Source of the DNA: a virus
DNA length: 33,936 nt
IMG/VR virus record: IMGVR_UViG_3300047551_001838
Span: 1-33,936 of that record
Reading direction: 5' to 3' (one strand)
Part shown: positions 1-33,936 of the stretch, piece by piece
Position numbering within the stretch: position 1 is the stretch's first letter
Layout: every line of letters begins with the position of its first letter
Position numbers and translations under genes: made by a program
The notes under the pieces: generated by a model
Database searches by the model: none
Told to the model about the DNA's origin: nothing
What the model saw: the letters and a program-made list of their open reading frames with translations, nothing else

Positions 1-29
1 TTTCTGGAGTTGGCGCAGGAGGGGAGCCA

Positions 30-1658
30 ATGAGCAAGCCGCCGAGCAGGGCAAAGACGATCGAGCAGCATCAGCGTGACGGCACGTTCCGTTGGGACCG
101 CCACGAGCATCTGCTCGAGGAGCGCGACGCAACGCCGAAGCTGTGGCAGGCAAAGAGCATCAGGCAGGGAGGGCCGCTCGAGCCGGCCGAGCACTTCTCG
201 CTGTTCACCGAGCAGCTGATCCGCCACACGATCGGCCGCTGGTACGGGCAGCCCTTCAAGCTCGAGCCCTGGCAGCGCGAGATGGTCGACGAGCTGCTCG
301 CCGTCGACAAGCACGGCAACCGTGTCATCCGCCAGGCGCTCATCGGGCTGCCTCGTAAGAACGGCAAGAGCTCGCTGCTCTCGTCGCTGGCTTTGTGGTC
401 AGCTGCGGCCGAAGGCGAGCACGCGCCGGATGTCGTAGTGGCAGCGGGCTCGCGCGAGCAGGCTGCCGTCGTCTTCGACCAGGCCCGCTCGTTTGCCGAG
501 AGCAACCCTGACCTGGCGCTGTGGTTCGACCAGCAGCGCTTCGTCATCAAGTGCCCGCAGACCGATGGCCTCATCCGCCGAGTAGCAAGCGACGGGAAGC
601 TGCAGCACGGCCTCAACCCGTCGACGATCGTCGCCGACGAGCTGCACTCGTGGATGACTCCGAGGCAGGAAGAGCTATGGGCGGCGATGCAGACCTCGAC
701 AGGGGCCCGCGAGCAGCCGCTCACCTGCTCGATCACGACCGCCGGCTATGACCGCGACACCGTTTTGGGCCGCCTCTACAAGCAGGCGATGGAGCTGCCG
801 AGCCTCGAGGAGAGAAACGACGGCTCGCTCCTCGTTGCCAAGGACACCGACAGCGGCTTCCTGTTCTGGTGGTACACCGCGCCCGAGGACGTCGACATCG
901 AGGACGAGGACGCCTGGATGCGCGCGAACCCGGCCAGCTGGGTGACGCCCGAGACCCTGCGCCAGCAGCTCGACTCGCCAACGGTCGACGAGCAGGCCTT
1001 CCGGCGCCTTCACCTCAACCAGTGGACCGCCACGCGCACCTCATGGCTCAAGCCCGGGCTGTGGGATGAGATGCAGGACGGCGAGCTGCGCCCGGTGCCC
1101 GGCACGCCGGTCTACCTGGGCATCGACGTCGGCCTGGTGCACGACACCACCGCCGTCTCGATGGCATGGCTTGTCGAGGACAAGGTCGCCATCAACACGC
1201 ACGTCTGGAGCGCCGTTCACGACGTACCGGCGCACGAGTACGCCGAAGGTGGCCGTGTGGACCTCGAGCAGGTCGAGGAGTACGTCCGCCGGCTCGCCAA
1301 GACCTACGACGTGCGCGAGCTCGTCTTCGACCCGCGCTTCTTCGAGCGCTCGGCACAGACACTCTCAGGGGAAGGGCTCACCGTGGCACCACTGCATCAG
1401 TCCTCGGCCGCGATGGCCGATGCCTACCAGCAGTTCTACGCATCAGCTCAGGAGCGCCGCCTGCTGCACGACGGCGACCCGGTCCTCGCCGCTCATGTCG
1501 AAGCGACAGCGGCCAAGATGACCGACAGGGGCTGGCGAGTGCAGAAGAAGGACCAGAGCAAGCGCATCGACGCCTGCGTGGCCTCTGTCATGGCTACCTG
1601 GAGGGCATGGCGCTCGCTCTCTGAGCACCAAGAGCAGGGATTCGTGCTGATCGGATGA
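30..1658 (+). CDS. terL: Terminase large subunit (packaging ATPase/nuclease)
   Basis: 542 aa, full length for a siphovirus TerL. It should power DNA translocation into the prohead and cut concatemers. The N-terminal ATPase has a Walker A-like GLPRKNGKS (106-114) and a Walker B VADELH (201-206). The C-terminal RNase H-like nuclease begins at YLGIDVG (D366), with a second acidic strand around LVFDPRFF and a late Asp in RIDAC. AGGAGG at 17-22 fixes the ATG at 30. No small terminase is visible beside it; the nearest packaging-type gene is the HNH nuclease at the other end of the window. The family assignment is firm. Confidence 0.95.
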   Translation: MSKPPSRAKTIEQHQRDGTFRWDRHEHLLEERDATPKLWQAKSIRQGGPLEPAEHFSLFTEQLIRHTIGRWYGQPFKLEPWQREMVDELLAVDKHGNRVIRQALIGLPRKNGKSSLLSSLALWSAAAEGEHAPDVVVAAGSREQAAVVFDQARSFAESNPDLALWFDQQRFVIKCPQTDGLIRRVASDGKLQHGLNPSTIVADELHSWMTPRQEELWAAMQTSTGAREQPLTCSITTAGYDRDTVLGRLYKQAMELPSLEERNDGSLLVAKDTDSGFLFWWYTAPEDVDIEDEDAWMRANPASWVTPETLRQQLDSPTVDEQAFRRLHLNQWTATRTSWLKPGLWDEMQDGELRPVPGTPVYLGIDVGLVHDTTAVSMAWLVEDKVAINTHVWSAVHDVPAHEYAEGGRVDLEQVEEYVRRLAKTYDVRELVFDPRFFERSAQTLSGEGLTVAPLHQSSAAMADAYQQFYASAQERRLLHDGDPVLAAHVEATAAKMTDRGWRVQKKDQSKRIDACVASVMATWRAWRSLSEHQEQGFVLIG

Positions 1659-2644
1659 TGATTCTCGTCCTCGGCGCAGGTGGGCCCGCCGGTATCAACT
1701 TCACCAAGGCCGCCTACGAGTGCGGCCACGAGGCCGTCGCCTGCGACGTCGACCCGGTCATGCTGCAGCTCGCGCGTGGAAGGCACCGCGAGCTCGTGCG
1801 CCGGGACCGCACGGCCACGGAGATCAACCAGCTGATCCACAGGTACGACGTCGCCTTTGTTCACGCTCAGCCCGACGCCGAGGTCACCTGGCTTTCCGCC
1901 AACGCTCACCTCTTGAACGCGCCGACGCTCCTGCCTGGACGCGCGGCCCTCTTCGTTTGCGGCGACAAGTACCGCACCGCCAACGCTGCCGGACCCGATG
2001 CGCCGGCCACGCTTTCAATCTCAGACGAATCTGAGCTCGAGCGGGCCATCGAGGACCTCGGCGGCGACTGCTGGATGCGTCTTCGCCAAGGCGCCGGCTC
2101 TTCCGGTGCCCTTCCCGTCGCCGATGCTGAGATTGCGCGCGCCTGGATGCGCCACTGGCGTCAGTTTGACTTTGCCGATGACGACTGGATGTTGCAGGAG
2201 CGGCTGCCGGGCAAGGACCTCAGCTGGACCGGCGTCTTCAAGGACGGCCAGCTCGTCGCCTACGGCATGAAGGAGCGTCTGCGACTGCTCGGTGCCGATC
2301 GCTCGCCGGCCAAGATCGCCTCAACCGCCACGCTGCAGGTCACCGTCGACCGCAAGGACCTCCACGACACCGCGCAGAGGGTCATAGGAAGCCTGCAGGG
2401 CGTCTCTAACGGCATCTACATGGTCGATGCAAGGGAAGACTCCACCGGCCAGCCCAAGCTGACAGAAGTCAACTGTGGCCGCTTCGGTACGACTTCGATG
2501 CACTGGCATCACGCCCGCTGCAACCTCGTCGGCGCCTACATTCACGCCGGACTAGGCCGCGAAGAGCTGCCGCTCGGCAAATGCGAGCCCGGAGTTGCCT
2601 GGGCGCGCGAGATGGACGCCGGCGCGACGAGGGTCGAGCTGTGA
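1655..2644 (+). CDS. ATP-grasp ligase-like protein
   Basis: 329 aa, resembling ATP-grasp ligases of the carbamoyl-phosphate synthase-like group. Visible are an N-terminal nucleotide-fold start MILVLGAGGPAG, a glycine-rich loop QGAGSSGA (145-152), the phosphate/ATP-binding QERLPGKDLS (181-190) and the metal-binding EVNCGRFG (271-278). Such enzymes join a carboxylate, through an acyl-phosphate, to an amine, thiol or similar nucleophile. The substrate cannot be read from sequence. It overlaps terL by 4 nt and the following glycosyltransferase by 4 nt, so the two are probably co-translated. An ATP-grasp gene inside a head operon is unusual; modification of virion protein or host surface is inference. 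Confidence 0.8.
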   Translation: MMILVLGAGGPAGINFTKAAYECGHEAVACDVDPVMLQLARGRHRELVRRDRTATEINQLIHRYDVAFVHAQPDAEVTWLSANAHLLNAPTLLPGRAALFVCGDKYRTANAAGPDAPATLSISDESELERAIEDLGGDCWMRLRQGAGSSGALPVADAEIARAWMRHWRQFDFADDDWMLQERLPGKDLSWTGVFKDGQLVAYGMKERLRLLGADRSPAKIASTATLQVTVDRKDLHDTAQRVIGSLQGVSNGIYMVDAREDSTGQPKLTEVNCGRFGTTSMHWHHARCNLVGAYIHAGLGREELPLGKCEPGVAWAREMDAGATRVEL

Positions 2645-3429
2645 GGGTCATCGGGCTGTGCGCTTTTTGGGATGAGAGCCCGACGTGGCTTGCCTCGCAC
2701 CCGGCTGCCTGCGCTCACCTTGTAGATCACATGGTTTATGTCGATGGCGCTTACTTCCTCTTCGACAAGGACGGCTCCTCGAGCGGCGTAGAAGCTCACG
2801 AGGCGATCGCTATGGGATGCCAGGCCGCCGGTATCGGCTACACGCTGCACGTCCCGCAGACGCCGTGGATAGGCAACGAGGTCGAGAAGCGCTCTTTCAT
2901 GTTCCAGCTCGCCGAGCAGCTGACCACCGAGGAGGACTGGTACGTCGTCATCGACGCCGACACCTTCCTGATTGACGGCGACTGTGCCCGGGCTCGCGCT
3001 CAGATGGAGAGCGGCGAGTACGAGGCCTACGACGTTCACCTGGTCGAGCGCTGGGACTGGAACAAAGGCCCGGACGGCGAGCCGATCGTCCCGACAGCTA
3101 ACGCCGGTGCGCCGACCAAGTCCAGCAGCCCGCTGACCTGCGTCTTCAAGGCCCTGCGCGGCCTGCGCGTCTACGGAGCGCACTACCTCTTCGCCGTTCA
3201 GGACCCGGACTGGAAATGGGGCCTGAAAGCGCTGTGGGGCCCGTCGACCGAGTACGACATCGTGCCGCACGGCCAGCTTCACCTCGACTTCGAGCACCGC
3301 AACAAGCTGCGCACCTACGAGAGAGCGCAGGCAGCGCGCGATTACTACCGCGTCAGAGACGACGCCAAGGTCGAACGCACGACCCGCAACTTCATCGAAA
3401 CCGTCGACGGCGAGATCGCCGAGCTCTAG
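2641..3429 (+). CDS. Glycosyltransferase-like protein, GT-A type
   Basis: 262 aa from a GTG at 2641 that overlaps the ATP-grasp stop (GTGA). I chose this start over in-frame upstream codons, which lie inside the ligase gene. A hydrophobic strand followed by DAD (YVVIDADTFLI, 105-107) looks like the DxD metal/nucleotide-sugar site of GT-A enzymes, and acidic/His residues near the C-terminus (HGQLHLDFEHRN) could complete the site. The family is inferred from the motif and fold-like pattern. Acceptor and sugar are unknown. Its coupling to the ATP-grasp gene and place between terL and portal suggest virion or surface glycosylation. Confidence 0.65.
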   Translation: MRVIGLCAFWDESPTWLASHPAACAHLVDHMVYVDGAYFLFDKDGSSSGVEAHEAIAMGCQAAGIGYTLHVPQTPWIGNEVEKRSFMFQLAEQLTTEEDWYVVIDADTFLIDGDCARARAQMESGEYEAYDVHLVERWDWNKGPDGEPIVPTANAGAPTKSSSPLTCVFKALRGLRVYGAHYLFAVQDPDWKWGLKALWGPSTEYDIVPHGQLHLDFEHRNKLRTYERAQAARDYYRVRDDAKVERTTRNFIETVDGEIAEL

Positions 3430-3439
3430 GAGACAACCC

Positions 3440-3661
3440 TTGCCCGTATGGCTCATGCGCCTGGCGTGGAGAGTGCGCGGAAAACGCGCCGCCCGCCTGC
3501 ACCTAACTGACGGCCCCAGCGTCGAAGGCATCCTCGCCGGCCGCTGGGCAGGTCACTACATCATGCTCACGCCCTCGATCGTCGAGGAGGACAGCGTCGA
3601 GGCCACCGGACACTTCGAGGTCCCGGCCGAGCGCGTCATCTTCGTGCAGGTGCTCTCGTGA
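3440..3661 (+). CDS. Small head-region protein, unknown
   Basis: 73 aa. The start is a TTG at 3440 set by TAGGAG at 3427-3432; the nearest in-frame ATG (3455) has no such site. The N-terminus is basic (WRVRGKRAAR), followed by beta-rich sequence (SVEGILAGRWAGHYIMLTPS and EATGHFEVPAERVIFVQVL) that could form a small beta-barrel. It overlaps the portal GTG by 4 nt, so it is probably translated with it. No function recognised. Confidence 0.7.
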   Translation: MPVWLMRLAWRVRGKRAARLHLTDGPSVEGILAGRWAGHYIMLTPSIVEEDSVEATGHFEVPAERVIFVQVLS

Positions 3662-4842
3662 GGGTCGCCACCGTTCGCGGCGACGTGAGCCTGCGTGCCC
3701 GCAGCTTCGGCACCGCCGGAGCGAGCTTCCCGCTGCCGACCGAAAACGCCCTGACCACCAACCCGCCGAGCAGCTCGGTGTCGGTGCCCGCCGTCATGGC
3801 ATCGATTCGCCTCATCAGCGACTCGATCAGCGCGATGCCGTGCAAGGTCTACCGCAAGAACGCAGACGGCACGCCCGAGCCTGACTACGCCGCCACGCAG
3901 TACGACCTGCTGCACCGCGCGCCTAACGCCTCACAGAGCCCGTTTGAGTTCTGGCAGGACGTCACCTGCTCGATCGAGACCTTCGGCAACGCCTACATCC
4001 TCAAGACGCAGAGCAGGGGAGAGGTCCGCGAGCTGCGCGTCATCCGCGGCGACCGCGTCCGCGTGCTCAACGAGGACAGCTACGAGCCGACCTACGAGAT
4101 CAGGGACGGCGACGACGTTGCCGAGCTGACCAGCAAGGAGCTGCTGCACATTCGCGGCATCGCGCCTTTCGGTGGCGCTCTTGGCCTCTCGCCGCTCGAG
4201 GCTCACCGCCAGGTGCTCGCCAACGCCCAGCAGGTGAACCGCTTCCAGGGCGCCTTCTTCCAGAACGACGCCGCGCCCGGCGCTGTCATCCGCCTGCCGC
4301 AGCAGGTCAACGCCGAGCAGGCCAAGGAGATCGCCGACCTGTGGAACAGCGCGCACGCAGGAGCCGGCCGCGCGCGCCGCACCGCTGTGCTCGGTGGCGG
4401 CGCTGAGCTCACCGTGATGCCGGTCAACATGCAGGACCTGGCGATGGTCGACCAGATGAAGCTCTCGGTCGAGGACATCGCGCGCATCTTCGGCCTGCCG
4501 GCGCAGCTCATCACCGGCGACCCGATCGGCGACACGCAGCAGGTCACCGAGCAGTTCCTCAAGTTCTGCCTGGCTCCTCGCATGAGGCGCATCGAGAGCG
4601 CCCTACGCGCCGACCAGCAACTCTTCCCGCCGCAGGACGAGCTCTACCCGGAGTTCAAGGCCGACTCGCTCCTGCGCCCGTCAACCCGCGAGCGCTACGA
4701 GGCCATGCTCAAGGCCCGGCAGGCCGGATGGCTTACCGCCAACGAGATTCGCGCTCTGGAGAACTATCCGGCCGTCGAAGGCGGCGATGACCTCCAGATG
4801 ACGCCTGTCGGCGGCGCTCCGAACCTCACGCAAGGACAGTAA
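3658..4842 (+). CDS. Portal protein, HK97 type
   Basis: 394 aa from a GTG overlapping the upstream stop. It should form the dodecameric ring at the capsid vertex through which DNA passes. Typical HK97/SPP1-like features are SVSVPAVMASIRLISDSIS near the N-terminus, NAYILK in the core, the basic stretch RGDRVRVLN, and the stem/crown region SVEDIARIFGLPAQLITGD followed by TQQVTEQFLKFCLAPRMRRIE. Length and position between terL and protease match the family. The C-terminus is short and Gly/Pro-rich. Confidence 0.93.
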   Translation: MRVATVRGDVSLRARSFGTAGASFPLPTENALTTNPPSSSVSVPAVMASIRLISDSISAMPCKVYRKNADGTPEPDYAATQYDLLHRAPNASQSPFEFWQDVTCSIETFGNAYILKTQSRGEVRELRVIRGDRVRVLNEDSYEPTYEIRDGDDVAELTSKELLHIRGIAPFGGALGLSPLEAHRQVLANAQQVNRFQGAFFQNDAAPGAVIRLPQQVNAEQAKEIADLWNSAHAGAGRARRTAVLGGGAELTVMPVNMQDLAMVDQMKLSVEDIARIFGLPAQLITGDPIGDTQQVTEQFLKFCLAPRMRRIESALRADQQLFPPQDELYPEFKADSLLRPSTRERYEAMLKARQAGWLTANEIRALENYPAVEGGDDLQMTPVGGAPNLTQGQ

Positions 4843-6293
4843 TGGCTGTCGACCTGACACCGAACGCCGGAATGGCCGAGGAGGCCGCCAAGGGCCTGCG
4901 CTGGGTCGATGAGGGACTCGGTGGCGACGGTCTTGTAGCAGCCACGCTCACCGACGCCCGCCGCATGGTCGATGGCACCGAGCTCTCCGAAGCCAAGGTG
5001 CGCCGGATGCCCGCCTGGTTTGCCCGTCACGAGGTAGACATGAGCGCGCCGGCCAACGCAGACTCCGGCAACGAGGACTATCCCGGGCCCGGCCGCGTGG
5101 CCTGGGCGCTGTGGGGCGGCGACGCCGGTCGCTCATGGGCAGAGGACAAGGTCCGTCAGCTCGAGGAGCGCTCCCGCCGCGAGCTGCCTGGCGAGATGCC
5201 CGACGACATGCTTGAGGACCCGGACCTGCCCGCCGATGACCTTGAAGACGACCTCGAGCAAGACATCGCTGGCCTCTCAGACCGCCAGCAGGCGCTCTAC
5301 AACGCAACCGAGGCCATCTCCGAGGCCTACGGCGTGTTCAACGCCGGAATCGGCCCGGACGGCGCGCATTACATGGGCGCGCAGGACAACCCTTTCGCAG
5401 AGCAGGGAATGGCGTGCCAGGCGTGCGCCTTCTACTACCCGAACGCCGAAGACCCGCAGGCCAACGGCCAATGCGAGGTAGTGCAGGGCCCGCAGGAGCT
5501 TGACGGACTCGTCGAGCCGGGCGGCCTTTGCAAGCTCTGGATCATCCCGAACCTACAAGAGGAACAAGTGACTGACGAAGCCCGCTGGATCAGCAACGCA
5601 CCCGTCAAGCTCGAGGTGCGCGAGAGCGGCGCCAGCCCGGACGAGATCGTCGTCAGGGGCCACGCCGCCGTCTTCAACGAGATGTCGCACGACCTCGGCG
5701 GCTTCCGCGAGCGCATCGCTCCTGGCGCCTTCGAGGAGGTCCTGCGCACGCAGCCCGACGTACACCTGGTTGTCGGCCACGACATGACGATGCCGCTGGC
5801 CCGCACCGCCAACGGGACGCTCGAGATGCGCGAGGACGAGCAGGGCCTCTACATCTGGGCGCGCATCAACGGCGCGCTGTCCTACGGCAAGGACGTAGCC
5901 GAGCAGCTGCGCACCGGCCTGGTCGACCAGATGAGCTTCGCCTTCACCGTTGCCGAGAACGGCGACCAGTGGATGAAGGACGAGGAGACCGGCGCGATCA
6001 CTCGCACCGTGCGCAAGGTCAGCGGCCTGTACGACGTGAGCATCGTCGCGCAGGGCGCCTACCCGCAAACCGACGTCGCCGTCATCCGCTCGGCGATGGC
6101 AGCACACAATCTTCTGGACAGCTCGCAGGCCGATGACTCGGCTGGGGCTCTAACCGTCGCGCCTGTAGCCAACCAGGCGGGCGGCGCTGTCGCTTCCGAT
6201 GAGGGCAGCGAGCAGACGATGTCCAAGCGTCTGCAGGTCATGCGCAACAGCACGCGCATGGCTCTTCACACATTCCACAGCAAGGAGAAGTGA
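4842..6293 (+). CDS. Head maturation protease with extra N-terminal modules
   Basis: 483 aa, about twice a usual prohead protease. Residues 1-110 carry an accessory module containing ARHEVD and PGPGRVAWALWGGDAG. Residues 180-235 contain a cysteine cluster (C192, C195, C211, C230) that looks metal-binding. The S21/HK97-type protease starts near residue 250, with catalytic H313 in VVGHDM and S365 in MSFAF. The C-terminal tail is low-complexity and may act in scaffolding. An internal GTG at 5568 with its own Shine-Dalgarno could also give a free 241-aa protease. The protease should cleave the capsid delta domain during prohead maturation. Confidence 0.9.
   Translation: MAVDLTPNAGMAEEAAKGLRWVDEGLGGDGLVAATLTDARRMVDGTELSEAKVRRMPAWFARHEVDMSAPANADSGNEDYPGPGRVAWALWGGDAGRSWAEDKVRQLEERSRRELPGEMPDDMLEDPDLPADDLEDDLEQDIAGLSDRQQALYNATEAISEAYGVFNAGIGPDGAHYMGAQDNPFAEQGMACQACAFYYPNAEDPQANGQCEVVQGPQELDGLVEPGGLCKLWIIPNLQEEQVTDEARWISNAPVKLEVRESGASPDEIVVRGHAAVFNEMSHDLGGFRERIAPGAFEEVLRTQPDVHLVVGHDMTMPLARTANGTLEMREDEQGLYIWARINGALSYGKDVAEQLRTGLVDQMSFAFTVAENGDQWMKDEETGAITRTVRKVSGLYDVSIVAQGAYPQTDVAVIRSAMAAHNLLDSSQADDSAGALTVAPVANQAGGAVASDEGSEQTMSKRLQVMRNSTRMALHTFHSKEK
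5556..5570 (+). promoter_or_regulatory. Internal ribosome binding site and GTG start in the protease gene
   Basis: AAGAGGA at 5556-5562 lies 5 nt before an in-frame GTG at 5568-5570. It falls between the cysteine module and the protease domain. Translation from here would give a 241-aa stand-alone protease beginning TDEARW after the initiator. Seen in sequence; use as a real start is inferred. Confidence 0.45.
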
Positions 6294-7633
6294 TGTCACG
6301 CATCACCGAGCTGCGCGAGGCCTACAACGCCGCTGCGCAGACCCTTCACTCCGCTGCCGATGCGATCGAGAACGCCGACGAGTCGGCCGACCTCGACGCC
6401 CTGCAGTCGGAGTTCGACTCCGCCCACGAGGCGGCCGAGCGTTCCCGCAAGGAGCTGGAGCGCATGGAGGCCGTCGTCGAGGCCCGCGAGTCGATGCCGG
6501 TGCGCCCGGTCGAGGAGACCGAGTCACCGCGCGTGGAGGTTGTGAGCAACGAGGCCGTATACCGCAAGGACCGGCCCGAGCGCTCCTACTTCCGCGACCT
6601 GTACCTGTCCAAGGTCTCCGGTGACAGCGCCGCTTCCGAGCGGCTCGCGCAGCACTCGCTGCACGTCGCCACCAGCGAGGCCCGCGACAACAACACGACC
6701 GACGGCACCGGCGGCGAGTTTGTTCCGCCGCTCTGGCTCGTCCAGGACTACGTCGCCAAGGCGCGTGCCAGTCGTGTCACTGCCGACCTGTGCAGCAAGT
6801 TCCCGCTCCCGGCGGGCACCGACTCGATCAGCGTTCCCGCGATCACCACGGGCACGTCGGTCGCCGCTCAGGCCACGCAGAACACCGCCGTGTCGGAGAC
6901 CGACCTGGTCACCGCTACGGTCACCGCTCCCGTCCGTACCTACGGCGGGATCAGCGACTGCTCCGTGCAGCTCGTTGAGCAGAGCCCGATCGCCTTTGAC
7001 CAGGTGATCTTCTCCGACCTCGCCGCCGCGCACGCGCAGGCGATCGACTCGGCGATCATCAACAGCACCGGCGCGTCCGGTACTCACGAGGGCATCCTGC
7101 ATGCCGACACGGTCAACACCGTGACGTACACGGCCTCGACCCCCACGGTCGCCGGCCTGTTCCCCAAGCTGGCCGACGCCGTCCAGCAGATCGCTTCCGA
7201 GCGGTTCGCTCCGGCCAACGCCATCGTGATGCATCCGCGTCGCTGGGGCTTCCTGGTTGCCGGGCTTGACTCGAGCAACCGTCCGCTGGTTGTCCCGAAC
7301 AGCTCGGGCCCGACCAACGCCGTCGCCACCTTCGGCGACGTGGCCGCCGAGGCCTTCGCTGGCACCCTCCTGGGGCTGCCGGTGTTCCTCGACGCCAACA
7401 TCCCGACCAACCTGGGCTCGGGCACCAACGAGGACCGCATCATCGTCGGCAAGTTCGACGACGCCTTCCTCTACGAGGGTGCTCCCAAGGCCGAGGTCTT
7501 CCGCGAGACTCTCTCCGCAGAGCTCACGGTCCGTTTCCGGCTCTACAACTTCTCGGCTTTCACCGCCGAGCGGTACGCCGGCGACAACTTCGCCGTCATC
7601 GGCGGAACCGGTCTCGTCGCTCCGACCTTCTAG
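6293..7633 (+). CDS. Major capsid protein, HK97 fold
   Basis: 446 aa. ATG at 6293 overlaps the protease stop (TGATG) and follows AGGAG at 6283-6287; a GTG just before it (6290) is less likely. Residues 1 to about 100 are a charged, coiled-coil delta/scaffold domain, then a Lys/Arg-rich junction (YRKDRPERSYFRDLY) suitable for protease cleavage. The HK97 core follows: GGEFVPPLW, repeated Thr/Val beta segments, NAIVMHPRRWGFL, GLPVFLDANIP and a C-terminal RLYNFSAFTAERYAGDNFAVI. It forms the icosahedral shell. The assignment is firm. Confidence 0.95.
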   Translation: MSRITELREAYNAAAQTLHSAADAIENADESADLDALQSEFDSAHEAAERSRKELERMEAVVEARESMPVRPVEETESPRVEVVSNEAVYRKDRPERSYFRDLYLSKVSGDSAASERLAQHSLHVATSEARDNNTTDGTGGEFVPPLWLVQDYVAKARASRVTADLCSKFPLPAGTDSISVPAITTGTSVAAQATQNTAVSETDLVTATVTAPVRTYGGISDCSVQLVEQSPIAFDQVIFSDLAAAHAQAIDSAIINSTGASGTHEGILHADTVNTVTYTASTPTVAGLFPKLADAVQQIASERFAPANAIVMHPRRWGFLVAGLDSSNRPLVVPNSSGPTNAVATFGDVAAEAFAGTLLGLPVFLDANIPTNLGSGTNEDRIIVGKFDDAFLYEGAPKAEVFRETLSAELTVRFRLYNFSAFTAERYAGDNFAVIGGTGLVAPTF

Positions 7634-7646
7634 GTCAAGCGATAAC

Positions 7647-7709
7647 AGCAGCGCCCTGGCGTCCGGTCACCGGACTGGGCTCGGGCAGGTTCGATTCCTG
7701 CCCGCTGCT
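7647..7709 (+). ncRNA. tRNA-like structured element lacking a D-arm
   Basis: This lies in the 104-nt gap behind the capsid gene. A perfect 7-bp outer stem pairs 7647-7653 with 7703-7709 (AGCAGCG/CGCTGCT). Inside it is a T-arm-like hairpin with canonical loop TTCGATT (7690-7696) on the stem GCAGG/CCTGC. Only about 30 nt separate the outer stem from the T-arm, against 41 or more in a normal tRNA, and that space holds the GTCCGGTCACCGGAC palindrome instead of D and anticodon arms. No encoded CCA follows. It could be a degenerate tRNA, a tRNA-like processing signal, or chance pairing in GC-rich DNA. No U-run, so a terminator is unlikely. Confidence 0.45.
7661..7675. repeat. 15-bp palindrome GTCCGGTCACCGGAC, copy 1
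   Basis: Perfect inverted repeat around a central C/G pair. It is intergenic, inside the tRNA-like element between capsid and the next gene. Identical or reverse-complement copies occur at 18825-18839 and 26206-26220. Confidence 0.8.
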
Positions 7710-7737
7710 ATCCGCAGTTCAAGTGAGGGAGAAGCTC

Positions 7738-7908
7738 ATGCTGAGCAAGATTGCCGCGCTGGTCTCACAGCGCGACCGTGCCGCCAAGGCCAAGGACCAC
7801 GAGCTCGTCGCACAGCTCAACGCGCAGCTGGCAAAGATCGGCCAGGAAGGCCGCACGCAGGCCGACCGTGCCGCCAAGCGCATCCCGACGCTGGGCGCCC
7901 GCAGGTAG
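7738..7908 (+). CDS. Small alpha-helical head-region protein
   Basis: 56 aa from an ATG at 7738 with AGGGAGA at 7726-7732; a GTG at 7723 would put the Shine-Dalgarno inside the gene. The sequence is a charged helix (IAALVSQRDRAAKAKDHELV, then LNAQLAKIG). It ends directly against the connector ATG. Small helical ORFs of this kind often sit between capsid and connector genes in actinophages. Function unknown; a minor assembly factor is a guess. Confidence 0.65.
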   Translation: MLSKIAALVSQRDRAAKAKDHELVAQLNAQLAKIGQEGRTQADRAAKRIPTLGARR

Positions 7909-8538
7909 ATGGCCGCTCAGGACCTGTGCTCGCTCTCCGACGTGAGGGCGTTCCTCGAGCTGCCACAGGCCGACACCGGCCGCGACACGCTCATCACCAA
8001 CACCATCACGCCTATCAGCGACGCCATCGCCCGCTACTGCGACCGCGAGTTTGTCGCCACCGCCTCGGCGACGCGCGTCTTCACGCTTCCGGTAGGTCAG
8101 CGCGTCCTTGACCTTGCGCCTTACGAGCTGCGCACCGTCACGACGATGACGCTGCACCCGGAAGAGGCGCAGCCCGAGACGCTTACCGCCACGCAGGACT
8201 ATCAGCTGCTGCCGCTGCCCACGCGCTTTGGGACCTACCTCAAGGTGCGCTTCTCGGCCGACCTGACGACGCTGCACGACGGCGACAGCGCCAAATACTT
8301 CGGCTATTCGCAGGTGTCGATCGCCGGCGCCTGGGGCATGGCCTCGGTGCCCAGCGACGTCAAGCAGGCCGCGATCCTCGCCGTGGCCTCGGCAATCCGC
8401 AAGGACATCCCGGCACTGGAGATTGGCGACTTTGTCAACGAGCCGCGCCAGCTCCAGCCCGATAGGCCAATCAACTACGCGCTGCCCTCAGCTTCGCTTC
8501 GGATGCTGGGTCCGTACCGGCGCGTCGGCATGGCCTAA
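7909..8538 (+). CDS. Head-tail connector (gp6-like adaptor)
   Basis: 209 aa, ATG immediately after the preceding stop. It starts with DLCSLSDVRAFLELP and ITPISDAIARYCDREF, the helical N-terminus usual for gp6/Gp15-like connectors. A beta-rich middle follows (VFTLPVGQRVLDLAPYEL, YLKVRFSADL), then a helix DVKQAAILAVASAIRKDI. Such proteins dock beneath the portal and prepare the vertex for the tail. Position two genes after the capsid supports this. Family by pattern, not exact homology. Confidence 0.8.
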   Translation: MAAQDLCSLSDVRAFLELPQADTGRDTLITNTITPISDAIARYCDREFVATASATRVFTLPVGQRVLDLAPYELRTVTTMTLHPEEAQPETLTATQDYQLLPLPTRFGTYLKVRFSADLTTLHDGDSAKYFGYSQVSIAGAWGMASVPSDVKQAAILAVASAIRKDIPALEIGDFVNEPRQLQPDRPINYALPSASLRMLGPYRRVGMA

Positions 8539-8972
8539 TGCCGCTGACGTACTACTCGACGGCGCCTGCCTTCAAGGCTGCGCTGCTGACCGCCCTAACG
8601 GCCCGCTCAGGCCTGTCAGGAGTCACGATCAGCTACGGCGTACCGCTGGGCGCACCGCGCGAGTTCATCGCCTTGACCGACCTGAGCGGCTCACAGGAGT
8701 TTGCTGCGCTCGGTGCCCTGCGCAAGGACGAGACCTACGTCCTAGACGTCTACGTCTCAACGCTCAGGGAAGGCAACCAACAGCAGCAGGCAACCGAGCG
8801 CTGCTTTGCGATGGCCGCTGAGATCGAGGAGGTCCTGCGCACCAACGTCACGATGAGCGGCACCGTCCGCGTCGCCGAGCTCCTGCAGCCTTTCAGCCTT
8901 GAGGAGTACGCCTCAGACCAAGCCCGTCAATCCGTACTGACGCTCGGCATACAAGCAACCGAGCGCATCTAG
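8538..8972 (+). CDS. Tail completion/terminator-like protein
   Basis: 144 aa, ATG overlapping the connector stop by 1 nt. The pattern (STAPAFKAALLTALTAR, YVLDVYVSTL, CFAMAAEIEEVLRTN, SVLTLGIQATERI) matches the alpha/beta layout of tail terminator or neck proteins, which often lie between connector and tail tube. A head-closure role is also possible. No catalytic motif. Confidence comes mainly from position and secondary structure. Confidence 0.65.
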   Translation: MPLTYYSTAPAFKAALLTALTARSGLSGVTISYGVPLGAPREFIALTDLSGSQEFAALGALRKDETYVLDVYVSTLREGNQQQQATERCFAMAAEIEEVLRTNVTMSGTVRVAELLQPFSLEEYASDQARQSVLTLGIQATERI

Positions 8973-8980
8973 GAGACACC

Positions 8981-9172
8981 TTGAAGACCCTTACCTACCT
9001 GGGCCCTCACGAGGGCGTCTACATCCCGCTGCCCTCGGGCATGAGCTACGAGTGCGAGCGGGACGGAACAGTCGACCTGCCCGACGAGCTCGCCAAGGAG
9101 CTGCTCGAGCGCGGCGACTGGAAGCTCGCCAAGACCAAGAAAACCACGAAGTCCGACAAGGACGAGGAGTAA
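8981..9172 (+). CDS. Small protein ahead of the tail tube gene
   Basis: 63 aa from a TTG at 8981 set by AGGAGA at 8971-8976. It contains SYECERDGTVDLPDELAKEL followed by LERGDWKLA, then a Lys/Thr/Asp-rich tail. Similar short proteins commonly precede tail tube genes in actinophages; their function is not established. The leader and TTG resemble those of the gene at 3440. Confidence 0.7.
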   Translation: MKTLTYLGPHEGVYIPLPSGMSYECERDGTVDLPDELAKELLERGDWKLAKTKKTTKSDKDEE

Positions 9173-9175
9173 CAC

Positions 9176-10141
9176 ATGGCAATCCGCAGCGGCCTGGCCG
9201 CACAGCTCGGCATCGGCGTAGAGTCCACCTGGGGCACCGCCGTCACGCCGACCCGCTTCTACGAGTTCACCGACGAAAGCCTGTCGCTCAGCATTGAGCG
9301 CATCGAGTCCGAAGGCCTGCGCGCCGGCAACCGCGTCATGCGCTCCGACCGCTACGCCGTCGGCCAGAAGGCCGTCGAAGGCTCGGTCAGCATGGACATG
9401 ACCGCCGAAAACAGCGGCCTGCTCTTCCAGCACGCCCTCGGCCAGGTCACGACCTCCACGCTCTCCGGCTCGGTCAAGCAGCACGAGTGTGTGCTCGCCG
9501 ACAGCTACTCGCTCGGCCTGACCCTTGAGGTCGGCCGCCCGGGCAACGACGGCACCGTGCGCGCCTTCACCTACAACGGCTGCAAGATCAGCAGCTTCAC
9601 GCTCAGCAACTCGGTCAACGAGCTGCTCACCGGCGAGTTCAACTTCGTTGGCAAGGACGAGAGCACCGGCACCATCACGTCGGCCACCTATCCGTCCAGC
9701 CAGGAGCTGCTCTCCTTCGCGGGCGCGACCATCACGGTCGCCGGCTCGAGCTACGAGTGCAAGGAGGCCTCGGTGGAGGTCGACCTCGGCCTGGACGCCG
9801 AGCGCTACATCCTCGGCTCGCAGACCATCAACGCTCCTGTGGCTGCCGCGATGACGGAGATCACCGGCTCGGTCACCGCCGAGTTCAAGGACCTGACCGC
9901 CTACAACCGCTTCGTCAACAACACGCAGGCGGCTCTCACGCTCAAGTGGGAGGGCACCGCCATCACCGGCACCTACAAGCGCGGCATCACCGTCACGCTG
10001 CCCGCCGTGCGCTTCGATGGCAACACGCCGAACGTCGGCGGCGCGGAGGTCCTGGACGTTGAGCTCGCCTACAAGGCGCTCTACAACGGCACCGACGCAC
10101 CGATCACCGTCACCGTGGTGAACACCGACAGCACTGCCTAA
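9176..10141 (+). CDS. Major tail (tube) protein
   Basis: 321 aa. Long beta-rich sequence with ESTWGTAVTPTRFYEF near the N-terminus and VEGSVSMDMTAENSGLLFQH, typical of siphoviral tube proteins whose beta-sandwiches stack into hexameric rings. A duplicated look (GEFNFVGKDES, SVTAEFKDLTAYNRF) suggests two domains. It precedes the Gp10-like, chaperone and tape measure genes, the expected order for a tube protein. A strong assignment by context and pattern. Confidence 0.87.
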   Translation: MAIRSGLAAQLGIGVESTWGTAVTPTRFYEFTDESLSLSIERIESEGLRAGNRVMRSDRYAVGQKAVEGSVSMDMTAENSGLLFQHALGQVTTSTLSGSVKQHECVLADSYSLGLTLEVGRPGNDGTVRAFTYNGCKISSFTLSNSVNELLTGEFNFVGKDESTGTITSATYPSSQELLSFAGATITVAGSSYECKEASVEVDLGLDAERYILGSQTINAPVAAAMTEITGSVTAEFKDLTAYNRFVNNTQAALTLKWEGTAITGTYKRGITVTLPAVRFDGNTPNVGGAEVLDVELAYKALYNGTDAPITVTVVNTDSTA

Positions 10142-10567
10142 ATGGCAGACTCCGCGAATCTCGTAGTTATCGAAAACTACGCAGACTTTCGCAAGAAGCT
10201 GAAAGCGCTGGACTCCGGCCTTGACACTGAAGTCAAGGTCGGGATGCGCAAGATCGGCAAGCAAGTAGCAACGCAGGCCAAGGCGATTGCCGGCGTCAAG
10301 GGCCTGCGCGATTCCGGCGAGCTCATCCGCAAGATCGCTCCGTCGGTGCGCATGGATGGCACCAGTATTCGCGCCAAGGCTATGCGCAAGACAGGCAAGC
10401 GCGCGCCCTATCCGTACCCGGCGATCTACGAGTACGGCGGGCGCGGCGGCGGCAGTACCGGGCCCAGGGCGTTCCTCGAGCCCGCTGTGGAAGCCATGCA
10501 GGACGAGATACGCCGGGAGGTCGAGAACATCGTTGACGAGACGATGCGCAAGGCCGGCTGGCGATAG
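10142..10567 (+). CDS. HK97 Gp10-like minor tail/neck protein
   Basis: 141 aa, ATG directly after the tube stop. A helical N-terminus (IENYADFRKKLKALD, VKVGMRKIGKQVATQAK), SGELIRKIAPSVRM and the YPAIYEYGGRGGGSTGPRAF block followed by a C-terminal helix match the HK97 Gp10 family, involved in head-tail joining or tail completion. It lies after rather than before the tube gene, a minor variation. Family assignment good. Confidence 0.85.
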   Translation: MADSANLVVIENYADFRKKLKALDSGLDTEVKVGMRKIGKQVATQAKAIAGVKGLRDSGELIRKIAPSVRMDGTSIRAKAMRKTGKRAPYPYPAIYEYGGRGGGSTGPRAFLEPAVEAMQDEIRREVENIVDETMRKAGWR

Positions 10568-10582
10568 GGAAAGGAGCAGGGA

Positions 10583-10876
10583 ATGAAGATCAAGTGCCCA
10601 GCAGGCACCTTTGAGGTGCCCGAGGAGTTCACGCTGCGCGAGATGAAGACGATCAAGAACGTCTCGGGCCTACTGCCCGGACAGATCGAAGAGGCGCTCG
10701 AGCAGGGAGACACCGGCGTGGTCACCGCGCTGGTTGTCGTCGCCGCTCAGCGCACCGGCAAGAAGCTCACAGAAGACATGGTCCTGGACTGGACGCTGTC
10801 CGACATCGAGTTTCTTGCCGACGAAGAGGACGACAAGCCGGCCAAGAAGAAGAAGGCCGAGCCGGACCCTTCGTAG
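10583..10876 (+). CDS. Tail assembly chaperone, short form (G-like)
   Basis: 97 aa, with AAGGAGCAGG at 10571-10580 before the ATG. A small beta N-terminus (IKCPAGTFEVPEEFTLREMK), a helical body and an acidic then Lys-rich end (FLADEEDDKPAKKKK). Position just before the tape measure and the downstream -1 open frame identify it as the G partner of a G/GT chaperone pair that coats the tape measure during tail assembly. Confidence 0.85.
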   Translation: MKIKCPAGTFEVPEEFTLREMKTIKNVSGLLPGQIEEALEQGDTGVVTALVVVAAQRTGKKLTEDMVLDWTLSDIEFLADEEDDKPAKKKKAEPDPS

Positions 10877-11016
10877 CTCTCACGGCGCGGCACCTGTGGA
10901 CGCCGACGCTGGCTCGCGTGTATGGCATCAGGCCGTGGGAGATGGACGACCTGATGCTCAGCGAGCTGCACGGCATAGCTGACGACATCAAGCAGATGAA
11001 CCAACAGGAGCGCTAG
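10583..11016 (+). CDS. Tail assembly chaperone, long frameshift product (GT-like)
   Basis: The stretch after the G stop is coding in the -1 frame. From about 10861 it reads GPFVALTARHLWTPTLARVY and then GIRPWEMDDLMLSELHGI, ending at TAG 11014-11016, two nt into the tape measure GTG. The motif (LAxVYGIxPWExDxL) is typical of T-type extensions. No start codon or ribosome site fits an independent gene. Candidate slip points are the four AAG codons at 10844-10855 or CCCT at 10867-10870; neither is a textbook X XXY YYZ heptamer. The fusion would be about 144 aa. Confidence 0.8.
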
Positions 11017-13673
11017 TGGCTCGAAGCCAGAAGGTCCAGGTCGACATTGTCGCCGATGCCAGCTCGTATGCGGCAGGCATCCGCAAGGCGATCGGTGACA
11101 CCGACAGATTCAACAAGGCAACCAAGCGCGCCGGCAAGGGCAACGTCTTCGGCGGCATCGCCAAGAACGCCCTGCGAGCTGCTGCGGCGATCGGCTCGCT
11201 CTACACGGTCTATGACCAGGGCCGCAAGGCAGTCAATGTCACTACCGACCTTGCCAAGAGCACCATCCAGCTCACTCGCACGACGGGCCTCTCGAGCAAA
11301 GAGGCCTCGCGGTTCATCGCCATCACCAAGGTGCGTGGCATTGAGACGCAGAAGCTGACTACCAGCTTCACGATTCTGTCAAAGCAGATCGTCGCCGCTC
11401 AGAAGGGCACCGAAAGCGCCACGTCGGCCTTCGACAAGCTCGGCGTCTCTCAGGACGCCATCCGCAGGGGCGACACGCAGCAGGTATTCCTGCAGGCCGC
11501 AGACGGCCTGAGCAAGATGGCAAACGGCGCCAACAAGACCGCCCTCGCTGCTCAGCTGTTCGGTCGCGGCTATCAGGCCCTGTTCCCGATTCTGGACATG
11601 GGCTCAAAGGGGATACAGGAGCAGCTGCGCCTGGCAGGCCTTCTTGGCGCTGAGATAGGGGATAGGGGCGTCGCCACGTTCAAGGAGTACGCAACGGCGC
11701 AGCGCACCGCGATGCTCGCTGTCATGGGCTTGCGCGTGCAGCTCGGCACCGTGCTGTTGAAAGCCTTCGCCACTGTCGCTACCGCCGTGGCGCAGTTTGT
11801 CGTCAACTTTCGCACGGGCGTCGGTGCTGCCGGTCAGCTGCGAGACAAGCTGCAGGGCATCCTCAACGTCATCAACGCCATGTACGGGCCGCTGACCCAG
11901 ACCCGTAACGGCTTCGCCAACGTGGGAGCGGCTATCGCCACGCTTGCCACCGTCATCGCCGGCGTGAAGCTCGGCTCAATGCTCGCTGGGATCAGCGGCG
12001 GGCTAATGGCAATCTTCTCGAACCCGTACCTGGCCGGTGCCGCCGCTATTGCAGCTGCCGTTGCCGCCATCGGCGCGGCGTTCTTCATCGCTTACAGGCG
12101 CAGCCGCGAGTTCCGTAGCTCGGTCGACGGCATCTACAAGGCCATCAAGCCCGCCCTGCAGCAGATCGGCGCTACTGCTCGTCAAGAGCTGCCGAAGATG
12201 GCTCGAGCGGCAAGTCAGGCCGCTAGAGCCACGGCTGAGGTCCTGACCGAGCTCAAGCCGATCATCGTGCCAGTCATCAAGGCAATGGCTGTGTCAATCA
12301 CTGCTCAGCTGCGCACTGTGGGACCTGCCTTGCGATTCATCGCTGCTATGGCGAGCTCACTGGCAAGCGCTATCAGTGCCGTCAAGGGCGTTATCGGCGC
12401 GTCCATGCGCGGTATCTCAACGGCAGTTGACGCGGCCAAGAACGTCGTCAGCGCTGCCTTCAACACGATGCGCGGCGCGGCTAATAGTGCCGCCAGCGCC
12501 ATTCAGGGCGTTCTGAACCTGCTGCGTCAGTCGCCGGCAGGCAAGGTTGCCGACTTGATCGCAAAGATCGGTGCCTCCGGTGGAGTGGGCAGTGGCGGCT
12601 TCCGGCCTACCTCTCGCACTACCGACCAGACGCTCTTCGAGGCGCAGGCCAAGCTGCAGCAGCGCATCGACTCGCTCTCGGGCCGCAGCGACAAGAACGC
12701 TCAGCGCGCGATCCAGCGCGCCGAGTCTGACCTGCGCCGCATCCAGACCGAGCTCAACAAGCGCGAGGCGATCAAGAACGCGCAGGATCAGCTGCGCGGC
12801 ATCATTGAGACCGCCAAAGAGACCTACCGCGCTGCCCTGGAGGCAGGAGCTCAGGCGACGTTCAACAACGCCACGGCGCTCGCACGGATGGGGATGGCTG
12901 CCCGCGACGCAGAACGTGAGCGCTCGGCAGACAAGTCCTACATGACGGACAAGAAGAAGCTTGAGGAAGAGATTGCCCGAGCGCGTGCTGAGGCAAACAA
13001 CCCGGCTGTTCAGGCTCGCTATGCCGCTCGCCGAGCCGCCCTTGAAGCCCGCTACGCCGCTCAGCAGCAGGCCGGCAACCTAGAAGCCGCCGATCAGACG
13101 CAGCAGGAGCTCGTTGCGCTTGAGGAGCGCTATGGCCCGCAGCGCGTGCAGATTCTCCAGGATCAGCTCGACACGCTCAACCGGGACTACTACGACGTCC
13201 TCGATCAGCGCACGATCGACTCAGCGCAGCGGCAGCTTGAAGCTACGCAGGCTGGCATTGACGGGCAGGTAGATGCGTGGGCTGGCGGCCTTACAGAAAT
13301 CAACACCCTGCTCAACAACTTCAGCGGCAACTACTACGCCTGGGTAGCAGCCATCAACGCTAATCTGCCCTTCGGGCTCACCTTCACGCCCGACCCGGAG
13401 GCAGGCGCCACGATCAACCCGCCGAGAAGACTGCCGAAGGTCAAGAAAAACGCAAAGAAGAAGCGCGCCTCGGGCGGCATGCTCTCTCGCGCTGGCTTGA
13501 CGCTCGTAGGAGAGACCGGCCCGGAGCTCATCTCTGGCGGCAACGTCTACTCCGCTACGCGCACTGCTCGCATGAGCGGCTCAGGGGTAACTCTCAACGT
13601 CTACCCGCAGACAACCGCCGATGACCCGGTCGCCCTCGCCAGGGCGCTTGGCTGGCAGCTGGCTACCCGATGA
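11016..13673 (+). CDS. Tape measure protein
   Basis: 885 aa from a GTG with AGGAG at 11006-11010; it sets tail length and is released at DNA ejection. Long helical, Ala-rich sequence with hydrophobic patches (IAAAVAAIGAAFFIAY near residue 340), heptad-rich coiled coil (about 525-740, e.g. DKKKLEEEIARARAEANN) and the C-terminal SGGMLSRAGLTLVGETGPEL motif common at tape measure ends. Largest gene in the window and directly after the chaperone pair. By the usual rule this implies a tail somewhat over 100 nm. Confidence 0.93.
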   Translation: MARSQKVQVDIVADASSYAAGIRKAIGDTDRFNKATKRAGKGNVFGGIAKNALRAAAAIGSLYTVYDQGRKAVNVTTDLAKSTIQLTRTTGLSSKEASRFIAITKVRGIETQKLTTSFTILSKQIVAAQKGTESATSAFDKLGVSQDAIRRGDTQQVFLQAADGLSKMANGANKTALAAQLFGRGYQALFPILDMGSKGIQEQLRLAGLLGAEIGDRGVATFKEYATAQRTAMLAVMGLRVQLGTVLLKAFATVATAVAQFVVNFRTGVGAAGQLRDKLQGILNVINAMYGPLTQTRNGFANVGAAIATLATVIAGVKLGSMLAGISGGLMAIFSNPYLAGAAAIAAAVAAIGAAFFIAYRRSREFRSSVDGIYKAIKPALQQIGATARQELPKMARAASQAARATAEVLTELKPIIVPVIKAMAVSITAQLRTVGPALRFIAAMASSLASAISAVKGVIGASMRGISTAVDAAKNVVSAAFNTMRGAANSAASAIQGVLNLLRQSPAGKVADLIAKIGASGGVGSGGFRPTSRTTDQTLFEAQAKLQQRIDSLSGRSDKNAQRAIQRAESDLRRIQTELNKREAIKNAQDQLRGIIETAKETYRAALEAGAQATFNNATALARMGMAARDAERERSADKSYMTDKKKLEEEIARARAEANNPAVQARYAARRAALEARYAAQQQAGNLEAADQTQQELVALEERYGPQRVQILQDQLDTLNRDYYDVLDQRTIDSAQRQLEATQAGIDGQVDAWAGGLTEINTLLNNFSGNYYAWVAAINANLPFGLTFTPDPEAGATINPPRRLPKVKKNAKKKRASGGMLSRAGLTLVGETGPELISGGNVYSATRTARMSGSGVTLNVYPQTTADDPVALARALGWQLATR

Positions 13674-14533
13674 TCTCCTCTATCACGCTCTCCACCGCAT
13701 CCGGCAACGTCACGCTGCACTCGACGGCCTCTGGGAGCAACGCCGTGGTTACCAGGGCTGAGGGGCTGCAGGGCGTCGCTCCGGTGCGCAACCTCATCAC
13801 GCAGCGCTCGCAGGCCTCCGGTGGCTTCGTGCGCTCACGCTTTACCGACAGCCGCACCATCACGCTCGAGGGAGAGGTCCTCGGCTCGTCAATCGAGGGA
13901 GCCTTCGACAACTTCGACACGATTGCCTCGGCGATCTACGACTCGATCGGCACCGAGCGCACGCTCAAGTGGACCCGCGATGCCTCCGGCCAGCAGCTGC
14001 AGGCGGGCGTCAGGCTGCAGGACTTCCAGCCGCTGACGCTCACCGATGGCGCTGCGTGGGTGAAGTACCAGGTGTCCTTCGTGGCGCCCGACCCGCGCGT
14101 CTACTCGCAGACCGAGACGACCGCTACAGGCAACGCCTTGGCTGCTCCGGCAGGCGGCAAGACCTACGACTACACCTACACACGCGGTTACAACCCGAGC
14201 TCGGGCGGTGACGTGGCCTACAACAACACCGGCTCGGTGCCCACGCCGCCTATCATCCGCATCTTCGGCTACTGCACGAGCCCGCAGGTCATCCTCACCG
14301 ACGAGATCAGGCTCATCTTTAGCGGCGAGGTAGGACCAGGGGATTACCTAGAGATCGACGCCGCTGCCCGCACCGTGAAGCTCAACGGCACCACCAGCCG
14401 CCTCAACCTGCTGGACCCGGTCAACTCCACCTTCTTCGCTCTTCCTGTCGGCTCCGGCAGCGTCCAGCTGGTCGCCAGCAACTTCGACGCCAACGCCCAC
14501 GCTGACCTCATCTACCGACCCGCCTTCACCTAA
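13670..14533 (+). CDS. Distal tail protein (Dit-like)
   Basis: 287 aa, ATG overlapping the tape measure stop (ATGA). Beta-rich protein with FTDSRTITLEGEVLGSS, FDTIASAIYDSIG, LKYQ-like segments in WVKYQVSFVAPDPRVYSQTE and a C-terminal galectin-like jelly-roll pattern (IRIFGYCTSPQVIL, LEIDAAARTVKLNG). This matches Dit proteins, which form the hub ring joining tube and baseplate. Position right after the tape measure is typical. Confidence 0.82.
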   Translation: MISSITLSTASGNVTLHSTASGSNAVVTRAEGLQGVAPVRNLITQRSQASGGFVRSRFTDSRTITLEGEVLGSSIEGAFDNFDTIASAIYDSIGTERTLKWTRDASGQQLQAGVRLQDFQPLTLTDGAAWVKYQVSFVAPDPRVYSQTETTATGNALAAPAGGKTYDYTYTRGYNPSSGGDVAYNNTGSVPTPPIIRIFGYCTSPQVILTDEIRLIFSGEVGPGDYLEIDAAARTVKLNGTTSRLNLLDPVNSTFFALPVGSGSVQLVASNFDANAHADLIYRPAFT

Positions 14534-14542
14534 GAGGAGAAC

Positions 14543-15646
14543 ATGGCAACCACAGCAACGATCACGCCGACATTGGGCTCGGCGCCTGTCACGCTGCAGG
14601 CAGGGAACTACTCGGCGATCGACGACCGCAGGTTCTGGGCGGCCAGCGTCCGCGAAGGCGTGCTCTCAGGCGGCAGCTACCAGGTCATCCAGCGAGCGGC
14701 CGGCGCCAACATGACCGTCGACGTTGCCAGCTCGGTAGGGCTCGGCGCCACGGTCCAGGGCGACAGCGTCACCGCGCAGGGCGAGTACCACGTCCCGCCC
14801 ACGGCCGCCAACGTCAACGTCGACATTGCCGCCGCCGACGCCACCAACCCGCGCAACGACCTGGTGGTGCTCGAGGTCAAGGACGACCAGCACGATGCGG
14901 GCGGCTTGAACATCGCCCGCGTGCGCGTCATCACCGGCACCGCTAACGCCTCAGCTGCCGCTACCGACGCGCCTGGGGCCAACGGCACGCCGGCGCTGCC
15001 CTCCTCCTGCCTGCTGCTTGCCCTCGTCAGGGTCACCGCTGCTGCGTCAAGCGTCACCACCGCGATGATCAATGACCGGCGCCCGTGGGCTGGTGGCGTG
15101 CCGACCTTCGAGACGTCGCTTCCTTCGCCCGCCGCAGACGGGCAGGAGATCTACTACCGCGCCGACAGCACCAACGGCCGCATCTGGCATCTTCGCTACC
15201 GGAACGCCTTCAACGGCGGCAGCGCGACGTACCCGTGGGAATACATCGGCGGCTCGGGCTTCGTTAGCAGCATCAAGGACGGAACAATCACCGACAACGA
15301 AACGACATCATCGACAAGCTATGCGGCGCTGGCAACTGCTGGCCCTTCGGTAACGCTGCCCCTCGCCGGCGACTACGAGGTCACCATTGGCTTCACCGGA
15401 TACAACGGGAACACCTCTGGCGTCATCCACATGAGCTACGACATCGGCGCGAGCACCGCACTGGATGCCGACAGCGTGCAGATCGGTCAATCAAACACTG
15501 CTGCCAACGCCTACGCATCGGCAACCAAGACGCGACTGAAGGCTGGACTGACAGCTGTCACGTTGACAGCGAAATACAAGGTCTCAGCGGGAACTGGCGT
15601 CTACTGGAACCGTCATATGATTGTGCGTCCAGTGAGGGTCGGCTGA
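14543..15646 (+). CDS. Baseplate/tail fibre-type minor tail protein
   Basis: 367 aa with GAGGAG before the ATG. The N-terminal half (AGNYSAIDDRRFWAASVREG, DATNPRNDLVVLEVKDD, MINDRRPWAGG) resembles upper-baseplate or fibre-anchor proteins of actinophages. A middle block DGQEIYYRADSTNGRIWHLR leads into PWEYIGG, common in such proteins, and the C-terminus is a beta-rich trimer-like head (PLAGDYEVTIGFTGYNG). It may contribute to receptor contact. The last fifth has noticeably less biased codons than the rest, consistent with exchange of the tip domain. Confidence 0.72.
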   Translation: MATTATITPTLGSAPVTLQAGNYSAIDDRRFWAASVREGVLSGGSYQVIQRAAGANMTVDVASSVGLGATVQGDSVTAQGEYHVPPTAANVNVDIAAADATNPRNDLVVLEVKDDQHDAGGLNIARVRVITGTANASAAATDAPGANGTPALPSSCLLLALVRVTAAASSVTTAMINDRRPWAGGVPTFETSLPSPAADGQEIYYRADSTNGRIWHLRYRNAFNGGSATYPWEYIGGSGFVSSIKDGTITDNETTSSTSYAALATAGPSVTLPLAGDYEVTIGFTGYNGNTSGVIHMSYDIGASTALDADSVQIGQSNTAANAYASATKTRLKAGLTAVTLTAKYKVSAGTGVYWNRHMIVRPVRVG

Positions 15647-15852
15647 TGAGCTGGGTAGTCATTCACGACCAGGCCGCGCAGGAGTACGGCTGGCACAAAA
15701 CCAAGAAGGCCGCGACCGCCGCCGCCAAAGAGATGACAGACGCCCACCAGAAGATCGGCGCGCTGCACGATGGCGAGGCGATCACCTTCAGCGTCGAGAA
15801 GCGCGTCGAACAGGAGCCCGTCGCCGAAGAGGCGCCGGTCGAGGACCAGTGA
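15646..15852 (+). CDS. Small tail-cluster protein, unknown
   Basis: 68 aa, TGATG overlap with the fibre gene. Begins SWVVIHDQAAQEYGWHKTKK, Ala/Lys-rich helix, then an acidic Glu/Pro tail (VEQEPVAEEAPVEDQ). No recognised domain. Tight overlaps on both sides argue that it is real. Confidence 0.6.
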   Translation: MSWVVIHDQAAQEYGWHKTKKAATAAAKEMTDAHQKIGALHDGEAITFSVEKRVEQEPVAEEAPVEDQ

Positions 15853-16133
15853 CCAGCAGCGAGGTCCTGCTGCTACAGCGTGAGCTCCATAAGCTCGCCG
15901 AGCAGAACCGCGAGGACCACAAAGCAGTCCGTCAGGCGCTCGGCAAGCTGCAGGGCGACCTGGACAAGCTCAGCGATCGCCTTCACGACGTAGAGGACAC
16001 CGATAAGCAGATCGCTGCTGTGGAGCAGGACCGCGAGCAGCGCCGCACCAAGACCCTCGGCATCGTCGGCGCTATCGCCGCGTCGGCCGGCGTTATCTCC
16101 GGCATCATCGTCGCTCTCGTCGACAGGGTCTAA
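15849..16133 (+). CDS. Coiled-coil protein with C-terminal membrane anchor (XhlA-like)
   Basis: 94 aa from a GTG overlapping the upstream stop. Residues 5 to 68 are a long charged coiled coil (LQRELHKLAEQNREDHK, LDKLSDRLHDVEDTD). A basic patch REQRRTK precedes a single membrane segment, TLGIVGAIAASAGVISGIIV. This layout resembles XhlA/haemolysin-type proteins that assist holins. It sits between tail genes rather than in the lysis cassette, so a tail or injection role is also possible. Confidence 0.65.
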   Translation: MTSSEVLLLQRELHKLAEQNREDHKAVRQALGKLQGDLDKLSDRLHDVEDTDKQIAAVEQDREQRRTKTLGIVGAIAASAGVISGIIVALVDRV

Positions 16134-16136
16134 CCC

Positions 16137-17327
16137 GTGGCCTGGTCATTCGTGCTCGCTAACCAGGCGGGCACGACGATCGACGTGCTGGACGGCTCAG
16201 CCAAGCAGGTACAGCTCGAGTATCAGCGCTCCGACGTCAGCAAGGCCATCGTCCAGCTCGACGTAGACGACGACAGGGCCTTCACGCTCATCACGCAGGT
16301 GGCGAGCATCACGCCTCGCCTGTACGCCTACAGGGACGGCGTGCTCAAGTTTGCCGGCTTCCTGACCAGCATCGAGCAGACCGCCGACAACGAGGCCAAC
16401 CTCACCGCAACCTTCGAGGACGGCCTGGCTCTTCTCAGGTATCGCATCAGCCGCGCAGACATTGAGTGGTACGACCAGAACAGCGCCAACATCATCGCCA
16501 GCACGTCCACCGTTGGCTCCTACCCGTCGCTGCTCTCACAGGCCAACGAGAACACTGCAACTGGTCTTGTCGCAGGGACAGTTACCGCCAGCACCGTTGT
16601 CATCGACGACCTGCTCATCAGCCGCGAGGTCATCCTCGACCGCGTCCTTGAGCTCAGCAAGCTGACGGGAGGGCCCGACCTGCGCGTCAATCCGCAGGCG
16701 CAGGGCTCAACGCTCGCCACGCTTGACGTCGGCCCGCTATACACCTCCACGACGCCGACCATCACCTTCGGCTACGGCGCAGGGACGCCGGTCAACGTGC
16801 TGTCGGTGGCGCAGCAGATAACGCCGCCGCAGACCCGTGTGCTGGTGATCGGCAACGAGGTCGAGTCCTCGTCGACTGTCACCGCCGCCATCACTACGGC
16901 AGAGAGCGCCTTGGGGCGCTGGGAGAGCGTCGAGCAGCGCGCCGAGCTCTACAGCAGCACCGACTGCCAGAACACGGCAGACGCCCTGGTGCGGGCCGGC
17001 TGGTCGCAGACCATCAGCTTCACGCCGGACCCGGCGATCGCGCCGCAGCCGCTGCAGGACTACAACGTCGGCGACCCGGTGCGCCTCACCGCCATCAGGG
17101 GCTCCATCGCCGCCGACGCAACCGTGCGAGTGAACAAGATCGCCCTCACGATCGACAACAGCGGAGTTGAGACCGACCACAGCGTTGAGTGCGAGGTCGG
17201 CAACGCTGTGGTGACCGCACCTGCGGCACCGAAGGCCACGAATACCGCAACCAATACCGACGCGCCGCTTACCAGCTCGACGCAGTCCATCTCGACGGCG
17301 GTCAACTTCGGCAGAAGGGGAGTCTGA
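16137..17327 (+). CDS. Tail hub/Tal-like protein (Gp37-like)
   Basis: 396 aa from a GTG at 16137. Starts with SFVLANQAGTTIDVLDGSAK and a beta-rich SVSF-like N-terminus typical of siphoviral hub proteins. A middle domain (DDLLISREVILDRVLELSKL, PDLRVNPQ) and late beta elements (DYNVGDPVRLTAIRG) follow, and a Thr/Ala-rich tail ends it. Resembles the ReqiPepy6 Gp37-like/Tal group, which forms the tail tip plug with Dit. No peptidase motif visible. Confidence 0.72.
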   Translation: MAWSFVLANQAGTTIDVLDGSAKQVQLEYQRSDVSKAIVQLDVDDDRAFTLITQVASITPRLYAYRDGVLKFAGFLTSIEQTADNEANLTATFEDGLALLRYRISRADIEWYDQNSANIIASTSTVGSYPSLLSQANENTATGLVAGTVTASTVVIDDLLISREVILDRVLELSKLTGGPDLRVNPQAQGSTLATLDVGPLYTSTTPTITFGYGAGTPVNVLSVAQQITPPQTRVLVIGNEVESSSTVTAAITTAESALGRWESVEQRAELYSSTDCQNTADALVRAGWSQTISFTPDPAIAPQPLQDYNVGDPVRLTAIRGSIAADATVRVNKIALTIDNSGVETDHSVECEVGNAVVTAPAAPKATNTATNTDAPLTSSTQSISTAVNFGRRGV

Positions 17328-17536
17328 TGCCAGCTTTCAACACGCAGCAGGACCTGGTGGCCTACATAACGCAGCTCGAGCGCCGCATCGCCCTGCTTGA
17401 GAGCTCGGTAGTCCGCATCGACAAAACCTCGAACAGAGCGACGCTCACCGCTGACAAGGGCCGCATCATCTTCGACACCAGCGCGACCAACCGCCTCTAC
17501 GCAGGCGATGGCACGAGCTGGAACGCGCTCTGGTAG
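17327..17536 (+). CDS. Small tail-tip-associated protein
   Basis: 69 aa from an ATG at 17327 overlapping the hub stop (TGATG). Residues 5-30 are a short coiled coil (DLVAYITQLERRIALLESSV). The C-terminus NRLYAGDGTSWNALW is a tail-fibre-like beta motif often seen at the end of phage structural proteins. A trimerising tip or fibre component is plausible. Confidence 0.65.
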   Translation: MPAFNTQQDLVAYITQLERRIALLESSVVRIDKTSNRATLTADKGRIIFDTSATNRLYAGDGTSWNALW

Positions 17537-17550
17537 CGCAGGAGGACCTC

Positions 17551-18009
17551 ATGGCTTATCTCAACGGGCGCCTGCCGGCGTCTGCGCTCTCGCCTATCCC
17601 GGGCGGCCAGCTTGCCAAGGGCGCGCCCGCTCGCAGCTGGCTCGCTCTGCGCTGGTGCGTTTACAAGAAGACCGGCATCTGGCTGTACCCGACCGGCCCG
17701 GCGAGCTCGTACCGCACACTCGCCAAGCAGCAGGAGTTCTGGAGCAACTACATGAACGGCAAGGGGCCGATCGCCGCTCGTCCTGGCACTAGCAACCACG
17801 GCTGGGGCAAGGCGGTCGACCTGCCGCTACCGGCCCAGCAGGCTGCCGTGCGGCGCTTCGGGCACCTGTTCGGCTGGGGCATCAAGGGCGGCCAGCTGAG
17901 CTCCGATGCGCCTTCAGAGGCGTGGCACTGCACCTATCGCGGCCCCTACACGCGCAGCGCGCGCGTCTGGTACTGGCGCTACCGCCTGGCAAGGAAGAAG
18001 AACAAGTGA
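17551..18009 (+). CDS. Endolysin, M15 (VanY-type) L-Ala/D-Ala-type peptidase
   Basis: 152 aa; AGGAGG at 17540-17545 fixes the ATG. The M15 zinc site is visible: SNHGWGKAVD (H83, D90) and SEAWHCTY (E123, H126). It should cleave peptide bonds in peptidoglycan stems at the end of infection. No signal peptide or separate wall-binding domain, but the Arg/Lys-rich C-terminus may bind the wall. Forms a lysis cassette with the amidase (4-nt GTGA overlap) and holin. Confidence 0.9.
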   Translation: MAYLNGRLPASALSPIPGGQLAKGAPARSWLALRWCVYKKTGIWLYPTGPASSYRTLAKQQEFWSNYMNGKGPIAARPGTSNHGWGKAVDLPLPAQQAAVRRFGHLFGWGIKGGQLSSDAPSEAWHCTYRGPYTRSARVWYWRYRLARKKNK

Positions 18010-18491
18010 GAATCATCAGCCGGCGCCAGTGGGGCGCACGCAAGCCCAAGGAGCGCTCCTATCAGGACCCGCGCAGCGTCCGCGAGCTCTTCATTCACTA
18101 CTCCGAGTCGCCGAGCGCCTCGAGCCTGGACGAGCAGAAGGCGCTTATCCGCGGCATACAGGACTTCCACATGGACGGCCGCGGCTGGTCTGACATCGCC
18201 TACAACTACCTCGTCTTCAACGGCAGCAAGCCGCGCGTCTTCTACGGCAGGGGCGCGCGCGTCATCCCGGCCGCTCAGGCCAACCACAACACCAACACGA
18301 TCGCCGTCTGCGTGGTTATGCGCGCCGACGACAAGCTGACCTGGCAGACCAAGCTGCAGCTGCGCCGCCTGGTGTGGCACCTGCGAGCCAAGGTCATCAA
18401 GCGCAACGTGCCGGTCAAGCCACACAGCGCAGTCACACAGACGTCCTGCCCGGGCGACCAGCTCCGGGCGTTCATCGAGAAGCACTACTGA
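18006..18491 (+). CDS. Endolysin, N-acetylmuramoyl-L-alanine amidase (Amidase_2/PGRP)
   Basis: 161 aa from a GTG at 18006 overlapping the peptidase stop. T7-lysozyme/PGRP-type layout with zinc ligands H31 (LFIHYSES), H140 (VKPHSAV) and C148 (QTSCPGD), and DFHMDGRGWSDIAYNYLV between. It cuts the bond between MurNAc and L-Ala. No signal peptide, so export depends on the holin. Together with the M15 enzyme the phage has two separate lysins instead of one modular enzyme. Confidence 0.92.
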   Translation: MRIISRRQWGARKPKERSYQDPRSVRELFIHYSESPSASSLDEQKALIRGIQDFHMDGRGWSDIAYNYLVFNGSKPRVFYGRGARVIPAAQANHNTNTIAVCVVMRADDKLTWQTKLQLRRLVWHLRAKVIKRNVPVKPHSAVTQTSCPGDQLRAFIEKHY

Positions 18492-18500
18492 GGAGGGGTT

Positions 18501-18662
18501 ATGAAGCCTGTCCCGAAGGTTGCCGCCGCAGGTATCGGTGGCGCAGTCGCAACGCTAATCGTCTACCTCGCCAGCGTGGCGGGCGTAGAGGTTCCCGGTG
18601 ACGTTGGCGCAGCTATCGCCACCGTTGTCGCTTTCGCTGCCGGCTACCTCAAGAGCGCTTGA
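18501..18662 (+). CDS. Holin, small membrane protein
   Basis: 53 aa, with a strong AGGAGG at 18491-18496. Two hydrophobic segments, AAAGIGGAVATLIVYLASVAG and VGAAIATVVAFAAGYL, are separated by a short acidic turn (VEVPGD), with Lys near both ends. Size, topology and position right after the lysins match short actinophage holins that permeabilise the membrane at lysis. The stop overlaps the following TTG start. Confidence 0.82.
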   Translation: MKPVPKVAAAGIGGAVATLIVYLASVAGVEVPGDVGAAIATVVAFAAGYLKSA

Positions 18663-19963
18663 GCAAACGCGCGCCGTTGAGCGCGCAGGAGCTTCGCCAA
18701 CTGCTCGCAGAGCATGGGGGCTGGGCTGCTGCTGCGCGTGCCACAGGCAGGAACGTCTCCGAGATCAAGAGCCGCGCCTCATCGCTCGGCATCAGGGTCA
18801 AGGAGGAGCCTGCGACAACCGAAAGTCCGGTCACCGGACCACGTCAGACGATCGAGACCGGCAAGGACACCGCCTCTGCGGAGTTCATCGAGGCCACGGT
18901 CAACCCTGACGATGTCCCGACCGACGCCGAGCTGCTCAAGCGAGCCAACCTGGACCCGAAGCTGTGGGAGGTCATCTCCCGCCGGCAGAGCGTCTGGGAG
19001 GCTCAAGGCAAGGGCGGCGAGGAGAAGGTCATGCGAAGCCTTCGGGTCTCGTATGGCCGCATCAAGGCCACGCTCTCAGAGCTCGTGCAGCCCGCTTTCG
19101 GCGGCCGCCCGCTGACGGTAAGGCCTCCGGCCCGGCAGAAGCGAGGAGAGCGTCAGAGCAGCCTTGTGTTTGTCCTAAGCGACTTTCACTGCCCGTACTA
19201 CGACCGCAAGCTCCTCGAGGTCACCGAGCAGGTGCTGCTGCAGGCCCAGCCTGACCGGCTCATCATCAACGGCGACCTGGTCGACTGGCCTTCGATCTCC
19301 CGTCACGCCAAGGAGCGCGGCGAGGCTACGGCCAACGAGTGCATCCAGAGCGCCGGAGAGGTCCTCGCGCGCCTCGTTGCCGCTGTGCCCGATGACTGCC
19401 TGGTGCAGTTCATCCCGGGCAACCACGACAGCAACCTCTCCCGTTACCTGCTCGAGCGTGCCGACGCTGCCGCTGACCTGTGCGTAGCGGGCTCCGATGT
19501 TCCGGTCTGGAGCATCCGCAACCTGCTGCGCTTCGACGAGCTCGGCGTGGAGATGATCGGCAGCGAGGACCGCTGGCAGCACGCCACGGTCAAGCTCACC
19601 GACGAGCTGGTGGTAAGGCACGGCCTGTCGGTGCGGGCCGGCTCGGCCGCATCGGTGCTGGCAAACATGCGCAAGGCCGAGTTCGCCACCGTCTCGGGCC
19701 ACACTCACCGGCAGGGCATCGGCGTCACCGTGCGCTGGAAGGCCTCCGGGCGCCACAAGATCGTCCAGGGCGCCGAGGTCGGCGGCATGTTCCAGATGCC
19801 CAAGAAGGCAACGGACTGGCCGGGCTACCTCGCGCACAGCAACCTGGATTGGGCACCGGGCTGGGCGTCGATCGAGATAACCGACGAGCCTTTCGGGCAC
19901 TACAGCATCGACCTCGCCAGCTGGCAGAACGGCGTGCTGATGTGGAGAGGCGAGCGCTGGTGA
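18659..19963 (+). CDS. HTH plus calcineurin-like metallophosphoesterase
   Basis: 434 aa from a TTG overlapping the holin stop. Residues 8-45 look like a helix-turn-helix (GWAAAARATGRNVSEIKSRA). A linker near residues 50-80 encodes copy 2 of the 15-bp palindrome. The phosphoesterase core carries SDFH (D175, H177), NGDLVDW (204-210), GNHD (254-257), H321 and GHTH (347-350), the full two-metal set. Likely a phosphodiesterase or nuclease acting on DNA, given the HTH. Similar proteins occur in actinophages but their role is unproven. Confidence 0.85.
   Translation: MSKRAPLSAQELRQLLAEHGGWAAAARATGRNVSEIKSRASSLGIRVKEEPATTESPVTGPRQTIETGKDTASAEFIEATVNPDDVPTDAELLKRANLDPKLWEVISRRQSVWEAQGKGGEEKVMRSLRVSYGRIKATLSELVQPAFGGRPLTVRPPARQKRGERQSSLVFVLSDFHCPYYDRKLLEVTEQVLLQAQPDRLIINGDLVDWPSISRHAKERGEATANECIQSAGEVLARLVAAVPDDCLVQFIPGNHDSNLSRYLLERADAAADLCVAGSDVPVWSIRNLLRFDELGVEMIGSEDRWQHATVKLTDELVVRHGLSVRAGSAASVLANMRKAEFATVSGHTHRQGIGVTVRWKASGRHKIVQGAEVGGMFQMPKKATDWPGYLAHSNLDWAPGWASIEITDEPFGHYSIDLASWQNGVLMWRGERW
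18825..18839. repeat. 15-bp palindrome GTCCGGTCACCGGAC, copy 2
   Basis: Same 15 bases as copy 1, here inside the phosphoesterase gene, read as S-P-V-T-G-P in the linker after the HTH. The reading phase differs from copy 3, so protein-level conservation does not explain it. Confidence 0.8.
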
Positions 19964-19964
19964 G

Positions 19965-20195
19965 ATGCGCTCAACCTTCGACGTGCTGCGGCTCCTTCAC
20001 AGCTGCGGCTACCGCTACGCGCGGCTAAACGGCATCACCTACGAGGACGGCCACACCGTCGTCCTATTCACGATGCCGCACGGCCAGAGCCGCCGCGCCT
20101 TCACCGCCTTCATCTCCAAGACAGAGCAGGACCGGCCTCACCTGGAGGTGGAGCCGGGCTTCGTAGTCGACCGGCAGGGGGAGATAAGTAGATGA
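19965..20195 (+). CDS. Hypothetical protein
   Basis: 76 aa, ATG 2 nt after the phosphoesterase stop. Mixed alpha/beta: STFDVLRLLHSCGYRYARLN then EDGHTVVLFTMPHG and a basic C-terminus. No domain recognised. Overlaps the next gene by 4 nt (ATGA). Confidence 0.65.
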   Translation: MRSTFDVLRLLHSCGYRYARLNGITYEDGHTVVLFTMPHGQSRRAFTAFISKTEQDRPHLEVEPGFVVDRQGEISR

Positions 20196-20665
20196 GCACC
20201 AACATGACAGCGCTGGACTTCTGCCTCCTCGAGGGGCATGTGCCGAGCGCCAACCCAAGACACCAGGCGGCCTTCGAGGGCGCTGGTGCCTGTGCCCGTT
20301 GCGGGCGCAAGCTCGATACCCGCACGATGGCGCGCGACCTTGAATGGGAGCGCAAGCAGGTCCATGAGGCAGCCGAGATGGCGCAGTACGTCGCCAACGC
20401 CGCCGACATCGCCAACGCTCTCAACAGCTTCAGGGAGCGGCGCATGGGGGAGGGCCCGTGGCGCGACCTGCCTCGAGCGTGGATAACCGAGTGCGAGGAG
20501 GAAGCCGCCGACCTGGCTAACTACCTCCTTGCGCAGCTGCAGGAGCTCGGCGACGATCGAGACGACGAGGACCACGCCAAGTGCCAGATGCTGCTGCGCA
20601 TGGCCCTCGCCGCCTCGGTGACCGCCTTCGCCGCTCTTGGCGAGTACCGGCGCACCGACCTGTGA
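20192..20665 (+). CDS. Zinc-knuckle plus helical protein, possibly MazG-like
   Basis: 157 aa. Near residues 33-40 a CARCGRKL knuckle could bind zinc with upstream Cys/His residues. The rest is helical, with WITECEEEAADLANYLLAQLQEL and LRMALAASVTAFAALGEY. The EEAADLANYL block recalls helical nucleotide pyrophosphohydrolase or MazG-like proteins in actinophages, but a full E-x-x-E/E-x-x-D site is not clear. Function uncertain. Overlaps both neighbours. Confidence 0.6.
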   Translation: MSTNMTALDFCLLEGHVPSANPRHQAAFEGAGACARCGRKLDTRTMARDLEWERKQVHEAAEMAQYVANAADIANALNSFRERRMGEGPWRDLPRAWITECEEEAADLANYLLAQLQELGDDRDDEDHAKCQMLLRMALAASVTAFAALGEYRRTDL

Positions 20666-21063
20666 GCCCTCGCCGCAGCGTCACCTACACGATCCCGGGC
20701 CCGCCCAGGCCCAAGGGAAGCCGGGTAGCGGGAGTCACCAAGACGGGAGTCAGGTTCAACAGGGAAAGCAACCCCAGGGCGACTGAGTGGCTGAAGGCCG
20801 CCAAGGCTCAGCTGCGCGACCTGCACGACGCCGGCCCGCTCCTGCCGCCCTATCAGGTGGTCATCACTCTGTATTTCCCTGAGCCAAAGAGCAAGCCGAC
20901 CTGGCCTCGCTCGGGCGACGTTGACAAGTATTCGCGCAACGTCCTGGATGCCCTGACGCAGTCAAGCGTCATCGAGGACGACAGGCACGTCATCGAGCTG
21001 AGCGCCATCAAGCGTTACGGCAGCCCGCGCACCGAGATAACGGTGCATGAGGCAGGGACCTAA
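20662..21063 (+). CDS. RusA-like Holliday junction resolvase
   Basis: 133 aa from a GTG at 20662 overlapping the upstream stop. RusA pattern: TYTIPGPPRPKGSRV at the start, the acidic core GDVDKYSRNVLDALT, then SSVIEDDRHVIELSAIKRYG. The Asp residues at DVDK, LDAL and EDD form the metal site. It would cut branched DNA before packaging or during recombination, matching the Sak4-like and ssDNA-binding proteins further right. Confidence 0.88.
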   Translation: MSPRRSVTYTIPGPPRPKGSRVAGVTKTGVRFNRESNPRATEWLKAAKAQLRDLHDAGPLLPPYQVVITLYFPEPKSKPTWPRSGDVDKYSRNVLDALTQSSVIEDDRHVIELSAIKRYGSPRTEITVHEAGT

Positions 21064-21152
21064 CACTTCGGCTTCGGCCGTCCATACGTCGACCGCCGAG
21101 TTCCCCTGCTCCTCGCGCGTCGGCTCAGAGCGCGACCTCTCTGCGCGCTCCG

Positions 21153-21198
21153 AAAGCCCCTCTGGCCGCTTCCTTCCGAGCGGCTGGGGGGGCTTTTG
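21153..21198 (+). terminator. Rho-independent terminator after the RusA-like gene
   Basis: Long hairpin: AAAGCCCC (21153-21160) with GGGGCTTT (21189-21196) and GCCGCT (21165-21170) with AGCGGC (21179-21184), joined by wobble pairs, 8-nt loop, ending in CTTTTGTCGTT. It should end the late/lysis transcript. On the other strand the shorter U-run could also stop the repressor transcript. Confidence 0.75.
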
Positions 21199-21240
21199 TC
21201 GTTGTCCCAGCGTTGTCCGCTTGTGCGCTTCCCTAACGGT

Positions 21241-21268
21241 TTGGCGTATTGCGCGGGCAGCGTATTTT
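21241..21268 (+). promoter_or_regulatory. Rightward sigma70-type promoter upstream of the G-tract ORF
   Basis: TTGGCG (21241-21246) and TATTTT (21263-21268) are 16 nt apart. GCGTATT is repeated at 21244-21250 and 21261-21267, and CGTCAA at 21269 and 21292, possible regulator sites. The transcript would start about 35 nt before the ATG at 21312 and run antisense to the repressor gene's 3' end. Confidence 0.45.
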
Positions 21269-21311
21269 CGTCAAGGTTGCCGCTAACGCCACGTCAACTA
21301 GGGAGGTTGAG

Positions 21312-21341
21312 ATGAGCAGAAACCGAGGGGGGGGGGCTTGA
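21312..21341 (+). CDS. Nine-codon ORF ending in a G10 tract
   Basis: ATG at 21312 has a good ribosome site (AGGGAGG, 21300-21306) but stops at TGA 21339-21341 straight after ten Gs (21327-21336). One extra G would fuse this start in frame to the 65-aa ORF that begins at TTG 21338. It may be a leader peptide, a phase-variable start, or the visible half of a gene broken by a homopolymer sequencing error. Confidence 0.4.
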   Translation: MSRNRGGGA

Positions 21342-21535
21342 AGCCTTCTTCCCTAGACGTTCTGGCTGAGCTGCACGATCAGCTCAGCACACATCTGCCG
21401 TTAGTACCGGCAGACGACCCGCTGCGCGACAGACTCGTGCAGCTCGAGCAGATACTCAGCGCTTGCCGTCCCGGGCATCAAGGTCCCGGGCGATTCCCTG
21501 CAAGAGCTCCATCGCCTCATCAACCCGTGACCTGA
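21338..21535 (+). CDS. Small ORF convergent with the repressor
   Basis: 65 aa from TTG 21338 as sequenced. Residues 3-43 read like a real amphipathic protein (LDVLAELHDQLSTHL, DPLRDRLVQLEQILSA). The last 25 overlap the antisense end of the repressor gene and are low complexity. Its true start may be ATG 21312 if the G tract has eleven Gs. A switch-related or antisense role is a guess. No family recognised. Confidence 0.45.
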   Translation: MKPSSLDVLAELHDQLSTHLPLVPADDPLRDRLVQLEQILSACRPGHQGPGRFPARAPSPHQPVT

Positions 21536-21782
21536 TCTCGTCAAGGCTGGCCGGTGGGGGCTCCTGTTGGCCCTCGCCGGTCTTCAGGTACTCGTAGCTG
21601 ACGCCGCAGTAGTCGGCGAGCTTGACCATTGTCGGATACCTGGGCTCTGACTCGTCGTTGATGGTGCGCCGCATCGTGTAGAAGTCCACGCCGGCTTCCC
21701 GGGCCCAAGCTGACTCGCTCTTGCCGTAGTGCTTCTCGTTGAGAAGCCTGAGCAGCCGCTGTCCTAGGGTCTCTTCGGGCAT
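21456..21782 (-). CDS. XRE-family HTH repressor, probable immunity repressor
   Basis: 108 aa, the only minus-strand gene. An HTH spans about residues 22-67 (SAWAREAGVDFYTMRRTIND, YPTMVKLADYCGVSYEYLK). The C-terminus is a short helix (SLDEIRSRVDEAMELLQGIA) fit for dimerisation; there is no peptidase domain, so RecA-style self-cleavage is unlikely. No Shine-Dalgarno precedes the ATG; a -10-like TACGCT ends 6 nt before it, suggesting a leaderless mRNA as with lambda cI. Divergent from the early operon, so it probably represses it. Confidence 0.85.
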   Translation of the reverse strand: MPEETLGQRLLRLLNEKHYGKSESAWAREAGVDFYTMRRTINDESEPRYPTMVKLADYCGVSYEYLKTGEGQQEPPPASLDEIRSRVDEAMELLQGIARDLDARDGKR

Positions 21783-21788
21783 CAGCAG

Positions 21789-21794
21789 AGCGTA
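21789..21794 (-). promoter_or_regulatory. -10 element for a leaderless repressor transcript
   Basis: On the minus strand TACGCT fits the TAnnnT consensus and ends 6 nt before the repressor ATG (21782). With no ribosome site present, transcription starting at the A of ATG is plausible. No good -35 is seen, so activation or weak basal use is possible. Confidence 0.4.
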
Positions 21795-21825
21795 CAGATT
21801 TCCGCTGACCTCAGGGCGAAAATCA

Positions 21826-21836
21826 CGGTATTACCG
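21826..21836. promoter_or_regulatory. Candidate operator CGGTATTACCG
   Basis: Perfect 5-1-5 inverted repeat between the divergent repressor and early promoters, the expected place for a repressor dimer site. Related TACAGA sequences lie on both sides (from 21793 and 21844) as direct repeats about 51 nt apart. Confidence 0.4.
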
Positions 21837-21874
21837 CAGGTTTTACAGACCTTCGGCTTGATCCGTCCGTAGTC

Positions 21875-21883
21875 TGGTATAGA
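21875..21883 (+). promoter_or_regulatory. Extended -10 early rightward promoter
   Basis: TGGTATAGA has a TGn extension before TATAGA. TTGATC at 21858-21863 is a possible -35 but only 14 nt away, so the extended -10 probably carries the promoter. It would start the early operon about 65 nt before the ATG at 21956. A short frame at GTG 21915 (four codons), behind GGAGG at 21901, could be a leader peptide. Confidence 0.4.
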
Positions 21884-21955
21884 ACTCCGTCCCGCACCGT
21901 GGAGGAATACGGTTGTGGATGGTGAATAGCACCGCCATGAGGAACGGAGGACGGG

Positions 21956-22090
21956 ATGCAGGAACGGTATCGGAAGGCAGCAGACCAGGCCGGACAGATC
22001 GCCATAGCTGCGGTCATCATCGCCGGCCTGCTGGGGAGCGCGGCCCTCGTGGCCGCCTTCGTACTGGCGACGTTGCTGGTGACCTCGTGA
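21956..22090 (+). CDS. Small membrane protein, first early gene
   Basis: 44 aa, GGAGG at 21946-21950 before the ATG. Charged N-terminus (QERYRKAADQAGQ), then a long hydrophobic stretch IAIAAVIIAGLLGSAAL plus VAAFVLATLLV, probably one or two membrane passes. Stop overlaps the next GTG. As the first gene after the repressor it may act in superinfection exclusion or host membrane takeover; this is inference. Confidence 0.65.
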   Translation: MQERYRKAADQAGQIAIAAVIIAGLLGSAALVAAFVLATLLVTS

Positions 22091-22323
22091 GCGTCGAGAA
22101 GCTCAAGGTCCGCGCGGAGGCTCACCTGTACGCAGGGGAGACCTTTACCGACATCGCCGAGAAGCTCCTCGAGCTGATGAAGCCTGTCGGCGAGAGCGAG
22201 CGCTTGGCTGCGCTGGCCTGCCGGTCGATCCTGATTCAGGTCGGCCAGAGCGAGCTCACCGTTGCACAGACGCTGTGCGACATCGCCGAGGCCGAGCAGG
22301 CCAAGGAGGCCGCCTCATGCTGA
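22087..22323 (+). CDS. Small helical early protein
   Basis: 78 aa from a GTG at 22087 overlapping the upstream stop. Mostly helical: SVEKLKVRAEAHLYAGETF, DIAEKLLELMKPVGESERLA, TVAQTLCDIAEAEQAKEA. The same frame is open further up (from 21913), but that part is unlike protein and overlaps the membrane gene, so I reject the longer version. Function unknown. Confidence 0.65.
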   Translation: MSVEKLKVRAEAHLYAGETFTDIAEKLLELMKPVGESERLAALACRSILIQVGQSELTVAQTLCDIAEAEQAKEAASC

Positions 22324-22466
22324 CCTCGTTCTGGCAGCTGGGCATGGCGGCGCTGGTAATGCTCGGCTGGCTCGCCGTCGCCTTCGTCCTGGCCTTCGTT
22401 GGCTACTTCCTCGTCGACCTGATCGGCGAGCGCATCTACGGCAGGAACAGCAACCGACGCAACTAG
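22317..22466 (+). CDS. Small membrane protein
   Basis: 49 aa; AAGGAGG at 22303-22309, ATG 22317. TSFWQLGMAALVMLGWLAVA and FVLAFVGYFLVDLIG give one long or two short membrane segments, followed by a basic tail RIYGRNSNRRN. Second small membrane protein of the early operon. Confidence 0.65.
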   Translation: MLTSFWQLGMAALVMLGWLAVAFVLAFVGYFLVDLIGERIYGRNSNRRN

Positions 22467-22483
22467 ACAGAGAGGAGCAGGGG

Positions 22484-22705
22484 ATGCTGGAGCAACTGAT
22501 GGAGGCCGGACAGTACGGCCGCAGGTTCATGGAGCTGGGCGAGATGTACGAGCGCACCGCCGTCGACGAGCGCATGAGCGTCGAGGAGCGCGCCGAGGAG
22601 ATGAACCGCCTGCTGCACGTCATGCGCAGCCGGCTTGACAGCGCTGCCGCCGTACTGGAGCGCACCGACAAAGAGGCCCTGGATTACGAGCTGGTGGCGG
22701 CATGA
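22484..22705 (+). CDS. Small helical early protein
   Basis: 73 aa, with GAGGAGCAGG before the ATG. Acidic helical protein: QLMEAGQYGRRFMELGEMYE, MSVEERAEEMNRLLHVMRSR, AAAVLERTDKEALDYEL. Likely a coiled-coil or three-helix bundle. Overlaps the next gene by 4 nt. No function recognised. Confidence 0.65.
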   Translation: MLEQLMEAGQYGRRFMELGEMYERTAVDERMSVEERAEEMNRLLHVMRSRLDSAAAVLERTDKEALDYELVAA

Positions 22706-22830
22706 TTCGCACCAAGGCACAGCAGAAGGCCTACAAGGCCAAGGTCGCCGAGAAGCTGCGCCTGATTGAGGCTCAGCGCGTCGACAGCGCAACCCGCTGG
22801 CGCTACCGCAAGCTGGGGGAGGGGCGATGA
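22702..22830 (+). CDS. Very small basic protein
   Basis: 42 aa. Very basic helical sequence (RTKAQQKAYKAKVAEKLRLI, RWRYRKLGEGR) that could bind nucleic acid. Start (ATGA with the previous gene) and stop (ATGA with the Sak4-like gene) overlap neighbours, which supports it as a real link in the operon. Confidence 0.55.
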   Translation: MIRTKAQQKAYKAKVAEKLRLIEAQRVDSATRWRYRKLGEGR

Positions 22831-23591
22831 CGAAGACCAAGGCAGCGCCTGCCATCTTCGACAACCCGCCCGCGCTGGGCCCGGAGCACTTCAACGTGCT
22901 GCTCTACGGCCCTCCTGGTACGGGCAAGACGACGGCCGCCGCTACGGCGCCCGGCCCGATCGTCTGGATAAACCTCGAGGGAACCGGCGCGATGGCTTAC
23001 GCAAGGCGCGTAGCCGCCGAGCGAGGCACGGAACTGCTGGAGATGCAGCTGCGGCCCGATGAGGACCCGCGCGAGCGTCTCCGGCAGGCCGTTGCCTACG
23101 CCCTCACCGACGAGGTAGGCACCATCGTCATCGACACCTGGGGGAAAGTCAGGAGCCAGCTCGCCCAGGCGATCGGCGGCGACGATGTCTCGCTGCCGCA
23201 GTGGGGCATGATCGGCAAGGAGCTGCGCACCATCCTGCAGACGCTGCGCGACCTGCCGGTCAACGTCGTGCTGATCTGCCACGAGGCCCACAAGCAGGAC
23301 GGCGAGAAGCTCATCGTCGAGCCTGAGATCGGCGGACGGTCGACCGCTGAGGCGATGGCCGAGGTCGACGTGCTGGGCTACACAGGCGTCGTCGAGGACG
23401 ACGGCGAGCGCACCTACATGGCTCGCCTTATCGAAGGCAACGGGCGCCGCGCCAAGGACCGCTCAGGAGCCCTCGGCACTCACCGCCAGCTTGACCTGAG
23501 CGAGTGGCTGGAGACCTTTAGGGAGGCGCTCAAGACAGACCTGAGCGACATCCCGTTTCTGGATAACGACGAAAGCAAGGAGCAGGAATGA
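22827..23591 (+). CDS. Sak4-like RecA-family recombinase ATPase
   Basis: 254 aa. Walker A GPPGTGKT (28-35) within FNVLLYGPPGTGKTTAAAT, Walker B TIVIDTW (99-105), sensor-like VNVVLICHEAH and a C-terminal AMAEVDVLGYTG region: a single RecA-fold domain typical of Sak4/AAA_24 phage recombinases. It should load or pair single-stranded DNA. The following DUF669-like ssDNA-binding gene (4-nt overlap) is its usual partner. Confidence 0.85.
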   Translation: MTKTKAAPAIFDNPPALGPEHFNVLLYGPPGTGKTTAAATAPGPIVWINLEGTGAMAYARRVAAERGTELLEMQLRPDEDPRERLRQAVAYALTDEVGTIVIDTWGKVRSQLAQAIGGDDVSLPQWGMIGKELRTILQTLRDLPVNVVLICHEAHKQDGEKLIVEPEIGGRSTAEAMAEVDVLGYTGVVEDDGERTYMARLIEGNGRRAKDRSGALGTHRQLDLSEWLETFREALKTDLSDIPFLDNDESKEQE

Positions 23592-24022
23592 AGCTCGAGG
23601 ACCTCACCAAGGTCTCAGACGAGGAGACGCCGGCGACCCTGATCGGGCCCGGCACCTACGAGACCACCATCACCGACGCCACAGAGGGCGCCAGCAGCAA
23701 GGGAACGCCGTGCATCCAGCTTGACCTGGAGATCATGGACGGCGAATACAAGGGGCGCGGCCTCAAGGACTGGGTATACGTCACCGACCGCGCCATGTGG
23801 CGCGTCAAGCAGCTGCTCTCGGCGGCGCAGTTCCCGTTTCCCGAGGGCGAGTTCGACTTCGACCCGTCGACGCTGATCGGCCGCAAGGTCACCGTCGAGG
23901 TCACGCACGAGGTCTACAACGGCGACATCAAGACGCGCGTGGCCGAGTACGGCCAGGTGCAGGGCTGGGACCCGTCGCAGATCAAGCCTCCGGCGCCCGC
24001 AGACGACGGAGTTCCCTTCTAG
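23588..24022 (+). CDS. DUF669-like ssDNA-binding protein
   Basis: 144 aa, AAGGAG at 23577-23582. OB-like beta pattern: GPGTYETTITDATEGASSKG, PCIQLDLEIMDGEYKGRGL, WVYVTDRAMWRVKQLLSA, GRKVTVEVTHEVYNG, ending in a short acidic PADDGVPF tail like SSB C-termini. Partner of the Sak4-like ATPase in recombination or replication. Good family match. Confidence 0.8.
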   Translation: MKLEDLTKVSDEETPATLIGPGTYETTITDATEGASSKGTPCIQLDLEIMDGEYKGRGLKDWVYVTDRAMWRVKQLLSAAQFPFPEGEFDFDPSTLIGRKVTVEVTHEVYNGDIKTRVAEYGQVQGWDPSQIKPPAPADDGVPF

Positions 24023-24029
24023 GAGCCTC

Positions 24030-24752
24030 ATGCCGTCCGTTGAGCAACAGGTGACCGCTGAGCAGGTGCAGGCCTATGGGGCCGAGCTGCGCGCGTGGGC
24101 TGCCGGGATAAACAACCCGGACCCGGGCAACAGCAATCACCGCCCGTATGCCCGCGTCTGGAGCCCGACGACGGAGTATTGCCGCTACCTGATCCGCAAG
24201 TGCGGGCCAGCGAAGGCGATGCTGCAGCTCGAGTCACGGGCAGAGGCAGCAAAGAGGCAGCTGGAGTTCGACGCCGAGCTGGACAAGGCCAAGGAGGACC
24301 GCGAGCGCAAGCGCCGCGAGCGTGAGCGCCGCGATGCCGACGACCTGGCTGGCAAGGACGCGCCTGGTGTGCGTATCGACAGGGCCCTCGCGCAGCTGTC
24401 GATGATCGCCGGCGGCAAGACGATCAAGTTCGAGGCGCAGGTGCAGGGAGGCATCGAGCATCCATCGCGGCTGTTGGCCGAGCGTAACGACGAGGAGCAC
24501 CGCAAGGCCCTCGCCGCAGCGCTTGGGCTGGCAAGGCGCTTGGAGAACACGCTGGACCGCCTGCGCCGCTCACCGCTGCCTCCTCCGAAGCTCGCAGACC
24601 GTGACGCGCAGCTGAAAGCGTTCCTCGGGTACACGCCCGAGCAGATCGCGCAGCTTGACCCGCGTCAGGGACTGCCGAGGCAGATAAGGGAGCGCAGGGA
24701 CGCGCTTGGCCTTGACCCGGAAACCGGCGACTACATGGCGCAGGCGGCATGA
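24030..24752 (+). CDS. Hypothetical coiled-coil protein of the early operon
   Basis: 240 aa. N-terminal segment RPYARVWSPTTEYCRYLIRK, then a long highly charged helix (ESRAEAAKRQLEFDAELDKA, DRERKRRERERRDADD), a helical middle (HRKALAAALGLARRLENTLD) and a C-terminal DPETGDYMAQ. Too generic to classify. Its place after the ssDNA-binding protein suggests a DNA-metabolism role; replication-initiator function is possible but unsupported by motif. Confidence 0.65.
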   Translation: MPSVEQQVTAEQVQAYGAELRAWAAGINNPDPGNSNHRPYARVWSPTTEYCRYLIRKCGPAKAMLQLESRAEAAKRQLEFDAELDKAKEDRERKRRERERRDADDLAGKDAPGVRIDRALAQLSMIAGGKTIKFEAQVQGGIEHPSRLLAERNDEEHRKALAAALGLARRLENTLDRLRRSPLPPPKLADRDAQLKAFLGYTPEQIAQLDPRQGLPRQIRERRDALGLDPETGDYMAQAA

Positions 24753-24943
24753 AGATGACGCTCACCGTCACCGAAATGAGGCAGGACCCTAAGCCCTACC
24801 TCGAGCACGTCGCCGTGCGCATCGCCGAGGTCCTGCCCGCCGTCCTCACCTACGACGCCGAGGACCTGACTGCGCGGATGGCGCTGGACGCGCGCCTGGG
24901 CGAGCTCGAGCACGCCTGCAAGGTCGCAAGGGAGGCGCTGTGA
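24749..24943 (+). CDS. Hypothetical protein
   Basis: 64 aa, ATGA overlap upstream and GTG overlap downstream. Acidic helical sequence (HVAVRIAEVLPAVLTYDAED, LGELEHACKVAREAL). No domain recognised. Confidence 0.6.
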   Translation: MKMTLTVTEMRQDPKPYLEHVAVRIAEVLPAVLTYDAEDLTARMALDARLGELEHACKVAREAL

Positions 24944-25191
24944 AAGCACGCTGGCCGAAGCACTCAAACTACCCGCACACGCTTGGGATTGAGCGTAGGC
25001 GCGCTGAGCGCGAGCGGCTCTACGCCGACGTCGAGCGTCAGGTCAAGCAAGGCCGAGTAGCTGATCGCATCGCTGCCTTCCGGCACGCGCTGATGTGGGC
25101 CGGCTACGAGCCGCAGAGCATCGACATGGCCGTGGAGCGCAACCGAGAGTGGCTGGAGAGCGGAGACCCGCTGGAGAGGAAGATGCGATGA
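24940..25191 (+). CDS. Hypothetical basic protein
   Basis: 83 aa from a GTG at 24940. Arg-rich helices: RRRAERERLYADVERQVKQG, IAAFRHALMWAGYEPQSIDM, ending DPLERKMR. Probably helical and nucleic-acid facing by charge. Tight overlaps either side. No function recognised. Confidence 0.6.
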   Translation: MKARWPKHSNYPHTLGIERRRAERERLYADVERQVKQGRVADRIAAFRHALMWAGYEPQSIDMAVERNREWLESGDPLERKMR

Positions 25192-25388
25192 GCTGCAAGT
25201 GCGATAACTGCGAGTGCGAGCGACTGCGCGAGCACGTCACCACGCTTATGGCTGAGAACGCCGAGCTCTCGGCGCACATCGCTGTCCTGGTTGCCCTTGA
25301 CGAGAAGCGTCACGAGGCCGAGAAGCAGTTCGGCCGCCAGCTGGTCGAGGCCAGGGGGCGCATAGGGGAGAGGAAGGCGGACCTGTGA
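25188..25388 (+). CDS. Cysteine-knuckle coiled-coil protein
   Basis: 66 aa, ATG at 25188. Starts MSCKCDNCECERL, with a CxCxxCxC cluster suited to metal binding, then a coiled coil (LREHVTTLMAENAELSAHIA, DEKRHEAEKQFGRQLVEAR). Short zinc/coiled-coil proteins occur in actinophages, with unknown roles. Overlaps the next GTG by 4 nt. Confidence 0.6.
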   Translation: MSCKCDNCECERLREHVTTLMAENAELSAHIAVLVALDEKRHEAEKQFGRQLVEARGRIGERKADL

Positions 25389-26293
25389 CCGTTCAGCGCC
25401 TCGCCGGCCAGATAACCGCAACCGAGCAGGGAGCCCTGCCCGAGGGCGAGCACCGCATGACCCTTGACGAGGTCTCGGTCATGGCCCGCAAGAAGGGCGG
25501 CTGGGGGCTGCGCATAATCAGCCGCCACGACAGCGGCCAGTACGCAATCGAGTGGCGCAACCTGAGCGTCGACATAGACGACGCCTTCAACCTCACGGAT
25601 GGGCAGCGCAAGGGCCTGGTCGACTTCGCCAAGCGCTTCAACATCACCGAGACCGAGCCCGAGCGCATCTTTGAGGCCCTCAGCGCCGCCAAGGGAGCGC
25701 CGGTGCAGGTTCTCGTCAAGCAGACGCCGCACGCGCGGATCGTCAAGCACTCAGCACCGCAGGGCATCCGCCTGCGCACCGAGGCCGGCACGCTCACCGT
25801 CGCCGGAGAGGTCATAGAACCGCAGGACGCCTTTCAGCTCGAGCAGCGCCTGAAAGCCGCGCTGCGCATCACCAGGCGCTCACTAATCGACGTGGCCGAG
25901 GCCTGCTACGGCATCAGCCGCAACCACGCCTACGAGGCCCTCGGGTACGACACGCTCGCCGAGTTTCTCGCTCAGCCGGACATCGGCATGAGCCGCAGCG
26001 AGTTCTTCACCGCCGCCAAGGTTCACGAGGTATTCGTCCTCGAGCACGGCATCGACCCTGAGCGCCTGGCCGATGCGAGCCTGACCAAGCTCGATGTGGT
26101 GCTGCCGAAGGTCGCGGCAGGGGAGGTAGACGCAGAGGAAGCGCTGGGCGATGCCGCTACGCAGGGCCTGCGTGACCTGCGCGACGGCTACAGGGGCGAG
26201 AAGCAGTCCGGTGACCGGACTCCGGGCTGCGTCAGGTGCAAGGGGATACCGGACGAGGCGATCGACGAGCTGCGCGCCAGGTGGGAAGTATGA
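25385..26293 (+). CDS. Two-domain protein: OB-like N-terminus plus helical DNA-binding-like C-terminus
   Basis: 302 aa from a GTG. Residues 1-140 (ALPEGEHRMTLDEVSVMARK, YAIEWRNLSVDIDDAFNL, GAPVQVLVKQT) resemble DUF669-type ssDNA-binding proteins. Residues 155-270 are helical with an HTH-like stretch (RSLIDVAEACYGISRNHAY then EALGYDTLAEFL) seen in ParB/KorB-neighbour and phage regulator proteins. The linker near residue 274 encodes palindrome copy 3; a CVRC motif and helix end it. A replication or partition role is plausible, not shown. Confidence 0.65.
   Translation: MTVQRLAGQITATEQGALPEGEHRMTLDEVSVMARKKGGWGLRIISRHDSGQYAIEWRNLSVDIDDAFNLTDGQRKGLVDFAKRFNITETEPERIFEALSAAKGAPVQVLVKQTPHARIVKHSAPQGIRLRTEAGTLTVAGEVIEPQDAFQLEQRLKAALRITRRSLIDVAEACYGISRNHAYEALGYDTLAEFLAQPDIGMSRSEFFTAAKVHEVFVLEHGIDPERLADASLTKLDVVLPKVAAGEVDAEEALGDAATQGLRDLRDGYRGEKQSGDRTPGCVRCKGIPDEAIDELRARWEV
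26206..26220. repeat. 15-bp palindrome GTCCGGTGACCGGAC, copy 3
   Basis: Exact reverse complement of copies 1 and 2, extended by matching A and T flanks to a 17-base palindrome. Read as part of Q-S-G-D-R-T in the linker of the 302-aa protein, a different phase from copy 2. Confidence 0.8.
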
Positions 26294-26508
26294 GCAACGT
26301 CATCGACCTGAACGCCTTCCGCAAGGACCGCGACGAGTGGGACAGGCTCTGCGACGACGAGTCGATCGACGTCTTCCTGGCCGCCTTCTGGCATCAGTCG
26401 CCGTTCGCCGAGCTGCTCGACTCACCGAACCTTCGCCGCCGCACAGCTCAGGCACTCGTCGAGCTCAGGGACTACCTTCGGGACTCCGACGAGAGGAGAC
26501 CCGCATGA
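26290..26508 (+). CDS. Hypothetical acidic protein
   Basis: 72 aa, ATGA overlap with the upstream gene. Starts SNVIDLNAFRKDRDEWDRLC, continues DDESIDVFLAAFWHQSPFAE and a C-terminal helix. Short proteins with an N-terminal IDLNAFR-type helix are frequent in phages and mobile elements; function unknown. Overlaps the integrase start. Confidence 0.6.
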   Translation: MSNVIDLNAFRKDRDEWDRLCDDESIDVFLAAFWHQSPFAELLDSPNLRRRTAQALVELRDYLRDSDERRPA

Positions 26509-27479
26509 GGTTCGAGGTTGCCATTGACGCCTTCATCGCCGACTGGCGCGGCTACGGGCAGATCAACAGCCCGCACACCGAGCAGGCCTACAGGGAGAAG
26601 CTCTGCGCTCACGCCGAGGACTGCGGAGGCCGTCCGGTGGAGAAGGCGGGCAAGCAGGACGTCAAGCGCACGCTGCGCCGCTGGGAGCATCCGAACAGCA
26701 AGAACCAGGCGCACTCGGTCCTGACCAGCTTCTACGACTGGACCTGCGAGGAGGACATGCGCACGACCAACCCGGCTCGCGCCGTTCGCAGGGCCCGCAA
26801 GACCAAGGCCAAGATCAACCGCCTGACCCGCCAGGAGATACAGCAGCTGCTCAGCTGGGCGGCGAGCTCCGATGCGCGGCCTACCGAGCGCTGGATCGTC
26901 TACCTCGGCGTCTGCGCCGGTCTTCGCTCGCAGGAGCTGCGCATGTGCCAGGTGGCCGACGTGATGCGCCCGGGCTGGGTGCATGTGCCGCGCACGGCAG
27001 GCAAGGGCGCCAAGGAGCGCTGGGTGCCGGCCATCGCCGACCTGCAGCCGGTCCTCGAGGAGATACGCACGATCGGCCCGAAGGAAGGCACGTTGCTGCG
27101 CCCTCGCCAGCGGGCAACCCTCCCGGCACTCGGCGAGTTCGTCGAGGTCGACCGCCCGATGTCGGCCAACAGCATGTACCGCATCATCAAGGACTGCGGC
27201 ATCAAGGCTGGCATCTATCAGCCGATCACGCCGCACACGCTCAGGCACGCCTTCGGCGACACGCTGGGCAAGGCGGTCGGCCTACGAGTCGCTCAAGCCC
27301 TCCTGGGCCACGAGTCGGTGGAGACGACCGCCGGCACCTACGTCGACCGCGTGAGCCTGGACGAGATGCAGGTCGCCACGGCGGGCTTCACGTTCTTCAC
27401 AGGGCAGGACTCAGATCACCAAGGGGTATCCCTCGCGGAGACCCTAAAACCAGCCGGAGGGCTACATGATGTTCGATAA
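26505..27479 (+). CDS. int: Tyrosine recombinase (integrase)
   Basis: 324 aa from ATG 26505, with GAGGAG before it. A SAM-like core-binding domain (residues 1-105) precedes the catalytic domain with R141 (CAGLRSQEL), K170 (GKGAKERW), H244 and R247 (TPHTLRHAF), H269 (LLGHESVET) and nucleophile Y279 (GTYVD). The set is complete. It should integrate the phage at an att site, so the phage is temperate. There is no arm-binding N-terminal extension. The last 30 residues overlap the next gene. No clear attP core was found nearby. Confidence 0.9.
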   Translation: MRFEVAIDAFIADWRGYGQINSPHTEQAYREKLCAHAEDCGGRPVEKAGKQDVKRTLRRWEHPNSKNQAHSVLTSFYDWTCEEDMRTTNPARAVRRARKTKAKINRLTRQEIQQLLSWAASSDARPTERWIVYLGVCAGLRSQELRMCQVADVMRPGWVHVPRTAGKGAKERWVPAIADLQPVLEEIRTIGPKEGTLLRPRQRATLPALGEFVEVDRPMSANSMYRIIKDCGIKAGIYQPITPHTLRHAFGDTLGKAVGLRVAQALLGHESVETTAGTYVDRVSLDEMQVATAGFTFFTGQDSDHQGVSLAETLKPAGGLHDVR

Positions 27480-27705
27480 TAGAGAGAAGGAGCAGGTAAG
27501 TCAGCAGAGGTCTGTAGAGGACGATACGACTCTCCTCATGGGCCTGCGCAGGGGCCTGCCGGAGCACTCAGGGGATGCCGAGCCGGTGCTGGTGCTGCGC
27601 AACGGGGCAGAGGTCATCCTCACGCTGGACGACGGCGAGCAGCTGGTGCTGGACGCCCTTGAGCTGGCCGCTGCCATCAGGCCGCAGCTGCGGGTAGCGG
27701 CATGA
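27466..27705 (+). CDS. Hypothetical protein
   Basis: 79 aa, GGAGG at 27456-27460 before tandem ATGs. Charged N-terminus then a beta/helix end (PVLVLRNGAEVILTLDDGEQ, LVLDALELAAAIRPQ). No domain recognised. Overlaps the integrase 3' end by 14 nt. Confidence 0.55.
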   Translation: MMFDNREKEQVSQQRSVEDDTTLLMGLRRGLPEHSGDAEPVLVLRNGAEVILTLDDGEQLVLDALELAAAIRPQLRVAA

Positions 27706-28034
27706 GGCAGAGCAAGGTCAAGCGCCAAGAGGCCAAGCGCGAGCGCGGCAGACTCTTCGGTGGCAGGATGCGCCAGAAGGAAGAGAAGGCCGAGCCGACC
27801 CGCTACACGGTTGTCTGCGCCGAGGACGTCAGGCAGCCGAAGTACCTGTTCTGCGGCGCTGAGAGTTTCGACGGCTACCCGCTTGAGCACGCAGAGCGCC
27901 TCGCCGCCCCGGTGCCCGGCCAGGAGAACCGCTACGCCGTCGTGCCGCTTGAGGTTCATCGCTGGGCGCGAGCTCAGGGAGAGCCGCTGAGCCCGAAGGC
28001 TGCGATGGCCGGCTACGAGAAGGAGGCCGCATGA
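27702..28034 (+). CDS. Hypothetical protein
   Basis: 110 aa, ATGA overlap upstream. Very basic N-terminus (RQSKVKRQEAKRERGRLFGG) followed by a compact alpha/beta part (TRYTVVCAEDVRQPKYLFC, RYAVVPLEVHRWARAQG). Possibly nucleic-acid binding. No function recognised. Confidence 0.6.
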   Translation: MRQSKVKRQEAKRERGRLFGGRMRQKEEKAEPTRYTVVCAEDVRQPKYLFCGAESFDGYPLEHAERLAAPVPGQENRYAVVPLEVHRWARAQGEPLSPKAAMAGYEKEAA

Positions 28035-28225
28035 GCTTCAGGGATCGTATGGAGGCTCAGGCCGAGGCCGACATGATTGCCAAGCCTTGGCACTACGACG
28101 GCCCGGACTTCGCGCCGTGGAAGCACCTGGGCCCTGAGCACGAGGACCTCAAGGCTCGCTGCGAGGGCAGGGCGCCGTTCTCTACCGACCGTGAGGACCA
28201 CGACGAGGAGGTGCGCGATGCGTAG
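28031..28225 (+). CDS. Hypothetical acidic protein
   Basis: 64 aa. Acidic with aromatic residues (FRDRMEAQAEADMIAKPWHY, DFAPWKHLGPEHED). No domain. Its end overlaps the start of the secreted protein by 8 nt. Confidence 0.55.
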   Translation: MSFRDRMEAQAEADMIAKPWHYDGPDFAPWKHLGPEHEDLKARCEGRAPFSTDREDHDEEVRDA

Positions 28226-28550
28226 GCTCCTCGTCGCCGTCCTAGCCGCGATGGCTCTCGGCGCTCCCGTAGCGCAGGCCCGGCCGATGCCCGCCAACTG
28301 GCAGCTGTGGGTGAAGATGGGCCGCTGCGAGCAGCCCGGTAGCGGCTGGCGCGGAGTCAACTGGTCTCACAAGGGCCCGACCTACCAGGGCGGCCTTGGC
28401 TTCTACTACGCAACCTGGCAGCACTGGAAGCTGCCGTGGTATCCGAGCAACGCCGGCTATGCGACGTGGCGCCAGCAGATGCGCGTGGCAAACCGCGTGG
28501 CGCGCGACGTCGGTTTCTCGGCGTGGAGCTGCTGGGCGAGGATCAGATGA
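28218..28550 (+). CDS. Secreted Rpf/transglycosylase-like muralytic protein
   Basis: 110 aa. A clear signal peptide (MRRLLVAVLAAMALG, cleavage after AQA at 21) leads to a short domain resembling actinobacterial resuscitation-promoting-factor lysozymes: GRCEQPGSGW with putative catalytic E38, YQGGLGFYYATWQHW, a helix QQMRVANRVARDV, and SAWSCW giving a second Cys (C37/C105). It would cut glycan strands from outside the membrane. It is far from the lysis cassette and among early/lysogeny genes, so remodelling of the wall or host dormancy is possible. Confidence 0.72.
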   Translation: MRRLLVAVLAAMALGAPVAQARPMPANWQLWVKMGRCEQPGSGWRGVNWSHKGPTYQGGLGFYYATWQHWKLPWYPSNAGYATWRQQMRVANRVARDVGFSAWSCWARIR

Positions 28551-28768
28551 CCAGGTACACGCTCGCCGGGCCCTACAAGGCCGAGCACGACCCGCAGGGG
28601 GAGTGGGTGCTGTGGCGCGACGTGCGCGATGCGCTGACGAGCTGCTCCGAGCTCGCGGTCGAGCGTGACGCCTACCGCAAGGCCCTAGTAGACATCGCCG
28701 CCATCCCGTTGACGCTGCCTAGTGCAGCTTCGGGCGTGGCACGGGCCAAGGAAGCGCTGGAGAAGTGA
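28547..28768 (+). CDS. Hypothetical protein
   Basis: 73 aa, ATGA overlap with the secreted protein. YTLAGPYKAEHDPQGEWVLW then helices (VRDALTSCSELAVERDAYRK). Looks like the many actinophage small proteins with a short beta start and coiled-coil end. Function unknown. Confidence 0.55.
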   Translation: MTRYTLAGPYKAEHDPQGEWVLWRDVRDALTSCSELAVERDAYRKALVDIAAIPLTLPSAASGVARAKEALEK

Positions 28769-29076
28769 AGCGCCGCTCGTGGAAAGAGGCCAGGCAGAAG
28801 GTTGAGCGCGAGGGCTTCAGGTGCCGCGTGTGCCGCTCGAGCTTTCAGGTAGAGGCTGCGCACGTCATCCCTCGCAGCCTTGCGCCTGGAGTCGGCAACA
28901 ACATGGGCGCCGACAACGTCGTGCCGCTGTGCGGTGACGTTTGCCATCCCGCCTATGACCGGCACGAGCTGGACCTGCTGCCCTACTTGACGCTGCCCGA
29001 GCAGCTGGCGGCCGTTCAGCAGGCCGGCTCAATCGCTCTGGCTTACCGGCGCACGACTAACACACGGGATTTCTGA
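28765..29076 (+). CDS. HNH endonuclease
   Basis: 103 aa from a GTG overlapping the upstream stop. Zinc pair CRVC (20-23) and PLCGDVCHP (C56, C60), with HNH core AAHVIPRS (H33), N51 in GADNVVPL and the C-terminal H in YDRHELD. Cuts DNA; could be a homing-type or defence nuclease. Directly overlaps the methyltransferase start, so a restriction-modification-like pair is conceivable but unproven. Confidence 0.82.
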   Translation: MKRRSWKEARQKVEREGFRCRVCRSSFQVEAAHVIPRSLAPGVGNNMGADNVVPLCGDVCHPAYDRHELDLLPYLTLPEQLAAVQQAGSIALAYRRTTNTRDF

Positions 29077-30431
29077 TGTGGCGGCTGATTGAGGCGGATT
29101 GCGTTGAAGCGATGCGCGAGCTGCCGGAGGCGAGCATTGACGCCATCGTCACCGACCCGCCATACGGCCTCGGGTTTATGGGTAAGGAGTGGGATGACCT
29201 GCCGCCCGGCCTTGAGTGGGCGCAGGAGTGCATCCGCGTCCTGAAGCCTGGCGGTCACCTTCTGGCGTTTGGTGGGAGCCGGACGTATCACCGTCTTGCG
29301 TGCGCGGTTGAGGATGCGGGGTTTGAGGTTCGGGATCAGATGATGTGGCTTTATGGGTCGGGGTTTCCGAAAAGTCTCAATGTGGGGAAGGCGATTGACA
29401 AGGCAGCGGGAGCCGAGCGGGAGGTTGTCGGAGAGCCGGCACAGCGCGGAAGTCCGAACGGTGTCGCGCCGTTCAACACCGCCGACGCTCCGGTTGAGCT
29501 AATCACCGCCCCCGCTACTCCCGAAGCCGAGAAGTGGGAGGGGTGGGGTACGGCGTTAAAGCCTGCTCACGAGCCGATCGTCGTTGCTCGTAAGCCGCTG
29601 TCAGGGACGGTTGCGGCGAACGTGTTGGAGTTTGGGACGGGCGCGTTGAACATCAACGGGTGCCGGATAGAGGGGCAGCCCCCGTCGGTTCCGCAGCCCT
29701 TGATGCGGCCGGGCGTTGATAGCGGCCACGCGCTTGGTGCTGGAACAGGTCGCAACGGTGAGATGAGTGAAGCCTCCGGCCGTTGGCCTGCGAACGTGAT
29801 TCTCAATGAGGAAGCGGGGCGGCTCCTAGACGAGCAGAGCGGAGAAAGCAAGGACGGAACGGCGGTTTACCGAAACCATCCTGACGAGGGCCGTTTTCAT
29901 GATGCATCAAGTTATGCGTTCCGTATGCGACGGGGGCCAGATAAGGGCTACGGCGGTTCGGGCGGCGCTTCTCGTTTCTTCTATTGCCCGAAGGCTTCTA
30001 AGGGTGAGCGCAACGCCGGGCTAGACGGGTTTGACCTAAAGGTTGTCAACGAAGCAACACCGCCAGGAACCAAAGGCGCTCAGTCACCGAGGGCTGGAGC
30101 CGGACGCAACGGAGCAGTTCCAAACCATCACCCGACCGTAAAGCCGATAGAGCTCATGCGCTACTTATGCCGCCTTGTCACTCCGCCAGGCGGCATTGTC
30201 CTTGACCCGTTTACCGGAAGCGGCACTACGGGCTGCGCTGCGGTCCTAGAGGGCTTTGAGTTTGTCGGCGTTGAGCGCGAGGCCGAATATGCGGAGATTG
30301 CCAAAGCGCGCATTGCCTGGTGGGAGAAGCATCAGGCGCAGGGCGACACCGACGACATCATGCGCGCCGCAGACGAGCGTGAAGCTGTTGAGGAAGCCGG
30401 GCAGCTCGGGCTACTGGACGAGGCCGCATGA
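29076..30431 (+). CDS. DNA methyltransferase (N6-adenine/N4-cytosine, beta class)
   Basis: 451 aa. DPPY (27-30) precedes the SAM motif DPFTGSGTTG (about 378-385), the beta-class order. GGHLLAFGGSRTYHRL and HHPTVKPIELMRYLCRL are typical of N6-A/N4-C enzymes; the middle 150 residues should be the target-recognition region. It may protect phage DNA from host restriction. Codon choice (many GGG, GTT, TTT) differs from the flanking genes, a sign of recent acquisition. No restriction partner except the adjoining HNH gene. Confidence 0.88.
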   Translation: MWRLIEADCVEAMRELPEASIDAIVTDPPYGLGFMGKEWDDLPPGLEWAQECIRVLKPGGHLLAFGGSRTYHRLACAVEDAGFEVRDQMMWLYGSGFPKSLNVGKAIDKAAGAEREVVGEPAQRGSPNGVAPFNTADAPVELITAPATPEAEKWEGWGTALKPAHEPIVVARKPLSGTVAANVLEFGTGALNINGCRIEGQPPSVPQPLMRPGVDSGHALGAGTGRNGEMSEASGRWPANVILNEEAGRLLDEQSGESKDGTAVYRNHPDEGRFHDASSYAFRMRRGPDKGYGGSGGASRFFYCPKASKGERNAGLDGFDLKVVNEATPPGTKGAQSPRAGAGRNGAVPNHHPTVKPIELMRYLCRLVTPPGGIVLDPFTGSGTTGCAAVLEGFEFVGVEREAEYAEIAKARIAWWEKHQAQGDTDDIMRAADEREAVEEAGQLGLLDEAA

Positions 30432-30754
30432 GCGAGTGCATCTTCACCGCCCCGTGCCCTGCCGGCTACCTGGAGGTCCGGGTCGGCTGGCATCACGACA
30501 GGAATGGAAACAGCAGCTACTTCGGCCGCGTATGGGAGAACGGAGACGAAAGCAAGGAGCTCCTCGACGTCGGCTGCCTGCTCATCGACCCGATTCCGAC
30601 GATCGGCGAGCTCAAGCGCCGCATGGGCGACTACGCGCAGTTCCTGCCCGTCGACCTTTACATCCCGCACGACCAGGTCAGCGAGCTGCACTACGTCCGG
30701 CTCATGGGTGACCGCGAGCCCTACATGCGTCACTACGCCATCAGGAAGCCATGA
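30428..30754 (+). CDS. Hypothetical protein
   Basis: 108 aa, ATGA overlap with the methyltransferase. Starts ECIFTAPCPAGYLEVRVGWH, with mixed alpha/beta sequence and a C-terminal HYVRLMGDREPYMRHYAI. Codon use returns to the phage norm. No recognised domain. Confidence 0.6.
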   Translation: MSECIFTAPCPAGYLEVRVGWHHDRNGNSSYFGRVWENGDESKELLDVGCLLIDPIPTIGELKRRMGDYAQFLPVDLYIPHDQVSELHYVRLMGDREPYMRHYAIRKP

Positions 30755-30915
30755 GCTGGGCCGGATGGCCGAACGGGCCCGCAACCGACAAGCAGTATTG
30801 GCTGATCCGCAAGCTCGCCGAGCAGACCGGCAGGCCGGTGCCGCCCGGGCTCACAGAGGGCCTTGCCAGCCGTTACATCACCGAGCTGAAAGAACTGCAG
30901 AAGGCCCGCAGATGA
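30751..30915 (+). CDS. DUF3072-like small protein
   Basis: 54 aa, ATGA overlaps on both sides. The pattern ATDKQYWLIRKLAEQTG, then LTEGLASRYITELKEL, matches the short DUF3072-type helical domain found in actinobacteria and their phages. Function of the family is not established. Confidence 0.6.
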   Translation: MSWAGWPNGPATDKQYWLIRKLAEQTGRPVPPGLTEGLASRYITELKELQKARR

Positions 30916-31091
30916 GCGCGCACGACCGACTCAAGAAGCTGGGCATCGTGCCGACCATTGACGCTGAGCGGGCCTATCGCCTCGGCCAGCAGGATGCGCG
31001 CGAGGAGATCGCCAGGCTGCAAGACGAGCTGGACGTGCTGCGGGCCCGCATGATCGAGATAGGGCTGCTGGCCTCAAGGCGCAGCCGGTGA
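30912..31091 (+). CDS. Small coiled-coil protein
   Basis: 59 aa from ATG 30912. SAHDRLKKLGIVPTIDAERA then a coiled coil (GQQDAREEIARLQDELDVLR). Overlaps neighbours by 4 nt each side. Function unknown. Confidence 0.55.
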   Translation: MSAHDRLKKLGIVPTIDAERAYRLGQQDAREEIARLQDELDVLRARMIEIGLLASRRSR

Positions 31092-31534
31092 GTCTCCGTC
31101 TCGTGCCAGTCAGCTTTCAAGAGGCGACAGAGTTCACACGCGCTTGGCACAGGCATCACTTGCCGCCTCGCGGCCACAAGTTCAGTATCGGCGTTGCCGA
31201 TGGTGACGTCCTAGTAGGCGTAGCAATGGTCGGTAGGCCCGTTGCCCGTCACTACGACGATGGACTGACGCTTGAGGTAAACCGCACCGCCACAGATGGG
31301 AGTCGCAACGCCAACTCCATGCTCTATGGGGCCGCCTGGAGGGCGACTAAGGCGCTCGGCTATGGGCGACTCATTACCTACACGCAGGAGGGCGAGAGCG
31401 GCTCATCGTTGCGCGCAGCTGGCTGGAAGGTGGTTGGGGAGCGCAAGGCGCGCTCTGGCTGGAACGTCCCGTCGCGCCCAAGGCTTGATCGTGGCACTGA
31501 TGGCGTCCAGCGAACTCTCTGGGAGGCAGCGTGA
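31088..31534 (+). CDS. XF1762-family GNAT-like protein
   Basis: 148 aa from a GTG. Strong match to the XF1762-type phage/mobile-element family: SLRLVPVSFQEATEFTRAWH, the HRHHLPPRGHKFSIGV block, VGVAMVGRPVARHYDDGLTL, NSMLYGAAWRATKALGYGRL and ESGSSLRAAGWK. The fold is GNAT-like, but the substrate is unknown. Codon use is mixed compared with the genes around it. Confidence 0.8.
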   Translation: MSLRLVPVSFQEATEFTRAWHRHHLPPRGHKFSIGVADGDVLVGVAMVGRPVARHYDDGLTLEVNRTATDGSRNANSMLYGAAWRATKALGYGRLITYTQEGESGSSLRAAGWKVVGERKARSGWNVPSRPRLDRGTDGVQRTLWEAA

Positions 31535-31833
31535 GCAACTACATCAAGCAGGACCGCAAGCGCCTGCGGCAAGCCATCCTCGCGCAGCTCGGCCGCCAGC
31601 AGATGACCTTCGAGGAGCTCGCCGACGAGCTGGATCACATCTCCGCGCGCAACATCATCCGCCGCGAGCTGCTGCGCATGGTCGGCCAGGACCTCATCTG
31701 CTCGATAGAGACCAAGGGCAAGTACGACGTCTTCGAGACGTGGGAGCGCGCCATTGAGCGCGTGAAGGCCAAGAACACAGGCCCGCGTCACTTCGTCAGG
31801 AGCCGCATACGCAGAGGAGAGCGCGTGGGCTGA
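31531..31833 (+). CDS. Winged-HTH-like small protein
   Basis: 100 aa from a GTG overlapping the upstream stop. QDRKRLRQAILAQLGRQQMT, FEELADELDHISARNIIRRE and DLICSIETKGKYDVFETW follow the helix-helix-wing order of a winged helix. The tail is basic (VRSRIRRGERVG). Last gene before the long noncoding region, so it could control or bind that region; this is a guess. Confidence 0.6.
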   Translation: MSNYIKQDRKRLRQAILAQLGRQQMTFEELADELDHISARNIIRRELLRMVGQDLICSIETKGKYDVFETWERAIERVKAKNTGPRHFVRSRIRRGERVG

Positions 31834-31890
31834 TCGACGATGTCGCCGGCCAGGCTGGCGCGGATCGCATACCTGGACCTCGAGGGAAGC

Positions 31891-32340
31891 TGACCTAGCC
31901 TGCGAACGGCGCAGGCAACATAGGCAAGCCAGCGCGGCCGGAACCCGTCCGGCCAAGAGCTTTATGCGAACCCGTGGAAGGCAGACGCCGCAAGGCGTGA
32001 GGCTGGCACGGTCGGAGAGCTGGTGGTCAGATCGAGTGCAGTAGACAACGGAGGTAGGGACACCTGTGCCTTCATTCATGTGGGGCACCGAGGGAGAGGG
32101 ACGGAGGCCTGCGGCTCCTCGGGCGCCCGGGCCCCTGCTGCTCTCGGCGCTGCCGGTAACTCCGTCCGGTCAGCCGGTTATCTTTCAACTGTCCACCTAG
32201 GAAAGGGCGTAGTGCGCCCTCAGCCATGTGGATTCATAGCGTCTCGAGGGACGCGCTTCATAGCCTCGGCGCTCCGTTTCCATGGGGGATAAGGCGGCGT
32301 CGAGCATGACTTCCGCGCCGGCCAGTGAGCCGGCGTTTCT
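31891..32340 (+). ncRNA. Candidate large structured noncoding RNA
   Basis: No credible protein lies between 31834 and 32369, yet strong hairpins are packed in: GCCTGCG/CGCAGGC (31898-31916) extended by CCTA/TAGG; GGCCGGA/TCCGGCC (31936-31954); CCGTG/CACGG (31972-32011) around a tandem G-A internal loop and an ACGCC-GCAA-GGCGT tetraloop hairpin; GTGCC/GGCAC (32066-32088); GGACGGAG/CTCCGTCC (32099-32167) enclosing more stems; AGGGCG/CGCCCT (32204-32220); and a terminator-like hairpin at 32316-32335. Comparable large phage RNAs include GOLLD and ROOL. I recognise no exact family. No clear promoter; it may be cut from the operon transcript. Confidence 0.5.
32316..32340 (+). terminator. Terminator-like hairpin at the end of the structured region
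   Basis: Perfect 7-bp stem CGCCGGC/GCCGGCG (32316-32322 and 32329-32335), 6-nt loop, followed by TTTCT. The U-run is short, so termination may be partial. It would define the 3' end of the candidate RNA, 30 nt before the next gene. Confidence 0.5.
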
Positions 32341-32369
32341 GTATCCGAAGGGCAGGGAGCGAGGAACAC

Positions 32370-32516
32370 ATGCGCATCCTGCACATCGACACCGAGAAGC
32401 GCCGCGTATGGGTCTGCGGCCTGCGCGTCCATCACGGCCTCGTCGGGCTGGGTGCCGCGATCGTCGGCGCTGCGCTGATGGTCCACGACCGCAAGGACTG
32501 GCCCTGGCATGTATGA
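32370..32516 (+). CDS. Small membrane protein
   Basis: 48 aa, ATG 32370 with a weak GAGGAA upstream. MRILHIDTEKRRVWVCGLRV then a membrane segment GLVGLGAAIVGAALMVH and a polar end. First gene after the structured region. Function unknown. Confidence 0.55.
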   Translation: MRILHIDTEKRRVWVCGLRVHHGLVGLGAAIVGAALMVHDRKDWPWHV

Positions 32517-32760
32517 CGCCGTCGACATGGCCGAGCTCTTCCTCGAGCGCGATATGTGCGTGACCTGCATCCCGGTCATCAACGACGAGCTCGAGGAGGA
32601 CGTCGCCGTCGTAGCGCTCGAGCCAAACCCGTATGCGCGCCTGGCGCTCGAGCATGAGTCAGAGCCTCTGCGCGTGCGTGCCCTGCTGGCTGTCGCCATC
32701 CGCTCGCACGGCCTGCTGCCATCCCGCGGCCTGAGCTTCCGATGCCCTTCATCTTCCTAG
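32509..32760 (+). CDS. Hypothetical protein
   Basis: 83 aa from ATG 32509, overlapping the membrane gene by 8 nt; ATG 32513 is out of frame. DAVDMAELFLERDMCVTCIP and PNPYARLALEHESEPLRVRA look protein-like; the last few residues overlap the next gene's start. No domain recognised. Confidence 0.5.
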   Translation: MYDAVDMAELFLERDMCVTCIPVINDELEEDVAVVALEPNPYARLALEHESEPLRVRALLAVAIRSHGLLPSRGLSFRCPSSS

Positions 32761-32897
32761 ACGAGAAGCAGCTGGAGCATCTGACCTGGTGGGCCAAGGC
32801 GCATAACGCACCGCCATACCTACTCAAGGCGCTGCAGCGTGAGGACCCTAAGCGCAAGCAGCTGCCCGTCACCTACTGGCGAGGCAGGCAGAAGTGA
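32742..32897 (+). CDS. Small protein, unknown
   Basis: 51 aa. MPFIFLDEKQLEHLTWWAKA then YLLKALQREDPKRKQLP, a helical protein with a basic end. Overlaps 19 nt with the upstream gene and 4 nt (GTGA) with the glycosyltransferase-like gene. Confidence 0.5.
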   Translation: MPFIFLDEKQLEHLTWWAKAHNAPPYLLKALQREDPKRKQLPVTYWRGRQK

Positions 32898-33553
32898 AGC
32901 CAGTCCTGGCTGTGCTCAACGTGCGCGAGATACCGCAGGTCCTTGACGCCCTTGATGCCCTGCCGATCGACAAGGTCCGCATCCGTGGCTACACCGAGAG
33001 GCAGATAGCCGACAGCGTCTGGACCGAGCAGCTGATGCCCGAGGTCAAGGCCCGTGGCTACACGCACCTGTCGCTCATCAGTGACGACGCAGTAGTGCCG
33101 CCTCACTCCCTCGAGCTGGTGCTCGCGCACGCCAACGCGCATCCGCAGCGCGTCACTACCGGCTGGTGCAACCAAGACTTCACCGACGACAAGGTCGCGC
33201 TCAGCACCGACCCGCTCGTCGACGAGATACCAAAGCCGCACAGCTACACGCTCCCCAGCTGGCGCGACGTGCTGATGGGGCCCGAGGTACAGCAGACGTA
33301 CTTCACCGGCTTTGTGCTCACCACCTGCACGGTGGGAATGTGGGAGCGCTACCCGTATCAGGCCTACGGCTCCGACGGGTACGCCGCCGACTACAACATG
33401 AGCCGCCGCCTGGCAGCAGACGGCCGGCAGATCGACGCGCTGCGCGACGCCTTCTGCCTGCACCTGAGAGAGACACGGCACGGCTCGCCATCGCATCCCG
33501 AGCGCCGCGTCCTCGTCGGAGAGATGAAGCCCGAGGTCTGCTTCGATGCCTGA
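32894..33553 (+). CDS. Glycosyltransferase-like protein (GT2-type), second
   Basis: 219 aa from a GTG overlapping the previous stop. VLAVLNVREIPQVLDALDAL and RGYTHLSLISDDAVVPPHSL suggest a GT-A fold with an SDD-type metal motif; later FTGFVLTTCTVGMWERYPYQ and SDGYAADYNMSRRLAADG resemble acceptor-binding parts of GT2 enzymes. Unlike the one at 2641 it has no ATP-grasp partner. If the molecule is circular it lies about 2 kb from that pair, so the two may work together. Confidence 0.55.
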   Translation: MKPVLAVLNVREIPQVLDALDALPIDKVRIRGYTERQIADSVWTEQLMPEVKARGYTHLSLISDDAVVPPHSLELVLAHANAHPQRVTTGWCNQDFTDDKVALSTDPLVDEIPKPHSYTLPSWRDVLMGPEVQQTYFTGFVLTTCTVGMWERYPYQAYGSDGYAADYNMSRRLAADGRQIDALRDAFCLHLRETRHGSPSHPERRVLVGEMKPEVCFDA

Positions 33554-33917
33554 GCTCAAGGTGTGCAACAGCTGCGGCTCACTGCACGAGAACATCAAGG
33601 CGCCCGTCTGTCAGTCCTGTGCCAGGCCGCCGAGCTTCGGCCGAGGCTTCCGTCGCCGCAGACAGTGGACACCTGAGCAGCTCGAGCGCCAACGCATCTA
33701 CGGAACCGCAGGCTGGAAGAAGGTCAGGGCCCTAGCGCTCGAGCGTGATGGCTACCGCTGCAGGGTTTGTGGGACCTCTGAGCATCTGATTGTCCACCAC
33801 GACGTAGAGGTCCACAAGGACGCCGTCCTGGCGCTTGATGTGGACAACCTGGAGACGCTCTGTCGCACCTGTCACGGGCGCACGCACGCACACAGGCGCA
33901 GTCAAAGGGGGGGCTAA
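33546..33917 (+). CDS. HNH endonuclease with zinc ribbon, packaging type
   Basis: 123 aa. N-terminal zinc ribbon CNSC...CQSC (C7, C10, C22, C25), then an HNH core: CRVC (72-75), HLIVHHD (H84/H85), N101 in VDNLETL and CRTCHGRTH (C106, C109, H110). HNH nucleases of this kind lie next to terminase genes in many cos-type siphoviruses and assist end cutting, as in HK97. Here it is the last gene of the window; if circular, it is about 50 nt before terL. Confidence 0.87.
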   Translation: MPELKVCNSCGSLHENIKAPVCQSCARPPSFGRGFRRRRQWTPEQLERQRIYGTAGWKKVRALALERDGYRCRVCGTSEHLIVHHDVEVHKDAVLALDVDNLETLCRTCHGRTHAHRRSQRGG

Positions 33918-33936
33918 TCGCCCGTAAGTAAGGGGA
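33907..33936. other. Right end: G7 run, small hairpin, possible cos or contig junction
   Basis: The HNH gene ends in a G7 run (33907-33913) with GGGC/GCCC (33911-33914 and 33920-33923) around the stop. The remaining 13 nt hold nothing else, and the first 29 nt of the window hold only the terL ribosome site. No direct repeat was found between the two ends, so terminal redundancy is not shown. Confidence 0.35.

Follow-up and report, generated by a model that had tools for sequence, protein, structure and literature searches.

The window analysed here is a single virus record of 33,936 nt with ~65% GC, and its source is a high-GC, temperate and uncultured phage. Between an ORF of 100 aa that ends at 31833 and an ORF of 48 aa that starts at 32370 lies a gap (31834-32369) that is, as originally predicted, the longest in the genome, but not by far, since the interval between the RusA gene and the repressor gene (21064-21455) spans 392 nt. 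The genes to which the text refers by position are:

21456-21782, minus strand: Cro/CI-like repressor with a weak HTH_3 match and a counterpart in the relative described below
29076-30431: DNA methyltransferase
31531-31833, plus strand: last gene before the RNA, encoding 100 aa with a weak HTH_20 match, 70% identical in the relative (L081)
32370-32516, plus strand: first gene after the terminator, encoding 48 aa with one hydrophobic segment

Rightward of the repressor gene are those for ssDNA-annealing (Sak4), SSB, integrase, DNA methyltransferase and Mom-like proteins and the 100-aa HTH ORF; the Mom-like DNA modification protein is encoded at 31088-31534, directly upstream of the HTH gene. 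Downstream of the gap are ORFs of 48, 83 and 219 aa and an HNH gene. The contig of the relative runs from the HNH gene straight into terL; genes for portal, protease, capsid and tail proteins are found downstream of terL. The gene order is lambda-like, with a divergent repressor, an early operon, the RNA, a terminator and the packaging and structural genes. The 100-aa HTH gene occupies the position of Q in lambda; its product has no family match as an antiterminator or Q, and its AlphaFold model is of low confidence (pLDDT 59).

Structure and conservation of the gap RNA

A scan with the flanking 219-aa protein found one relative, IMGVR_UViG_3300034073_002360 (L081/L096), which is a 36-kb IMG/VR contig whose TerL is 89% identical to that of the window phage. 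Its DNA aligns to the gap as two blocks, 31834-32020 (L081 to 3054) and 32155-32369 (L081 from 4269), with identities over non-coding columns of 71 and 68%, respectively, and the hairpins are kept despite indels of 1, 4 and 10 nt. Given these indels and stops in all frames, a conserved protein is excluded for the gap, which bears out the prediction that its open frames are not protein-like. The gap is very probably a real, conserved and structured non-coding RNA of ~0.5 kb on the plus strand, in which a 5' domain of P1-P6 (31844-32024) and a 3' domain of P8-P12 plus the terminator (32160-32341) flank a variable linker. Its features, all on the plus strand, are:

31844-31860: P1 hairpin, CGCCGGC/GCTGGCG, just 3' of the stop codon; counterpart at 2879-2896 in L081
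31879-31887: motif copy 1, CTCGAGGGA; CTTGAGGGA in L081
31894-31924: P2 hairpin, CCTA-GCCTGC...GCAGGC..TAGG, with conserved loop GAACGGC
31928-32024: P3 helix, GCCAGC (31928-31933) with GCTGGT (32019-32024), closing the P4-P6 domain
31936-31954: P4 hairpin, GGCCGGA/TCCGGCC; GAGCTGA/TCGGCTC in L081, with 3 compensatory pairs
31972-32011: P5, CCGTG/CACGG, with a purine-rich internal loop and the inner P6 GCAA hairpin (31985-31998)
32023-32155: variable linker, unalignable with L081
32099-32106 with 32160-32167: P8 long-range stem, GGACGGAG/CTCCGTCC, spanning the linker
32191-32233: P9, GTCCAC/GTGGAT, carrying P10, GGGCG-TAGTG-CGCCC (32205-32219); I12 in L081
32239-32254: P11 hairpin, GCGTC-TCGAGG-GACGC, with motif copy 2 in its loop
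32243-32251: motif copy 2, CTCGAGGGA; CTTGAGGGA in L081
32265-32304: P12 hairpin, CTCG...CGAG, with a variable interior
32316-32341: intrinsic terminator hairpin and T-rich tail, with compensatory changes in L081

The stems named in the original prediction, i.e., the P6 hairpin, the 8-bp P8 and the terminator hairpin (32316-32335), are all found at their predicted positions. P3 and P4 are the helices most clearly rebuilt with different letters: P3 is CGTGCGT/GCGCACG in L081, with several compensatory changes, and the L081 pairs in both helices include G-U. The P2 arms also differ in L081, with pairing mostly retained, while P5/P6 is almost invariant, except that the P6 stem is 2 bp shorter. 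The loops GAACGGC and GCAA and the segment GCGAACCCGTGGAAGGCAGA are unchanged. In scans of the plus strand for terminator-like sites, the hairpin at 32316-32335 is listed first in both phages; its T-tract, TTTCTGT, is short and interrupted. In the window, P1 is also predicted to pair strongly with the terminator (-46.7 kcal/mol, 0 of 300 shuffles), but this does not hold for L081 (38 of 300 shuffles), and the pairing is not relied on here.

The consensus fold was evaluated by RNAalifold on two-sequence alignments with 300 column shuffles that preserved conservation and gap patterns. On the plus strand, the consensus energies correspond to z values of -3.36 for the 5' domain, -3.88 for the 5' core and -3.55 for the 3' domain, compared with -0.65, -0.91 and -2.64, respectively, on the reverse strand and with -1.35 to +0.10 for four coding controls on both strands (eight tests). 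Based on these strand and control differences, the 5' domain is clearly structured and strand-specific, while the signal of the 3' domain is less strand-specific. RNAalifold finds 7 compensatory pairs in the 5' domain; the 3' domain has 4, a count that by itself does not exceed that of shuffles (reached by 90 of 300). Thus, the compensatory changes that the original prediction had proposed to look for in related phages are present in the one relative. As the RNA family has two members, the window phage and L081/L096, covariation cannot be tested formally.

For the single sequence, the whole-gap fold has a z of -3.64, and the best 180-nt window of the gap in a genome-wide scan has a z of -3.0 (start 31894, plus strand), while windows elsewhere fold harder (z of -6.3 at 21094 and -5.4 at 10654). 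Gap folding is therefore unexceptional for this genome, and the strong support for a structured RNA comes from the comparison with the relative, not from the folding of one sequence. The proposal of a large structured phage RNA is upheld by compensatory changes in one relative, a consensus fold stronger than those of shuffles and coding controls and the lack of a conserved protein. It is highly unlikely that the gap is a functionless GC-rich spacer whose fold around a simple terminator arose by chance. Although its single-sequence folding is only moderately unusual for the genome, 400 nt of non-coding sequence have kept 68-71% identity, and helices are rebuilt by compensatory changes that the coding controls lack, both of which argue against a lack of function.

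Two other regions were noted in the scan. The strongest fold is at 21064-21250, where tandem strong hairpins, including a ~20-bp terminator-like one (AAAGCCCCTCTGGCCGCT...AGCGGCTGGGGGGGCTTTT), are conserved in the relative (alifold z of -6.35); lying before the repressor gene, this is probably the terminator region of the late operon. The 180-nt window at 10654-10834 (z of -5.4 on the plus and -3.7 on the minus strand) is near the tail assembly chaperone gene, and its fold could be a frameshift signal or chance.

In L081 the linker is replaced by a ~1.1-kb cassette (L081:3120-4270) with four small ORFs, the last of which encodes an HTH protein, and a promoter-like TTGACA-18-TACACT; none of the ORFs matches a homing endonuclease or reverse transcriptase. 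At the left edge of the cassette is a perfect 12-bp inverted repeat, TGAACAGCAGCA/TGCTGCTGTTCA. P8 is kept in L081 as GGACGG/CCGTCC, without covariation and with its arms 1.15 kb apart. A 16-mer of the window linker (32137-32152) recurs in the terL region of the relative (L096), and 15 of its 16 positions recur in two other terL contigs, which is probably chance in GC-rich DNA.

The motif CTCGAGGGA had been predicted near both ends of the gap and is present there; a third CGAGGGA is found at 32089. The 9-mer CTCGAGGGA has two further copies outside the gap, at 13865 and 22974. L096, over its 16.5 kb, lacks CTCGAGGGA and has CTTGAGGGA only at the two equivalent places. The palindromic CUCGAG is thus changed to CUUGAG in both distant copies, by which 6 pairs from copy to copy are kept, while the self-pairing of CUUGAG, with G-U, is weak (-2.4 vs. 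-7.3 kcal/mol for CUCGAG). As one concerted change, this is no more than a hint that the motif mediates contact of the domains or of RNA copies, or that a protein site is present twice.

DNA, protein, pattern and covariance-model searches yielded no further relatives. In IMG/VR, the pattern GCGAACCCGTGGAAGGC matched the relative and sequences without any other similarity, which look coding with a common ANPWKA-like peptide, and two other DNA patterns matched the relative only. Blastn against phages and plasmids gave nothing real; the 100-aa HTH and 219-aa proteins identified the same contig only in IMG/VR and nothing in phage records; and none of the 80 loci from a search with the Mom-like protein carries the RNA, nor was anything found in three genome contigs whose TerL is distant. 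A search of 0.9 Mb with covariance models R1 and R2 gave a match in L076 (E of 0.00045) that was judged spurious: it lies within an ORF, and most of the model is missing from it. TerL relatives mostly lack the RNA region, because their contigs begin at terL. Most contigs of the TerL group (window 1-30; L088-L090, L092, L094, L095, L097, L099, L100, L102) start at most ~110 nt from terL, and the starts adjoin a run of 7-10 T; they may mark either the end of the genome or a point at which the assembly broke at the T run. The TerL proteins of the L088-L102 group are only ~33% identical to those of the nearest phage records (Streptomyces phages, phiC31 type), and the group is therefore apparently without a cultured member in that phage collection.

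Comparison with known RNAs

No Rfam family matches at gathering score in the window or the relative, and no credible match is found in either phage at E up to 5; matches to asX3, mir-1538 and Ysr49 were rejected as weak and biologically senseless. The gap RNA is thus not a detectable GOLLD, ROOL, OLE, HEARO or intron, in agreement with the original prediction, which had assigned it to no known family. ARAGORN finds no tRNA or tmRNA in the window or L081.

In lambda, the late switch consists of Q, the 6S leader RNA and tR', where the leader of ~0.2 kb acts through Q. The window resembles lambda in the order of a regulator gene, a terminator-ended leader, late genes, genome end and terminase, but differs in that its RNA is itself large, with a conserved structure, and in that the upstream protein is without a match to a Q family. 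The pRNA of phi29, a phage of another type, is ~174 nt and, like the gap RNA, is a structured phage RNA fairly near packaging genes; the two were compared by Rfam scan only. The put RNAs are ~70 nt with two stem-loops and are located at early promoters (PMC9378689). The gap RNA may be likened to put of HK022 as a cis-acting structured phage RNA with a proposed action on RNA polymerase and terminators, but differs in size and architecture, being ~500 nt with approximately a dozen helices at the early/late boundary. With ROOL and GOLLD it shares the features of a large phage RNA, conserved domains around a variable linker and a self-complementary loop motif. GOLLD linkers sometimes hold tRNAs, while the ROOL linker is disordered (PMC12286853); in contrast, the gap RNA has no Rfam match and no tRNA island, and a kissing-loop oligomer is hinted at only by the palindromic motif.

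A putative late-operon leader and its alternatives

We tentatively propose that the gap RNA is a conserved leader of the late operon with a conditional terminator. Its RNA structure is conserved in the relative, and a predicted intrinsic terminator is found close upstream of the first late ORF. The end of its stem, at 32335-32336, is separated by ~34 nt from the ATG of the 48-aa ORF (32370), an interval that is too small for a promoter. Late transcription from any upstream promoter would therefore have to pass the terminator. The hairpin pair at 21064-21250 also fits the end of a late operon. In the proposed mechanism, which we infer from sequence and which is less well supported than the conserved fold, transcription would enter the RNA from the early operon or from an unrecognised promoter and would halt at the intrinsic terminator by default. 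The folded RNA, acting by itself in the manner of put or together with a phage protein (the neighbouring HTH protein, for example), may then let RNA polymerase read through to the late genes, i.e., those for the 48-, 83- and 219-aa products, HNH, terL, portal, capsid and tail. Against the leader, no sigma-70-like promoter is found in the region, although the promoters of the host may be of another kind; the 1.1-kb cassette inside the L081 RNA would be unusual in a single compact leader; the T-tract is imperfect; and the HTH protein matches no antiterminator family.

The main rival is a free-standing large ornate RNA similar to ROOL or GOLLD, which would be released by the terminator and whose self-complementary loops would join copies. 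Two conserved domains that flank a variable and, in L081, gene-bearing linker, a terminator that closes the RNA and the CUCGAG to CUUGAG change with its 6 pairs kept are all consistent with such an RNA. We consider it rather unlikely, as there is neither an Rfam match nor a nearby tRNA, the concerted change comes down to two substitutions that coincide once and leave CUUGAG pairing weak, and the spacing between the terminator and the ORF suggests a role in cis.

The gap may instead hold two separate elements, with the 5' domain as the 3' UTR of the early operon and the 3' domain as the leader/terminator of the late one; the cassette between them would have been lost by the window phage. This would explain why the linker cannot be aligned and why L081 has 1.1 kb of genes and a promoter-like site in its place, and also why P8, which joins the halves, lacks covariation. 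That GGACGG/CCGTCC is kept on either side of the linker in both phages and that the CTYGAGGGA motif changes in concert across both domains make this division unlikely.

A packaging element, in the form of an RNA like pRNA or of a recognition site close to the genome ends, is very improbable: the RNA is upstream of terL and ~1.6 kb from the window end, but four genes separate it from terL, and the structure signal of the 5' domain depends on the strand, as expected of an RNA but not of a DNA site. A self-splicing intron or its remnant is scarcely credible, despite the GNRA hairpin, the long-range stems and the ORFs within a loop in L081, given that complete genes flank the RNA without a split reading frame, no group I or II match is found at E up to 5 and the cassette matches no endonuclease or reverse transcriptase.

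Returning to the late-operon leader, the kept fold and a terminator just before the late genes indicate that the gap RNA probably represents an RNA not described before, with a part in timing late-gene expression. Few large structured RNAs are known from phages, and for most of them the function is not known; this one is without a described family, and the relative shows that such an RNA can hold a gene cassette within its linker. It is conceivable, though doubtful, that it represents a new class of large phage RNA, in which the linker can carry whole genes, a self-complementary motif joins domains or copies and the RNA's own terminator sets late transcription. If it acts alone on RNA polymerase, it would be far larger than the put RNAs, and its place at the early-to-late switch is one where function is directly testable.
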